Assembly (NCBI GenBank): GCA_902606745.1
Contig: CACLHR010000004.1
Span: forward strand, 1-64,000
From: an uncultured Gammaproteobacteria bacterium
GTDB lineage: Bacteria; Pseudomonadota; Gammaproteobacteria; PS1; Pseudothioglobaceae
DNA: 64,000 nucleotides
Direction of reading: 5' to 3'
Numbering within the stretch: the stretch's first letter is position 1; each line of letters begins with the position of its first letter. Below are positions 1-64,000 of this stretch, piece by piece. The notes beneath the pieces are model-generated. The model searched no databases. It was not told the DNA's origin and worked only from the letters and a program-made list of their open reading frames with translations. The translations under genes and the position numbers were made by a program.

Positions 1-431
1 ATGCAATCGGACCTTTAGCTGCAGTCTATAGTATTGTTGAATCTGGCGGAGTAATTGTTTCCAAAAGTGCACTGCCATCTTGGATATTGTTAGTTGGTGG
101 TGGCGGTATTGTGTTTGGACTTGCAACGTTTGGTTTTAGGGTAATGAAAACTATAGGCAAGGGCATCACTGAATTAACTCCAAGTCGAGGTTTTTCTGCA
201 GAATTAGCTGCAGCTACAACAGTAGTACTTGCATCGTATACAGGTTTGCCAGTTTCTACCACCCAAGTTTTGGTAGGTGCGGTTTTAGGTGTTGGTATTG
301 CCAGAGGTTTGGCTTCTCTTAATATGCGCGTCATTAATAGAATCTTCCTTTCTTGGATCATTACATTACCTGCTGGTGCCTTAATGTCAATCTTATTTTT
401 CTTTACGCTCAAAGGCATTTTCGGTGCTTGA
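1..431 (+). CDS. PiT-family inorganic phosphate permease, C-terminal part (runs off left edge)
   Basis: The reading frame is open from base 3 to the stop at 429-431, so the start lies outside the window. The visible 142 residues are mostly hydrophobic helices. They include the PiT-type stretch SYTGLPVSTTQVLVGAVLG, the C-terminal repeat signature of low-affinity proton- or sodium-coupled phosphate transporters in the inner membrane. The last helix ends at the stop, as in family members. A DUF47 regulator often precedes such genes, but that region is not visible. The family is clear; the coupling ion cannot be told. Confidence 0.85.
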   Translation, partial: AIGPLAAVYSIVESGGVIVSKSALPSWILLVGGGGIVFGLATFGFRVMKTIGKGITELTPSRGFSAELAAATTVVLASYTGLPVSTTQVLVGAVLGVGIARGLASLNMRVINRIFLSWIITLPAGALMSILFFFTLKGIFGA

Positions 432-487
432 ATAATCTATCAAGTGCCATAATTAAGACTAAAATCAGCTTATTTACAGGCTTGTTT

Positions 488-715
488 ATGACTTTAGAAG
501 AGATACAAAAAAAACTCGAATCGACTATAGAACAATCTCAAGTAATTATGGAAGGTGATGGTTGCAATTGCTCTGCAGTTGTTGTTTCTCCAATATTTGA
601 AGGGCTATCACTTTTGCAGAGGCAAAGAATAGTACTTGCAGTGGTAAGTGAAGAAATCAGAAGTGGGGAATTACACGCGTTGAGCGTTAAAACGTACACC
701 CCAAATGAGAGATAG
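488..715 (+). CDS. ibaG: BolA/IbaG-family protein
   Basis: This 75-residue protein begins at the ATG at 488; the open frame extends further upstream, but family length and the 'MTLEEIQKKLE' start favour this one. It has the BolA fold hallmarks: an early helix, a central GDGCNCSAVVV strand, a FEGLSLLQRQR helix and the C-terminal HALSVKTYTP motif, close to E. coli IbaG (YrbA). BolA proteins pair with monothiol glutaredoxins and take part in Fe-S handling and acid or envelope stress. The glutaredoxin gene at 17396 is not adjacent. Confidence 0.88.
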   Translation: MTLEEIQKKLESTIEQSQVIMEGDGCNCSAVVVSPIFEGLSLLQRQRIVLAVVSEEIRSGELHALSVKTYTPNER

Positions 716-776
716 TATATAATTCCCCTGCTTTTCATTTTTGATGATGGAACCAAATTCAAGGAAGGATAATTAA

Positions 777-893
777 ATGAAGAATTTTAAAATGTTGTTA
801 TCATTAATAACCATTACTATTTTATTGGCAAGTTGTGGTTCGTTGTACAGTGAAGAAAAGTACGGTGATTGGACCGCTTCTACTAGAGAATAA
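777..893 (+). CDS. small lipoprotein, 38 aa
   Basis: A short frame preceded by a strong ribosome site (AAGGAAGG, 762-769). The product is a classic lipoprotein: MKNFKMLL, a hydrophobic core, then the lipobox LLASC with cysteine at residue 20, leaving only 18 mature residues (GSLYSEEKYGDWTASTRE after the Cys). The size and SCGSLY motif faintly resemble the LptM/YifL LPS-assembly lipoproteins (usual motif GCGxKGPLY), but the resemblance is too weak to name it. The lipobox and ribosome site make it likely to be real. Confidence 0.62.
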   Translation: MKNFKMLLSLITITILLASCGSLYSEEKYGDWTASTRE

Positions 894-912
894 ACCTCAA
901 TAAATTTATAAA

Positions 913-1125
913 ATGAAAACAGATATTCATCCTGTTTACGATACCATTAAGGTTGTGTGTAGTTGTGGCAATGCTTTTGAAACGCGTTCAACTAGCACTA
1001 AAGATGAAATACACATAGATGTGTGTTCAAACTGTCATCCTTTTTATACGGGTAAGCAAAAAATTGTCGATACAGCTGGTCGTGTTGAGAAGTTTAAGTC
1101 TCGTTACGGTGCATTCAAGAGGTAA
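913..1125 (+). CDS. rpmE: 50S ribosomal protein L31, zinc-binding form
   Basis: 70 residues, the normal length for L31. It keeps the zinc-binding cysteines (CSCG at 16-19 and CSNCHPF at 37-43), so this is the C+ form used under zinc-replete conditions. The N-terminal [16 protein letters not shown] and the [11 protein letters not shown] tail are diagnostic. It follows the small lipoprotein by 19 bases and is followed by a strong terminator, so the BolA-lipoprotein-L31 set may be cotranscribed. Confidence 0.96.
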
Positions 1126-1144
1126 ATAATAATTATTACCCTTG

Positions 1145-1170
1145 AAAAAGCCACAATGTGGCTTTTTTTT
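1145..1170 (+). terminator. Rho-independent terminator after rpmE
   Basis: Perfect stem AAAAGCCACA / TGTGGCTTTT with a very short loop, running into eight T residues. It lies 20 bases after the L31 stop and separates rpmE from hemE. Confidence 0.9.
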
Positions 1171-1237
1171 GTGCCAGAACGAAACATAAAATAAACTGCA
1201 AAATCATTATAATCAACTTTTCGATTGAGACATTATT

Positions 1238-2284
1238 ATGGCATCTGACTACATAAACGCCCTTTTGAAAAAAGAAATAACGCGAACTCCGATTTGGGTT
1301 ATGCGACAAGCAGGACGATATTTACCAGAGTATCGTGAGACTCGAAAAAAAGCTGGTGGTTTCTTAAACTTATGTAAGTCCAGCGAATTAGCATGTGAAG
1401 TTACACTTCAACCACTTGAGCGTTTTGATTTAGATGCTGCAATTCTTTTCTCAGATATTTTAACCATTCCAGATGCGATGGGCCTTGGTTTGTATTTTGT
1501 GGAAGGTGAGGGTCCCAAGTTTTCCAAACCTTTGACCACATTAGACGATATAGATAGACTTTCTAAGCCGGATGTTGGCAGTGAGCTTGCGTATGTCAGT
1601 GAAGCGGTCTCAGTAATCAAAAAGAGCCTCAAAGGTAGAGCCCCCCTTATTGGCTTTACTGGAAGTCCATGGACATTGGCGACTTATATGGTAGAAGGTG
1701 GTTCCAGCAAGAGTTTTTCAAAGGTTAAAGGTTTGATGTTTGAAAATCCCAATCATATGCATCAACTGTTAAACGTCCTGGCAGAGACGGTTATTGATTA
1801 TCTGAACAACCAAATTGAAGCAGGTGCAGATTCAGTAATGATTTTTGATACTTGGGGTGGTCTTTTAAATAAACAGAGTTATGAGGATTTTTCTCTCAAG
1901 TATATGACTAAAATTGTCGCAGGAATTCACCGCCATTATGAAGGTAAAACGATTCCGGTTACACTTTTTACAAAAGGAGGCTCTGCTTGGCTTGAGAAGA
2001 TTGCTTTAAGTGGCTGTGATGCTATTGGTCTAGATTGGACTATAGAGTTAGGAGAGGCTGAAAGACGGGTTGGTTCTCAGGTAGCATTACAAGGCAATCT
2101 AGACCCATCAGTTCTCCTTGCCACGCCTGAAGTTATTGTCACTGAAGTTAACAAAGTGCTTGACCAATTTAAAGGGGAAACTGGGCATGTATTTAATCTT
2201 GGTCATGGTATAACTCCAGATGTTAACCCCGAAAATATGAAAGTATTAGTAGATGCTGTGCATTCTTATCATAAAGTACAATAA
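1238..2284 (+). CDS. hemE: uroporphyrinogen decarboxylase
   Basis: 348 residues, close to the family norm (about 355). It converts uroporphyrinogen III to coproporphyrinogen III in haem synthesis in the cytosol. Key features are the [18 protein letters not shown] motif at 16-33 (substrate-binding Arg23 and Arg27) and FSDIL with Asp73, equivalent to the catalytic-site aspartate of human UROD (Asp86). [13 protein letters not shown] and the C-terminal FNLGHGI signature are also present. A TATAAT at 1208-1213 may be a -10 box but lacks a clear -35. The gene stands alone after the rpmE terminator. Confidence 0.97.
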
Positions 2285-2367
2285 ATCAAACATTCTTGGA
2301 TAGGACAATAAATTGTGTTGAAATGCTTCTGTGCTAAAATCTGACTCTCATTAATACGAACAAAGCT

Positions 2368-3168
2368 ATGTCAATAATCTCAAATATTTTTAACGAACTC
2401 GAGCAATCTGGAAAAAAAGCTTTTATCCCATTTATAACAGCCGGTGATGGGGGTCTAGATAATTCTGAGGCTTTGGTGTTTTCTTTGGCGAACAATGGTG
2501 CAGACATAATTGAGTTAGGTGTGCCTTTTTCTGACCCCATGGCAGATGGGCCAGTGATTGCTAAATCTCACGAACGTACTGTTGCCGATGGTGTTAGTTT
2601 GAGTGATGTTCTTGCTATTGTTGAGAGGTTTAGAGAACATAACCAAAATACTGGCATTGTGTTAATGGGCTATACCAATCCAATTGAAGTTTATGGTTAT
2701 AAAGCCTTTGCATCGAGAGCACAGGAAGTTGGAGTGGATGGTGTCTTGGTAGTGGATATGCCGCCTGAAGAAGCCCATGATCTTAAATCTGAATTGGATG
2801 CTGTTGAAATTGACTTAATTTTTCTGGTGGCCCCAACAACTACAGACGATCGATTAAAGGACATTTCAAAAATAGCAACTGGTTATATATACTTTGTCTC
2901 CTTGAAGGGTGTCACAGGTGCAGGAAATTTAGATATTGATTCTGTGAACCATCACCTAGCTAGGATGCGAAATTATATTAAATTACCAATTGGCGTAGGT
3001 TTTGGTATTAAAAATGCTGAAACAGCTAAACAGGTTAGTGAAAATGCCGATGCAGTTATTGTTGGAAGTACCCTTGTATCTATTGTTGAACAATTCTCTA
3101 GTGATACGGATAAAATGATTACTAAGGTTGGTAATCTGGCAAATCAAATCTCAAATGCCATTAATTAA
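2368..3168 (+). CDS. trpA: tryptophan synthase alpha subunit
   Basis: 266 residues. It cleaves indole-3-glycerol phosphate to indole and glyceraldehyde-3-phosphate and normally works as an alpha2-beta2 complex with TrpB. The catalytic Glu49 (ADIIELGVPFSDP) and Asp60 (MADGP) sit at the same numbers as in classic TrpA, and the phosphate-binding glycine loops (GVGFGI and VGST) are present. It lies 12 bases before accD, a common gammaproteobacterial pairing. No trpB lies upstream, where it is usually found; hemE is there instead. Confidence 0.97.
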   Translation: MSIISNIFNELEQSGKKAFIPFITAGDGGLDNSEALVFSLANNGADIIELGVPFSDPMADGPVIAKSHERTVADGVSLSDVLAIVERFREHNQNTGIVLMGYTNPIEVYGYKAFASRAQEVGVDGVLVVDMPPEEAHDLKSELDAVEIDLIFLVAPTTTDDRLKDISKIATGYIYFVSLKGVTGAGNLDIDSVNHHLARMRNYIKLPIGVGFGIKNAETAKQVSENADAVIVGSTLVSIVEQFSSDTDKMITKVGNLANQISNAIN

Positions 3169-3180
3169 TCAAGGCCTACT

Positions 3181-4026
3181 ATGAGCTGGTTAGAGAAAAT
3201 TTTGCCATCAATTGGCAAAAACGCTAAAAAAAATATTCCAGAAGGTCTTTGGAGTAAATGCCCTGAGTGTAGTCGCGTACTTTATCAGGAAGAACTCGAA
3301 CGCCTTTCTTATGTCTGTCCAAAGTGTGACCATCATTTAATAATATCGGCAAGAAGGCGACTTGAAAATTTCCTGGATGTAGAACATCAATTTGAAATTG
3401 CGCCCAATATTGAGTCCGTTGATCCTCTAAAATTTAAAGACCAAAAAAAATACAAAGATCGTTACATTGATGCTCAAAAAAAAACCAAAGAGAAAGACGC
3501 TTTGGTTGTTAAAAAAGGTTTATTGAAAGGCATGCCAATTGTAGCAGCGGCCTTTGATTTCAATTTCATGGGGGGATCAATGGGTTCAGTTGTTGGTGAA
3601 AAGTTTGTCAGAGCAGCGTATGCAGCAATTGAGAATAGTAATCCCCTTGTTTGTTTCTCTGCGAGTGGAGGTGCTCGAATGCAGGAAGGACTGTTTTCTT
3701 TGATGCAAATGTCTAAAACGTCGCTAGCTGTGAAATTGATGGCTGACAAGAAAATTCCTTTTATTTCTGTTTTGACTGACCCAACTATGGGTGGTGTTTC
3801 TGCGAGTTTGGCAATGTTGGGAGATATTCAAATTGCAGAGCCGAACGCAAGGATTGGTTTTGCGGGCGCTAGGGTTGTCGAGCAAACTGTTCGTGAAGAG
3901 TTGCCAGAAGGTTTTCAGAGAAGTGAGTTTTTGTTAGAGAAAGGCGCCATAGATATGATTGTTCATCGCTCAGAATTACGAAAAAAAATCTTTCAGATAT
4001 TGTCTGCTTTGAATCATAAACAATAA
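3181..4026 (+). CDS. accD: acetyl-CoA carboxylase carboxyltransferase beta subunit
   Basis: 281 residues. It is the beta half of the carboxyltransferase that transfers CO2 from carboxybiotin to acetyl-CoA, the first step of fatty acid synthesis. The N-terminal zinc ribbon has Cys27, Cys30, Cys46 and Cys49 (CPEC...CPKC). The crotonase-fold core carries [12 protein letters not shown] and [10 protein letters not shown]. It sits directly after trpA. In Pseudomonas-like genomes folC follows accD; here folC is about 38 kb away, within the cvpA-purF run. Confidence 0.97.
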
Positions 4027-4097
4027 ATTAAATTTTCTCATTATTTTCAGTTTAAGATATTTTACTAATCCCTTGATAACAATAATTTATATTAAAA

Positions 4098-5036
4098 ATG
4101 AAAGTATTTCTGGCTAATCCAAGAGGATTTTGTGCAGGTGTCGAGCGTGCAATTGAAGTAGTTGAGCGCGCTATAGATAAGCATGGTGCACCAATATATG
4201 TTCGTCATGAAGTTGTTCACAATCAATTTGTTGTCAACAAGCTGAAAGAAAAGGGTGCAGTATTTGTCGACGAAATTAATCAAGTACCCAAAGACGGTAT
4301 TGTGGTTTTTAGTGCTCATGGCGTCTCTCAAAAAGTCAGAAAAGATGCAAACTCAATTACATCTACTATTTATGATGCAACATGCCCATTAGTAACTAAA
4401 GTGCACAAGGAAGTAACACGGCGTCAAAAACAAAATCATCAAGTTATTTTAATTGGTCATGCTGGACACCCCGAAGTTGAAGGTACTCTGGGTCAGTCAA
4501 ATGACATCAAAAAAATCACCCTAGTAGAATCAATTAATGACCTTGAAACACTTGATTTTCCAACTGGCACAGATATCTCTTATACTACACAGACTACCTT
4601 ATCGGTTGATGATACCAGTGAGATTGTTGAATCATTACAAACAAAGTTTCCAAAAATTCAATCCCCAAAAAAAAGTGACATTTGTTATGCTACACAAAAT
4701 CGCCAAGATTCAGTAAAGGCCATCATTAATAATTCAGATATGTTGTTAGTGCTTGGCTCAAAAAACTCATCGAACTCTAATAGACTTCGTGAGATAGCAG
4801 AAAAAAATAATAAACCAGCATATTTAATTGATGGAGCTAAGGATATCGATCCTGCTTGGCTTAAGGGGTTGAATTCTATAGGTGTAACAGCAGGTGCTTC
4901 TGCACCAGAAGTTTTGGTTCAGGAGGTTGTAAATTATCTTCTAGATAATGGTGCGGATCAGATAGCTGAGGTAAGTGGGGTCAATGAGTCTGTGCATTTT
5001 CCAGTACCAAATGCATTAAGAGATAAAAGGTTGTGA
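4098..5036 (+). CDS. ispH: 4-hydroxy-3-methylbut-2-enyl diphosphate reductase
   Basis: 312 residues, the usual length. This is the last enzyme of the MEP isoprenoid pathway, making IPP and DMAPP from HMBPP with a [4Fe-4S] cluster. The cluster cysteines are Cys12 (FCAGVERAI), Cys96 (DATCPLV) and Cys196. His41, His74, His124, Glu126 and Thr167 match the E. coli active site almost residue for residue. The next gene, on the same strand, follows after 33 bases. Confidence 0.97.
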   Translation: MKVFLANPRGFCAGVERAIEVVERAIDKHGAPIYVRHEVVHNQFVVNKLKEKGAVFVDEINQVPKDGIVVFSAHGVSQKVRKDANSITSTIYDATCPLVTKVHKEVTRRQKQNHQVILIGHAGHPEVEGTLGQSNDIKKITLVESINDLETLDFPTGTDISYTTQTTLSVDDTSEIVESLQTKFPKIQSPKKSDICYATQNRQDSVKAIINNSDMLLVLGSKNSSNSNRLREIAEKNNKPAYLIDGAKDIDPAWLKGLNSIGVTAGASAPEVLVQEVVNYLLDNGADQIAEVSGVNESVHFPVPNALRDKRL

Positions 5037-5069
5037 ACAAAACTACAATTATTACAGGAATAAATTTAT

Positions 5070-6065
5070 ATGAAAAAGTATGATATTTATGGCATTGGTG
5101 CTGCTATAGTGGATATTGAAGTTGTCGTTACTGACCACTTTCTTAGAAAAAACAAAGTAAAAAAAGGCATAATGACTCTGGTTGATGAGAAGCGACAACA
5201 TCAACTAATCAACGCCCTAACTTCTCAAAAAATTCCTGTCAAACGTAATTGCGGTGGTTCCGCTTGTAATAGTATTGTTGCCGCCAGCAGCTTTGGATCA
5301 AAGACCTTTTATTCAGGCAAAGTAGCGGATGATTGGGAGGGTGATTTTTTCGTAAAAGATTTAAGCTCCGTTGGTGTTGATTTCCATAATGTAGCAGCAA
5401 CCAGCGGCAGCACGGGAAAGTGTCTCGTTATGATTACCCAAGATGCAGAACGGAGCCTAAATACTTTTTTGGGAGTGAGTATAGATATTTCAAACCAAGA
5501 AATTGATATGAAATCCTTAGAAAATTCAAAGTGGTTATATATGGAAGGTTATCTTGTCACCGATAAAGCAAGGACTGATGTTGCAATTAATGCTATGGCT
5601 CACGCTAAACAAAAAGGTGTAAAAACATCTTTAAGTCTATCGGATCCTTACGTAGTAAAAGTCTTTTCTGAGAGCCTTAAAAGTGTTATAGGAGAAAGTA
5701 TAGACTTACTTTTTTGTAATACCGATGAGGCTAGAAGGTTTACAGGAACGCATACAGTTGATGCGGCTGCCAATGTTCTCAAACAGTATGCAAAAACATT
5801 TGTTATTACTCGCGGTCCTGGAGGCTCTTTAACATATGATGGTCATCAGCTTATTCATACACCTGGGGTATCAACCAATGCTGTAGACACTAATGGAGCA
5901 GGAGATATTTTTGCAGGTTCCTTTTTGTATGCTATTAGTAATGGCCATGATTATGCTTGGGCTGCAAAATTTGCCAATGCTGCAGCTGCCCTAGTGGTAG
6001 GCCAGTTTGGCACTCGCATTGAGGCAATTGAGTACATTAGTCTTAAGCAACAATTCAATATCTAA
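5070..6065 (+). CDS. PfkB-family nucleoside kinase, adenosine kinase-like
   Basis: 331 residues of the ribokinase/PfkB fold. The first signature NCGGSACNSIVAAS (residues 60-73) and the ATP-site signature DTNGAGDIFAGS with the catalytic base Asp279 are intact. Overall it looks like the bacterial proteins annotated as adenosine kinase, which would make AMP from adenosine released by S-adenosylhomocysteine breakdown. Substrate specificity within PfkB cannot be proved from motifs. Its stop lies two bases from the end of the convergent mfd gene. Confidence 0.85.
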   Translation: MKKYDIYGIGAAIVDIEVVVTDHFLRKNKVKKGIMTLVDEKRQHQLINALTSQKIPVKRNCGGSACNSIVAASSFGSKTFYSGKVADDWEGDFFVKDLSSVGVDFHNVAATSGSTGKCLVMITQDAERSLNTFLGVSIDISNQEIDMKSLENSKWLYMEGYLVTDKARTDVAINAMAHAKQKGVKTSLSLSDPYVVKVFSESLKSVIGESIDLLFCNTDEARRFTGTHTVDAAANVLKQYAKTFVITRGPGGSLTYDGHQLIHTPGVSTNAVDTNGAGDIFAGSFLYAISNGHDYAWAAKFANAAAALVVGQFGTRIEAIEYISLKQQFNI

Positions 6066-6067
6066 TC

Positions 6068-9000
6068 TTACTGTAATTGATTTATTAGATTTTTGACTCT
6101 TTTAATTCGAGAACCATCTTCACCCATCGAAGCATTAAAGACTAAGGTATTTTGATTTTTTAATTGGTATTTTTGTGGTTGTGTTTGAATCAGATTAATT
6201 ATTTTTTTTGTTTCAATAATGCTTTTTTGATTTAAAGTAATTTCAGCCTTGTTATCTGAAATGTTGATTTTGTCAATTCCAATCTTTTTGGAAAAAATTC
6301 TTAATGAAGTTGAGGCGAAGAGGTTTTTAGTTTCATCTGGCAACAGACCAAAGCGATCGATCATCTCGATCTTTAAATCTTTTAATTCAGTATCATCTTC
6401 TGCACTGGCAATTCTTTTATAGAGTATTAAACGTTCATGAACGTCGTCTAGATAAGTTTCAGGGATAATACAAGCAATACCAATATTGATATCGATTTCT
6501 TCGATCAATGAATCATCAAGGTCAAGTTTGGAGTTATTTTTGATTGCCTGAATTGTTCGCTTCAAGAGGTCATGATAAAGATTGAAGCCAATCTCGGATA
6601 TCTTGCCACTTTGGTTCTCTCCTAACAAGTCACCAGCGCCACGTATTTCTAGATCGTGATTAGCCAACATAAAACCGGCACCAAGTTCTTCTAAAGAAGC
6701 AATCGCATCTAGACGCTTTTTAGCATCAGCGGTTATGGATTGATGTGATTTTATAATGAGATAAGCATATGCTTTATGATGCGACCTACCTACTCGGCCA
6801 CGAAGTTGGTGCAATTGAGCTAGGCCAAAATTTTGTGCATTATTAATAATGATAGTGTTGGCGCTTGGAATATCAATTCCTGTTTCAATGATTGTAGTAC
6901 AAACAAGAAGTTGAAAACGTTGATGGTAAAAATCAGCCATAATTTGTTCCAGTTCTTTATTCGGCATTTGACCGTGGGCGATACGAACCCGTAGATTTGG
7001 CATCATTTCACTTAGTGACGCTGCCATATTATCAATCGTATCAATGTCATTATGAAGGACAAAAATTTGCCCACCCCGGTGTAATTCACGCGAACAAGCC
7101 TCCTTGACTGTTTCATCATCCCATTCATCGACAAAGGTTTGGATGGCACTACGTTTAGCGGGAGGTGAGGCAATGATGGAAAGTTCCCTAAGCGAACCAA
7201 GCGCCATATTAAGTGTTCTTGGTATTGGCGTTGCAGTCATTGTCAATATATCACTTTGTCCTCGCAGTTGTTTGAGGGCTTCTTTTTGTTTAACTCCAAA
7301 GCGATGCTCTTCATCAATAATAATTAATCCTAATTTTTTGTATTTAATTGAACCTTGGATAAGTTTATGGGTTCCTATTACAATATCGATTTTGCCTTCA
7401 TGAAGTGCGTCTTTAATTTGTTTTTGTTCTTTTATACTTTGGAATCTAGAAAGAGATTTGATCAATACAGGATATTTTGCGAAGCGATCAACAAAAGTTT
7501 GATAATGCTGACTGGCTAATAAAGTTGTTGGTACCAACATGACAACTTGTTTACCAGCTTCAACAGCTACGAAAGCAGCTCGCATAGCAATCTCAGTTTT
7601 GCCAAAACCTACATCCCCACAAACCAAACGGTCCATTGGTTTTTCAGATTGCATGTCGAGCAAAACGTCATCCATTGTTTTAAGTTGATCGGGTGTTTCT
7701 TCAAATGCAAAGCTGGCAACAAAAGAGCTATAAGAATCACTAGGCTCAGGGTAAGCAAAACCTTTTTGTGATTCTCTCTTGGCGTATATCTCTAATAACT
7801 CTGCGGCAACATCATAGAGAGCTTCTGCAGCTCTTTTCTTTGCTTTTGCCCATTGTCTGCTTCCAAGTTTATGAAGTGGAGCATGTTCAACGTTTGCACC
7901 AGAATAACGAGAAATTAAATTAAGAGACGTAATAGGTACCAACAGTATTGCACCATTGGCATATTCAAGGGATAAAAAATCTTGTTGATTATCATCAAAA
8001 CTGCGACTTTTTAGTCCAAGATAGCGACCCACTCCATATTGTTCATGAACTATAGGGTCACCCAATTGAATCTCAATAAGGCTTTTAATAGCTTCATCAA
8101 AATCTTTGTGTTTAGCACGCCTACGTCGCTGTTGCTTAACAACATCTTTGCCAAATAAATTGTCCTCAGTAATGATTGCAAATTGATCACAAAAAATACC
8201 TTCACTTAGACTTGCATTGGTAATACAAAGCTTTTCTTTTTGTTCAAGAAAGTCAATCCAATGGTCACAATTAACCGCACTTAATTGATAACTTGAAAGT
8301 AGGTCAGTGAGTACACTCTGCCGTCCTTGAGACTCACAAACAATCAATACTCTTCCTTCAAAATTCTCTAGAAATTTGATTAATTTTTTGAGTGGATTTT
8401 TTGTTTGAGATTGAATTTTAAGAGGAGGCAACAATGCTGAAGAAAAGTTTGTAGATTCTTTTTTATTGGACTTAGAGGGTTGTGTTTGTATTTTCTTTTT
8501 GTCGTGCAATATTTTGAAGAGTTCATCAACATTCAAAAAAACCTTATTGATTGGTAAAGGTAGTCTTTGAAGTGAAAGTTTGCAGTGTTCAAAACGATCT
8601 AAGAGTTCAACACTATGCAGTTGAGTTGCCTCAACAAATCCTTTCTGATAAACAATAATTGGTTCTACGTCTAAATAGTCAAGTAGGGTATTTGTTTTAT
8701 TAAAGAAAAGAGGCAAGTAGAATTCAATACCACCTGGAAACCTGCCTTCGCTGACCTCTTTATAAATGAAACCGTCTGTGTTTCCGAACTCGGATAGATA
8801 ATTTTTCTTAAAGATTGAGATACTCTCGCTATCAGATGCAAATTCGCGTGCAGGCAAAAGGTTAATATGGTTTATAACCTCAATTGATCTCTGGGTTGAA
8901 GCTTTAAAGGTTCGGATTGAATCAATTTCATTGTCAAATAAATCAATTCGATAAGGACTTTTGACACCCATTGGATAAAGGTCAATCAAGGCACCTTTGA

Positions 9001-9496
9001 TATTAAATTCTCCTTGCTCCATTACAGTTGATACCCTGCGATATCCAATTTTCAAAAGCTTGTTAACAAAGGGTTCAATTTCAAGTGTTTCACCAGCTTT
9101 CAAACTGAAACTATATTTATCAATATAATCAGTAGGGCACAATCTTTGTAATAAAGATTCTAAAGTTGTGATAACAATTCCAGTTTTAAGAGTGGCAAGT
9201 TGTGAAAGTGTTTTCATACGAGATGAAACAATATCTGGGTGAGGTGAAAAGTGATCAAAAGCTAGAACTTCCCAGTTAGAGAAACCCAGTATCTTCAAAG
9301 AAGAATTGTAAAAATTCAGCGCCCTATGAATTTGTACGTAATGTGTGATATCTTTCGCCACATAGAGTACAACTTGTTGTTGAGTTTTAGTAAGCTCTAT
9401 TAATGCGAGTGCCTCTGAAGAACCAAAAAGCGAGCCCCAGTAACATGTTGAACCCGACGAAAAAGTTTTGTAGTTTTCAGGATAAAGGATGTTCAT
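6068..9496 (-). CDS. mfd: transcription-repair coupling factor
   Basis: 1142 residues (E. coli 1148). Mfd is a DNA translocase that removes RNA polymerase stalled at lesions and recruits UvrA. In order: a UvrB-like N-terminal region, the RNAP-interacting domain (GDPIVHEQYGVGRYLG), then the RecG-like motor with Walker A GDVGFGKTE near residue 625, DEEH near 726, TATPIPRTL and the helicase motif QLRGRVGRS. A TRCF C-terminal domain follows. A near-perfect 20-bp palindrome lies 54 bases upstream of the start codon. Confidence 0.97.
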   Translation of the reverse strand: MNILYPENYKTFSSGSTCYWGSLFGSSEALALIELTKTQQQVVLYVAKDITHYVQIHRALNFYNSSLKILGFSNWEVLAFDHFSPHPDIVSSRMKTLSQLATLKTGIVITTLESLLQRLCPTDYIDKYSFSLKAGETLEIEPFVNKLLKIGYRRVSTVMEQGEFNIKGALIDLYPMGVKSPYRIDLFDNEIDSIRTFKASTQRSIEVINHINLLPAREFASDSESISIFKKNYLSEFGNTDGFIYKEVSEGRFPGGIEFYLPLFFNKTNTLLDYLDVEPIIVYQKGFVEATQLHSVELLDRFEHCKLSLQRLPLPINKVFLNVDELFKILHDKKKIQTQPSKSNKKESTNFSSALLPPLKIQSQTKNPLKKLIKFLENFEGRVLIVCESQGRQSVLTDLLSSYQLSAVNCDHWIDFLEQKEKLCITNASLSEGIFCDQFAIITEDNLFGKDVVKQQRRRRAKHKDFDEAIKSLIEIQLGDPIVHEQYGVGRYLGLKSRSFDDNQQDFLSLEYANGAILLVPITSLNLISRYSGANVEHAPLHKLGSRQWAKAKKRAAEALYDVAAELLEIYAKRESQKGFAYPEPSDSYSSFVASFAFEETPDQLKTMDDVLLDMQSEKPMDRLVCGDVGFGKTEIAMRAAFVAVEAGKQVVMLVPTTLLASQHYQTFVDRFAKYPVLIKSLSRFQSIKEQKQIKDALHEGKIDIVIGTHKLIQGSIKYKKLGLIIIDEEHRFGVKQKEALKQLRGQSDILTMTATPIPRTLNMALGSLRELSIIASPPAKRSAIQTFVDEWDDETVKEACSRELHRGGQIFVLHNDIDTIDNMAASLSEMMPNLRVRIAHGQMPNKELEQIMADFYHQRFQLLVCTTIIETGIDIPSANTIIINNAQNFGLAQLHQLRGRVGRSHHKAYAYLIIKSHQSITADAKKRLDAIASLEELGAGFMLANHDLEIRGAGDLLGENQSGKISEIGFNLYHDLLKRTIQAIKNNSKLDLDDSLIEEIDINIGIACIIPETYLDDVHERLILYKRIASAEDDTELKDLKIEMIDRFGLLPDETKNLFASTSLRIFSKKIGIDKINISDNKAEITLNQKSIIETKKIINLIQTQPQKYQLKNQNTLVFNASMGEDGSRIKRVKNLINQLQ

Positions 9497-9549
9497 AAGA
9501 GATACTTAATTTAATTAAAAAACGCGTCATATCAACAAATCTCATTATG

Positions 9550-9569
9550 AGAAGTGCGTACGAACTTCT
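9550..9569. promoter_or_regulatory. 20-bp near-palindrome upstream of mfd
   Basis: The two 7-base arms AGAAGTG and AACTTCT flank a central CGTACG, with only one mismatched pair. A related half (AGTGCGAACTT) occurs at 9608-9618, and another AGT/ACT-type inverted repeat (GAAGT-agatg-ACTTC) at about 9625-9639. No T run follows any of them, so they are unlikely terminators. An operator for mfd is possible; no regulator is identified. Confidence 0.35.
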
Positions 9570-9733
9570 ACATTTAATGCATTAGGTAGTATGCAGTTAT
9601 TATACTTAGTGCGAACTTTAATGCGAAGTAGATGACTTCTCTAATCATCAAACAAGGGGATTTACTGAATGTGTTAAATACCACTCAGTCTTAATGCTCA
9701 CATAGTATTAAATATGAATTATTAATGGGTACT

Positions 9734-10612
9734 TCAAAGATTATCAATATGTCTTTTAACTAAGCTTAAAATCTTAGAACAATCATTTTGCATTTTAGTA
9801 AATTGACCTGATTTTTGTCGTGACTCTTCATCCATGTATAAATCTCGTCTTATTTCAAATTGCAAAGCATGCTGGTCGATCTGTGGCCAGCCATACCGAA
9901 GTAACATTTCACCACCTGTGTATATTTTATTGAGAGTTACATCATAGCCACAATCAGAAAAAGCATCAACAACACATTCAGTAAGTTGATGGCCACAGGA
10001 TTGACCATGACGGTTCAAAACATCGACCTGAGGCCTCCTCTCACCACCTCGAAATTTAGAACTAAATTCAGCATAAGAATGACAATCCAGGATGTATGCA
10101 ACATTAAAGTTCTTTTTCATATCTTCAATGCTAGATGCTAACGCCTGATGAAAAGGTACATAACAAGTTGCTATACGTTGCTTCATTTCATCCTGAGACA
10201 ATTTGCGGTTATACAAATCATAATTACCTAATTTTGTCTTCGACCAAAACAACGTTCCACCATTTTCTTTTTCAGAATCAGTAGATAGAAAACGTCCATA
10301 CCATGACTCTTGAGTCTCCATCATACTAGGGTCGATATTATGTTGATGACGATTAACATCGATGTATGTACGAGGGAAATTAGCCCTTATAGACGGCAGA
10401 CCTAATGACCTATGAGAATCAAAAAGCTCATCAACATACTTATCATTTGGAAAATCTATTATCTCAAATGGCAAAGCAGGGTTAGGTAAAAAATCATCTG
10501 GATAATTTTCACCACTATGTGGAAAGGTTAGAAGTAGTGGTGTATTATTATTTAATGCATTTTGAACTGTAATGCTTTGAATGCTCTCACCTTTACAAAT
10601 TATTGAAGTCAT
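9734..10612 (-). CDS. N-formylglutamate amidohydrolase-family protein
   Basis: 292 residues of the FGase family. Characterised members (HutG type) hydrolyse N-formylglutamate to glutamate and formate at the end of one histidine degradation route. The N-terminal LTFPHSGENYP, the central ILDCHSY and the later histidine- and arginine-rich stretch LQFEIRRDLYMDE are family features, with metal ligands expected among the HS and DCH motifs. No hut genes are nearby, so its true substrate is uncertain. Spacers of about 170-240 bases separate it from its neighbours. Confidence 0.82.
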   Translation of the reverse strand: MTSIICKGESIQSITVQNALNNNTPLLLTFPHSGENYPDDFLPNPALPFEIIDFPNDKYVDELFDSHRSLGLPSIRANFPRTYIDVNRHQHNIDPSMMETQESWYGRFLSTDSEKENGGTLFWSKTKLGNYDLYNRKLSQDEMKQRIATCYVPFHQALASSIEDMKKNFNVAYILDCHSYAEFSSKFRGGERRPQVDVLNRHGQSCGHQLTECVVDAFSDCGYDVTLNKIYTGGEMLLRYGWPQIDQHALQFEIRRDLYMDEESRQKSGQFTKMQNDCSKILSLVKRHIDNL

Positions 10613-10782
10613 GTAATATAAGATTTATTATTAATTGGAACTTAGTTTAAATCTATCCAAGATAAAAGTCCAAATTTCGTTTGATGTGTGTGAGGGTATT
10701 ACTTATGTTTTTTTATTACACACTTATTACACACTTTTTAGGATATGTTATAGGAATAGGGGTTGTAAGTACTATAAAGTAT

Positions 10783-11373
10783 TCATAAGATATGAACATT
10801 TTCCTTGGCAAGCATTTTGATTAGTTGTATCGTAGGTAAACCAATTAAGCTGTTTTGATCGTTACCTTCCATACGATTAACTAAAGTGACTCCTAAACCT
10901 TCAGATTTAAAACTCCCTGCACAATTAAGAACATCTTCTTTTTCAAGATAAGACAAAATATGATTATCTCTGAGAGACTTAAAAACTACTCGGAAAAACT
11001 CTACATTATTCTGAAGAATTCCAGTTTCAGTATTAAGTAGAGCAATACTTGTAAGGAATGTAACAGTTCTGCCTGAACTTTTTTGAAGTTGTGTAAAGGC
11101 ATTCTGGTGAGTAAGTGGTTTATTGAGTATTTCATCTTCTTCTTCGTTACCACTGTCCAAGGTAGCTACTTGATCAGAAGCGATGATAAGTCCAGAGTGG
11201 GTTTTTGCTACCTCTTTTGCTTTATCTTCAGCCAAACGATAGACTAAATCATATGGCGTTTCCGCTGTTTTCCGTGTTTCATCAATATTTGGAGAGACAG
11301 CTATAAAGGAAACACCAAGTCTCTCTAAAATAGCTTTTCTGAAGGGCGAAGAGGAGGCAAGAATGAGCGACAC
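10783..11373 (-). CDS. Maf/YceF-type nucleotide pyrophosphatase
   Basis: 196 residues from the GTG at 11373. A longer frame from a TTG at 11403 exists, but family members begin with the strand SLILASSSPFRK, which starts right after this GTG. Maf proteins hydrolyse non-canonical or modified nucleoside triphosphates. Motifs are SSSPFR, the DET triad (NIDETRK), the KA(K)E helix and IIASDQVA. It is divergent from folA with about 57 bases between starts, so the two probably share a promoter region. Confidence 0.88.
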   Translation of the reverse strand: MSLILASSSPFRKAILERLGVSFIAVSPNIDETRKTAETPYDLVYRLAEDKAKEVAKTHSGLIIASDQVATLDSGNEEEDEILNKPLTHQNAFTQLQKSSGRTVTFLTSIALLNTETGILQNNVEFFRVVFKSLRDNHILSYLEKEDVLNCAGSFKSEGLGVTLVNRMEGNDQNSLIGLPTIQLIKMLAKENVHIL

Positions 11374-11430
11374 TAGAAGTTCAAAAATTGTAAAATATCT
11401 CAATATTTTACTTTATTCAGGCAAGGCTTT

Positions 11431-11916
11431 ATGCGCTTATCTATTGTTGTTGCGATGGATGATAATAACCTAATCGGAAAAGGCAATGGATTGCCTTGGT
11501 ATCTTCCAGCGGATTTAACTTTTTTTAAAAAAATTACTACTGGTCATTCAATCTTGATGGGTCGTAAAACTTATGACTCAATAGGTAAAACATTACCAAA
11601 TCGTCGAAACATTGTAATCACTAGAAACACGCATGTTTCAATTCCAGGTTGCGAGGTAGTTGACAGTATTGAAAAGGCACTTTCTATTACTCAAGACGAA
11701 GAAGAAATTATGGTAATAGGAGGAGCAAACCTATTCGAACAGTTACTCCCTGAAGTGAATAAACTCTACATTACTCGTATTGAAGGAGAGTTCGAAGGGG
11801 AAACTTATTTTCCTCATTACGATGAAAACGACTGGCTAGAACTGAGTTGTGAGTCACACCAGCCGGATGAGATAAACAAGCACGCTTACCACTTTATTAC
11901 ATTTAAAAGAAAGTGA
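11431..11916 (+). CDS. folA: dihydrofolate reductase
   Basis: 161 residues, typical of chromosomal DHFR. It reduces dihydrofolate to tetrahydrofolate with NADPH, supplying the folate pool also used by the one-carbon genes in this window. The active-site acid Asp28 lies in GLPWYLPADLTFFK, equivalent to E. coli Asp27. The NADPH-binding LMGRKTYDSIG and VIGGANLF motifs are present. The start is ATG, divergent from the Maf gene. Confidence 0.97.
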   Translation: MRLSIVVAMDDNNLIGKGNGLPWYLPADLTFFKKITTGHSILMGRKTYDSIGKTLPNRRNIVITRNTHVSIPGCEVVDSIEKALSITQDEEEIMVIGGANLFEQLLPEVNKLYITRIEGEFEGETYFPHYDENDWLELSCESHQPDEINKHAYHFITFKRK

Positions 11917-11953
11917 TAGATAAAAGTGCTGACCTTATAGACGAGCTGCCTTG

Positions 11954-14900
11954 TTAGCTAGCTTGCAATAGCTGTTTATTTTGTGCTGCTAAAATTTCTT
12001 TTAATGCTTTTGGCATAACTTTCACGAAGTGCGCCAATTCTGCATTCCAATCTCCTAAAATTTGTTTTGCGATTGGAGAGCCTGTAAGTTCGACATGCTT
12101 AGATAACAATTCCAACAACTCTTTTTGTGATTCATCATCCATCGGATCAAAATCGATCATGGATGTGTTAGCCTGACTTTGAAGTGTAAGGTTTGGATTG
12201 TAAACGTAAGCTATACCTCCACTCATACCTGCACCAAAGTTACGTCCAACCTCACCAAGAATTACTGCTCGACCTCCTGTCATGTATTCGCAGCCATGGT
12301 CTCCGACACCCTCAACGACGGCAATTAGTCCAGAATTTCTAACACAGAAGCGTTCTGCGACACAACCAGATAAATACATTTCACCACCCGTGGCACCATA
12401 GCCGCAAACATTACCAGCGATAATTTCATCCTGTGTAACGAATGTTGAATTTTTAGGTGGATAGATAATAATGCGACCACCAGAAAGTCCCTTGCCAACA
12501 TAATCATTGGCATCTCCCTCAACAGAGAGAGTTATACCTTTTGCTAAGAATGCACCAAACGATTGTCCAGCAGAGCCTTTAAAGTTAACATGAATTGCAT
12601 CATCAATTAGGTTATTTTTACCCCTTGTTTTAACAACATGGGAAGAAAGCATTGCGCCAACAGTTCTATCAACATTAGTAATAACTGACTCGATCTTAAC
12701 TTTTCCGTTGCCCTCAATGGCGACCTTTGATTGAGCTATTAATTCATGGTCTAATTGCTGATCGAGTTGGTGATCTTGCGGGATACTTTGATAGGTACCA
12801 GCATTTTTATATTGAGTGTCAGCAGGTGTCAAAATTGCACTAAGATCAATAGAGTCTTGTTTCCAGTGATCAATTGCTTTATTCATTTCCAGCATATCGA
12901 CACGACCAATCATTTCGTTGAGCGATTTAAATCCAAGATTCGCCATAATAGTGCGCAGTTCTTCAGCGACCATAAATAGGTAATTAACAACATGTTCTGG
13001 TTTGCCTGTAAATTTTTTACGCAAAACCTTATCTTGAGTTGCGATTCCAACAGGACATGTATTGAGATGGCATTTACGCATCATGATACAGCCGAGAGTA
13101 ATCAGTGGTGCCGTAGAGAAACCAAACTCTTCTGCACCGAGCAATGCAGCTATAGCGACATCGCGCCCCGTTTTAAGTTGCCCATCTGTCTGAATGACGA
13201 CACGTGAACGAAGATCATTCATTACCAGGGTTTGGTGGGTTTCGGCAACACCCAATTCCCAGGGCAGGCCGGCATGCTTAATAGAGGTAAGAGGTGATGC
13301 ACCAGTGCCACCATCATGGCCAGCAATGAGGATGTGGTCAGATTTTGCTTTAGTTACACCTGCAGCGACAGTTCCAACGCCCACTTCAGAAACCAATTTC
13401 ACACTAATACGGGCTTCTGGATTCGATCTCTTAAGGTCAAAAATTAATTGTGCTAAATCTTCAATAGAATAAATATCATGGTGTGGTGGTGGGCTAATTA
13501 GCCCAACTCCAGCAGTCGAACAACGTATCTTAGCAATACCTTCATCAACTTTTTTTCCTGGCAACTCGCCACCCTCACCTGGCTTGGCACCTTGAGAGAT
13601 TTTGATCTGCAATTCATCGGCATTATTAAGGAATTCGATAGTAACACCAAAACGACCAGAAGCAACTTGCTTAATAGCGCTTCTTCGAGAGTCGCCATTT
13701 GAATCAGGTATCCAGCGTACAGAATCTTCGCCACCTTCTCCAGTATTTGATTTACCACCGATACGATTCATGGCGATGGCAAGTGTTTCATGAGATTCAG
13801 CGGAGATAGAACCAAAACTCATCGCACCTGTGGCAAATCTTTTCACGATTTCTTTGGCAGGTTCAACCATATTAATATCGACTGGGTTACCTGACTTAAA
13901 TGACATCAAGCCACGTAGTGTGCAGTTACGGGTTCCTTCTTCGTTAGATTTTTTTGCAAATTCCCAATAGGCATTTTTATCGTTACTTCGAGCAGCCTTT
14001 TGAAGGTCTGTAATGGTTTGTGGTTCCCACATATGTTTTTCGCCACCACTACGCCAATGATATTGTCCGAGATTATCGAATGAAGTTGAAAGGTATGCAT
14101 TTTTATGTTGCGTTTCAGTTTCAGTTTGAAGGACTTTGAAACCAACACCACTGATTCGACTGGCGGTTTCAAAGAAACATTTGTCCATCACCTCAGGAGA
14201 TAATCCAACAGCTTCGAAGATTTGGGCACCTTTATAGGAAGCCAAAGTTGAAATACCCATTTTAGCCATCACCTTCAACATGCCTTTTGCAACACCTTTA
14301 CGATACGCCGTAACAACAGCCTCATCATCTTCTAGTTTGATTAAATTATCACGCCTTGCCTGCCAAAGTGCTTCAAATGCTAGGTATGGATTAACCGCAT
14401 CAGCGCCAAAGCCAGTCATTAGACAGAAATGATGGACTTCTCTAGCTTCTCCCGTTTCAACGATGATTCCAACCTGAGTTCTTTTGTGATGGGCTACTAA
14501 GTATCTGTGAAGCGCTGAAGATGCTAATAAAGCACTTATGGAAGCACGATTTGAATTCATTTTGCGATCAGATAAGACAACCAAGCTGTGACCATCTTTG
14601 ATGGCTTGTGTACCTTGCTGACAAATATCATCAAGCATGTCGCTTAAGTTTTGTCCTTTATCAATTTCATAAGTGATATCAATGGTTTTACTTGTCCAGC
14701 CTCGATGGTTACAATTCTTAAGAGCTGACGTTTCTTCGTTCGTTAGAATAGGATGTTCAATCACCAAACGGTTAGCATTTTCAGCTTTATTACGAAGTAA
14801 GTTTCCTTCTGGCCCTATAGTGCAGCGCAATGACATGATCACTTCTTCACGAATGGAATCAATAGCAGGGTTGGTGACTTGGGCAAATAGTTGCTTAAAG

Positions 14901-16471
14901 TAGTCATAAATAATACGAGATTGATCTGAGAGACAGGCCAATGCTGAATCATTTCCCATAGATCCAACAGGGTCTCTGAGTTCAGTGACGAGGGGGAATA
15001 GCATGAATTCTAATGTTTCTGTACTGTAACCGAAAGCTTTTAGGCGTTGTAAAAGAGTTTCTGGATAGAGACCATGAACCTCCTCATTAATAGCTAATTC
15101 ACTTAAATGAATTTGTTGTTCATCAAGCCACTTTTGATAAGGGTTTTTAGAAGAAAAATTGTCCTTTATTTCATCATCATCAACCAGTCTTCCTTGACCA
15201 AAGTCGACTAAAAACATTTTCCCTGGTCGAAGTCTGCCTTTAGTTTTGATATTATCAGTTGCAACATCAACAACACCCACTTCTGATGCCATGATGACTC
15301 TGTCATCATGTGTTAGGTAATAGCGTGATGGGCGCAGACCGTTTCGATCTAGGACGGCCCCGATATAGCGTCCATCTGAAAAAGTAATTGAAGCGGGACC
15401 ATCCCATGGCTCCATAATATTAGAGAAGTATTCATAAAAAGCTTTCTTCTCGTCGCTCATTTCGTGATCATTTTGCCATGCCTCAGGTACCATCATTAAT
15501 ACAGCTTCCTGCAGGGATCTGCCATTCATTAAAAGAAACTCTAGAACATTGTCAAAGCTCCCAGAGTCTGAAACTTCTGTTTCAATAACAGGCAAGGTTT
15601 TGTCTAAATTGCCACCAAAAAAATCACTTTCTAAAACTCCTTCACGAGCTCTCATCCAGTTGTAGTTACCTTGGAGTGTATTAATTTCGCCGTTGTGAGC
15701 CATAAAGCGACAAGGTTGAGCACGATCCCATGAAGGGAATGTATTGGTTGAAAATCTCGAATGAACCATTGCCAAATATGTTTTGAATTTTTTATTTTTA
15801 AGGTCTGGATAGAAATCCAATAACTGTGTGCCCATCAGCATACCCTTATAAATAATAACTCGAGTAGATAGGCTACAAACATAAAACGATAGTGCTTGTG
15901 AAAGCGATTCATCCGTGCGTATTACTTTAGAAATATGCTTTTTTATAATATAAAGGGCGCCCTCAAAAGCATCATTATCTATGCCTTCAGTGTTTCCAAT
16001 AATAAGTTGTTTAATGACCGGTTGGGAGTTTCTTGCAGTTTCTCCCACATCAGCCTTTATGACATCAATGGGAACGTCACGCCAACCAATCAGCGTTTGT
16101 CCTTCATCATTAACAACTTTTTCAACTATAGAAATGCAGTGTTGTCTTTGCTTATCATCTTGAGGTAAGAAAATATTACCAACACCATAGCTACCAGCTT
16201 GGACACTAACGCCAAATAGAGATTGTATTTCTTGAAAAAAAAACTCATGGGGAATGTTGGTTAATATTCCAGCTCCATCACCGGTATTCGCTTCACAGCC
16301 ACATGCACCTCGATGGCCCATGCGAGAAAGCATTTCAAGGGCATCTTCAGTAATTTTGTACGAAGCCTTACTTTTTATGTTGGCAATAAAACCAACACCA
16401 CAATTCTCCTTTTCATTCTTTGGATGATAAAGACCTTGAGGTTTTGGTAAGTATATTTGTTTTTTTGTCAT
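11954..16471 (-). CDS. gltB: glutamate synthase large (alpha) subunit
   Basis: 1505 residues, full length. It makes glutamate from glutamine and 2-oxoglutarate, normally with the GltD small subunit. After a 23-residue propeptide comes the amidotransferase nucleophile Cys24 (ENCGVGFIA). The central and FMN domains follow, with the [3Fe-4S] cysteines in CIMMRKCHLNTCPVG near residue 1130, then the glycine-rich GltB C-terminal domain (GGEMYLSG, MTGGRAVILG). No gltD is adjacent, although gltBD is usually an operon. Confidence 0.98.
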   Translation of the reverse strand: MTKKQIYLPKPQGLYHPKNEKENCGVGFIANIKSKASYKITEDALEMLSRMGHRGACGCEANTGDGAGILTNIPHEFFFQEIQSLFGVSVQAGSYGVGNIFLPQDDKQRQHCISIVEKVVNDEGQTLIGWRDVPIDVIKADVGETARNSQPVIKQLIIGNTEGIDNDAFEGALYIIKKHISKVIRTDESLSQALSFYVCSLSTRVIIYKGMLMGTQLLDFYPDLKNKKFKTYLAMVHSRFSTNTFPSWDRAQPCRFMAHNGEINTLQGNYNWMRAREGVLESDFFGGNLDKTLPVIETEVSDSGSFDNVLEFLLMNGRSLQEAVLMMVPEAWQNDHEMSDEKKAFYEYFSNIMEPWDGPASITFSDGRYIGAVLDRNGLRPSRYYLTHDDRVIMASEVGVVDVATDNIKTKGRLRPGKMFLVDFGQGRLVDDDEIKDNFSSKNPYQKWLDEQQIHLSELAINEEVHGLYPETLLQRLKAFGYSTETLEFMLFPLVTELRDPVGSMGNDSALACLSDQSRIIYDYFKQLFAQVTNPAIDSIREEVIMSLRCTIGPEGNLLRNKAENANRLVIEHPILTNEETSALKNCNHRGWTSKTIDITYEIDKGQNLSDMLDDICQQGTQAIKDGHSLVVLSDRKMNSNRASISALLASSALHRYLVAHHKRTQVGIIVETGEAREVHHFCLMTGFGADAVNPYLAFEALWQARRDNLIKLEDDEAVVTAYRKGVAKGMLKVMAKMGISTLASYKGAQIFEAVGLSPEVMDKCFFETASRISGVGFKVLQTETETQHKNAYLSTSFDNLGQYHWRSGGEKHMWEPQTITDLQKAARSNDKNAYWEFAKKSNEEGTRNCTLRGLMSFKSGNPVDINMVEPAKEIVKRFATGAMSFGSISAESHETLAIAMNRIGGKSNTGEGGEDSVRWIPDSNGDSRRSAIKQVASGRFGVTIEFLNNADELQIKISQGAKPGEGGELPGKKVDEGIAKIRCSTAGVGLISPPPHHDIYSIEDLAQLIFDLKRSNPEARISVKLVSEVGVGTVAAGVTKAKSDHILIAGHDGGTGASPLTSIKHAGLPWELGVAETHQTLVMNDLRSRVVIQTDGQLKTGRDVAIAALLGAEEFGFSTAPLITLGCIMMRKCHLNTCPVGIATQDKVLRKKFTGKPEHVVNYLFMVAEELRTIMANLGFKSLNEMIGRVDMLEMNKAIDHWKQDSIDLSAILTPADTQYKNAGTYQSIPQDHQLDQQLDHELIAQSKVAIEGNGKVKIESVITNVDRTVGAMLSSHVVKTRGKNNLIDDAIHVNFKGSAGQSFGAFLAKGITLSVEGDANDYVGKGLSGGRIIIYPPKNSTFVTQDEIIAGNVCGYGATGGEMYLSGCVAERFCVRNSGLIAVVEGVGDHGCEYMTGGRAVILGEVGRNFGAGMSGGIAYVYNPNLTLQSQANTSMIDFDPMDDESQKELLELLSKHVELTGSPIAKQILGDWNAELAHFVKVMPKALKEILAAQNKQLLQAS

Positions 16472-16560
16472 GAAAACCCTAGGTAAAAATGAACGAAAAT
16501 TTTTTACGTGATTATAACGTATAACGTAAACTTTTTGAATACCAAATACACTAGATTATA

Positions 16561-16589
16561 TTGTTATAACAGGCATATTCGGGTAGAAT
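16561..16589 (+). promoter_or_regulatory. candidate sigma70 promoter of yaaA
   Basis: TTGTTA, a 17-base spacer and TAGAAT end 20 bases before the yaaA start codon, leaving a short leader. The same gltB-yaaA spacer holds a tandem TATAACG repeat at about 16513-16527. Based on consensus match only. Confidence 0.45.
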
Positions 16590-16609
16590 GTTTAAATTTT
16601 TTTCATTAA

Positions 16610-17362
16610 ATGCTAGCAATAATTTCACCTTCCAAAACTCAAGATTTTTCACCATGTGATATAAACTCTTTCACACAGACTAGGCAGTTGGGCCACACTC
16701 AAGAATTAGTCAATATCTTAAAAAATAAAACCCAGAAACAAATTTCAAAACTTATGTCTATTAGTGAAAAGTTATCAAAGTTAAATTTTGATCGATTCCA
16801 AGCATTTAAGACACCTTTCTCGTTAGACAATGCAAAGCAAGCTTTATTAGCTTTCAAAGGTGATGTATATAACGGTATTAATGCATCTTCACTTTCTGTT
16901 AAAGATCTTGACTTTGCACAAAAAAATGTGCGCATGCTTTCGGGTTTGTATGGTGTTCTTAGACCGCTCGATTTGATACAACCCTATCGTTTGGAGATGG
17001 GGACAAAGCTCAGTAATACTGAAGGGAATAATTTATATGATTATTGGGGGAGTGGCATTAGTGAAATTTTGAATGAAGATGAAGAAGAGTTGATTGTAAA
17101 CTTAGCATCCAATGAATATTTTAAAGCCATTGATAAAAAAATACTCAAAGCACAGATACTGGATATAGTTTTTAAAGAAAAGAAAAACGACACTTATAAA
17201 GTTATTGGCATTTATGCCAAGCGAGCAAGAGGGTTAATGATTAATTATATAATCAGAAACCGTTTGACCGATGCCGATGCGCTCAAAGATTTTTCTGACG
17301 AAGGATACCAATATAATCAGGAACTCTCTGGTGAGTCGACATGGGTGTACGTTAGAGACTAG
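16610..17362 (+). CDS. yaaA: peroxide stress protein YaaA (DUF328)
   Basis: 250 residues; E. coli YaaA is 258. The protein lowers free iron and limits oxidative damage under peroxide stress and binds DNA in vitro in characterised members. The N-terminal MLAIISPSKTQDF, the FKGDVYNGI segment and the GLYGVLRPLDLIQPYRLEMG signature are diagnostic. Glutaredoxin follows 33 bases downstream on the same strand, consistent with a small redox-stress unit. Confidence 0.95.
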   Translation: MLAIISPSKTQDFSPCDINSFTQTRQLGHTQELVNILKNKTQKQISKLMSISEKLSKLNFDRFQAFKTPFSLDNAKQALLAFKGDVYNGINASSLSVKDLDFAQKNVRMLSGLYGVLRPLDLIQPYRLEMGTKLSNTEGNNLYDYWGSGISEILNEDEEELIVNLASNEYFKAIDKKILKAQILDIVFKEKKNDTYKVIGIYAKRARGLMINYIIRNRLTDADALKDFSDEGYQYNQELSGESTWVYVRD

Positions 17363-17395
17363 TATAACTAATTACTTTAGACTATATAGAAAGCA

Positions 17396-17662
17396 ATGAT
17401 TAAAGTATATACAACCTATTCCTGTCCTTACTGTACTAGAGCTAAAAACTATTTAGATTTGCACGGTATAGAGTATGAAACGTTAAATATTCAAGAAGAT
17501 AATAAAGCTAGAGATTTTTTTATAAAGACTGGTTATCGAACAGTTCCTCAAATGTTTGTAGGTGATAAACTTTTATGCGAGGGAGGCTCTGATGGTCTTG
17601 TTAGAATGACTAAAGAAGATATACAAAATAAAGTTTTAGAATTAACAAGGGATAGCTACTAG
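17396..17662 (+). CDS. grxC: glutaredoxin (dithiol, GrxC type)
   Basis: 88 residues with the dithiol active site Cys10-Pro-Tyr-Cys13, the cis-proline loop TVPQMFV and the GG(S)DGL glutathione-binding turn. It reduces disulfides and glutathione-mixed disulfides in the cytosol using glutathione, whose synthesis gene gshA lies 1 kb downstream. Its TAG stop overlaps the stop of the convergent Nudix gene by four bases (17659-17662). Confidence 0.95.
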   Translation: MIKVYTTYSCPYCTRAKNYLDLHGIEYETLNIQEDNKARDFFIKTGYRTVPQMFVGDKLLCEGGSDGLVRMTKEDIQNKVLELTRDSY

Positions 17663-18594
17663 ATTTGACTGATACCTGCAATTCCCTGGGCTCCAATATT
17701 TAATGCTTTATCAAGCACTTCTTTGCTCATTCCCCCGAGTAGATATACAGGTAAGTTGCTTTTGCTGATAATATCCGCAGCTACTTGCCAACCAAGAGGT
17801 GGAATATGTGGGTGACTCGGAGTCGAATTTATTGGTGACAAACTAATATAATCCGCAGAAATCTTTTCTGCATGTTCTGCCTCCAGAGCATTATGAGTTG
17901 AGACACCAAGAAGTTTATTATTGTCGCAAGGTCTTTCTTTAAGAGACAAAAGTTCATTACTTGTTAAGTGCCAACCATGGCAAAGCTCTTGGTATGTTTT
18001 GTTCGGTGTATTTAAGATAAGACTTGCTTGGTTATCTTGACAGAGCCTGTATATTGTATCTATGTAAGATTGGTCTAGAGAAGCTTTACTTCGAAGCTGA
18101 ATAATCATAGTGCCAGCAATTATGTGTTCTTGGCATTTTTCTATAACGGATTCAGAATGATGTTCATCTGGAGTGATCCAGTAATGCTCTGGTAGAGAAA
18201 TTTTATGTACAATTTCCCTCATGGTGGGCAGCAATTTATATTTATTTAGCTGATCTAAACTACACCAAAATATGTTTTGCCCTTCTTGACCTGATGGCTT
18301 TCCAGAATATTTGTCAACATTGTATATCCACAATTTTACAACCTTGTCTGGGTATTGATGAAACATCGTGTGTTTAAGGCTGCTTTTTTTAACTGTAACT
18401 CCTAGTTCCTCAGAAAGTTCTCGTTTAAGGCTATCTTTTTTATTTTCACCAACTTTAATTTTTCCTCCTGGCAATTCCCAATATCCTGGCATAAACTGAT
18501 TATTACGTCTTTTGGCAACAAGTATTTGTCCATTTTGGTTTAAAAGGATTCCAACAACTACTTCCTCTTCTATGATTTTTTTATTAGATTGCAT
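17659..18594 (-). CDS. Nudix hydrolase (MutT-like) fused to a ThiE/TenI-like domain
   Basis: 311 residues. The N-terminal half is MutT-like: the Nudix box runs from Gly44 (GGKIKVGE) through RELSEELG at 58-65, matching GX5EX7REUXEEXGU. The C-terminal half (from about 135) is a TIM-barrel of the thiamine phosphate synthase/TenI type (IIQLRSKA, GVSTHN, DYISLSPI, LLGGMS). This fusion is known in gammaproteobacteria. The first part probably removes 8-oxo-dGTP; the role of the second is not settled, and it need not be a thiamine enzyme. Confidence 0.88.
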   Translation of the reverse strand: MQSNKKIIEEEVVVGILLNQNGQILVAKRRNNQFMPGYWELPGGKIKVGENKKDSLKRELSEELGVTVKKSSLKHTMFHQYPDKVVKLWIYNVDKYSGKPSGQEGQNIFWCSLDQLNKYKLLPTMREIVHKISLPEHYWITPDEHHSESVIEKCQEHIIAGTMIIQLRSKASLDQSYIDTIYRLCQDNQASLILNTPNKTYQELCHGWHLTSNELLSLKERPCDNNKLLGVSTHNALEAEHAEKISADYISLSPINSTPSHPHIPPLGWQVAADIISKSNLPVYLLGGMSKEVLDKALNIGAQGIAGISQI

Positions 18595-18693
18595 AATTCA
18601 GTAATGATTTATGATATTGAACAGATATTTTCTATTGTCACCGTTTTTAACAGTGCAATGTAAAATACGTATTTTACTATTTGACTTAGTGAA

Positions 18694-20250
18694 TTGGACC
18701 TTCTCGATAAAATTCAGTCGCTAGTGCCAGTTAAGGACACACTTACTCAAAACCTTATTGGTATTGAAAAGGAAAGTTTGCGTGTCTCGAAAGATGGCAG
18801 TATTTCACAAGAACCTCATCCAGAGGCTTACGGCTCTCCACTAACCAATCCTGCAATTACAACTGATTTTAGCGAGGCTTTAGTCGAGCTGGTTACCGAA
18901 CCATTTGATAGTGCTGATAAAGCTCTCAATGAGTTAGCTAAAATTCAACATTTTGTGAATCATCATCTGACGCCAAATGAACGTTTTTGGCCAGCAAGTA
19001 TGCCTTGTATTTTGCGAGGGCATACCAACATACCTATTGCGCAATATGGCAGTTCAAATTTAGGCATTATGAAAACGGTATATCGTCGCGGTCTAGCAAA
19101 TCGTTATGGAAGTGTAATGCAAGCAATTGCAGGCATTCATTTCAATTATTCATTTTCTTTAGATTTTTGGCAAGCCTATCGAGATTTTATGTCACCTGAT
19201 ATGTCTGTAAGGAATTTTATTGATTACCACTATATGGGGCTTACACGGAACGTTATGAGGTATGGCTGGATAATCACTTATTTATTTGGAGCCTCTGCAT
19301 CAGTTTGTAAGTCTTTTATGAAAGATTATCATGAACACGATTTAGAAGAGTTCGATGACAATACTTTTTACCTGCCATACGCAACCTCACTAAGAATGGG
19401 TGATATTGGTTATCAGAACTCTCAGGAAGAAGAAAAGGGAGTGAAGGCAAATTACAATAGTCTTTATCACTATATTCAGAGTCTTCGTGCTGCAATGCAA
19501 ACAAGCTGTCAAGATTTTGAAGAGATTGGTTTAAAGAAAGATGGAGAATACCAACAACTCAATACCAATATACTGCAGATTGCAAATGAATATTACGCTT
19601 CTGTTCGACCCAAGCCTCTATTACATGGAATGGATAGGCCTTTGAGAGCTCTTACCAATAATGGAATTGGTTATATTGAAATTAGATCTTTGGATGTTAA
19701 CCCATTAATAAGTTTAGGTATTGATAAACCACAGATACAATTTTTGGAGGTATTTTTATTGTTTTGCCTTCTTCAAGATTCTGCAGCTATCTCTACGTCA
19801 GAGCAATTCAACATTGATAATAACGATAATTTAGTGGCTCATAAAGGGCGACAATCTGGCTTAATGCTTTCAAATAATGGAAAGGAGATATTGTTGCAGG
19901 ATTGGGCTAAAGAAATTTTTGCAGGGATTAAAGATTGCTCTAAACTTTTAACTAAAGAACATCAGAAATCTGTTCAAAAAATGTTAAGTCGTATTAGTGA
20001 TCCAGATTTGACACCTTCGTCAATGATGCTTGAAGAAATGAAACAAAAAGAGTTAGGTTTTTTTGAATACGTTGATAAGTTTAGTCATCAAAATAGAGAA
20101 CTATATCAAGGCAAGAGTATCGACAATGACTATTTTGATGCATTAGAGAAATTGGTAATATCTTCACATAAAGAGCAATTGAAGATAGAAGAGGAAGATG
20201 AGTTAAGTTTTGATGATTTCATTGAAGGATATTTTGCCGACGATGCTTAA
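18694..20250 (+). CDS. gshA: glutamate-cysteine ligase (type 1)
   Basis: 518 residues, the same length as E. coli GshA. It joins glutamate and cysteine, the rate-limiting step of glutathione synthesis. Family motifs include IGIEKESLRV, the PEAYGSPLTNPAITTDFSEA region and GHTNIPIAQYGSS. It begins with TTG at 18694; no in-frame ATG is available before the conserved IGIEKESLRV motif. The end overlaps the mnmE start by eight bases, indicating coupled translation. Confidence 0.95.
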   Translation: MDLLDKIQSLVPVKDTLTQNLIGIEKESLRVSKDGSISQEPHPEAYGSPLTNPAITTDFSEALVELVTEPFDSADKALNELAKIQHFVNHHLTPNERFWPASMPCILRGHTNIPIAQYGSSNLGIMKTVYRRGLANRYGSVMQAIAGIHFNYSFSLDFWQAYRDFMSPDMSVRNFIDYHYMGLTRNVMRYGWIITYLFGASASVCKSFMKDYHEHDLEEFDDNTFYLPYATSLRMGDIGYQNSQEEEKGVKANYNSLYHYIQSLRAAMQTSCQDFEEIGLKKDGEYQQLNTNILQIANEYYASVRPKPLLHGMDRPLRALTNNGIGYIEIRSLDVNPLISLGIDKPQIQFLEVFLLFCLLQDSAAISTSEQFNIDNNDNLVAHKGRQSGLMLSNNGKEILLQDWAKEIFAGIKDCSKLLTKEHQKSVQKMLSRISDPDLTPSSMMLEEMKQKELGFFEYVDKFSHQNRELYQGKSIDNDYFDALEKLVISSHKEQLKIEEEDELSFDDFIEGYFADDA

Positions 20251-21583
20251 GGTTGAAACTATATGCGCTATAGCTACTGCTATTGGACAAAGCGGTATTG
20301 GTGTTGTTCGTGTTTCTGGGCCCTTGTCTCGAGTGATTGCTAATAAAGTTCTTAATGTTAAACTCGAACCCAGAGTTGCTCACTATGGTTCTTTTTATGA
20401 TGAAGAAAGAAATCAAGTGGATAAAGGTGTCGCAATTTTTTTTCCTGGCCCTCAATCATATACAGGTGAAGATGTTTTAGAACTTCAAGGACATGGAGGG
20501 ATAAGTGTTTTACGAAAGTTGTTAGAGACAGTCACTTTTTTTGGAGCTCGACATTCAGAACCAGGAGAGTTTACAAAGCGTGCCTTTTTAAACGGCAAGA
20601 TGGACTTGGTTCAGGCAGAAGCAGTGCAAGATCTTATTCAGGCAAGCTCTGATAAGTCTTCTCAAAGCGCAGTAAGATCACTTACTGGAGAATTTTCTGA
20701 AAAAATCAACCAACTACTGAGAGATTTGATTGATTTAAGGGTTTTTGTTGAAGCAACTATCGACTTCTCTGATGAGGAAATAGATTTTTTGGAATCTCAC
20801 GATGTGTCAACAAAACTTGAAGTTTTAAAAAAAGAACTTCTTGACATACTTGATTGTGCAACTCAGGGAGCTATTCTAAGAGATGGCTTGTATGTTGCAA
20901 TTGCCGGCAAGCCAAATGCAGGAAAGTCAAGTTTACTTAATGCTTTAACCAAACAGTCCAGTGCAATTGTTACCGATATAGCAGGAACGACACGCGACGT
21001 ATTAAAAGAAACTATACATATTGACGGTATGCCGTTACATATTATCGATACTGCAGGTCTTCACAATAGTGATAATATTATTGAGCAAGAAGGTATCCGA
21101 AGAGCGCATGCCGAAATTGATAATGCTGACGTTGTATTGTTAGTTTATGATGCTAAGGACTCGTCAGCTGATCTTTCTATCTTGCCAGATTTCATGATGA
21201 GTAAACCAATCATATCTATAAGAAATAAGATTGACTTAATAAATGCTAAGGCCGGGATGGAACAATTTGAAGGTCAAACAGAAATTAGCTTATCGGCGAA
21301 ATTTGGAGATGGGATTAAGTTATTAAGACAAGCACTATCAGATGTTGCTGGTTATAACCCCGAAGGTGACAGTATTTTCATTGCACGTAAGAGGCATCTC
21401 TTGGCAATTGAATCAACACTTATATCTATCGATAGTTCTATTGAGCAACTAGAAGTTGGTGCTAGTGAATTAGTTGCCGAAGATTTACGTCAAGCAGGTA
21501 TTTCACTTGGAGTAATAACTGGGGAGTTTTCCTCTGACGATTTATTGGGTGAAATCTTCTCTTCTTTTTGTATTGGAAAGTAG
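20243..21583 (+). CDS. mnmE: tRNA uridine-5-carboxymethylaminomethyl modification GTPase
   Basis: 446 residues from the ATG at 20243; an upstream ATG at 20210 would add 11 residues not found in the family. With MnmG it modifies the wobble uridine of several tRNAs. The N-terminal folate/tetramerisation domain (GQSGIGVVRVSG) is followed by a helical domain, then the G domain: GKPNAGKS near 222, DIAGTTRD, DTAGL and NKID. It ends in the invariant FCIGK with the catalytic cysteine. It overlaps gshA by eight bases. Confidence 0.96.
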   Translation: MLKVETICAIATAIGQSGIGVVRVSGPLSRVIANKVLNVKLEPRVAHYGSFYDEERNQVDKGVAIFFPGPQSYTGEDVLELQGHGGISVLRKLLETVTFFGARHSEPGEFTKRAFLNGKMDLVQAEAVQDLIQASSDKSSQSAVRSLTGEFSEKINQLLRDLIDLRVFVEATIDFSDEEIDFLESHDVSTKLEVLKKELLDILDCATQGAILRDGLYVAIAGKPNAGKSSLLNALTKQSSAIVTDIAGTTRDVLKETIHIDGMPLHIIDTAGLHNSDNIIEQEGIRRAHAEIDNADVVLLVYDAKDSSADLSILPDFMMSKPIISIRNKIDLINAKAGMEQFEGQTEISLSAKFGDGIKLLRQALSDVAGYNPEGDSIFIARKRHLLAIESTLISIDSSIEQLEVGASELVAEDLRQAGISLGVITGEFSSDDLLGEIFSSFCIGK

Positions 21584-21737
21584 GGAAAATTTGGACCTAT
21601 AAGTTAATAACTTTACGGAACTTATATAGGGTAATTAATTAGGTCTATAATATTGCTTTTACAGACTATTATTGGTTGAGTAATTTTTGAAAGTATAGTA
21701 CATCAGACTTAATTTTATAAATATTCAAAATTATAAC

Positions 21738-21765
21738 TTGACGCAATATTTTGAGCCTGTATAAT
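21738..21765 (+). promoter_or_regulatory. rRNA operon promoter
   Basis: TTGACG and TATAAT separated by 16 bases, near-consensus, about 190 bases before the mature 16S start. The upstream region is A/T-rich. A single strong promoter is visible; a second (P2) was not found. Confidence 0.8.
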
Positions 21766-21807
21766 TTCTCGCTTTCACCGCTACAAAATGATCAATTTTG
21801 AGGTGGT

Positions 21808-21822
21808 AGTTCTTTAACAATT
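21808..21822 (+). promoter_or_regulatory. boxA antitermination site in the rRNA leader
   Basis: AGTTCTTTAACAATT closely matches the bacterial rRNA boxA (TGCTCTTTAACAA), the Nus-factor binding site that prevents premature termination of rRNA transcription. Confidence 0.8.
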
Positions 21823-21829
21823 TATCAAG

Positions 21830-21851
21830 CAACTTGTGTGGGCACTCGTGC
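21830..21851 (+). other. 16S precursor processing stem, 5' arm
   Basis: CAACTTGTGTGGGCACTCGTGC is complementary, over 22 bases with three imperfect pairs, to 23499-23520 just after the 16S 3' end. The loop therefore encloses the whole 16S rRNA, the usual RNase III substrate. Confidence 0.8.
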
Positions 21852-21952
21852 AAGAAATTGTGCAGTGCACATAAAAAACAAAAGCAGACAAGCTTTTAAA
21901 AAAATTGAACTATTGGTTATAAAATGCCATGTGTTCTAAAAAGTCAAAGATT

Positions 21953-23492
<1,540 letters not shown>

Positions 23493-23498
23493 AGAAAA

Positions 23499-23520
23499 GT
23501 ACGAGTGTTCACACAAGTTG
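23499..23520 (+). other. 16S precursor processing stem, 3' arm
   Basis: GTACGAGTGTTCACACAAGTTG pairs with the 5' arm at 21830-21851 to enclose the 16S rRNA. Confidence 0.8.
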
Positions 23521-23584
23521 TTTGATAAAAATATAATAAATAGAGGAAAGACCAATAACCCAAAATCAATGTTATTGATAATAA

Positions 23585-23661
<77 letters not shown>

Positions 23662-23688
23662 ATTTCACTGGGTTATTAGTTTTATTTG

Positions 23689-23764
23689 GGGGCTATAGCT
23701 CAGCTGGGAGAGCGCCTGATTTGCATTCAGGAGGTCAGCAGTTCGATCCTGCTTAGCTCCACCA
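23689..23764 (+). tRNA. alaT: tRNA-Ala (TGC)
   Basis: 76 bases including CCA. The acceptor GGGGCTA pairs with TAGCTCC (one G-U pair), the anticodon loop TTTGCAT gives TGC, and the T arm is CAGTTCGATCCTG. It is the second tRNA of the rRNA spacer, 27 bases after tRNA-Ile. Confidence 0.98.
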
Positions 23765-24083
23765 TTTTTTATGATGAAAACTTAAATAAGATTTATTGTT
23801 AAGTTTTATTTAAGTTTTTATACCTAACTTTAGTTAGGAGCTCTTTAACAATTTGGATATGAAGTAAAGTTTGTTAAATACAATACAACGTATAAGTAGA
23901 TATATGAAAATGTTATCGAAGGTGTATTGCATTGACACAACAATTTCAAAAAATATGGATTCTCGATGATAGATTAATCTCTATTATTGAAAATTGAAAT
24001 CACAGATTAGATCAAAAGATTTAGTTAGTGATTTCACAAGGTGAAATACGAAACCAGATAACCTAGATATTTTGGGGTTATAT
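23765..24083 (+). other. tRNA-Ala to 23S spacer with boxA and 23S processing arms
   Basis: This 319-base stretch has no gene. It holds a second boxA (GCTCTTTAACAATTT at 23840-23854) and the 5' arms of a long 23S precursor stalk: 23862-23872 pairs with 27029-27039, 23932-23942 with 27001-27011, and 24062-24085 with 26971-26994. These are complementarities seen directly; the RNase III role is inferred from other bacteria. Confidence 0.75.
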
Positions 24084-26970
<2,887 letters not shown>

Positions 26971-26973
<3 letters not shown>

Positions 26974-27039
26974 TATAACACCCAAGATATTTGGAGATGT
27001 TGTTGTGTCAACAGGCAATATGCCTTATAAACTTTACTT
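26971..27039 (+). other. 3' arms of the 23S processing stalk
   Basis: Three blocks (26971-26994, 27001-27011 and 27029-27039) are complementary, in reverse order, to blocks upstream of 23S, forming one interrupted long stem enclosing the 23S rRNA. Confidence 0.75.
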
Positions 27040-27122
27040 TATTCCATTTTGTTATGCCTCTTTGGTATAAAAACTTTTAAATCCGTTTGAGTTAAGTTAT
27101 ATCTTAAATCAGACAAGCAGTT

Positions 27123-27241
27123 TGCTTAGTGATAATAGCAAGTGTGACCCACCTGATCCCTTCTCGAACTCAGAAGTGAAACCACTTAGCGCCGATGGTA
27201 GTGTGGGGTCTCCCCATGTGAGAGTAGGACATTGCTAGGCT
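27123..27241 (+). rRNA. rrf: 5S ribosomal RNA
   Basis: About 119 bases. The internal CGAACTCAGAAGTGAAAC, GCGCCGATGGTAGTGTGGGG and TCTCCCCATGTGAGAGTAGG segments are canonical. The 5' GCTTAGTG pairs with the 3' end TTGCTAGGC. It is followed within 10 bases by the operon terminator. Confidence 0.97.
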
Positions 27242-27249
27242 TTAATTCG

Positions 27250-27290
27250 AAATACCCCAATAATCAAAAGATTTTTGGGGTATTTTTTTT
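27250..27290 (+). terminator. rRNA operon terminator
   Basis: Stem AAATACCCCAA / TTGGGGTATTT with a loop that itself can pair (AATC/GATT), followed by a run of eight to nine T. Confidence 0.9.
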
Positions 27291-27382
27291 TAATTTTTAT
27301 AGTAAAAAAAATACTTGATTTAAATCGATTTGAGTCATATTTATGATGTTAGAATGTGATCTGAATTTTTTACTAATTCATT

Positions 27383-30088
27383 ATGAAGGAACTACTCTTA
27401 TCTCTTAACAAGTACTTTGCCATAGTTCCTGGCCAGTTAAGACCTTATCGAAAAATTGTCCTCATACTTGCACTACTCTCAACCGTTTTTATGGGTTATG
27501 GGACGACTCGTTTTGTCTTAGACGTCTCTTTTGAATCTTGGTTTAGCGAAGAGGATCCGGCAGTAAAGTCCTTAAATGAGTTTCGTGAGCAGTTTGGTAG
27601 TGATGATGGACTCTTTATTGTATATGAAGCCAAAGACGGAGATGTATTCTCAAATCAATCTTTATCTTTAATTTCTGAAATAACTGAAGTACTAGACAAT
27701 GACGAGCAAATTAGCGATGAGACTTGGCTTGAACAGTATGGATTAAACTCCAAGGTTGCAGAGACACTAAAACATATAAAGCGGGTTCAATCTTTAACTA
27801 ATATTCGCATTCAAAAAAATGAAGATGATGTCTTGAGTGCGCCTCTCTTGGTTCCAAAAACCATTCCTAGAGATATAAACATACTTGGTGAAATTAAGTC
27901 TGAAGCTGGCAAACAATCCAGCCTGCCGCTCTTTATGTTTTCAAAAGACCACCGTTTTGGTGCAATCTCAATTACTACGGATTTTGGAACGATTCCTTTG
28001 ATTGAAAATCAAAATGAGGATCAGTCTTTGTTTTCTGATGACGATTGGAGTGACGATTTTGAAGATTCAGTAGATGACCAAGCTGTTCTTCAAAAAGTTA
28101 AATTTAAAGATATAGAGCCAACGCTATATATTCCTTTTATGCAGGCTGTTTCAGCCGTATATGAACAGCCACGGATGTTGGAAAATTTTGATTTTTATCC
28201 GATCGGAACTTCGGCGATGGTTGAGTTGGCTTTGGGAACAATGATTCAAGCGGCTTTCCTTTTGGTAGGTATGCTGATTATTATTAATCTTTTGCTTTGG
28301 ACTTTGTTTCGTTCAGCCAGCGCTGTAGTGCTTCCACAGTTAGCTATCGGTCTTAGTATTTTGTTTGTAATTGGCGGCCTGAGTTGGCTTAATATAGCCT
28401 CCAACTCACTCATTGCTTTAACAGCAATGTTAGTGATCGCAGTTGGTGTGGCAGACTGTGTCCATGTAATGAGTTCTTATCTATTGTTTAGGCGTTCTGG
28501 TAGTGACCATAATCAGGCCTTGTCGCAAGCTTATGGCAAAGTTGGGGTACCAATCTTGCTCACCACTATCACAACAATGGCAGGCATGTCATCATTGGCA
28601 GTGACAGGAATGCCACAGTTTGTTCTGTTTGGATTTTCTTCTGCGGCAGGAGTTGGACTAGCTTTTCTATATACAATTTATCTATTACCAGTGTTACTGG
28701 ATTACTGGCATCCAATGCAAGAAAAGAAAGTTTCAAATCTCGTTCAAGAAAAAAAAACTTTCATAAGCCTAATGAAAGTTTTCTTTAAGGTGATTCAAAT
28801 AAAGGCTTTAAAGTTTTTATGTTTTTTTGCGAAACCAATAATAAATTTATCACAAAGAATTGGCTTAGCTTGGTTGCTAGGAGCAGACTGGCTCCAACCT
28901 CTGTTAGATAAGATTCCAGCTTTTGTACAGCGTTTTCGATATGCAGTAGCTGTGATTTTTTTTGGCGTATTTGGAATCTGTTTGTACGGTGCAACTCAAG
29001 TCAAAATTGACTCCAACTTGGTTGAACTTTATTCTGATGATGTTCCTATTGGCCAGGCATATGATATCGTTGATGAACACATGATGGGTACAGGTAATAT
29101 GATTATTGTGGTTAATACTGGAGAGTCTGATGCCATCACGGACCCAGCAGTTTTAAACGCAATGAGTCGTCTCCAGATTCAAGTCAAGGAAAGTTATAGC
29201 AAATATATTATTCGAACTAACTCCTTAGCAGACTTGGTTAAAGAAACTCATGCCATTATGCAAGATGATGAACAGTATCGAACCATCCCTGACAGTCAAA
29301 TCACAGTATCACAGTTGTTGTATTTGTTTAACAGCGCCAACCCAGAGGAGCGTCGAGCTTTGGTGAGTGATGACTACAGTAAAAGCCACATTAGTATTCA
29401 GTTAAAAAATGCAGGGTCACATGAATATGCAGAATTTTTTGAAGGCATCCGAAAGGACATAGATAATGAATTTGATACATTGAAAGACCGTTACCCTAAT
29501 TTGGACGTTGAAATTACCGGTACTTTTGCAATGATGATGAGACTTGCAGATGATTTAAGCAGGAACCAGTTCAAGAGTTTAGCTATAGCTGCTGTAGTTA
29601 TTAGTTGCTTGTTGATGGTTACACTAGGTTCACTGCAGGCAGGAGCTATGTCGATTGTCCCTAACTTAATCCCAGCCACTCTGGCGTTTGGCTTGATGGG
29701 TCTTTTTGGAATCCCACTCGACACCGATACTCTGATGATTGCACCCTTGATAATAGGTATAGCGGTAGATGATACGATTCACTTTATTAGTCATTATAGA
29801 ATGTCACTAGCTGAAAAAAATAACATGCGATTAGCCTTGATTGGTGCAATAAAAGAGGTAGGTCAAGCGGTTACATTTACAACATTAATACTCGGTTTTG
29901 GATTCTTTATGCTTACGTTTAGTGACTATTTAGGTTTGGCAAAGATAGGCGGTTTTGGTGCATTGGCCATATTTGTTGCCCTGCTCTGTGACTTGCTCTT
30001 TTTCCCGGCACTGATTATGATATTTAAACCAAAATTTGGCCAGAAAGATGTTGAAGATAATTTAAATTTTATAGAGGTTGCAAAATGA
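27383..30088 (+). CDS. RND/MMPL-family inner-membrane transporter
   Basis: 901 residues. The layout is that of MMPL/HpnN-type RND exporters: one helix near 25-43, a large periplasmic loop, a five-helix sterol-sensing-like bundle at about 275-430, a second single helix near 515-535, another loop and a final bundle at about 745-885. Acidic residues lie inside the bundles (GVADCVHVM, IAVDDTIHFISHYR), as expected for proton-driven RND pumps. The first loop has an unusual acidic run at about residues 208-230. It overlaps the next gene by four bases. Substrate unknown; lipid-like cargo is the family trend. Confidence 0.88.
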   Translation: MKELLLSLNKYFAIVPGQLRPYRKIVLILALLSTVFMGYGTTRFVLDVSFESWFSEEDPAVKSLNEFREQFGSDDGLFIVYEAKDGDVFSNQSLSLISEITEVLDNDEQISDETWLEQYGLNSKVAETLKHIKRVQSLTNIRIQKNEDDVLSAPLLVPKTIPRDINILGEIKSEAGKQSSLPLFMFSKDHRFGAISITTDFGTIPLIENQNEDQSLFSDDDWSDDFEDSVDDQAVLQKVKFKDIEPTLYIPFMQAVSAVYEQPRMLENFDFYPIGTSAMVELALGTMIQAAFLLVGMLIIINLLLWTLFRSASAVVLPQLAIGLSILFVIGGLSWLNIASNSLIALTAMLVIAVGVADCVHVMSSYLLFRRSGSDHNQALSQAYGKVGVPILLTTITTMAGMSSLAVTGMPQFVLFGFSSAAGVGLAFLYTIYLLPVLLDYWHPMQEKKVSNLVQEKKTFISLMKVFFKVIQIKALKFLCFFAKPIINLSQRIGLAWLLGADWLQPLLDKIPAFVQRFRYAVAVIFFGVFGICLYGATQVKIDSNLVELYSDDVPIGQAYDIVDEHMMGTGNMIIVVNTGESDAITDPAVLNAMSRLQIQVKESYSKYIIRTNSLADLVKETHAIMQDDEQYRTIPDSQITVSQLLYLFNSANPEERRALVSDDYSKSHISIQLKNAGSHEYAEFFEGIRKDIDNEFDTLKDRYPNLDVEITGTFAMMMRLADDLSRNQFKSLAIAAVVISCLLMVTLGSLQAGAMSIVPNLIPATLAFGLMGLFGIPLDTDTLMIAPLIIGIAVDDTIHFISHYRMSLAEKNNMRLALIGAIKEVGQAVTFTTLILGFGFFMLTFSDYLGLAKIGGFGALAIFVALLCDLLFFPALIMIFKPKFGQKDVEDNLNFIEVAK

Positions 30089-31002
30089 ATCGATTACTAG
30101 TTACTTCAAATTACTCATTGCTCGTTATCGTGCTGACTGTTTTTTTATCACTTTCTAGTGTGCAGGTCTATGCAGAAACTGACTTAAATGCAAGAGAAAT
30201 TATGGAAAAAGTTGACGAAGAAAGCCGTAAGTCTTCAGACTCTGCCTTCACTCGAATGAAGCTTACTACTTGTAAGTATGGTCTTAGTGGAGGAAAGGTA
30301 AAGTGTGCCGAAAAAGCGCGTGTTAAGTTAGTTGAGAGTGCACAAATTAATACCGGTCAAGATAACAAAGATTCCAAGAGTATTGCTATCATCCTTGAGC
30401 CTTCAAGTGAGAAAGGTATTGGTATGTTGTCTTACAGTTATGACGATAGTGATCGAGACAATGAAACTTGGTTGTACCTCTCTGCTCTCGGAAAAGTGAA
30501 GAGAATTAGTGTCAGAAACAGTGACGATGAAGAAACTGAATCAGCCAGCATCTTTGGAACAGAAATGACCACTGAAGACCAAGAGACTGGGAAGCTTGAC
30601 GACTATACTTACGAGCTACTTGGGCAAGGAAAGTTTAGAGGAAGAGAGGTTGCAGTAATCGAGTCAACACCTAAGCCACACCGTCTCAGTAAAAGCAGCT
30701 ATGGAAAAACGCAAAGCTGGATTGATACGGAAAGATTTATAATTCTTAAAGTACAAATGTTTGATAAATACAATAATCCTATCAAGAAGCTTGAGGTAGG
30801 TAAAGTTGAAAAGATCAATGACGTTTGGATGGGAAGAAGCCTTACATTTTTTAATACAGTCAGCAACAGGTTAACCAATATGAAACTTGAGGCAATAAAC
30901 TTTGATATGGACATTAAAGAAGATTTTCTTACCCAAAGAGCATTGACAGATCAAGCTTTTAGGGAAAAGTTTCTCAAAGATTTGCGCAAACAGGCTAAAT
31001 AA
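30085..31002 (+). CDS. LolA-like periplasmic 'outer membrane lipoprotein-sorting' protein
   Basis: 305 residues. A signal peptide ends near VYA-ET (about residue 31). The rest is the LolA/LolB-like fold often annotated as outer membrane lipoprotein-sorting protein: NDAREIMEKVDE-like start, ETWLYLSALGKVKRIS, FGTEMTTED and KTQSWIDTERFIILKVQMFDKYNNP. Such proteins carry hydrophobic ligands across the periplasm. Its ATG overlaps the transporter stop (ATGA), and the barrel gene follows after 14 bases, so the three form an operon. Confidence 0.8.
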   Translation: MNRLLVTSNYSLLVIVLTVFLSLSSVQVYAETDLNAREIMEKVDEESRKSSDSAFTRMKLTTCKYGLSGGKVKCAEKARVKLVESAQINTGQDNKDSKSIAIILEPSSEKGIGMLSYSYDDSDRDNETWLYLSALGKVKRISVRNSDDEETESASIFGTEMTTEDQETGKLDDYTYELLGQGKFRGREVAVIESTPKPHRLSKSSYGKTQSWIDTERFIILKVQMFDKYNNPIKKLEVGKVEKINDVWMGRSLTFFNTVSNRLTNMKLEAINFDMDIKEDFLTQRALTDQAFREKFLKDLRKQAK

Positions 31003-31016
31003 TTTCTAAGTAAGTT

Positions 31017-32282
31017 ATGGCTAAATTAATCAACAAGCTGATTATCTGTGTTTTTTTTGGTATATCAATTAGCCCTTTTGTTTCGGCTGATGACTTATTG
31101 TTTGAAGATGAAGTACTTTTTGAGGAGTCTAGTCAAGAATTTGATGAATGGTCAGATGATAGTGATCTCTTTGCCGATGAAATTAAGAATGCAAGGCCTT
31201 TTGCCTGGTTAAATATTGGAGTTGCGCAAAAATGGGGATTCAATCCAGCAAGTGATTGGATTACAACGAAGGAGAGGACCGAGCTTATTCTTGGAACGAC
31301 TGGCTCTGTTTCTGATGCCGGATACGGTGAATTGGAGATAAAGGCAACCAAATACTGGCCAAGTGACAGTCACCACTCCACTGAAGCGAGTGATATCGAG
31401 ATAGAAAGAGCCTTTTTACAGTTTAGCTTTGATAAATGGAGCGCTAAGCTGGGCCGTTTCACCATCGGCTGGGGTGAGCTTGAAGGCGGTGCGCTAGACG
31501 TTATCAACCCATCAGGTGGCTTGACTGATCCCTCGATAACTTCTCAGTGGCTTATGAGTGCCACTCGATATGGGGATAAAAGTGATATTAGTGTTTTTTA
31601 TAATCCCAATCCTAAGATTACGAATAGCACTTTATTGTCCCTAAAGGATGAAAGGCACCGTGAATTTGGACTGCGTTACGGGCTCAATACAGAGGGTAGT
31701 GACTTAGCATTCTATGCCGCTCAATTGATACCCAATGATGCCTTAAAGAATCTTACTGATGATCTGGCTTATGCAAGTCCATATGAGTTACTAGGGTTTG
31801 GTATGAATAAGGTATTTGATGACTATTTGCTTAAATTTGATATAGCCTATAAACGCAATCTACGCCACAACCGATCAGGGCAGTTTATCAATACTGACAG
31901 GGTTGATTGGGACCTTGCTTTTGATATTCAGAAGGGCGATAGGCAATGGTTGATTACAATTAATTCGCAATATTGGTTGGATTTTTTCAATGACTATTTA
32001 ACTCCTACTCTGATAGATAGTGTTAGTACAGAAAGAAATAGCATGACCTATATGGCTAATGTAAGTGACAAATTCGGTGATTCCGATTGGAGCTGGAATC
32101 TATCCAATATCATTGCTGCTAACAATGACCTTTCATTAATTACTGCTGGTCTTGAATGGGATATCAGCGATAACTTTAATGTCAAATTAAATGCCACAAA
32201 AGCAAATGCTAAACTTGACCGTGCATTTAGCTTACTCGACGACTATCAGCGAGTTAATTTAGAGGTTAAATTCCAGTATTGA
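31017..32282 (+). CDS. outer-membrane beta-barrel protein (DUF1302-like) of the RND cassette
   Basis: 421 residues. A signal peptide is cut near VSA-DD. Then comes a very acidic mature N-terminus (about residues 25-58: many Asp/Glu with EFDEWSDDSDLF), followed by alternating amphipathic strands with aromatic girdles such as KLGRFTIGWGELEGGALDVINPSGG. The last residues, LEVKFQY, end in an aromatic residue typical of BAM-inserted barrels. I read it as the outer-membrane end of the three-gene export system. The exact family is a guess from general look; cargo unknown. Confidence 0.7.
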   Translation: MAKLINKLIICVFFGISISPFVSADDLLFEDEVLFEESSQEFDEWSDDSDLFADEIKNARPFAWLNIGVAQKWGFNPASDWITTKERTELILGTTGSVSDAGYGELEIKATKYWPSDSHHSTEASDIEIERAFLQFSFDKWSAKLGRFTIGWGELEGGALDVINPSGGLTDPSITSQWLMSATRYGDKSDISVFYNPNPKITNSTLLSLKDERHREFGLRYGLNTEGSDLAFYAAQLIPNDALKNLTDDLAYASPYELLGFGMNKVFDDYLLKFDIAYKRNLRHNRSGQFINTDRVDWDLAFDIQKGDRQWLITINSQYWLDFFNDYLTPTLIDSVSTERNSMTYMANVSDKFGDSDWSWNLSNIIAANNDLSLITAGLEWDISDNFNVKLNATKANAKLDRAFSLLDDYQRVNLEVKFQY

Positions 32283-32388
32283 TTTTGACAGACATATTTG
32301 GTTAGTGTATTGAGTAGAGAATGAGTCTTATCAACTCCTCTAATAGCATAGGACATAGTATAATTTGCGTAAGTTAATTTAGGTCTAA

Positions 32389-33681
<1,293 letters not shown>

Positions 33682-33709
33682 CCCCTTTTATATTTTTTTG
33701 GAGTCTAAG

Positions 33710-33982
33710 ATGAATTTACCCCCAGAGATTTTTTTGGTTGCGATGTTTGTGCTGATGTATTTTTTGTTAATCAGACCACAACAAAAGCGTGCTAAGGATC
33801 ATAAAAATTTACTGAAAGCACTCAAAAAAGGTGACGAGGTTGTTACCAATGGAGGCGTTGTAGGCAAAGTTAACTCTGTTGACGAGTCTTTTGCAGCATT
33901 AGAAATTGCTGAAGGCGTGGTTGTAAAAGTACAAAAACAAGGCATTAATCAAAAAATGCCAAAAGGTAGTGCTAAGCTTTAA
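33710..33982 (+). CDS. yajC: Sec translocon accessory subunit YajC
   Basis: 90 residues from the ATG at 33710; a TTG four codons earlier is less likely because GGAG at 33699-33702 then serves as the ribosome site. One membrane helix (about 5-22) is followed by the RPQQKRAKDH cytoplasmic motif. YajC associates with SecDF. It is in the conserved order yajC-secD-secF. Confidence 0.95.
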   Translation: MNLPPEIFLVAMFVLMYFLLIRPQQKRAKDHKNLLKALKKGDEVVTNGGVVGKVNSVDESFAALEIAEGVVVKVQKQGINQKMPKGSAKL

Positions 33983-34002
33983 CTTATAAACAATTAATTT
34001 AG

Positions 34003-35850
34003 ATGAATCATTATCCTATTTGGAAAAACATACTGATTGGTTTTTTCCTATTTATCTCAGTACTATACGCATTGCCAAATATTTATGGTTCGGACTTAGC
34101 TATCCAAATCTCTGGAACTGGTGACTATGTTGTCCAAGATCGAGACGTCAAAAAAATCAAAAACACATTGGTTGATAAAGAAATTGACTATAAATCAATA
34201 GGGTTGGTCAATAGGAATATCTTGATTCGTTTTGAAGATTCACAATCGCAACTCTCTTCAAAGACTTTGTTAAAAAACACTCTTAGTAGAAATTATGTAG
34301 TTGCTTTGAACCTAGCTCCTTCAATTCCCCAGTGGCTGTCAAATATTGGTGGTAAAGCTATGTCATTAGGACTAGACCTAAGGGGCGGTGTACACTTTTT
34401 GCTTGAAGTCGATATGGAAGCTGTAGTATCAATGGCTGTTGACCGTTACTATAATGAATTAAGAACCATTCTTCGTGAAGATCGCTTATATAAAAGCATT
34501 CGCAAAGAGGACAATCTTTTAGTGGTTAGCTTTAAAACTGAAAGCCTTAAAACTCAAGCTAAACAGCTTATCAAAGATGAGCTTTCTGATTTAGTTGTTG
34601 TTGAGGGAAGTGAAACCGATCTACAGTTGAGTTTGGAGATTTCATCTAGTGCACAAAGTGCTGCTAAATCGGGAGCTTTAAAACAAAATATCACAACGCT
34701 TCGTAATCGTGTGAATGAGTTAGGTGTTGCGGAACCTATTATCCAACAGCAGGGTTCAGAGAGGATTGTAGTGCAATTACCTGGTGTGCAAGATACTGCT
34801 AGAGCCAAAGAAATTTTAGGTGCAGTTGCAACGCTTGAGTTTAGATTGGTTGATGAGAAAAATGATTTACAGACGGCCGTTCAATCAGGAAAAATTCCAG
34901 TAGGTTCGAAGCTTTATAAATTTAAAGACGACACTCCGTTACTTCTTAAATCCGCTGTTATTGTAACTGGTGAGAATATCGTTGATGCAGCATCAAGTGT
35001 TGACCAAGATAACAGTCCGATGGTTAGCATTACCTTGGATAATGCTGGCGGAAGAACGATGCTTGAAACGACCAAGGAATTTCTACATCATCGTATGGCT
35101 GTTGTTTACATTGAGAACAAAGTTGAGACGATTGTTGAAGATGGAAACACAGTAAAAAAACGTAGCAAAACTCAGGATATTATTAATGCTGCAGTTATTC
35201 AAGGTACTTTTTCAAATCGCTTCCAGATAACAGGTTTAGATAGTGCTAGAGAGGCAAGAAATCTTGCCTTGTTATTAAGAGCAGGTTCACTTTCAGCGCC
35301 TATTGAAATCATTGAAGAGCGAACTATTGGACCAAGTCTAGGTGCAGACAATATTCAGAAAGGATTGATATCTGTTTTAGTTGGATTTTCTTTGGTTTTA
35401 CTTTTTATGGGCTGGCGCTATAGAGTCTTTGGATTGGTGGCGAATTTAGCTCTAACACTTAACTTGGTGACAATTGTTTCCATTCTTTCTATGCTGCAGG
35501 CAACCTTGACATTACCAGGTATAGCCGGCATCGTCTTGACTGTAGGTATGGCAGTTGATGCAAATGTACTAATTTTTGAACGCATCAAAGAGGAATTACA
35601 ATTAAATAAAAATATTCAAAAGGCGATTTCTACGGGATACGCAAAAGCACTATTAACGATTGCAGATGCCAACATTACCACATTGATTGCTTCATTGGTT
35701 TTATTTAGTTTTGGCACAGGTCCAGTTAAAGGTTTTGCTGTAACCCTTTCAATCGGAATTATTACATCAATGTTCACTGCAATCGTTGTTTCTCGAGCAG
35801 TGATTAATCTCATCTATGGTGACAGAAAAGTTGAGGAGCTAGCAATATGA
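34003..35850 (+). CDS. secD: protein translocase subunit SecD
   Basis: 615 residues (E. coli 615). With SecF it uses proton motive force to help pull secreted proteins across the inner membrane. An N-terminal helix (about 8-26), the conserved LGLDLRGGVHFLLEVD motif, the large periplasmic P1 domain, and a six-helix C-terminal part with GIVLTVGMAVDANVLIFERIKEE are all present. It overlaps secF by four bases (ATGA). Confidence 0.97.
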   Translation: MNHYPIWKNILIGFFLFISVLYALPNIYGSDLAIQISGTGDYVVQDRDVKKIKNTLVDKEIDYKSIGLVNRNILIRFEDSQSQLSSKTLLKNTLSRNYVVALNLAPSIPQWLSNIGGKAMSLGLDLRGGVHFLLEVDMEAVVSMAVDRYYNELRTILREDRLYKSIRKEDNLLVVSFKTESLKTQAKQLIKDELSDLVVVEGSETDLQLSLEISSSAQSAAKSGALKQNITTLRNRVNELGVAEPIIQQQGSERIVVQLPGVQDTARAKEILGAVATLEFRLVDEKNDLQTAVQSGKIPVGSKLYKFKDDTPLLLKSAVIVTGENIVDAASSVDQDNSPMVSITLDNAGGRTMLETTKEFLHHRMAVVYIENKVETIVEDGNTVKKRSKTQDIINAAVIQGTFSNRFQITGLDSAREARNLALLLRAGSLSAPIEIIEERTIGPSLGADNIQKGLISVLVGFSLVLLFMGWRYRVFGLVANLALTLNLVTIVSILSMLQATLTLPGIAGIVLTVGMAVDANVLIFERIKEELQLNKNIQKAISTGYAKALLTIADANITTLIASLVLFSFGTGPVKGFAVTLSIGIITSMFTAIVVSRAVINLIYGDRKVEELAI

Positions 35851-36773
35851 GTCTGAGAACATTCAAACTACCTACAATAGATTTTATCAATAAGCGTAAA
35901 TACGCAATGATATTTTCTGCATTGTTGTTGATAGTTTCAATCATCTCAATTGGTTTGCAAGGGCTTAAACTTGGAATTGACTTTACTGGAGGAACCTTGA
36001 TAGAGGTGGGTTACCAACAAACAGCTGATCTTCAAGATATTCGTACAAAATTAGCTAGTGCTAATTATACTGGCACAAATGTACAGTACTTTGGATCGGA
36101 CACAGAGGTTCTTATACACTTAGAGCCTCAGGCTAGTTCATCTGCAAAGCTTAGTTCTTCAATTATTCAGATGCTCGGTGACGATATTGATATGCGTCGA
36201 GTGGAGTTTGTAGGACCCAAAGTTGGTGAAGAATTAACTAATGATGGTGGCTTAGCATTGCTTTATGCTCTAATAGGTATTTTGATTTATGTCGCTTTTA
36301 GATTTGAATATCGTTTTGCTTTAGGCTCAATTACTGCCCTGATTCATGATGTTATTATTACATTAGGTGTTTTTTCAATACTGCAAATTGAATTTGATTT
36401 AACTGTGTTGGCTGCAATTCTTGCTGTCATCGGTTACTCACTAAATGATACGATTGTGGTTTTTGATCGGATTCGGGAAAACTTTCTTTCCACCCGACAC
36501 ACTGAACCTATGCCGATTGTTAATGACGCACTAAATCAAACATTAGCACGAACGTTAATGACATCATTGACGACATTGCTGGTTCTTTTAGCTTTATTTT
36601 ATTTGGGCGGTGAAGTGATACATAGCTTTGCTGGTGCACTTATAATCGGTGTTCTTATTGGTACCTATTCTTCTATCTTTGTAGCTAGTTCTATGATTCT
36701 AGTACTAGGAATTTCCAAAGAGGATATGCTGCCTTCTGAAAAAGAAAAAAAGGAAATTGACGCCAGACCATAA
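35847..36773 (+). CDS. secF: protein translocase subunit SecF
   Basis: 308 residues. It partners SecD. The first helix (about 19-37) precedes GLKLGIDFTGGTLIEVG, and the C-terminal bundle has YSLNDTIVVFDRIRENF. The start overlaps the secD stop, ensuring equal translation. The charged tail KEDMLPSEKEKKE is cytoplasmic. Confidence 0.97.
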   Translation: MSLRTFKLPTIDFINKRKYAMIFSALLLIVSIISIGLQGLKLGIDFTGGTLIEVGYQQTADLQDIRTKLASANYTGTNVQYFGSDTEVLIHLEPQASSSAKLSSSIIQMLGDDIDMRRVEFVGPKVGEELTNDGGLALLYALIGILIYVAFRFEYRFALGSITALIHDVIITLGVFSILQIEFDLTVLAAILAVIGYSLNDTIVVFDRIRENFLSTRHTEPMPIVNDALNQTLARTLMTSLTTLLVLLALFYLGGEVIHSFAGALIIGVLIGTYSSIFVASSMILVLGISKEDMLPSEKEKKEIDARP

Positions 36774-36818
36774 ACATTAAGTTATAGTTTCAATGTATAA
36801 AAATAAGGTTGTTAAGGT

Positions 36819-38036
36819 TTATTGATTAAATCGTTCAAATACAAGGCAGGCATTTGTACCACCAAATCCAAAGCTATTTGATAGTATGCGATTGAGCTTT
36901 ATTTGTGTTGTTTTTCTAACAATAGGCATTCCCTCTGCTTCCTTGTCAAGTTTCTCAATGTTCACTGATTCAGCGACAAAATCATTTTCAAGCATCAGCA
37001 ATGAGTAAATAGATTCATTCACACCTGCAGCGCCTAATGCATGTCCAGAAAGAGATTTTGTTGAACCTATAAGTGGAATTTTTTCATTAAATACCTGTCT
37101 GATGGCTTGTAATTCTTTCATGTCGCCGACAGGAGTTGAAGTGCCGTGTGCGTTGATGTAGTCTATAGAACCGCTGATTGTACTAATTGCTATCTCCATA
37201 CAACGTTCTGCGCCTTCACCAGAGGGCGCAACCATATCATAGCCATCAGAAGTTGCACCGTAACCAACGAGTTCCGCAATTATATGAGCATCGCGAGCTT
37301 CTGCATGTTCTAAAGATTCAAGTACGAGTGCACCACCACCACCCGAAATAACAAATCCATCTCTATTTACATCATAGGCTCGGGATGCTTTTTCGGGAGT
37401 ATCATTATATTTTGAGGACAATGCTCCCATTGCATCGAATAACATGGTTAGCGACCAGTCTAACTCCTCACCTCCACCAGCAAAGACAACATCTTGCTTG
37501 CCAAGCTGTATTTGTTCCATAGCATTACCAATACAATGAGCGCTTGTCGAACATGCTGAACTTATTGAATAATTAATGCCTTTAATTTTAAATAGGGTAG
37601 ATAGACAGGCTGAGGTTGTCGACCCCATGGCTCTGGGGACACGATAAGGCCCCACTCTTTTAATGCCTTTTTCTCGTAATATATCTGCAGCCTCAACAAC
37701 ATTCTGATTAGAAGCTCCGCCAGAGCCCATAATCAGACCAGTCCTCTCATTGGAAACTATTTCTGAACTCAGTCCTGACTGATTGATTGCTTCATCCAGT
37801 GCAATAGAATTGTAGATTGCAGCATCTGCCATAAAGCGCAACATCTTGCGATCAATGACGTCACTCGTGTCGACTTCTGAAATAGAACCATAAACATTTG
37901 ACCTAAGCCCCATTTCTGCATATTTCTCACTAAACTCTATGCCTGATTTTGCTTTTTTTAATGATTCAAGCACTTCTGATTTATTGTTGCCCAAGCTGCA
38001 AACAATACCCATACCGGTTACAACAACACGTTTCAT
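36819..38036 (-). CDS. fabB: 3-oxoacyl-ACP synthase I
   Basis: 405 residues. This elongating condensing enzyme is needed for unsaturated fatty acids. The Cys-His-His triad is Cys162 (SSACSTSAH), His298 ([11 protein letters not shown]) and His333 (SGHALGAAG), numbered almost as in E. coli FabB. It shares one base with the fabA stop (TGATG), so the pair is translationally coupled and makes the anaerobic unsaturated fatty acid route. Confidence 0.96.
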
Positions 38037-38548
38037 CAGAATGAAGACGTATCAGTAAACAAGCCAACCTTTAGGTTGGTAGCATCATAAATCAATTTTC
38101 CATCAACCTCCATGGTGGCATCAGCAACTCCCATATAGAGCTTTCTTGCAACAACTCTTGAGAGGCTCACATTGTAGATTATTTTTGTGTTGTGAGGTAA
38201 AACCTGACCTGTAAATTTAATTTGTCCAGCACCCAAAGCACGTCCTCTGCCATGACCCCCCAGCCAACCTAGGTAAAAACCTATTAATTGCCACATTGCA
38301 TCAACACCAAGGCAACCCGGCATAACAGCGTCTTTGTTGAAGTGACAGTCAAAAAACCATAGGTCTGGGTTGATGTCTAATTCAGCTGTTAATCCACCCT
38401 TCCCATATTCACCATGACTTTCACTAATATTCGTGATGCGGTCAAACATCAGCATTGGTGGTTGTGGCAGCTGAGCGTTACCAGGCCCAAATAACTCTCC
38501 TTTGCCACAAAGGATTAAATCGTCATAAGAGTAACTTTTCTGCTTCAT
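38036..38548 (-). CDS. fabA: 3-hydroxydecanoyl-ACP dehydratase/isomerase
   Basis: 170 residues. It dehydrates 3-hydroxydecanoyl-ACP and isomerises trans-2 to cis-3-decenoyl-ACP, the branch point to unsaturated fatty acids. The active-site His69 ([17 protein letters not shown]) and Asp83 (GVDAMWQ) are conserved. It is first of the coupled fabA-fabB pair and follows metZ after a 62-base gap. Confidence 0.97.
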
Positions 38549-38610
38549 GAGGCTTGATATATTGAATATAGCAAGAATTTTATCATAGTTAATTTAAGAT
38601 AGAAATTCAA

Positions 38611-39768
38611 CTAAGGATTCAAATCATTGATAATATCGCTTATATCTTCTAATCCTACAGAGACACGAATTAGGCTTTCAGAGATATTGCTCTGCTTTCT
38701 TTCATCTTCTGAAAGTCGAGCATGAGTTGTTGATGCAGGATGAGTAATGGTACTCTTGGTGTCTCCCAGATTTGCAGTAATCGAAATCATTTTGGTATTG
38801 TTTATGAGACGAAAAGCAGCTTTCTTTCCACCGGATACTTCGAAGGAAACAATACCACCAAAATCACATTGTTGCTCTTTAGCAATTTGATGATGAGGGT
38901 GTGACTCTAGCCCAAGGTAGTGTATCTTTTCTACAAAAGACTGATCCCTCAACCAATTTACTAGTTGTCGTGCATTTTCACAATGTGCCCTCATTCTCAG
39001 AGGTAGTGTTTCAAGACCTTTGAGAACAATCCAAGCATTAAAGGCACTTAAGGTTGGTCCTGTTGTTCTAGCAAAGCTACTGATTTCCTTAATTAGCTCA
39101 GTACTACCCGCAATAGCTCCTGCGAGACATCGGCCCTGACCATCAATATACTTTGTTGCTGAGTGAATGACTATATCTGCGCCTAATGCTAATGGTTTTT
39201 GAAGGGCCGGCGTCATAACACAATTATCAACAGTTAATATTATATTGTGTTTTTTTGATATCGCTGAAAGTGCTCTTAAATCGACAACCTCACCTAGGGG
39301 GTTTGATGGTGTTTCTAGAACGAATAATTTAGTGTTTGATTGAATACTGCCCTGCCAAGTGGCTAAGTCGGGTAAATCTACAAATGTTACTTCGATGCCA
39401 AACTTATTAACAATGGTATTGAGAAGTACATGAGTGGTGCCAAACATTCCACGAGATGCAACAATATGATCTCCGGATTTAGATAGTGCCATAATGGTGG
39501 CGAAAATAGCCGACATTCCACTAGCGGTTGCAAGACATGATTCAGCACCCTCTAGGGACGCTAATTTTTTTTGAAAAGCATCCACAGTTGGGTTAGTGAA
39601 TCTCGAATATACATTGCCTTGCTCTTCCTTGGCAAACCTTAGAGCGGCCTGCTCAGCGCTATCAAAAGTAAAGCTAGAAGTCAGAAAAACAGCAGCAGAA
39701 TGCTCTTGTTCTTGGGTAGTTTTATAACCTTCACGAATCGCTTTGGTTTCAAATTTATTATCTTTCAT
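38611..39768 (-). CDS. metZ: O-succinylhomoserine sulfhydrylase
   Basis: 385 residues, a PLP enzyme of the Cys/Met metabolism family. It makes homocysteine directly from O-succinylhomoserine and sulfide. The Schiff-base lysine is Lys206 (IHSATKYIDGQGR); GNVYSRFTNPTVDAFQ and ETPSNPLGEVVDL are family motifs. The position right after purF (16 bases) is the conserved cvpA-purF-metZ order, which supports MetZ over MetB or MetC. Homocysteine is also the likely methyl acceptor for the gene at 50355. Confidence 0.9.
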   Translation of the reverse strand: MKDNKFETKAIREGYKTTQEQEHSAAVFLTSSFTFDSAEQAALRFAKEEQGNVYSRFTNPTVDAFQKKLASLEGAESCLATASGMSAIFATIMALSKSGDHIVASRGMFGTTHVLLNTIVNKFGIEVTFVDLPDLATWQGSIQSNTKLFVLETPSNPLGEVVDLRALSAISKKHNIILTVDNCVMTPALQKPLALGADIVIHSATKYIDGQGRCLAGAIAGSTELIKEISSFARTTGPTLSAFNAWIVLKGLETLPLRMRAHCENARQLVNWLRDQSFVEKIHYLGLESHPHHQIAKEQQCDFGGIVSFEVSGGKKAAFRLINNTKMISITANLGDTKSTITHPASTTHARLSEDERKQSNISESLIRVSVGLEDISDIINDLNP

Positions 39769-39784
39769 GTAAATTTATATTAAG

Positions 39785-41302
39785 TCAATCAACTTCATTG
39801 TAAATTAATTCTGAGTTTTCATTGGTAATATTGTTTTGTTTAGCATTATCAGATCTTAGGGTTTCAATATTTTCTAGATAAGAGTTATTAATATCTTTAG
39901 TCAGATATTTACCGTCAAAACAGGAACAATCAAAAGATGAGATATCAGAATTGCCTTGTTGAACAGACCAAATCAAATCCTCTAGATTTTGATAAATCAA
40001 TTTATCAGCACCTATTGTTTGGCACACTTCATCGGTTGTTTTATTGTGTGCAACAAACTCGTTCTTGCTGGCCATGTCAATGCCGTATACATTAGGGTAT
40101 CGAACAGGTGGTGCTGCTGATGCAAAAAAGACTTTTTTTGCGCCTGCAATTCTAGCCATTTGTACGATTTCTTTGCTAGTTGTACCACGTACAATGGAGT
40201 CATCCACTAGAAGAACGTTCTTATCCTTAAATTCGAGCTGGATAGCGCTTAGTTTTTGACGTACAGATTTTTTTCTTTGTTTTTGTCCTGGCATAATAAA
40301 AGTTCGAGCGATATAGCGGTTCTTAATAAAGCCTTCACGATACTTAAGGTCCAATTCATTGGCCAGCTGAAGAGCAGCTGTTCTTGAGGTGTCAGGAACA
40401 GGCATAACTACATCAATTGTTTCATCTGGCCACTTTGATTTAATTTTTTCTGCTAGTCGTTCGCCCATTCTGAGGCGTGATTTATAAACTGAGATTTTGT
40501 CAATAATGGAATCAGGTCTTGCAAAATAAACAAATTCAAAAATACAGGGAGATAATTCTGATTTTTCTGCACATTGTTTAGAGTGAATATTTCCTTTACG
40601 ATCAATTACAACAGCCTCTCCTGGCTTTACATCACGAGTAATTTTGTAACCAAGAGCTGTTAAAGCAACACTCTCAGATGCAACCATGTAACTGGTGCCT
40701 TTCGCTGTAGTTTTTTCACCAAGTATGAGAGGTCTTATTCCGTGAGGGTCTCTAAATCCAAAGATGCCATAACCTGGGATCATTCCAATCGCTGCATAAG
40801 CCCCTTTGACACGCTGATGAAGTTTTTTTACCGCTTTAAATATATCCGTTTCGTTAATTCGATGTTTTTGTTCTTTTGCTATTTCACTTGCCAGTATATT
40901 GAGTAGTATTTCTGAATCAGAATTGGTATTTATATGTCTTAGATCTTGTTCAAATAGCTCTTTCGTTAGTGCCTCAGTATTAGTCAGATTGCCATTATGT
41001 GCAAAAGCGATTCCGTAGGGCGAGTTTACATAAAAGGGCTGAGCTTCAGCACCTGAAGAACTTCCAGCCGTTGGGTAGCGGATATGTCCAATCCCCATAT
41101 CACCTATCAATTTAGTGATATGTTTTGTTCTGAAAACACTGCGCACCATGCCATTACCTTTGCGCATGTAAAAGCGTCCTTTACTGGCTGTGGTTATTCC
41201 TGCAGCGTCTTGACCGCGATGCTGGATAATAGTTAGTGCGTCATAAATATAAACACCCACATCTTTTTTTGTAGTGGATAGCATTCCAACAATACCGCAC
41301 AT
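39785..41302 (-). CDS. purF: amidophosphoribosyltransferase
   Basis: 505 residues. It is the first committed step of purine synthesis, transferring glutamine nitrogen to PRPP. The N-terminal nucleophile Cys2 (MCGIVGM) is exposed after Met removal, without a propeptide, as in E. coli. The PRPP loop VLLVDDSIVRGTTSKEI is intact. It lies three bases after cvpA. The last 40 residues, after the CSCFDGKYLT region, are polar and variable, as in other members. Confidence 0.97.
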   Translation of the reverse strand: MCGIVGMLSTTKKDVGVYIYDALTIIQHRGQDAAGITTASKGRFYMRKGNGMVRSVFRTKHITKLIGDMGIGHIRYPTAGSSSGAEAQPFYVNSPYGIAFAHNGNLTNTEALTKELFEQDLRHINTNSDSEILLNILASEIAKEQKHRINETDIFKAVKKLHQRVKGAYAAIGMIPGYGIFGFRDPHGIRPLILGEKTTAKGTSYMVASESVALTALGYKITRDVKPGEAVVIDRKGNIHSKQCAEKSELSPCIFEFVYFARPDSIIDKISVYKSRLRMGERLAEKIKSKWPDETIDVVMPVPDTSRTAALQLANELDLKYREGFIKNRYIARTFIMPGQKQRKKSVRQKLSAIQLEFKDKNVLLVDDSIVRGTTSKEIVQMARIAGAKKVFFASAAPPVRYPNVYGIDMASKNEFVAHNKTTDEVCQTIGADKLIYQNLEDLIWSVQQGNSDISSFDCSCFDGKYLTKDINNSYLENIETLRSDNAKQNNITNENSELIYNEVD

Positions 41303-41305
41303 AAA

Positions 41306-42202
41306 TTATTCCCCTAATATTTCGCTTTCTATAAATGTAGCAACTGCGTCGCCAGGTTCGAGTTTAACAAATAACAAATGTTCTGACAAAAAAGGTTTAA
41401 TATCAAATGCCAAATTTTGAAATGTTCTCAGTGCTCCACTGGTTTCAACCCATGCATGATTTTGAGTGACCCAGCTTAGGTTTTGCAATATAAGTACTAT
41501 TATTAGAACAAAAATTCCGGCCTTAAATAAACCCAAAATTGCACCAAGAAAATTATTCTTCAATCCACCAACATTGCGCGCATTAATTAACACATCAAGA
41601 GCTTGAAGAATGTTGAGAATTCTTTCAAATACTGGCGCCATCAGGCAAGGTTTTTCAGTATCAACGGTAATATTGAGAAGTTTGGATAAAGCCAAAACAG
41701 CAGTAGTAAGTGCAGCAAAAACAATTCCGAATGACACAAAAATACGAAATGAATTACTACTCACAATAGATTCTATGGTTTGGAGTTCAGCAACAACTCC
41801 CATGTAGTGGTAACTCAGAATGGCGATCAGTACCGTTATTATTATCTTTGTGAATGAACGATTAAGCTCACAGGGATTTTCAACTTGTGATGAAGCTGCC
41901 GCTGTCTTGTAAAGCGCCCTCTTGACAAACCAAATACCTATAAATATCGCTCCAAAAGAAAGCGCGAAGATTGAACGACCTTCCGAAGTGCTTGGGTCAC
42001 TTAACAAAGCGTTGGCTAAATTATCATAGTAAAGCCAGGCAAGAGCAATCGCCAGAATAACAAATAATAGGCTAATAATCTCCTTTGCAAGGCCCTGTAT
42101 AAAACCTCTAATAACAAAAAAGACTAGAATGATGAGGGTGAACCAATCTGACCAAGCCAGCACACTTATCGTGTTCCAAAAGTTGTCAAAAAAATTGCTC
42201 AT
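41306..42202 (-). CDS. cvpA: CvpA-family membrane protein, unusually long
   Basis: 298 residues against about 160 in E. coli. The CvpA-type N-terminus (WFTLIILVFFVIRGFIQGLAKEI) and the C-terminal helix segment (NNFLGAILGLFKAGIFVLIIVLI) flank an extra stretch of roughly 100 residues (about 100-205) with two or three more hydrophobic segments. CvpA is needed for colicin V export and envelope integrity in E. coli; its exact activity is unclear. The place before purF is classic. Confidence 0.85.
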   Translation of the reverse strand: MSNFFDNFWNTISVLAWSDWFTLIILVFFVIRGFIQGLAKEIISLLFVILAIALAWLYYDNLANALLSDPSTSEGRSIFALSFGAIFIGIWFVKRALYKTAAASSQVENPCELNRSFTKIIITVLIAILSYHYMGVVAELQTIESIVSSNSFRIFVSFGIVFAALTTAVLALSKLLNITVDTEKPCLMAPVFERILNILQALDVLINARNVGGLKNNFLGAILGLFKAGIFVLIIVLILQNLSWVTQNHAWVETSGALRTFQNLAFDIKPFLSEHLLFVKLEPGDAVATFIESEILGE

Positions 42203-42277
42203 GGTCTCCCTGATTTATAAGGCTAATTTTACAATAGTTTCCTACGGCAGGGCACGAACTCCATTAACTAATAATAC

Positions 42278-43474
42278 TCAGATTTCATTTAAAATAACAC
42301 TGGCATCAGCTACCGTATAGAAGGAGCCAAAAATGACAACCCTTTGAATCTCTTTCAGAGTAAGTGCCTGTTCTATAGCGCTAGCCATACTAGTGCAAAC
42401 CGTTGTTTTCTGAGAGTCGCCAAACTTATCTTCAAGGGCGTCCATTTTAATAGAACGTTCAGCTGAGAGTGGTACTAAAAACCAGTGCTTAATATTAGAT
42501 GAGGCCAACTCAATCATGTCATCGATATTTTTATCAGCCAGTGCGGAAAAAATAGCCACCGTCTCCATGGCTGATTCTGACAATGTTTTGATAAGAGTTT
42601 TAACGGCTGCAGGGTTGTGGGCAACATCAAGAATTACAGTTTTATTACCTACGCTGACTTTTTCAAATCGGGCAACAATTTGGGCTTGTTTTATTCCACT
42701 TTTAATCATATCATCGGAAACAGGAAATTCGTTACTGATTGCTTCAATGACTTTTTTAGCAACAGCTGCATTTAGTTTTTGGTGGTCACCTTCTAGTCCT
42801 ATTTCGCCTTTATATTGTTCCTTGACAAGCGTCAATGGTGTGCCTATCTTTTTGGCGGAGGCTAGTACACTTTCTGGCGGATCTTGATCACCACAAATAC
42901 AAGGCTTTGTAGTACGCATAATGCCAGCCTTTTCAGTACCGATCGATTCGCGCGTGTCACCAAGGTATTCGGTATGATCTATTGCAACATTTGTTATAAC
43001 ACTAACATCGCTATCGACAACATTGACGCTATCTAGACGACCTCCAAGTCCTACTTCGAGGAGAGCGATATCAACATCAGCTTCAGAGAAAATAATTAAT
43101 GCTGCCAAGGTTGAAAATTCAAAGTAAGTTAAAGACACGCCTTGCCTTTTTTTCTCAATCGCTTCAAAGGCCTTAATGATTACCGAATCATTAACGATCT
43201 CTCCGTCTATAGTATAGCGCTCGTTATACTTAATAAGGTGCGGTGAAGTGCAACAACCCACTTTATATTTTGACTCTCGATAAATACTATCGATAAAGGC
43301 GATTGTTGAGCCTTTACCATTTGTGCCACCAACTGTAATGGCAAAAAATGGCACTCCATCAGGGAAAAGACGTTTATAGACCTTTTGAACTCTGTCTAAG
43401 CCGAGAAGTATAGTTTCTTCCATAAGCTGCTCTTGCCAGCTTAGCCATTCATCAAGAGTTTTTTTGTTGTGCAT
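42278..43474 (-). CDS. folC: dihydrofolate synthase / folylpolyglutamate synthase
   Basis: 398 residues, a little short for FolC (about 420). It adds glutamate to dihydropteroate and to folates. The ATP loop TVGGTNGKGSTIAF lies near residue 47, and Mur-ligase features (TSPHL, LLEVGLGGRLDSVN, TNVAIDHTEYLG) follow. The C-terminal domain retains LDVAHNP. It is separated from cvpA by about 75 bases, with no dedD between, unlike Pseudomonas. Confidence 0.95.
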   Translation of the reverse strand: MHNKKTLDEWLSWQEQLMEETILLGLDRVQKVYKRLFPDGVPFFAITVGGTNGKGSTIAFIDSIYRESKYKVGCCTSPHLIKYNERYTIDGEIVNDSVIIKAFEAIEKKRQGVSLTYFEFSTLAALIIFSEADVDIALLEVGLGGRLDSVNVVDSDVSVITNVAIDHTEYLGDTRESIGTEKAGIMRTTKPCICGDQDPPESVLASAKKIGTPLTLVKEQYKGEIGLEGDHQKLNAAVAKKVIEAISNEFPVSDDMIKSGIKQAQIVARFEKVSVGNKTVILDVAHNPAAVKTLIKTLSESAMETVAIFSALADKNIDDMIELASSNIKHWFLVPLSAERSIKMDALEDKFGDSQKTTVCTSMASAIEQALTLKEIQRVVIFGSFYTVADASVILNEI

Positions 43475-43514
43475 AGTGAGAAGTTACTATACCTAATTGC
43501 GAATTAGTAAAAAG

Positions 43515-43970
43515 TTATTTGTCTTCCCAAAACTCACCTTCGATAGTTTCATTTTTGTTGTTGCTCGTTTTCTCTTGATTTCCAGTTCTGTGAATAAAAA
43601 TTGCATTTCTCTGTCTAAAAAAACGTTCCGCATTTTTCTCAAGGATGTGATTAATAAAATATCTTCTAGACCAAGGCATTAAGCCTAACAAACCCAAGCC
43701 ATCAGTAATAAAACCAGGCGTTAATAGTAAAACACCTGAAACAAGAATAACGACACCCTCCAGCATCTCTATTGCGGGTGTTTTACCTTCAGCTATGCTC
43801 AGTTGAGCCTTTGCCATTGTTGACCATCCTTGCTGTCTTAAGAGGGTCGAGCCAATCAGTGCAGTCAAGATAACGAGTAGCACAGTTGACAGACCACCAA
43901 TAGCCTGCCCGACAGTCACTAGGACGTAAATTTCAAGAAGAGTCATCACCACAAAAATAGGGAATAACAT
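43515..43970 (-). CDS. fxsA: FxsA-family inner-membrane protein
   Basis: 151 residues, mostly hydrophobic N-terminal two thirds with the FxsA motif pattern (LLRQQGWSTMAKAQL, EGVVILVSGVLLLTPGFITDGLGLL). Overproduction of E. coli FxsA (SuzF) relieves F-plasmid exclusion of phage T7; the normal role is unknown. The charged C-terminus is variable. It begins one base after the trmB stop. Confidence 0.9.
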   Translation of the reverse strand: MLFPIFVVMTLLEIYVLVTVGQAIGGLSTVLLVILTALIGSTLLRQQGWSTMAKAQLSIAEGKTPAIEMLEGVVILVSGVLLLTPGFITDGLGLLGLMPWSRRYFINHILEKNAERFFRQRNAIFIHRTGNQEKTSNNKNETIEGEFWEDK

Positions 43971-44666
43971 TTAACCTCCTTTCGAGTTAGTAAAAATAAT
44001 ATCCCAGACACCGTGACCTAATTTTTGACCACGATTTTCAAATTTGGTCAACGGCCGATGTTTGGGTCTTGGTGAGTATATATGGTCTCCCAAGGTGTTT
44101 TTAAAGTGCTGATGAGATTCCAGCGTTTCCATGATGTGTTCTGCATAGTCTTCCCAGTCAGTTGCTATATGGACGATTCCACCTTTTTTTAGCTTTTTTG
44201 TAAGCATGTCCAGAAAGCTGGTTTGTATAATTCTACGTTTGTGATGTCTTTTCTTATGCCAAGGATCTGGAAAAAATAATTGAAATTTTGAAAGACTGTC
44301 ATCAGCAATATGATTTTGAAGTACTTCAACTGCGTCCTCTTTAATAATTTTCAGGTTGCTTAGTTGGTTTTTGTTGGCTTCATTAATAAGCCTGCCAACA
44401 CCAGCCTCGTAGACCTCGATTCCTAGAAAGTTTTGATTAGGTTTTTGGATTGCCATTTCTAGCAAACTATCACCATTTCCAAAGCCAATCTCAAGGGTTA
44501 CATCATGAGAGTTCATGAAAAGATCCCCGAAGTTGAGTTGATCGTCTGTAAGACTGACACCATATTCTGACCACAATTCCTTTAAAGCAATTGCTTGAGC
44601 CTTGGATAGTCTTCCAGAGCGCTTAACGAAACTTTGAATTTTACGTAAGGACTTGACTTCAGTCAT
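43971..44666 (-). CDS. trmB: tRNA (guanine-N7)-methyltransferase
   Basis: 231 residues. It methylates G46 in the tRNA variable loop using SAM. The SAM-binding motif LEIGFGNGDSLLEMA, the PDPWHKKRHHKRR loop and the HIATDWEDYAEHI motif are hallmarks. It overlaps the upstream xthA gene by four bases. Confidence 0.96.
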   Translation of the reverse strand: MTEVKSLRKIQSFVKRSGRLSKAQAIALKELWSEYGVSLTDDQLNFGDLFMNSHDVTLEIGFGNGDSLLEMAIQKPNQNFLGIEVYEAGVGRLINEANKNQLSNLKIIKEDAVEVLQNHIADDSLSKFQLFFPDPWHKKRHHKRRIIQTSFLDMLTKKLKKGGIVHIATDWEDYAEHIMETLESHQHFKNTLGDHIYSPRPKHRPLTKFENRGQKLGHGVWDIIFTNSKGG

Positions 44667-45427
44667 AAGTTGTAATCCATTATCAGTGGTGAGTGGTCAG
44701 AAAAACGTTCTTTTTTGTAGATCTCGCAGGCTGTCGCATGACCAGCTAGATTCGAGCTTACCACCTGGTAATCGAGACGCCAACCGGTATTGTTTAGCCA
44801 TGCCTGACCTCGGTTGGACCACCATGTGTATTGAAATTCATCTTGATTAATCTCTCTGAAAGCGTCGATATATCCCACCTCATCATAGAGTTTGTCCAAC
44901 CAAGCTCTCTCTTCGGGAAGAAATCCAGAGTTTTTTTGGTTTGATTTCCAGTTTTTTAAATCAATCTTTTTGTGGGCGATATTCCAATCACCACAAATGA
45001 TGTACTTTCTACCATCTTTTTGTAGTTTACGTAAATGAGGCAAATAACGTTCAGTAATAAATTCCATTTTGAAGGCTTGCCTTTCTTCCTTTGATGACCC
45101 TGAGGGTAAATAGATAGATATAACGCTTAAATCTCCAAAGTCAGCCTGAATCAGTCGACCCTCAGAATTGATGTCCTGCCAAGGACTATAGATGACTCGA
45201 TCAGGTTTTAATTTGCAATAAAGAGCAGTTCCGCTATAGCCCTTCCTTTCCGCACTATGGTAATAGGTGTGCATTCCCGAAGGGTAGAAGCGCTCATCGA
45301 GCTGCTGTTCTTGGGCTTTGATTTCTTGCAAACAGACAACATCCGCATTTTGTTTTTTTAACCAGCTGAAAAAACCTTTTCGCTCAGCCGCTCGAATTCC
45401 ATTGACATTAATTGTTATAATTCTCAT
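44663..45427 (-). CDS. xthA: exodeoxyribonuclease III / AP endonuclease
   Basis: 254 residues of the EEP (ExoIII) superfamily. It incises abasic sites in base excision repair. NVNGIRAA at the start, LQEIKAQ (metal-binding Glu), GDWNIAH (Asp-Asn pair) and the final SDHSPL catalytic His are present. It is divergent from pyrE with only 31 bases between starts and heads the nine-gene minus-strand run. Confidence 0.95.
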   Translation of the reverse strand: MRIITINVNGIRAAERKGFFSWLKKQNADVVCLQEIKAQEQQLDERFYPSGMHTYYHSAERKGYSGTALYCKLKPDRVIYSPWQDINSEGRLIQADFGDLSVISIYLPSGSSKEERQAFKMEFITERYLPHLRKLQKDGRKYIICGDWNIAHKKIDLKNWKSNQKNSGFLPEERAWLDKLYDEVGYIDAFREINQDEFQYTWWSNRGQAWLNNTGWRLDYQVVSSNLAGHATACEIYKKERFSDHSPLIMDYNL

Positions 45428-45458
45428 TGCGATTATTTTAATAGTTTAGGAATATTCG

Positions 45459-46103
45459 ATGGAACAGTATCAGAAGGATTTTGTGGACTTCACATTGGAA
45501 ACTGGCGTATTAAAGTTTGGTGAGTTTACTCTGAAGTCTGGAAGAGTGAGTCCCTATTTTTTCAATGCAGGACTATTCAATACAGGTAGCCATCTGTCCG
45601 AGCTTGGAAAATTCTATGCTCAGGCCATTGAGGCCAGTGGACTAATGTTTGATGTTTTGTTTGGTCCAGCCTATAAAGGCATTCCTTTGGCTGCTGCTGC
45701 ATCAATCGCACTTAATGACAGCTTCAATAAAAATATTCCCTATAGCTTTAATAGAAAAGAGGTAAAAGATCATGGCGAGGGTGGCAGCATTGTTGGGCAT
45801 CCTCTGGAAGGAGATATTCTTGTCATTGATGATGTAATTACAGCAGGGACTGCAATCAGAGAAGCCCAAGATATTATTTCATCAAATGGAGCTATTACCA
45901 AAGGGGTGATTGTGGCCTTAGATCGACAAGAAAAGGGCAATAGTGAACTATCGGCTATACAAGAGGTTGAACAGATTTTTGGAGTATCTGTTATAAGCAT
46001 CATAAACCTTTCTCATATTATTGAGCATCTTAAGTCTGTTAACAATGAACAGATTCTTCAGAAAATAGAGAGCTATAGATCTCAATATGGCATCAACGAA
46101 TAA
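45459..46103 (+). CDS. pyrE: orotate phosphoribosyltransferase
   Basis: 214 residues (E. coli 213). It makes OMP from orotate and PRPP in pyrimidine synthesis. [13 protein letters not shown] and the PRPP loop [17 protein letters not shown] are conserved. It is divergent from xthA and convergent with the nfeD-like gene (25 bases between ends). Confidence 0.97.
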
Positions 46104-46128
46104 TATCCTCAGATATCAATTTCCGGTT

Positions 46129-46572
46129 TTAATCTTTATTTGATGGTTCAACAATAAGGGTTGAAGAATCTACATCTACAATTTGAACCTTTTGTCCAAC
46201 AATCATTTCACAACCCTTCGCAAACCATAAAGACTCACCCAGCCTAACTTTGACAATGCTGTTTTCAATAGAGACAACTGTGCATTCCTTGCCAATGTGG
46301 CTCTTGGCATTAATACTTAGCTCATCATCAACCGTTTTCACTGGGTAGTATTTTTTTGCTAAAAATGTGGAAACTGCTGAGAGCAATAAAAAGCTTACAA
46401 CTTGTAATCCAGAGGAAACTCCAGGGTACAAATAGAACACAATACTAATTGTGATAGCAGATGCACCAATCCAGAGCAGGAACATTGACCACAAGAACAG
46501 CTCAACAATGACTAGGGCGAGTCCGAATACAAGCCAATGCAAGTAGTTTAGGTTTTCTAATAACATTTCCAT
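46129..46572 (-). CDS. NfeD-like membrane protein
   Basis: 147 residues: two or three membrane helices in the first 75 residues (WLVFGLALVIVELFLWSMFLLWIGASA) followed by a small soluble OB-like domain (from about 85: NAKSHIGKECTVVSIENSIVKVRLGESLWFA). This is the short NfeD/YbbK arrangement, which usually accompanies an SPFH (QmcA/stomatin) gene; none lies adjacent here. Its start faces the dioxygenase gene at 46688, so the two are divergent. Confidence 0.8.
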   Translation of the reverse strand: MEMLLENLNYLHWLVFGLALVIVELFLWSMFLLWIGASAITISIVFYLYPGVSSGLQVVSFLLLSAVSTFLAKKYYPVKTVDDELSINAKSHIGKECTVVSIENSIVKVRLGESLWFAKGCEMIVGQKVQIVDVDSSTLIVEPSNKD

Positions 46573-46687
46573 GAAGGTGATTTTATATTCTTTATGAGGG
46601 AGTAATAAAATTTTCCTTGGTGTTCGTATAAAAAATATTTATTTTTTTTGCAATTTAGTTCATAATGCAGGTACTACTGGGGTCTTT

Positions 46688-47572
46688 ATGGAAAATGGAA
46701 AATCTATAAAAAATACAAATTTGGTTGAAAAGTTTCAAAAGGACGGCTTTGTCGTTCTTGAAAATGCGTTAACTGATTCTCAATTGTTGGCACTCAATAG
46801 TGACTTATCAATGTGGGTTGAAGAGAGCAGAGGAAATGAAAAGTCTTACGGAAAAATCATGGATGGAAGGCCACGTTTTGATTTGCAACTAGATACCCAT
46901 TCATTTGATAACCCTGCACTTAGAAGAATAACTTCGCCTGCCGAAATTTCACAAGCATGTCTCGATGTGGTTAAAGATAATACAGCTCTAGATTTTGTTA
47001 GTGAAATTTTTGGACCAAATATCAAGCACTGGACGAATAAAATCAACCTTAAACTTCCAGGCTCTGGCACGGAGGTGAAGTTCCATCAGGATTTCCCTTA
47101 TGAACCGCATTCAAATGAAGACATCATGACAGTTTTATATTTCCTTGATGACGTCACACTTGAAAACGGGCCCTTAGAGGTTATTGCGGGTTCACACAAC
47201 GGACCTCTTTATTCGCTATGGCATGACGGCGTTTTTACTGGCGCCGTTTCACCAGAAATTGAAGCCGAATGTAAAACAAAGGCTATTAGTTGTGTAGGCA
47301 AGGCAGGTTCGGCATGTTTGATGCATTCCAAATTAATGCATGGTTCTAAATCAAACAAAACTCAATCCGCACGCTCTCTGTTTATTGTTTCTTATACAGC
47401 AGAAGACGCAGTCAATCTTGCTGAAAATCCTCTCCCAAGTAAATTAGATGGCATGATTGTTCGAGGCAAGAAAACTGGTATCGTTCGTTCTACTAGCTAT
47501 AGTGTCGAATTGCCAGAGTATCCTCAAGAGGTATCATTCTTCGACCAGCAATCCAAAATGAAAGATATTTGA
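46688..47572 (+). CDS. PhyH-family Fe(II)/2-oxoglutarate dioxygenase, PhnY-like candidate
   Basis: 294 residues. The iron ligands are His133 and Asp135 (KFHQDFPYEPH) and His218 (LMHGS); Arg229 is placed to bind 2-oxoglutarate. This is a complete phytanoyl-CoA dioxygenase-type fold. PhnY, which hydroxylates 2-aminoethylphosphonate, belongs to this family. Its gene lies 30 bases before a TmpA-like dioxygenase and the PhnZ/TmpB-like HD oxygenase, so a phosphonate C1-hydroxylase role is plausible. Other substrates (ectoine-type, other amines) cannot be excluded by sequence alone. Confidence 0.68.
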   Translation: MENGKSIKNTNLVEKFQKDGFVVLENALTDSQLLALNSDLSMWVEESRGNEKSYGKIMDGRPRFDLQLDTHSFDNPALRRITSPAEISQACLDVVKDNTALDFVSEIFGPNIKHWTNKINLKLPGSGTEVKFHQDFPYEPHSNEDIMTVLYFLDDVTLENGPLEVIAGSHNGPLYSLWHDGVFTGAVSPEIEAECKTKAISCVGKAGSACLMHSKLMHGSKSNKTQSARSLFIVSYTAEDAVNLAENPLPSKLDGMIVRGKKTGIVRSTSYSVELPEYPQEVSFFDQQSKMKDI

Positions 47573-47602
47573 TTATCATTCGCAATTTTTTAAGATATTG
47601 GC

Positions 47603-48754
47603 ATGTCACAGATAAAAGAGCTCATAATAAAACTCTCTATTGCTGATGATGAGTTAGTCATTGAGTGGTATGACGGCAAGGAAAGTCGACTATATAGCCA
47701 GTGGCTGCGCGATCATTGCCAAATGCCAACGTCTATAAATACCGATAATGGACAGCGCCTGTTCAGTGTCGTCAATATACCCAAAGAAACCTACATCGAA
47801 AAAGCCTATCAGGATGACAAAGGAAATGTCTGTGTCCGCTTCCAACCAGAAAATCATATGTCTGTTTTCTCACAGAGCTGGTTAAGAAAGAATTGTTATG
47901 ACCTTAATCTTCATTTCGATGACAGAAGTGAGAAACAAAAACATTTATGGCAAAAAGACAGTTTCAAGGATGGTTTACCGTTTATTAATTACGAATCCAT
48001 GTGTAATGACGAGAGTATTAAGCTGGATGCATTACGTTTGGTCAGAGATATTGGTTTTTTTGTTCTTGAAAATGTCCCAACTGCCGAAGGTCAAGTTTTA
48101 AAAGTTATTAGTGAGTTGGGTTACACTCGAGAGACAAATTATGGAGCCTTATTTGAAGTAAGAACTGAAGTCAATCCCAATAACCTTGCTTATACCAACA
48201 TGGGACTCGGATCTCACACCGATAACCCTTACAGAGATCCTGTGCCAACAGTGCAGCTTTTGCATTGTCTAGATAGCTCCACAGAGGGTGGAGATTCAGT
48301 GCTAGTTGATGGTTTTAAAGCAGGCACTGTTTTACGTCAAGAAAGTAAAGAAGATTTCGACATCTTAACCAACACCTGGGTTAATTTTCGCTTTTCAGAT
48401 GAAGCAACTGATCTTCGCTCTAGAGTGCCGTTGATTGAACTAAATGATAGCAGTGAAATTGTCAAAGTGAGGTACAACAATCGCTCAATTGACACAATAA
48501 AATTGCCTGCAAAAAAAATCCGGAATTTTTACAAAGCCTATCGTCATTGGAGTGAAATTATTGAAAGAGAGGACTTAAAAATTACATTTAAGCTCTCAGA
48601 GGGCGATTTAATACTACTTGATAACACCCGTATAATGCATGCCAGAACAGCCTTCTCTAAAAAAGGAAAGCGTCATTTACAGGGTGCCTATACCGACCTA
48701 GACGGTCTTTACAGTCTGCTCAATGTTTTGGAGAATCAACAACAAAATGGATAG
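47603..48754 (+). CDS. tmpA: gamma-butyrobetaine-hydroxylase-like dioxygenase, TmpA-like
   Basis: 383 residues. The N-terminal domain of the BBOX type contains WLRDHC at 34-39, but only Cys39 of the usual Cys/His zinc set is obvious. The TauD-type catalytic domain has His205 and Asp207 (GSHTDNPYRDPVPTVQLLHCL) and distal His346 (NTRIMHARTAF). TmpA enzymes of this family hydroxylate 2-(trimethylammonio)ethylphosphonate instead of gamma-butyrobetaine. The assignment rests on context: the stop overlaps the start of an HD oxygenase of the TmpB/PhnZ type by eight bases. Taken alone it would be called gamma-butyrobetaine dioxygenase. Confidence 0.7.
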   Translation: MSQIKELIIKLSIADDELVIEWYDGKESRLYSQWLRDHCQMPTSINTDNGQRLFSVVNIPKETYIEKAYQDDKGNVCVRFQPENHMSVFSQSWLRKNCYDLNLHFDDRSEKQKHLWQKDSFKDGLPFINYESMCNDESIKLDALRLVRDIGFFVLENVPTAEGQVLKVISELGYTRETNYGALFEVRTEVNPNNLAYTNMGLGSHTDNPYRDPVPTVQLLHCLDSSTEGGDSVLVDGFKAGTVLRQESKEDFDILTNTWVNFRFSDEATDLRSRVPLIELNDSSEIVKVRYNNRSIDTIKLPAKKIRNFYKAYRHWSEIIEREDLKITFKLSEGDLILLDNTRIMHARTAFSKKGKRHLQGAYTDLDGLYSLLNVLENQQQNG

Positions 48755-49310
48755 GATTGGTGCTGACAGTATTGTCAATCATATCGAAGATGTATTTAGA
48801 CGTCGTGGTTCTGAGTCATACTTAGGCGAGCAGGTTACCATGGCTCAACATATGCTACAAACCGCACAATGTGCTGAACTAGCAGGTGCAGTTGGTAGTC
48901 AAATTGTTGCCGCTCTATTGCATGATATTGGTCATTACAAAAACGAAATCCCAGAAACATCTTTAGCGAAGGGTATTGATAATTTTCATGAAGAGGCGGG
49001 CGCTAATTTTTTGGAAGATTACTTTCCAATATCTGTTGTAGAGCCTATTCGTCAGCACGTTGCTGCAAAACGTTACCTATGTGCAGTTAAGTCAGACTAT
49101 CTCGAGCGACTTTCTCCTGCTTCTGTTCGCACTCTTAGTCTGCAAGGTGGACCAATGAATGCAATAGAAATAGTAGAATTTGAAAGAAATGACTATTTGG
49201 AACAGTCTATACAGCTGCGTTACTGGGATGATGATGGAAAAGACCCTGATAGAGTGCACCCACCCTTTTCTTACTATCGCTCTTTGATTGAATCTCTCAT
49301 CAAACACTAA
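48747..49310 (+). CDS. tmpB: HD-domain mixed-valent di-iron oxygenase, TmpB/PhnZ-like
   Basis: 187 residues from the ATG at 48747, which overlaps the preceding stop; a farther upstream ATG at 48723 would add eight residues. Against remembered PhnZ it keeps the YLGE lid (Tyr and Glu), the first His (QHML), HD of LLHDIGHYKN, His of FHEEAGANFL, HVAAKRYL with Lys, LQGGPM and the final Asp in RYWDDDGKD. Thus every expected iron ligand is there. Such enzymes cleave the C-P bond of 1-hydroxyphosphonates with O2, giving phosphate plus a carboxylate (glycine for PhnZ, glycine betaine for TmpB). Confidence 0.82.
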   Translation: MDRIGADSIVNHIEDVFRRRGSESYLGEQVTMAQHMLQTAQCAELAGAVGSQIVAALLHDIGHYKNEIPETSLAKGIDNFHEEAGANFLEDYFPISVVEPIRQHVAAKRYLCAVKSDYLERLSPASVRTLSLQGGPMNAIEIVEFERNDYLEQSIQLRYWDDDGKDPDRVHPPFSYYRSLIESLIKH

Positions 49311-49407
49311 TTATTTGAGTTGCCATATAGTCCTAATATTGAAACGTACGACACATCCTCATTCGGAAAGTATAATACTGTTCTAATAAATTGAACTCAT
49401 CCACCTA

Positions 49408-49878
49408 ATGAAAAACAATAAATTACTAATAATGAACGGCCCTGGGCTCTCAGATTTAAGTAACTACAATGAGAGGGGTTATGGCCACCTAACATTAGAC
49501 ATAGTTCAAAAAAAATGTGCAGAAACTTGTAAAATTTTCGGTCTTAAAATGGACTTTCGCCAAACGGATGATGAGGCTGAGTTATCTCGTTTTTTAAAAG
49601 ATGGTATTGAAGATTTTGATGCTCTAATAATTAACCCAGCTGGATATTCTCATGTGTCATCCGTGGACTATACTATTTATAGTTCTGCAATCAAAACAAT
49701 CACTCGACAAAACAAGCCAGTTATTGAAGTGCATATTTCAAATATTTTTCAACAAGGTGTTGAAAATACTAAGCCAATACAAGTTCCAAAATGCGAAGTG
49801 GGTTTTGTAAGCGGGCTTGGCATTCATAGCTATGATCTTGCTATTAGGGCAGTTAACAAGAAACTCAGAAAAAATTAG
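49408..49878 (+). CDS. divergent AroQ-family protein, probably not a dehydroquinase
   Basis: 156 residues of the type II dehydroquinase fold. It keeps NGP near 10-12, a Tyr at 25, Asn76 and His82 (INPAGYSH) and Glu107/His109 (PVIEVHISN). It lacks the SNxEGE strand (TDDEAE instead) and the REEFRHHS block with the substrate-binding arginine, so normal dehydroquinase activity is doubtful. The stop is immediately followed by the start of a canonical AroQ, suggesting coexpression or a mixed oligomer. Function unknown; intact and unlikely to be a pseudogene. Confidence 0.7.
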   Translation: MKNNKLLIMNGPGLSDLSNYNERGYGHLTLDIVQKKCAETCKIFGLKMDFRQTDDEAELSRFLKDGIEDFDALIINPAGYSHVSSVDYTIYSSAIKTITRQNKPVIEVHISNIFQQGVENTKPIQVPKCEVGFVSGLGIHSYDLAIRAVNKKLRKN

Positions 49879-50331
49879 ATGAATATATACGTTATAAATG
49901 GTCCAAACATAAATCTTCTTGGCACTCGTGAACCAGAAATTTATGGCAAGGAGACGTTAAAAAGTATCTCAAAAAAATGTATACAGCAGGGCTTGAAAGA
50001 TGGACATGATGTTAAGTTTATGCAATCTAATTATGAAGGAGAAATAGTTGAATGGATTCAGAATGCAATCACTGAGAAAGTTGATGCAATTGTTATCAAT
50101 GCTGCTGCTTATACTCACACATCAATAGCAATTCATGATGCATTGAAATCATATTCTGGTTTCAAAATAGAACTACATATTTCGAATCCACATTTGCGTG
50201 AAACTTTTAGACATGTTTCCTATATTTCTTCAGCAGTGGACGCGATTGTTGCCGGACTTGGTCCTGACGGCTATAGTCACGTGATCGAATTATTGGCGGA
50301 TCTCCAAAAGCACTATAAACAAAAAAAATAA
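49879..50331 (+). CDS. aroQ: type II 3-dehydroquinate dehydratase-like protein
   Basis: 150 residues with the full catalytic set, one number below M. tuberculosis AroQ: Arg17, Tyr22 (TREPEIYG), Asn74, His80 (NAAAYTHTS), Asp87, Glu98, His100 (IELHISN) and Arg111 (RETFRHVSY). It would dehydrate 3-dehydroquinate in the shikimate pathway. Arginine before Asp87 in most members is His here. Its location among betaine/phosphonate genes, rather than beside accB-accC, is unusual, so a non-shikimate role is possible. It abuts the preceding paralogue with no gap. Confidence 0.8.
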   Translation: MNIYVINGPNINLLGTREPEIYGKETLKSISKKCIQQGLKDGHDVKFMQSNYEGEIVEWIQNAITEKVDAIVINAAAYTHTSIAIHDALKSYSGFKIELHISNPHLRETFRHVSYISSAVDAIVAGLGPDGYSHVIELLADLQKHYKQKK

Positions 50332-50354
50332 AAGCCTCAATACCTGTTAAGAAA

Positions 50355-51257
50355 TTATCTCGTTTTTGAGAATAACTCTCTACGCATCATATCAATGTGG
50401 TCTGTATGAACACCACAGCAACCACCGATAAAATTTATACCACGCTGTTTCCATTTAGAAGAATATGTACAATAGCCCTCAGCCGAAATTACGTTATTAA
50501 ATGTCCAATCACCACCTATAGATGTTCCAGAATGTGCATAGATGCCGATATTGCCATTCCACTCACTCTGAAGAATATCTAAGCATCGATCAACATATTC
50601 AACCTCTGTGTGCATTATATTTATTACATCTGGGTTGTATGATTTCAACTCATGAATGGTGTCTTCTAGGCTATCTCCATCTAGCAAACACATTTTTTGT
50701 GATTTGTCAGGCTCACAAGTAAGCCCTACCCAAACAGGTAGTCCAGAAGCTTGAGAAGCTTTCAGTGTAGTCATCATCTGCTCTATGTCAATCATCATTT
50801 CAAGCATTATTAAATCTGCACCGGCGTCTGCCATAATTTTTGCTTGCTGAGTAATCGAAGAATTTAGTTCACTCAAAGAAGGTTTGTTGCCAGTCCAGGT
50901 CCAATAGGAAATACCTCCAGCAACCAAAACATTGTCTTTATTCAAGTTCTCTCTTGCTTCAACAGCAAGTTTTACAGCACGTTCATTCAAAACTTCAAAG
51001 TTATGACCTTCATCGGCATCAGATAGAGCATGCTTATTCGTTGAAAAAGTGTTACTAATTACAATCTCAGCTCCTAGATTAATATAGTCTTCATGAACTT
51101 GTCTTAAAATTTCAGGATGACTTAGAGCCGCTGCACCGTTCCAAGCGTTTTTGTGTTGAGGCACTCCTCTACGTTCAACTTCTGTACCAGTAGCTCCATC
51201 TATTAATATGCATTCTCCATCCTTAGCTCTTTTCATTAAACTACTGTATCTGTCCAT
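50355..51257 (-). CDS. homocysteine S-methyltransferase-like protein (betaine demethylase candidate)
   Basis: 300 residues of the homocysteine S-methyltransferase barrel: DGATGTEVERRG at 20-31, ISNTFSTNKHAL at 67-78 and the C-terminal zinc pair Cys280-Cys281 in GGCCGVH. The third zinc ligand, normally a Cys in an N-C motif after strand 6, is missing: residues 211-216 read VINIMH, leaving His216 as a possible substitute. Beside a dimethylglycine dehydrogenase gene, a glycine betaine to homocysteine transfer is the simplest guess, making dimethylglycine and methionine. The changed ligand leaves room for another methyl donor or acceptor. Confidence 0.72.
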   Translation of the reverse strand: MDRYSSLMKRAKDGECILIDGATGTEVERRGVPQHKNAWNGAAALSHPEILRQVHEDYINLGAEIVISNTFSTNKHALSDADEGHNFEVLNERAVKLAVEARENLNKDNVLVAGGISYWTWTGNKPSLSELNSSITQQAKIMADAGADLIMLEMMIDIEQMMTTLKASQASGLPVWVGLTCEPDKSQKMCLLDGDSLEDTIHELKSYNPDVINIMHTEVEYVDRCLDILQSEWNGNIGIYAHSGTSIGGDWTFNNVISAEGYCTYSSKWKQRGINFIGGCCGVHTDHIDMMRRELFSKTR

Positions 51258-51282
51258 AAATTGCTCCTTTTAAATAATTGAA

Positions 51283-53718
51283 TTATATTTGTAAACGCTT
51301 ATGACTGGGATCGTATGGTCCAGCTGTAATAATCTCAACTGGTACCAACTCTCCTAGAAGATCTAGTGTAAGTTTGGCCCCAATCTTGGATTTGTTAGGG
51401 TCTACAAAGGCATAGGCTAAATTCATGCCAACACGATGACCCCAATCACCTGAGGTGATTGTGCCGATCACTTTGTTGCCGTCCATTAACGAGGCTCCGC
51501 TGTGAGCAGGTGCATGGCTACACTTAATGATGAGACTTACTAGTTTCTGATTTGGTCCTTCCTTGAGGCGTTTTTCAAGGGCCGACTTACCGATAAAATT
51601 ACCTTTGTCCAAGGTTACGAAACGATCAAGTCCGGTTTCAAAGGGATCAAATTCAGTTAGCAAATCAGACTTCCAAGAAAGAAATCCTTTTTCCATTCGC
51701 ATCGACTCCACTGCACGCAAACCAAAGATCTTCATTCCATGCGCTTCACCCGCTTTTCTAAGTGAAAGATATGCCGCATATAGAGATTCATTTGGTACAT
51801 GGATTTCATATGCCAGTTCTCCAGAAAAGCTGACCGACATGACGGTAGCGGCAGAGAAACCAATAAAGCATTCTCTCACACTAAGCCATGGGAATGGTTC
51901 TTTACTCCAGTCTTCCCTGCTGCAAGCTGAAAGGACATCTCGAGCTTTAGGTCCGGCTAACAGCAAGATTGTTTGATCGTTTGTTAGGCTTTTAATCTGT
52001 ACTTTCTCGTTGTAATTAATATGCTGAGTTAACCAATCCATATCATGAAATTCTGATGCCGCAGCCGATCCATACCAAATCCGATTTTCACCTCTATCTG
52101 AAGCAGGGATATTGGCGATAGTTGCTTCACTTTTCACCATTCCAAAATCGTTAAGCAGATATCCCAATCCAACACGACCAGGCTTGCGAGTTACAGGTTT
52201 ACAAAACATTCGATCAAGGAAATTATAAGCGTCTGGACCTTTGATCTCGAAGCGATTAAATCCGTTCACTTCACAAAGCCCAACATTATCTCGAACATTT
52301 TTGACCTCGTCTGCAACTATTTCAAATGTCTCATCGAAATGAAATGATAGTGAAGGATGGAAGTCAACAGAAGGTTTTATATATTCAACCCTCTCCCATC
52401 CATTGACAACGGTAAACTCAGCGTTTTCAGCAGCTAAAACTGCTGTTAAAGAAGTAGTTTTAGCTGGCCTACCTGCTGGGCGATGTTCATGTGGAAAATG
52501 GAAACGAAATTCATTTTGATAATCTTCTACAGCTTTTAATGAGGTCAATTCAGTATTGGCATGAGCCGTGAATCTGCGTGGATCAATACACCAGGTATCA
52601 TAGCAAGACTCACCGTGTACAATTTGCTGGGCTAGTAGCCAGCCATGTCCGCCACCTTCACCCAAACCTGCTCGAAGACCGATAATACAGTAAGCATTGC
52701 GCTTACTAGGAATAGGTCCAACCAATGGAGCGCCATCAATTGTATAGGTAATTGGTCCATTAATAATACTGCGGATGCCTGTTTTTCTAAGAACAGGCAT
52801 TCGAGCGAAAGCTCCTTCCAAAACATCTGCTACTCGGTCTATGTCGTCTGGACATAGTGCATTAACAAAGCTCGGATCGATTCCATCCATCCCCCAAGTC
52901 TTACAGTTCTGCTCATAGAAACCGATCAAGAGTCCATTCTTTTCCTGGCGACAGTAATAATCAGAAATCGGACAGCGGAGAAGAGGCATCCGGTGACTCG
53001 CCTGCTTAATGGCAAAAATATCTTCGGTCAGGAAATATTGATGCTCCATAGAGGCGACTGGATGTTGTACGCCCATCATCGCTCCAACCTCATTGACACG
53101 ATAACCGCATGCATTAACTACGATATCGCAGTCAATATTGCCTTTTTCAGTGTGCACATTCCACTCTCCGTTTTCATACTGTTTCAGAGCAATTACAGGC
53201 GTTTCTGTATAGACTTCTGCCCCAGCTTTTCTTGCTCGCCTAACCAAAGATTGACACAACTGGTAAGGGTCAATATCACCGTCAAGAGGATCCCAAAGAC
53301 CTCCAAGTAGATTGTTCGTTGATATCAAAGGATGACGACGCAGGCATTCTTCAGCATCTATTATTTCAAAGTGAACATTCATACCTCTTGCCATAGAGGC
53401 AAAATGACGATAGCCTTGCATTTGTTCTTCAGTATTTGCCAAACGAATCCCACCATCTCCATGGTGATAGGTAATCGGATAATCTGGATCATCGCTCAAC
53501 TCTTTGTATAGGTTTATGGAATGCGTTTTCAGTCCAACCATTGTCTGATTCATACCAAAATTAGTCACCTGAGCAGCTGAATGCCATGTAGTACCGCTAG
53601 TTAGTTCGTTGCGTTCAACTAGAACAACGTCTGACCAGCCTTCCTGAGTCAGGTGATACAGAGTAGAGCATCCCGCTATACCACCACCAATGACAACAAC
53701 TCTAGTTCGTGATTTCAT
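51283..53718 (-). CDS. dimethylglycine/sarcosine dehydrogenase-like flavoprotein with GcvT domain
   Basis: 811 residues. The N-terminal FAD domain (about 1-390) opens with VVVIGGGIAGCSTLYHL; SGTTWHSAA at 41-49 carries the histidine used for covalent FAD in this family. The C-terminal half (from about 430) is a GcvT-like tetrahydrofolate-binding domain, ending in the barrel segment GTITSGDWGHRVGMNLAYAFV. Members oxidise N-methyl groups of dimethylglycine or sarcosine and hand the formaldehyde unit to tetrahydrofolate. The methyltransferase gene follows after 25 bases on the same strand. Confidence 0.85.
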   Translation of the reverse strand: MKSRTRVVVIGGGIAGCSTLYHLTQEGWSDVVLVERNELTSGTTWHSAAQVTNFGMNQTMVGLKTHSINLYKELSDDPDYPITYHHGDGGIRLANTEEQMQGYRHFASMARGMNVHFEIIDAEECLRRHPLISTNNLLGGLWDPLDGDIDPYQLCQSLVRRARKAGAEVYTETPVIALKQYENGEWNVHTEKGNIDCDIVVNACGYRVNEVGAMMGVQHPVASMEHQYFLTEDIFAIKQASHRMPLLRCPISDYYCRQEKNGLLIGFYEQNCKTWGMDGIDPSFVNALCPDDIDRVADVLEGAFARMPVLRKTGIRSIINGPITYTIDGAPLVGPIPSKRNAYCIIGLRAGLGEGGGHGWLLAQQIVHGESCYDTWCIDPRRFTAHANTELTSLKAVEDYQNEFRFHFPHEHRPAGRPAKTTSLTAVLAAENAEFTVVNGWERVEYIKPSVDFHPSLSFHFDETFEIVADEVKNVRDNVGLCEVNGFNRFEIKGPDAYNFLDRMFCKPVTRKPGRVGLGYLLNDFGMVKSEATIANIPASDRGENRIWYGSAAASEFHDMDWLTQHINYNEKVQIKSLTNDQTILLLAGPKARDVLSACSREDWSKEPFPWLSVRECFIGFSAATVMSVSFSGELAYEIHVPNESLYAAYLSLRKAGEAHGMKIFGLRAVESMRMEKGFLSWKSDLLTEFDPFETGLDRFVTLDKGNFIGKSALEKRLKEGPNQKLVSLIIKCSHAPAHSGASLMDGNKVIGTITSGDWGHRVGMNLAYAFVDPNKSKIGAKLTLDLLGELVPVEIITAGPYDPSHKRLQI

Positions 53719-53790
53719 ATACGGAATTATATATATACAAATATATATAATAAGGATGAAATAAACCTTTTTTAGAAGGATAAAAAGATT

Positions 53791-54027
53791 TTGATAGGTT
53801 TTTCTTTAAGAACTAAAATTAGTTTTTACGCTAGTATACTTTGGTTATTTTTTTCATTCTTTATTGCCACTACTTATTCCAAGCTTAGTGGTGAAATAAT
53901 TGCTAGTTGGTTTGACTTTTATAATGTTTATTGGAGCATATTTTATCTATTGAGTATGCCTGTTTGGATATATTGGATAGTGATACGACCTTATAATTGG
54001 ATCAAGAAAAAGAAGAAAAACAAGTAA
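53791..54027 (+). CDS. small membrane protein of unknown function
   Basis: 78 residues from a TTG at 53791, with AGAAGGA about 10 bases upstream as ribosome site. Two hydrophobic segments (about 10-28 and 44-65) and a strongly basic tail (WIKKKKKNK) suggest an inner-membrane hairpin with a cytosolic C-terminus. I recognise no family. It lies between the flavoprotein gene and tRNA-Ser and does not overlap either. Confidence 0.5.
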   Translation: MIGFSLRTKISFYASILWLFFSFFIATTYSKLSGEIIASWFDFYNVYWSIFYLLSMPVWIYWIVIRPYNWIKKKKKNK

Positions 54028-54050
54028 TAGTCCAAACTTCGCTTAATATG

Positions 54051-54140
54051 TGGTGGAGGGACAGGGATTTGAACCCTGGAAGGGTATTAGCCCTTGCTGG
54101 TTTTCAAGACCAGTGCATTCAGCCGCTCTGCCATCCCTCC
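54051..54140 (-). tRNA. tRNA-Ser (TGA)
   Basis: 90 bases with encoded CCA on the minus strand. The acceptor GGAGGGA pairs with TCCCTCC, the anticodon loop CTTGAAA reads TGA, the long variable arm (GCAAGGGCTAATACCCTT) is typical of serine tRNA, and the T arm is AGGGTTCAAATCCCT. Its 3' end faces the phosphonate/betaine block. Confidence 0.97.
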
Positions 54141-54250
54141 GAAAGATTGGTATGATACAGTTTTTATCAATAAAGTAAATAAATATATATAAAAAAACTG
54201 AGAATTTTTGCGTATAATTTCTCCTTTTTAGAAATTTCTAGGTAGTCGGT

Positions 54251-54487
54251 ATGGCTAAAATATGTCAAGTTACTGGTAAGCGGCCTTTGAGTGGTAATAA
54301 TGTCTCGCACGCACACAATAAAACACGCCGTCGCTTTTATCCAAATCTGCATACTCATCGTTTTTGGGTGGAAAGTGAAAATCGTTTCGTGAAATTAAAG
54401 CTTTCCGCGAAAGGTCTTCGTGTAATTGATAAAAAAGGCATAGATGCTGTTTTGTCAGAAATCCGTGACCGTGGTGAAAAGGTGTAA
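54251..54487 (+). CDS. rpmB: 50S ribosomal protein L28
   Basis: 78 residues, normal length. [21 protein letters not shown] and the [16 protein letters not shown] segment are diagnostic. TATAAT at 54213-54218 is a possible -10 box. It is followed by rpmG ten bases later, the standard rpmB-rpmG pair. Confidence 0.97.
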
Positions 54488-54497
54488 GGAGTAACTT

Positions 54498-54653
54498 ATG
54501 AGAGAGAAAATAAAACTAGTGTCTTCAGCTGAAACGGGACATTACTACACAACCACTAAAAATAAGCGTCTTCATCCCGATAAGATTGAAGTAAAGAAAT
54601 TTGACCCTGTAGTTAGAAAGCATGTGATGTATAAAGAAGCCAAAATTAAGTAG
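54498..54653 (+). CDS. rpmG: 50S ribosomal protein L33, zinc-free form
   Basis: 51 residues starting at ATG 54498, with an AAGGAG ribosome site overlapping the rpmB stop. [20 protein letters not shown] and [17 protein letters not shown] match E. coli L33. It lacks the two CxxC pairs, so it is the C- form, in contrast with the zinc-binding L31 at 913. Confidence 0.95.
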
Positions 54654-54671
54654 CTCTTTGAATCTATCGTT

Positions 54672-54697
54672 AAAAAGCCGCTAAGCGGCTTTTTTTA
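54672..54697. terminator. terminator between rpmG and acnB, likely bidirectional
   Basis: Stem AAAAAGCCGC / GCGGCTTTTT with the loop TAA, with T-runs on both strands. It lies 19 bases after the rpmG stop and 13 bases past the end of the convergent acnB. Confidence 0.9.
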
Positions 54698-54709
54698 TGT
54701 CCAATTTGT

Positions 54710-57268
54710 TTAACTTTGGAGAATCGTTTCAAGAGGTACATTAGCTGCTGCTTCTTGGTAATCTGCAATCTGATCAAAGTTAAGGTATTGGTATATTTCA
54801 CCTGACATCGGTTCAATACCTCTCATTAATGAGAGGTATTCTTCAATACTAGGAATGTATCCTAGTTTTGCAGAAATCGCTGAAACCTCAGCAGAAGCTA
54901 AAAAGACATTAGCGTTGTCTCCAAGTCGGTTAGGGAAGTTTCTTGTCGACGTTGAAACCACAGTTGCCCCTTCTTTTACTCTTTTTTGATTGCCCATACA
55001 CAAAGAACAACCCGGCACTTCTGTATGTTCAGTCAACTTCTCAAAGGTTTCATAAATACCTTCTGCGCGTAACTGTTTTTCATCCATACGGGTAGGTGGT
55101 ACTACCCACAAAACAGTATTTAGTTCAGTTTTATCCTTAAGTAATTGTGCGGCAGCCCTAAAGTGACCAATATTTGTCATACATGAACCGATAAAGACCT
55201 CATCGATAACTGTTTTTGCGACATCAGAGAGCAACTTAACATCATCTGGATCATTTGGACAGGCAAGAATCGGCTCTTTAATTTCATCTAAATTAATTTC
55301 AATAATTTCAGCATATTCACAGTCTGTATCAGCTTTCAATAAATTAGGTTGATCAAGCCATTTCTGCATATCAATAATGCGTTTGGCAATTGTTTTTTTG
55401 TCTTCATAACCGGAATCAATCATGGAAGAAAGCAAAGTAATATTTGATTGTAAATACTCTTCAATGGGCTCTTTATTGAGTTGCACGGTGCAGCCATTAG
55501 CAGATCTTTCTGCTGAGGCGTCTGCAAGTTCAAAAGCTTGCTCTACTTTGAGATCTCCTAGACCTTCAATTTCTAAAACCTTTCCCGAGAAGATGTTTTT
55601 CTTGTTGGATTTCTCGACAGTGAGAAGTCCTTTTTGTATTGCTATATAGGGGATGGCGTTGACTAAATCTCTCAAAGTTATACCCGGTTGCATTTTGCCA
55701 GTAAAACTAACTAAAACTGATTCAGGCATATCTAATGGCAGGACACCTATAGAAGCACCAAAAGCAACTAAACCAGAACCTGCCGGAAAACTAATTCCAA
55801 TTGGAAAACGAGTATGAGAATCACCACCAGTTCCAACAGAGTCTGGTAGCAACATACGATTCAACCAGGAATGAATAATACCGTCTCCTGGTTTCAGCGA
55901 GACACCACCGCGTGATTGCATAAAGTCTGGAAGTGTATGTTGTAACTCAAGGTCAATCGGCTTTGGATAGGCTGCTGTATGACAAAAACTTTGCATGACT
56001 AGATCAGCAGAAAAACCTAAACAAGCTAACTCCTTGAGTTCATCGCGTGTCATTGCACCAGTTGTATCCTGCGAACCAACCGAGCTCATCCTAGGTTCAC
56101 AATAAGTTCCTGGACGAACACCCGAAACACCACAGGCTTTGCCGACAATTTTTTGAGCAAGAGTAAATCCTGCCAAGCTATTTTTTGGGTCTACTGGACG
56201 AAGAAAAACATCGCTAACTTCTAAACCAAGCTCAGTTCTGATTTTATCTGTCAAGCCCCTGCCAATAATAAGAGGAATTCTTCCACCAGCACGAACCTCA
56301 TCAGGCATTGTGCTTGGTGTCAATTTAAAAGTTGAGATGGTTTGGCCAGAAGAATTGGTGATAATACCCTTAAATGGTTGAATCGTTATTTCGTCACCCA
56401 TTTTTAATTTTGTGACATCACACTCGATGGGTAAGGCGCCTGAGTCTTCAGCTGTATTAAAGAATATAGGTGCAATTTTTCCTCCAAGAACAATTCCGCC
56501 AGTATTTTTATTAGGAATGTAATCAATAGGCTCGCCCATGTGCCATAAAACAGAGTTAATGGCAGATTTACGAGAAGATCCAGTACCAACTACATCACCA
56601 ACATAAGCTAATGGAAGGCCTTTTTTCTTAAGTTTTTCGATAGTTTCGAGAGGTTTATCCATCTTTTTGACAAGCATTGCTTGGGCATGGAGTGGAATGT
56701 CTGGACGAGACCAAGCTTCAGTTGCAGGAGACAGATCGTCAGTGTTGGTTTCACCGTCCACTCGAAAAACCACTGCATTAATAGAGTCAGGAAGAAGTTC
56801 TTTTGTAGTAAACCATTCAGCCGAAGCCCATGAATCAACGATTTTTTTAGCATAAGAGTTGTGAGCTGATTTATCAAGTACACTCTGGTATGCTTCATAA
56901 ACTAGGATCGAGTGAGATAGGGCTTTACACGCTGCCTCAGCTGTCTTATCAATATCAAGTAAATCAATTAATGAGTTAATGCTATAACCGCCAAGCATCG
57001 TTCCTAATAGAAAAGTGGCGTGCTTCTGTGAAATAGACAGACAAAGCTGATCACCTTTGGCAACACTGGTTAAAAAACCAGCTTTCACGTAGGCAGCTTC
57101 ATCAACACCGGGCGGTATTCTATGAGTTAAAAGATCTAAAAAGAATTCATCATCTGAACCAGAAATGAGGTGATCGACAACTGATTTAGCTTGTTTAGCA
57201 TCAAGTGCTAAGGGAGGTAAATTATTTTCTTTTCTTTCTTTACAGTGTTTTAAATATGTCTTTTTCAT
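54710..57268 (-). CDS. acnB: aconitate hydratase B
   Basis: 852 residues (E. coli AcnB 865). It isomerises citrate to isocitrate in the TCA cycle. The N-terminal HEAT-like domain (residues 1-160) is characteristic of Acn[26 protein letters not shown] and [10 protein letters not shown] hold the [4Fe-4S] cysteines. It probably starts from the long AT-rich gap it shares, divergently, with purB. Confidence 0.97.
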
Positions 57269-59196
<1,928 letters not shown>

Positions 59197-59245
59197 TATA
59201 ATCTGCCGCCTTAAGAATTTAACAATATAAGGAAGCAAAAAACCC

Positions 59246-59749
59246 ATGGTTAAGATTAGACTAGCCCGAGGTGGAGCCAAGAAAAAACCTTTTTATTCGA
59301 TTGTAGTAAGCGATTCTAGAAAGAGAAGAGATAGTGGCTATATTGAGCGTATTGGATACTTTAATCCTGTTGCTCGCGGACAAGAAGTAAGGCTTCAACT
59401 TGAAGAAGATAAACTGGCATATTGGATTTCACAAGGTGCACAGATTTCTGATAGAGTGAAGCAATTGGCCAAAGAATATAAAGATCCTTCAATTCGTGAA
59501 AAATATCTAGCTGCTAAAACAGCAAAAAAGGCCGCAGCAGAGAAAGCTAAATTAGATGCAGAGGCAAAAGCAAAAGCTGAATTAGAGGCTGCAGCAAAGG
59601 CTGAAGCAGCTGAAGAAGTTCCTGCAGAGGAGGCGCCCGCAGAGGAAGCTCCAGTGGAAGCGGCAGCTGAAGAAGTTCCTGCAGAGGAGGCACCCGCAGA
59701 GGAAGCTCCAGTAGATGAAACATCGGCGGAAGAGAAAGACGCTAAGTAA
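59246..59749 (+). CDS. rpsP: 30S ribosomal protein S16 with long acidic repeat tail
   Basis: 167 residues; S16 is usually 80-90. Residues 1-80 are canonical ([27 protein letters not shown]). The rest is a tail: a Lys/Ala-rich helix-prone part (about 82-118) and then an Ala/Glu/Pro repeat of [14 protein letters not shown](V) type. In DNA it is a 57-base repeat (copies from 59606 and 59663). It starts the rpsP-rimM pair; rimM begins four bases after the stop. Confidence 0.95.
59606..59713 (+). repeat. 57-bp tandem repeat inside rpsP
   Basis: Two copies of a 57-base (19-codon) unit starting at 59606 and 59663, the second slightly truncated. They encode [19 protein letters not shown]-type residues and differ at a few bases. 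Because the unit is a multiple of three, copy-number change would keep the frame. Confidence 0.85.
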
Positions 59750-59753
59750 TTAG

Positions 59754-60272
59754 GTGGAATTAACACCACATTTAGAAGAAAAAAAGCTATTAGTTGGAAA
59801 AATTAATGGTTTTTTTGGTGTTCAGGGCTGGGTAAAAATTTTTTCTTATACAGAACCTAGGAAAAATATCCTTAAATATCAGCCTTGGTACTTTATTCAT
59901 AACGGAACTTTCAAGGCCATTAAAATGACTACGGGTCGCGAACAATCCAAGACTATTGTAGCTCATCTAAAAGGCATTGAGAACAGAGACCAGGCGGCTC
60001 AACTGATTGGAAAAGGTTTATATATTGATAAAGATCAGCTTCCAGAGCTCGATGAAGGTGAGCATTATTGGCATGAATTAGACGGATTTCGAGTGATTAA
60101 TAATAATGGAGTTGATTTGGGGGTAGTGGACTATCTAGTAGATACAGGTTCAAACAATGTTCTAGTTACTAAAGGTGATAAAGAGCACTGGATTCCTTAC
60201 ATCGAGCCATACCTCGTTTCGGTCGATAAAAAAAATAGAGTGATTAGCGTTGATTGGGATGAAAATTTTTAA
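59754..60272 (+). CDS. rimM: ribosome maturation factor RimM
   Basis: 172 residues, usual length. It helps assemble the 30S head with S19. The N-terminal VGKINGFFGVQGWVKIFSYTEP and the PRC-barrel C-terminal part (DGFRVINNNGVDLG, IPYIEPYLVSVD) are diagnostic. It starts at GTG 59754, four bases after rpsP. In most gammaproteobacteria trmD and rplS follow; here they do not. Confidence 0.95.
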   Translation: MELTPHLEEKKLLVGKINGFFGVQGWVKIFSYTEPRKNILKYQPWYFIHNGTFKAIKMTTGREQSKTIVAHLKGIENRDQAAQLIGKGLYIDKDQLPELDEGEHYWHELDGFRVINNNGVDLGVVDYLVDTGSNNVLVTKGDKEHWIPYIEPYLVSVDKKNRVISVDWDENF

Positions 60273-60512
60273 GCTTTATTAATTGATAATTGAGCTGTCA
60301 ACTTCAATTTTCACAAGAATTTATGCACTTTACCATCGTTGCCAATCACTTTAATTTCTATGAATCTCTACTCAAAAGTGATATTATTTGGTAATTAATT
60401 CAGTCAATACAAAGCGATTGGCATTTAGCTCGTACATTATAATGGAAAGTCGCAGGCAATTTTTTTGGTGTCTTTGGTCTGTGTGTACAATATTCTGAAA
60501 AAATATTATTTA

Positions 60513-62337
60513 ATGAACTGGATAACAAAACTATTTCCATTTTTGTTATGGATTAAGGATTTAAGAAATCCTAGAGTGCTTAAGGCAGATACTTTGGCAG
60601 GTATAACTGTTGCTCTAGTAATTGTTCCTCAGTCAATGGCGTATGCTCAGTTGGCAGGTTTGGGTCCTCAGTATGGACTCTATGCCTCATTTTTCCCGGT
60701 CATGATTGGTGCTCTTATGGGGTCATCAAGACAGCTATCTACAGGTCCGGTTGCAGTTGTTTCATTATTAACAGCGGCTGCTCTAGGGGAAATAGTGACC
60801 GATGCTTCAAGTTATGCTGTGTATGCAGCCTTATTGGCTCTAATTGTTGGGCTATTTCAGTTTTTCCTTGGTGTTCTGAGGATGGGTTTTGTAATTAATT
60901 TCATGTCTCACCCAGTTGTCAGTGGTTTTACAAATGCTGCGGCAATCATCATTGCAACCTCACAACTGCATAAGGTTTTTGGCATTAGAGTAATCAATAG
61001 CAGTGACACTGATTGGGTTTCCGCTTGTCAACCATTGACTTTGATAGACAGGTTAGAAAAAGTCGGTAGTGACGGTCTGCACACTATCTGTAATGCAGAC
61101 CAAAATTACGAAACTATTGGACGTTTGCTGGAAGCTGCAGTATTTTATACTCATATACCAACCTTTACTATGGCTGTAATGGGAATACTTGGTATTGTGC
61201 TATTAAGGCGACTCTATCCAAGAATTCCCGCGATTTTGACGGTAGTAGTTGTTTCAACTGTGATTTCATTTTTGATTAACTATGAGTCGATGGGTGGTGC
61301 CATTATTTCCTCTATCAATATGGAAGGCTTATTTAGTTTCAAAATCCCTAGTTTTGATTTTAATGCCATGGGCACTCTATTCATCTACGCAATCACCATC
61401 TCTGTGATTGGTTTTATGGAAGCAATTACTGTCGCTAAATCTATGGCGGCAAAAACCAAGCAAAGACTTGATATTAACCAAGAGCTGATTGGTCAAGGCT
61501 TGTCCAATATTGGCTCAAGTTTTTTTCAGGGATATGCAGTCTCTGGTTCGTTTTCACGAACCGCAGTTAACATGTCAGCTGGCGCAGTAACTGGTTTTTT
61601 CTTCGGTAGTGACAGCCCTTATTGTGGGTATAACTATTGTTTGGTTGACGCCTTTATTGTATCACCTGCCTCAGGCTACCTTAGCGGCCGTGATTTTAAT
61701 GGCAGTAGTGAATTTGATCCATTTTGGACCAATCAAGCATGCATGGAAAGTAGAAAAGCAAGATGGCATTGTTGGCCTATCGACTTTTGTAATGACCCTG
61801 ATTTTTGCGCCACACCTTGAAAACGGCATAGCATTTGGCATTATTTTATCTCTGGGATTGTTTCTTTATCGAACTACACAACCAAAGTTCACTGAATTAG
61901 CTGTGCAAGAAGGGTCGATTCATTTTTCTCCCTTTGGAGGTGAGGATATTGAAAGTAGTGATGTCGTGAAACTTGTTAAATATAGCGGATCACTATATTT
62001 TGCTAATGCCGCTTACTTTGAAACACAGATGCTTGAAATAATCGCTAAAAATAAAGATCAATTAAAATATATTGTCGTTGATGTTGGCGCTCTCAATCAA
62101 ATTGATGCTAGTGGTGAAGAAGTGTTATCTGAGTTGGTTCAGTCCTGTTCAGACTCTGGAATACAAATAATTTTTTCAAGAACTGAAAGATTAGAGGCTG
62201 AATTATTTCGTTCTGGATTTAAAAAGCGTTTCGGTGAAGATCGTTTTTTTAGTCGCACAGCTCAGGCACTTAAGCATGTTTGGAAAGAGCTCGAAGGTGA
62301 GGAAGAGCACAACGGCAAGGTAATCAATATCTCCTAA
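60513..62337 (+). pseudogene. SulP-family anion transporter, frameshifted
   Basis: Two overlapping frames encode one SulP permease. The first gives the core from MNWITKLFPF (ATG 60513) through LAGITVALVIVPQSMAYAQLAGL, GPVAVVSLLTAAALGE and SRTAVNMSAGAVTGF near 61600. The second (from about 61600) gives the last helices (ALIVGITIVWLTPLLYHLPQA) and a STAS domain with IDASGEEVL, ending at 62337. Deleting one T from the six-T run at 61595-61600 joins them into TGFSSVVTALIVGITIVWLTP, the expected family sequence. It may be a real mutation, a sequencing error in the homopolymer, or slippage. Substrate likely sulfate or bicarbonate. Confidence 0.88.
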
Positions 62338-62361
62338 TTTTTTGTTGGATTACTATCTTTT

Positions 62362-63105
62362 TTAAAAATTGTGATAATAAGCTTTAACGAAATACAAGCC
62401 CTGAGGTTCAGCTGTTGGACCAGCTTTTTTGCGATCTTCGCTTTGTAAAACTGACAACATCCAGTCAACTTTCCTCTCATCTCTACCTATTTTAAGAAGC
62501 GTTCCGACTATATTGCGGACCATATGATGCAGGAATGCATTGGCTTTGATTTTGATCAGTAAAGTATCGTCAGTGTTAATTATCTCTATAGATTCTATAG
62601 TTTTAATAGGGGATTTTGCTTGACACAATTTCCCCCTAAAAGCTGAAAAGTCATGTTCGCCAATTAAAAAATCCGCAGCGCTTCTCATCTTCTTGATATC
62701 AAGTGTCCTTGGCTCCCATAAATTGTAGTTTGCTTTTAAAGAGGAGCGCACAGGGTGGTTATGTATTTGATATTCGTATAACCTAGCGTAAGCATCAAAC
62801 CTTGCATGAAACCCATCGTTGACCTTTTTAACCCAGGTGAAGTTTACATCGCTCGGGAGGTTGACGTTACCACCAAATAGCCAAGCCTCACGGTCTCTAT
62901 TTGAATCAGTTTCAAAATGAATGACCTGTTCTTTTGCATGTACACCTGCATCTGTCCTGCCAGAGCAAAACACGCGGACAGAATGGTCTGCAACTTTAGA
63001 TAAGGCTATTTCAACAACCCCCTGTACTGTTCTGAGTCCATTTTCCTGAATCTGCCAACCGTGAAAATCAGTTCCTTCATATTCAACACCAAGTGCAATT
63101 TTCAT
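62362..63105 (-). CDS. truA: tRNA pseudouridine(38-40) synthase
   Basis: 247 residues from the ATG at 63105; a TTG 12 bases upstream would add four residues. The catalytic Asp is in CSGRTDAGVHAKEQVIHF (about residue 51-55). HHMVRNIVGTLLKIG is a second family motif. It is convergent with the SulP gene and divergent from dgkA. Confidence 0.95.
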   Translation of the reverse strand: MKIALGVEYEGTDFHGWQIQENGLRTVQGVVEIALSKVADHSVRVFCSGRTDAGVHAKEQVIHFETDSNRDREAWLFGGNVNLPSDVNFTWVKKVNDGFHARFDAYARLYEYQIHNHPVRSSLKANYNLWEPRTLDIKKMRSAADFLIGEHDFSAFRGKLCQAKSPIKTIESIEIINTDDTLLIKIKANAFLHHMVRNIVGTLLKIGRDERKVDWMLSVLQSEDRKKAGPTAEPQGLYFVKAYYHNF

Positions 63106-63205
63106 AAGCAACGCCAATTTTTTTTTATTGTAAAATTGATACTAATATTTTAACAAAGTATTACATCCTTCCAAATGAGACTCATCATCTGGAGGTAAAG
63201 ATTAT

Positions 63206-63568
63206 ATGGACAATAACACCAAACCAACAGGTATTAAAAAACTTCTATCTGCATGTGTCTATTCAGCTCAAGGATTCAAGGCTTGCTATCAATCTGAGTT
63301 CGCCTTTAGGCTAGAGATTTGGTTAGCTATATTTTTGATACCGATTGGCTATATGCTTGGTGAATCTGAAGTTGAGAGGGTATTATTGATTATCCCTATT
63401 TTTATTGTTTTAATAGTTGAAATGTTGAACTCAGCTATCGAAGCTGTGGTAGATCGAATCAGTATGGAACACCATAAGCTTTCAGGATATGCAAAGGATG
63501 TTGCATCGGCTGCTGTGCTTTTGTCTTTAATTATTTTTCTGGTTACGTGGTCCATTATTCTTCTCTAA
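63206..63568 (+). CDS. dgkA: diacylglycerol kinase
   Basis: 120 residues, the small integral-membrane type. It phosphorylates diacylglycerol released during membrane-derived oligosaccharide and LPS modification. Three helices are visible, and the conserved EMLNSAIEAVVDRIS with the catalytic glutamates and the KLSGYAKDVASAAVLL helix match E. coli DgkA. Its end overlaps the birA start by 22 bases. Confidence 0.95.
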   Translation: MDNNTKPTGIKKLLSACVYSAQGFKACYQSEFAFRLEIWLAIFLIPIGYMLGESEVERVLLIIPIFIVLIVEMLNSAIEAVVDRISMEHHKLSGYAKDVASAAVLLSLIIFLVTWSIILL

Positions 63569-64000
63569 TCGATTTATTACCAAAAGATCTAGAATGTCAT
63601 TTTTTTGACTCGATTGAGAGTACAAATCTTTTTCTTACCAATAGAACCTTTACAGATAAGGTGCAGCTATGTCTTGCTCGTGAACAGACTCAAGGAAAAG
63701 GACAACATGGGAGGCATTGGGAGTCACAGATGGATGGTAGTATCTTGTTTTCCATTCGACGCAATTTCTCACAAGAGTGTAACCTAAATGGGGTTAGTTT
63801 AGTCGTTGGACTGGCAATCGTAAAGGTTCTCGAGAAGGAGTGTTTAGTTGAGGGTTTTAAAATCAAATGGCCCAATGATATCTATTTTGAGAATAAAAAA
63901 TTGGCTGGAGTTTTGTTAGAAAATCAGATGCAATCAAGAAACCAATCTGTAGTCATTGGGGTAGGTATAAATTATTCTATAGATCAAAGTATGATTTTAA
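63547..64000 (+). CDS. birA: biotin-protein ligase, N-terminal part (runs off right edge)
   Basis: An open frame from GTG 63547 runs to the end of the window; the stop lies outside. It overlaps the dgkA stop. The visible 151 residues contain FDSIESTN, the biotin-binding AREQTQGKGQHGRHWES, IKWPNDIYFENKKLAGVLLE and the IGVGINYS motif. It charges biotin carboxyl carrier protein (AccB), the partner of AccD at 3181. There is no N-terminal DNA-binding domain, so it is the ligase-only type. The GTG is the best available start, since ATG codons occur only inside the conserved core. Confidence 0.9.
   Translation, partial: MVHYSSLIDLLPKDLECHFFDSIESTNLFLTNRTFTDKVQLCLAREQTQGKGQHGRHWESQMDGSILFSIRRNFSQECNLNGVSLVVGLAIVKVLEKECLVEGFKIKWPNDIYFENKKLAGVLLENQMQSRNQSVVIGVGINYSIDQSMIL

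What the first reader, a model, noticed from the sequence alone, without database searches (positions are those of the whole stretch)
46688..53718. Phosphonate-to-glycine-betaine-to-dimethylglycine gene block
Seen: a PhyH dioxygenase, a BBOX-like dioxygenase overlapping an HD oxygenase by eight bases, then a homocysteine methyltransferase-like gene and a dimethylglycine dehydrogenase-like gene. Known: TmpA/TmpB convert 2-(trimethylammonio)ethylphosphonate to glycine betaine and phosphate; PhnY/PhnZ convert 2-aminoethylphosphonate to glycine and phosphate. Inference: one locus takes methylated phosphonates to phosphate, betaine, dimethylglycine and sarcosine, feeding methionine and folate one-carbon pools. 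The product of the first module is the substrate of the second, so the arrangement is metabolically coherent; I do not know of a described locus joining the two modules.
Basis: partly seen in the sequence, partly recalled or inferred. Interest (0 to 1): 0.88.

Follow-up and report, generated by a model that had tools for sequence, protein, structure and literature searches.

The report
Methylated-phosphonate degradation genes beside betaine catabolism
A small-genome, probably marine bacterium carries the known two-enzyme route that turns a methylated phosphonate into phosphate and glycine betaine, sitting next to an enzyme that probably dismantles the betaine further, so one molecule could give the cell phosphorus, carbon, nitrogen and energy.

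Summary
All genes named are present at the stated coordinates; two tandem dehydroquinase genes lie between the blocks and were not mentioned. The core is a genuine tmpA-tmpB pair (2-trimethylammonioethylphosphonate to glycine betaine and phosphate): the TauD protein groups with the validated TmpA, carries its phosphonate-binding Arg, which BBOX lacks, and in three sibling genomes TmpA and TmpB are fused in one ORF. The pair is conserved across the genus: a new, deep-branching member of a known pathway. The junction to betaine breakdown is only partly as proposed. The 811-aa flavoprotein is a dimethylglycine-dehydrogenase relative; its ortholog also lies next to tmpAB in an unrelated alphaproteobacterium, and next to sarcosine oxidase or mtgB genes in siblings. 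But the "homocysteine methyltransferase" lacks BHMT betaine-binding and zinc residues and is unlikely to be the betaine demethylase; that step is most likely the cobalamin-dependent mtgBCD operon found elsewhere in the same genome. The PhyH gene travels with tmpAB in most siblings, but its relatives elsewhere are unconnected with phosphonates. Most tmpAB loci lack the dmgdh neighbour, and here it occupies a variable site, so functional coupling is plausible, not shown.

The parts
46688..47572 (+). PhyH-family Fe(II)/2OG oxygenase, substrate unknown; co-travels with tmpAB in most siblings
   Evidence: PF05721 E 1.8e-26; HxD...H and Arg columns kept; model closest to GriE leucine hydroxylase, proline hydroxylase H11 and EctD; conserved upstream of tmpA in most siblings
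47603..48754 (+). tmpA: 2-(trimethylammonio)ethylphosphonate dioxygenase (hydroxylase)
   Evidence: phmmer 315 bits to TmpA 6npb vs 186 to human BBOX; NF049936 427 bits, cut-off 400; 10 of 10 diagnostic columns as in Leisingera TmpA; TmpA clade
48747..49310 (+). tmpB: HD-domain mixed-valent di-iron oxygenase cleaving the C-P bond (longest ORF from 48723)
   Evidence: 180 bits to TmpB 6npa vs 107 to PhnZ; YxxE loop Y25/E28 and H35, H59-D60, H81, H104, D161 kept (roles from PMC8177086); fused to tmpA in three siblings
49408..49878 (+). divergent type II dehydroquinase-like paralog; no evident role in the pathway
   Evidence: PF01220 E 5.4e-25 but below NCBIfam aroQ cut-offs; 'GTREPEIYG' becomes 'SNYNERGYG'
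49879..50331 (+). aroQ, type II 3-dehydroquinate dehydratase; bystander
   Evidence: PF01220 E 4e-52; NF003806 over cut-off
50355..51257 (-). PF02574 homocysteine-S-methyltransferase-like protein with altered zinc site; not a typical BHMT
   Evidence: PF02574 E 2.8e-49; GGCC kept, GVNC replaced by IMHTE in all siblings, Tyr77 position S/T
51283..53718 (-). dimethylglycine-dehydrogenase-like flavoprotein (DAO + GcvT folate domains)
   Evidence: 504 bits to mammalian DMGDH 4p9s, FAD-linking WH motif kept; ortholog at 62% beside tmpAB in L080

Best explanation
tmpA and tmpB (47603-49310) form a two-enzyme oxidative phosphonate-degradation module. TmpA (Fe(II)/2OG/O2) hydroxylates carbon 1 of 2-(trimethylammonio)ethylphosphonate (TMAEP); TmpB (mixed-valent di-iron, O2) cleaves the C-P bond, giving phosphate and glycine betaine. 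The betaine is then demethylated to dimethylglycine by the cobalamin system MtgB-MtgC-MtgD encoded elsewhere in the same genome, and the window's DMGDH-like flavoprotein takes dimethylglycine to sarcosine and a folate one-carbon unit, so TMAEP can serve for phosphorus and then as a methylated-amine nutrient. Shown by sequence here: family membership, catalytic residues, conservation, fusion, and presence of all these genes in one genome. Inferred: substrates, reaction order, co-regulation. The adjacent PhyH oxygenase and the methyltransferase-like gene have unassigned roles.
For: TmpA: 6npb 315 bits vs human BBOX 186; NF049936 over cut-off. The BBOX model TIGR02409 is not discriminating, because the validated Leisingera TmpA also passes it, at 434 vs 415. 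TmpA binds phosphonate through N187, N287 and R288, BBOX through two Asn only (PMC9296572); the window has Asn/Asn/Arg plus Tyr/Phe/Asn cage positions as in TmpA, while BBOX relatives without an HD neighbour mostly have W/H/F/A instead of Arg. Tree: the window falls among HD-adjacent TmpAs, with BBOX-type plasmid homologs and human BBOX outside. TmpB: 6npa 180 bits vs PhnZ 107; YxxE and metal ligands kept. tmpA-tmpB fused into one roughly 580-aa ORF in G001, G019 and G026. DMGDH: 504 bits to mammalian DMGDH; OFTM307 (L080) has 10 DMGDH-family genes, and the one beside tmpAB is the window ortholog (1139 bits, next 594) with an mtgB-type gene (61% to the sibling mtgB) near by; in siblings the ortholog lies by soxBDAG (L200) or mtgB (L201, L202). 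The genome has mtgC-metF-mtgD-RACo-mtgB-FTHFS on contig 24 and no full-length MetH hit, matching the betaine-demethylating MtgBCD system reported in SUP05 and other marine bacteria (PMC12478193).
Against: TmpB scores 242, below NCBIfam's TmpB cut-off of 300, and identity to the validated pair is only 43% (TmpA) and 48% (TmpB), so a related quaternary-amine phosphonate could be the true substrate. Only about 5 of the roughly 65 tmpA-bearing loci inspected have any DMGDH-type neighbour. In the genus, the dmgdh site between aroQ and acnB is variable (ammonium transporter, ferritin-like, HAD, nothing) and the more complete genomes have 4-7 DMGDH paralogs, so chance proximity is not negligible. tmpAB and DMGDH lie on convergent strands with aroQ between. 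MtgB substrate specificity cannot be read from sequence. No Pho-box enrichment; no transporter in the block.
Confidence: 0.68

Rival explanations
1. tmpAB works as described, but the DMGDH/methyltransferase pair is an unrelated passenger in a variable site next to aroQ: ordinary co-location without pathway coupling.
For: The aroQ-acnB interval holds different cargo in different siblings; orthologous dmgdh sits at other loci in G001, G006, G019 and G022; about half of tmpAB-bearing siblings lack the ortholog; opposite strands.
Against: The same ortholog, out of 10 paralogs, is beside tmpAB in a distant alphaproteobacterium; another DMGDH-type gene directly abuts tmpA/tmpB in Sneathiella phosphonate clusters.
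Confidence: 0.35
2. The TauD enzyme is a gamma-butyrobetaine hydroxylase making carnitine and the HD protein is an unrelated phosphohydrolase.
For: TIGR02409 scores higher (512) than the TmpA model (427).
Against: Validated TmpA also passes TIGR02409; Arg at the phosphonate-binding position and the other nine columns as in TmpA; fusion and near-universal pairing with the HD oxygenase.
Confidence: 0.05
3. Two hydroxylases feed one HD oxygenase: PhyH acts PhnY-like on another phosphonate and TmpB cleaves both products, widening the substrate range.
For: PhyH directly upstream in most siblings, PhyH and tmpAB both found or both missing in most of the genus; other PhyH oxygenases pair with HD oxygenases in L065, L069, L070 and L124.
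Against: Those PhyH proteins are only 22-26% identical to the window's; the closer family (45-51%) sits with amino-acid ABC transporters and other genes, none of them phosphonate genes; PhyH is unlinked from tmpAB in G001 and G019.
Confidence: 0.15
4. The homocysteine-methyltransferase-like gene is a betaine-homocysteine methyltransferase performing the betaine-to-DMG step.
For: PF02574 fold; about 25 bp downstream of DMGDH; Trp44 position kept.
Against: BHMT Tyr77 and the first zinc Cys replaced in all siblings; best curated models are not BHMT; bacterial Bhmt homologs other than SAR11's lack betaine-binding residues and act as MtgE (PMC12478193); mtgBCD present.
Confidence: 0.08

Closest known systems
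TmpA/TmpB of Leisingera caerulea (TMAEP to glycine betaine + phosphate; PDB 6npa-6npd)
   Same: Same two-gene order, domain families, catalytic and phosphonate-binding residues; tmpA-tmpB overlap here
   Different: 43%/48% identity; separate gammaproteobacterial/actinobacterial branch of TmpA; below NCBIfam's TmpB cut-off; fused in some siblings; PhyH upstream
PhnY/PhnZ (2-AEP) and the methylphosphonate PhnY*/PhnZ1 pair
   Same: 2OG hydroxylase plus HD di-iron oxygenase logic; a PhyH gene is present here too
   Different: HD protein nearer TmpB than PhnZ; the adjacent hydroxylase is TauD/BBOX family; PhyH only distantly like the methylphosphonate PhnY model (32 bits vs cut-off 500)
MtgBCDE glycine betaine demethylation of marine bacteria (PMC12478193)
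   Same: Complete mtgC-mtgD-mtgB operon with metF and RACo on contig 24 of the same genome
   Different: Not in the window; the window PF02574 protein has an altered zinc motif, so it is not shown to be MtgE
Mammalian dimethylglycine dehydrogenase (4p9s, 5l46)
   Same: Near full-length match (residues 2-799 of 811), covalent-FAD WH motif, folate domain
   Different: Only moderate identity; one of several paralogs; substrate untested
OFTM307 (Hyphomicrobiales, L080) locus mtgB-like - dmgdh - tmpA - tmpB - carnitine genes
   Same: Orthologous DMGDH beside tmpAB
   Different: Leisingera-type TmpA; mtgB and carnitine genes at the same site; no PhyH, aroQ or methyltransferase-like gene

Membership tests
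TmpA (TMAEP dioxygenase) | Fe(II) facial triad and 2OG Arg | tested here: met
   H205, D207, H346 and R357 kept
TmpA (TMAEP dioxygenase) | Asn/Asn/Arg phosphonate-binding set (N187, N287, R288), the Arg absent from BBOX | tested here: met
   N194, N293, R294 in the window; BBOX relatives lack the Arg (residues from PMC9296572)
TmpA (TMAEP dioxygenase) | Curated equivalog model over cut-off | tested here: met
   NF049936 427 bits, cut-off 400
TmpA (TMAEP dioxygenase) | Activity on TMAEP and not gamma-butyrobetaine | not testable with these tools
   needs enzyme assay
TmpB | H...HD...H...H...D di-iron ligands and YxxE loop | tested here: met
   roles from PMC8177086
TmpB | Curated equivalog cut-off (300 bits) | tested here: not met
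   242 bits; siblings with a full-length match 246-271, also below; so filed as a TmpB-like relative on the same branch, which works like TmpB, not as a cut-off member
PhnZ (2-AEP) | Closest to PhnZ among solved HD oxygenases | tested here: not met
   107 bits vs 180 for TmpB
Gamma-butyrobetaine dioxygenase | Non-Arg at the TmpA R288 position, no HD partner | tested here: not met
   Arg present, HD partner overlaps
Betaine-homocysteine methyltransferase | Betaine-binding Tyr77 and three zinc Cys | tested here: not met
   Tyr77 to S/T; first zinc Cys (GVNC) replaced, GGCC kept
Dimethylglycine dehydrogenase | DAO + FAO_M + GcvT architecture with WH FAD motif | tested here: met
Dimethylglycine dehydrogenase | Activity on dimethylglycine rather than another N-methyl compound | not testable with these tools
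   several paralogs per genome

The most novel reading that the evidence does not exclude
A streamlined, probably marine gammaproteobacterium fully consumes TMAEP: TmpAB releases phosphate and betaine, MtgBCD and the co-located DMGDH strip the methyl groups into folate, so one phosphonate feeds P, C1, N and energy, and the tmpAB-dmgdh junction was assembled independently here and in an alphaproteobacterium.
Probability: 0.4. Interest if true: 0.6.

Novelty: new variant of a known kind. Interest (0 to 1): 0.5.

Why it matters
To my knowledge TmpAB has been characterised biochemically from one roseobacter, and the carbon/nitrogen fate of its betaine product is not established. A conserved tmpAB branch in most of the sampled genomes of a small-genome genus, with the betaine-degrading machinery in the same cell, would turn TMAEP from a phosphorus-only substrate into a combined P, N and C1 source and would link two parts of the marine phosphorus and methylated-amine cycles. 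The natural TmpA-TmpB fusion is a compact, testable enzyme and supports the pairing without any assay.

Tried and rejected
BBOX/carnitine reading: rejected on diagnostic residues and tree. PhnY/PhnZ for 2-AEP: HD protein nearer TmpB. PhyH as PhnY: weak; the structure model only gives the general PhyH hydroxylase fold, and homolog contexts are not phosphonate. A 432-aa gene that follows tmpB in some siblings (L031, L032, L034) was tested as a corrinoid-type (URO-D-like) methyltransferase: only a marginal NCBIfam hit (E 4e-4), no Pfam family, a poor structure model (pLDDT 47) and no relative in 398 genomes of the phylum. Pho box: at chance level. Dedicated transporter: PhnD-type importers exist on contigs 5 and 10 of this genome but in few of the siblings searched, so there is no general link. 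TmpB in phage records: one P. aeruginosa phage-record hit (41%), not pursued.
Full report
OBSERVATION. The ORFs are as described. Pfam gives PhyH, TauD plus GBBH-like_N, HD, two DHquinase_II, S-methyl_trans, and DAO-FAO_M-GCV_T-GCV_T_C. The HD start at ATG 48747 gives an 8-base overlap with the tmpA stop. The block is therefore a plus-strand run (PhyH, tmpA, tmpB, aroQ-like, aroQ) facing a minus-strand pair (DMGDH then the methyltransferase-like gene).

ORGANISM. The window is contig 4 of a 1.36 Mb, 63-contig assembly about 82% complete, in a genus with 28 other held genomes. It has no name in the tools. Small genomes in the whole family, and an mtgC operon like that reported for SUP05/Ca. Thioglobus (PMC12478193), suggest that lineage; this is inference.

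TMPA. The TauD protein matches Leisingera TmpA at 315 bits against 186 for human BBOX. NCBIfam's BBOX model scores higher than its TmpA model (512 vs 427, both over cut-off), but the validated TmpA itself passes the BBOX model (434 vs 415), so that model cannot separate them. A sharper test uses published residues: TmpA holds the phosphonate with N187, N287 and R288, whereas BBOX has only two Asn (PMC9296572). Over 79 homologs plus TmpA and human BBOX, the window is identical to TmpA in all ten columns examined; nearly all HD-adjacent proteins keep the Arg and Asn set, with Tyr at the BBOX Tyr177 position and Asn at the Tyr205 position, while plasmid-borne homologs without an HD neighbour have W, H or F in place of the Arg, Phe at the Tyr177 position and Leu at the Tyr205 position. 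One exception class, DSPR, lacks the Asn set but keeps the Arg, and includes an HD-adjacent pair on a P. aeruginosa plasmid. In the tree the window lies in a gammaproteobacterial/actinobacterial branch inside the TmpA group; the group's basal support is moderate (90/86).

TMPB. The HD protein matches TmpB at 180 bits and PhnZ at 107. The di-iron ligands and the YxxE substrate loop are kept (functions from PMC8177086). It misses the curated TmpB cut-off (242 vs 300), as do all its siblings.

CONSERVATION AND FUSION. More than 20 genus genomes and one genome of another genus in the family have a strong TmpB match. In most, PhyH-tmpA-tmpB sits between nfeD and aroQ. In G001 and G019 the pyrE-nfeD-acnB region lacks the whole block; there, and in G026, tmpA and tmpB lie at another site, fused in a single ORF (583 aa in G019; open frames of 574-594 aa). 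Three genomes with the same fusion make a frameshift artefact unlikely. Single ORFs spanning both also appear in Streptomyces (L116) and Kitasatospora (L139).

LINK TO BETAINE BREAKDOWN. A scan of 84,980 species genomes returned 80 loci. In the Hyphomicrobiales MAG OFTM307 (L080), a DMGDH 62% identical to the window's lies upstream of tmpA-tmpB, with an MttB/MtgB-family gene before it and carnitine-type genes after. That genome has ten DMGDH-family genes and the neighbour of tmpAB is the ortholog. In three Sneathiella genomes a more distant DMGDH-like gene abuts tmpA or tmpB within a phnW-phnA cluster. On a P. aeruginosa plasmid, a TauD-HD pair is followed by choX and choline and aldehyde dehydrogenases. 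Most tmpAB loci show no such neighbour. Inside the genus the DMGDH ortholog is at this site in nine genomes and elsewhere in four: next to soxBDAG in G006, an mtgB-type gene in G001 and G019, and a glutamine-synthetase-like gene cluster in G022. A rough estimate of my own (5-6 paralogs in about 1.7 Mb) puts chance proximity of some DMGDH paralog within 10 kb at about 5-7% per genome of this genus; the OFTM307 orthologous adjacency is much less likely by chance for one genome, but about 65 loci were examined. I regard coupling as plausible, not shown.

THE MISSING STEP. The PF02574 protein keeps GGCC, but the GVNC motif supplying the first zinc ligand is IMHTE in all eight sequences, and the BHMT Tyr77 position is Ser or Thr (the roles of the human BHMT residues are from general knowledge). 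It should not be filed as BHMT. The same genome has, on contig 24, a cobalamin-binding protein, MetF-like reductase, pterin-binding methyltransferase, RACo-type reactivase, an MttB/MtgB-family protein (718 bits) and formate-H4F ligase in a row, with no full-length MetH hit (the assembly is incomplete). A 2025 study shows MtgC and MtgD are essential for betaine demethylation in Ruegeria pomeroyi and reports mtgC in SUP05 (PMC12478193). This supplies the betaine-to-DMG step.

PHYH. It co-occurs with tmpAB in most of the genus, but homologs at 45-51% identity elsewhere lie with amino-acid ABC transporters, a flavin-dependent oxidoreductase, racemase and allantoinase-like genes, or alone. The model's best structural neighbours are leucine, proline and ectoine hydroxylases. 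Role undecided.

LITERATURE. In the held open-access papers I found TmpAB described only from Leisingera and as a marine marker gene (PMC10574752, PMC8316502) and no description of a tmpAB-dmgdh locus. The original TmpAB paper is not held, so this absence is limited evidence.

VERDICT. New variant of a known kind: a deep-branching TmpAB member with natural fusion forms and a recurrent, not universal, neighbourhood with betaine-degrading genes.

Noticed in passing
window 57571-59196 (+): Adenylosuccinate lyase (PurB) carries an in-frame N-terminal HTH_3 DNA-binding domain (residues 9-63); most siblings match only the ~455-aa lyase part, G027 (L051) matches full length.
   Followed up: partly
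window 49408-49878 (+): Tandem divergent dehydroquinase-II paralog beside aroQ, conserved in the genus but evolving faster, with the region of the catalytic Arg changed.
   Followed up: partly
L031:10212-11510, L032:6353-7651, L034:8296-9597: A 432-433 aa orphan protein follows tmpB in several siblings; no Pfam family, marginal similarity to methylcobalamin:CoM methyltransferase, no relative in 398 phylum genomes.
   Followed up: partly
L034:3937-5043, L035:3200-4333, L071:15137-16243, L218:3926-5053: A second TmpA-like dioxygenase class with DSPR in place of NNNR, near the fused tmpAB and, on a P. aeruginosa plasmid, adjacent to an HD oxygenase and choline genes; possibly a different phosphonate substrate.
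   Followed up: partly
L047:11330-12118: A HalD/WelO5-like 2OG halogenase or hydroxylase inserted between PhyH and tmpA in one sibling.
   Followed up: no
window 59246-59749 (+): Ribosomal protein S16 with a roughly 100-residue Ala/Glu-rich C-terminal extension.
   Followed up: no
L257:9056-10612 (G000 contig 5): A phosphonate-binding protein fused to an ABC permease domain (PF12974 + PF00528), next to separate PhnD and ABC ATPase genes and a phage-type integrase-like ORF.
   Followed up: no
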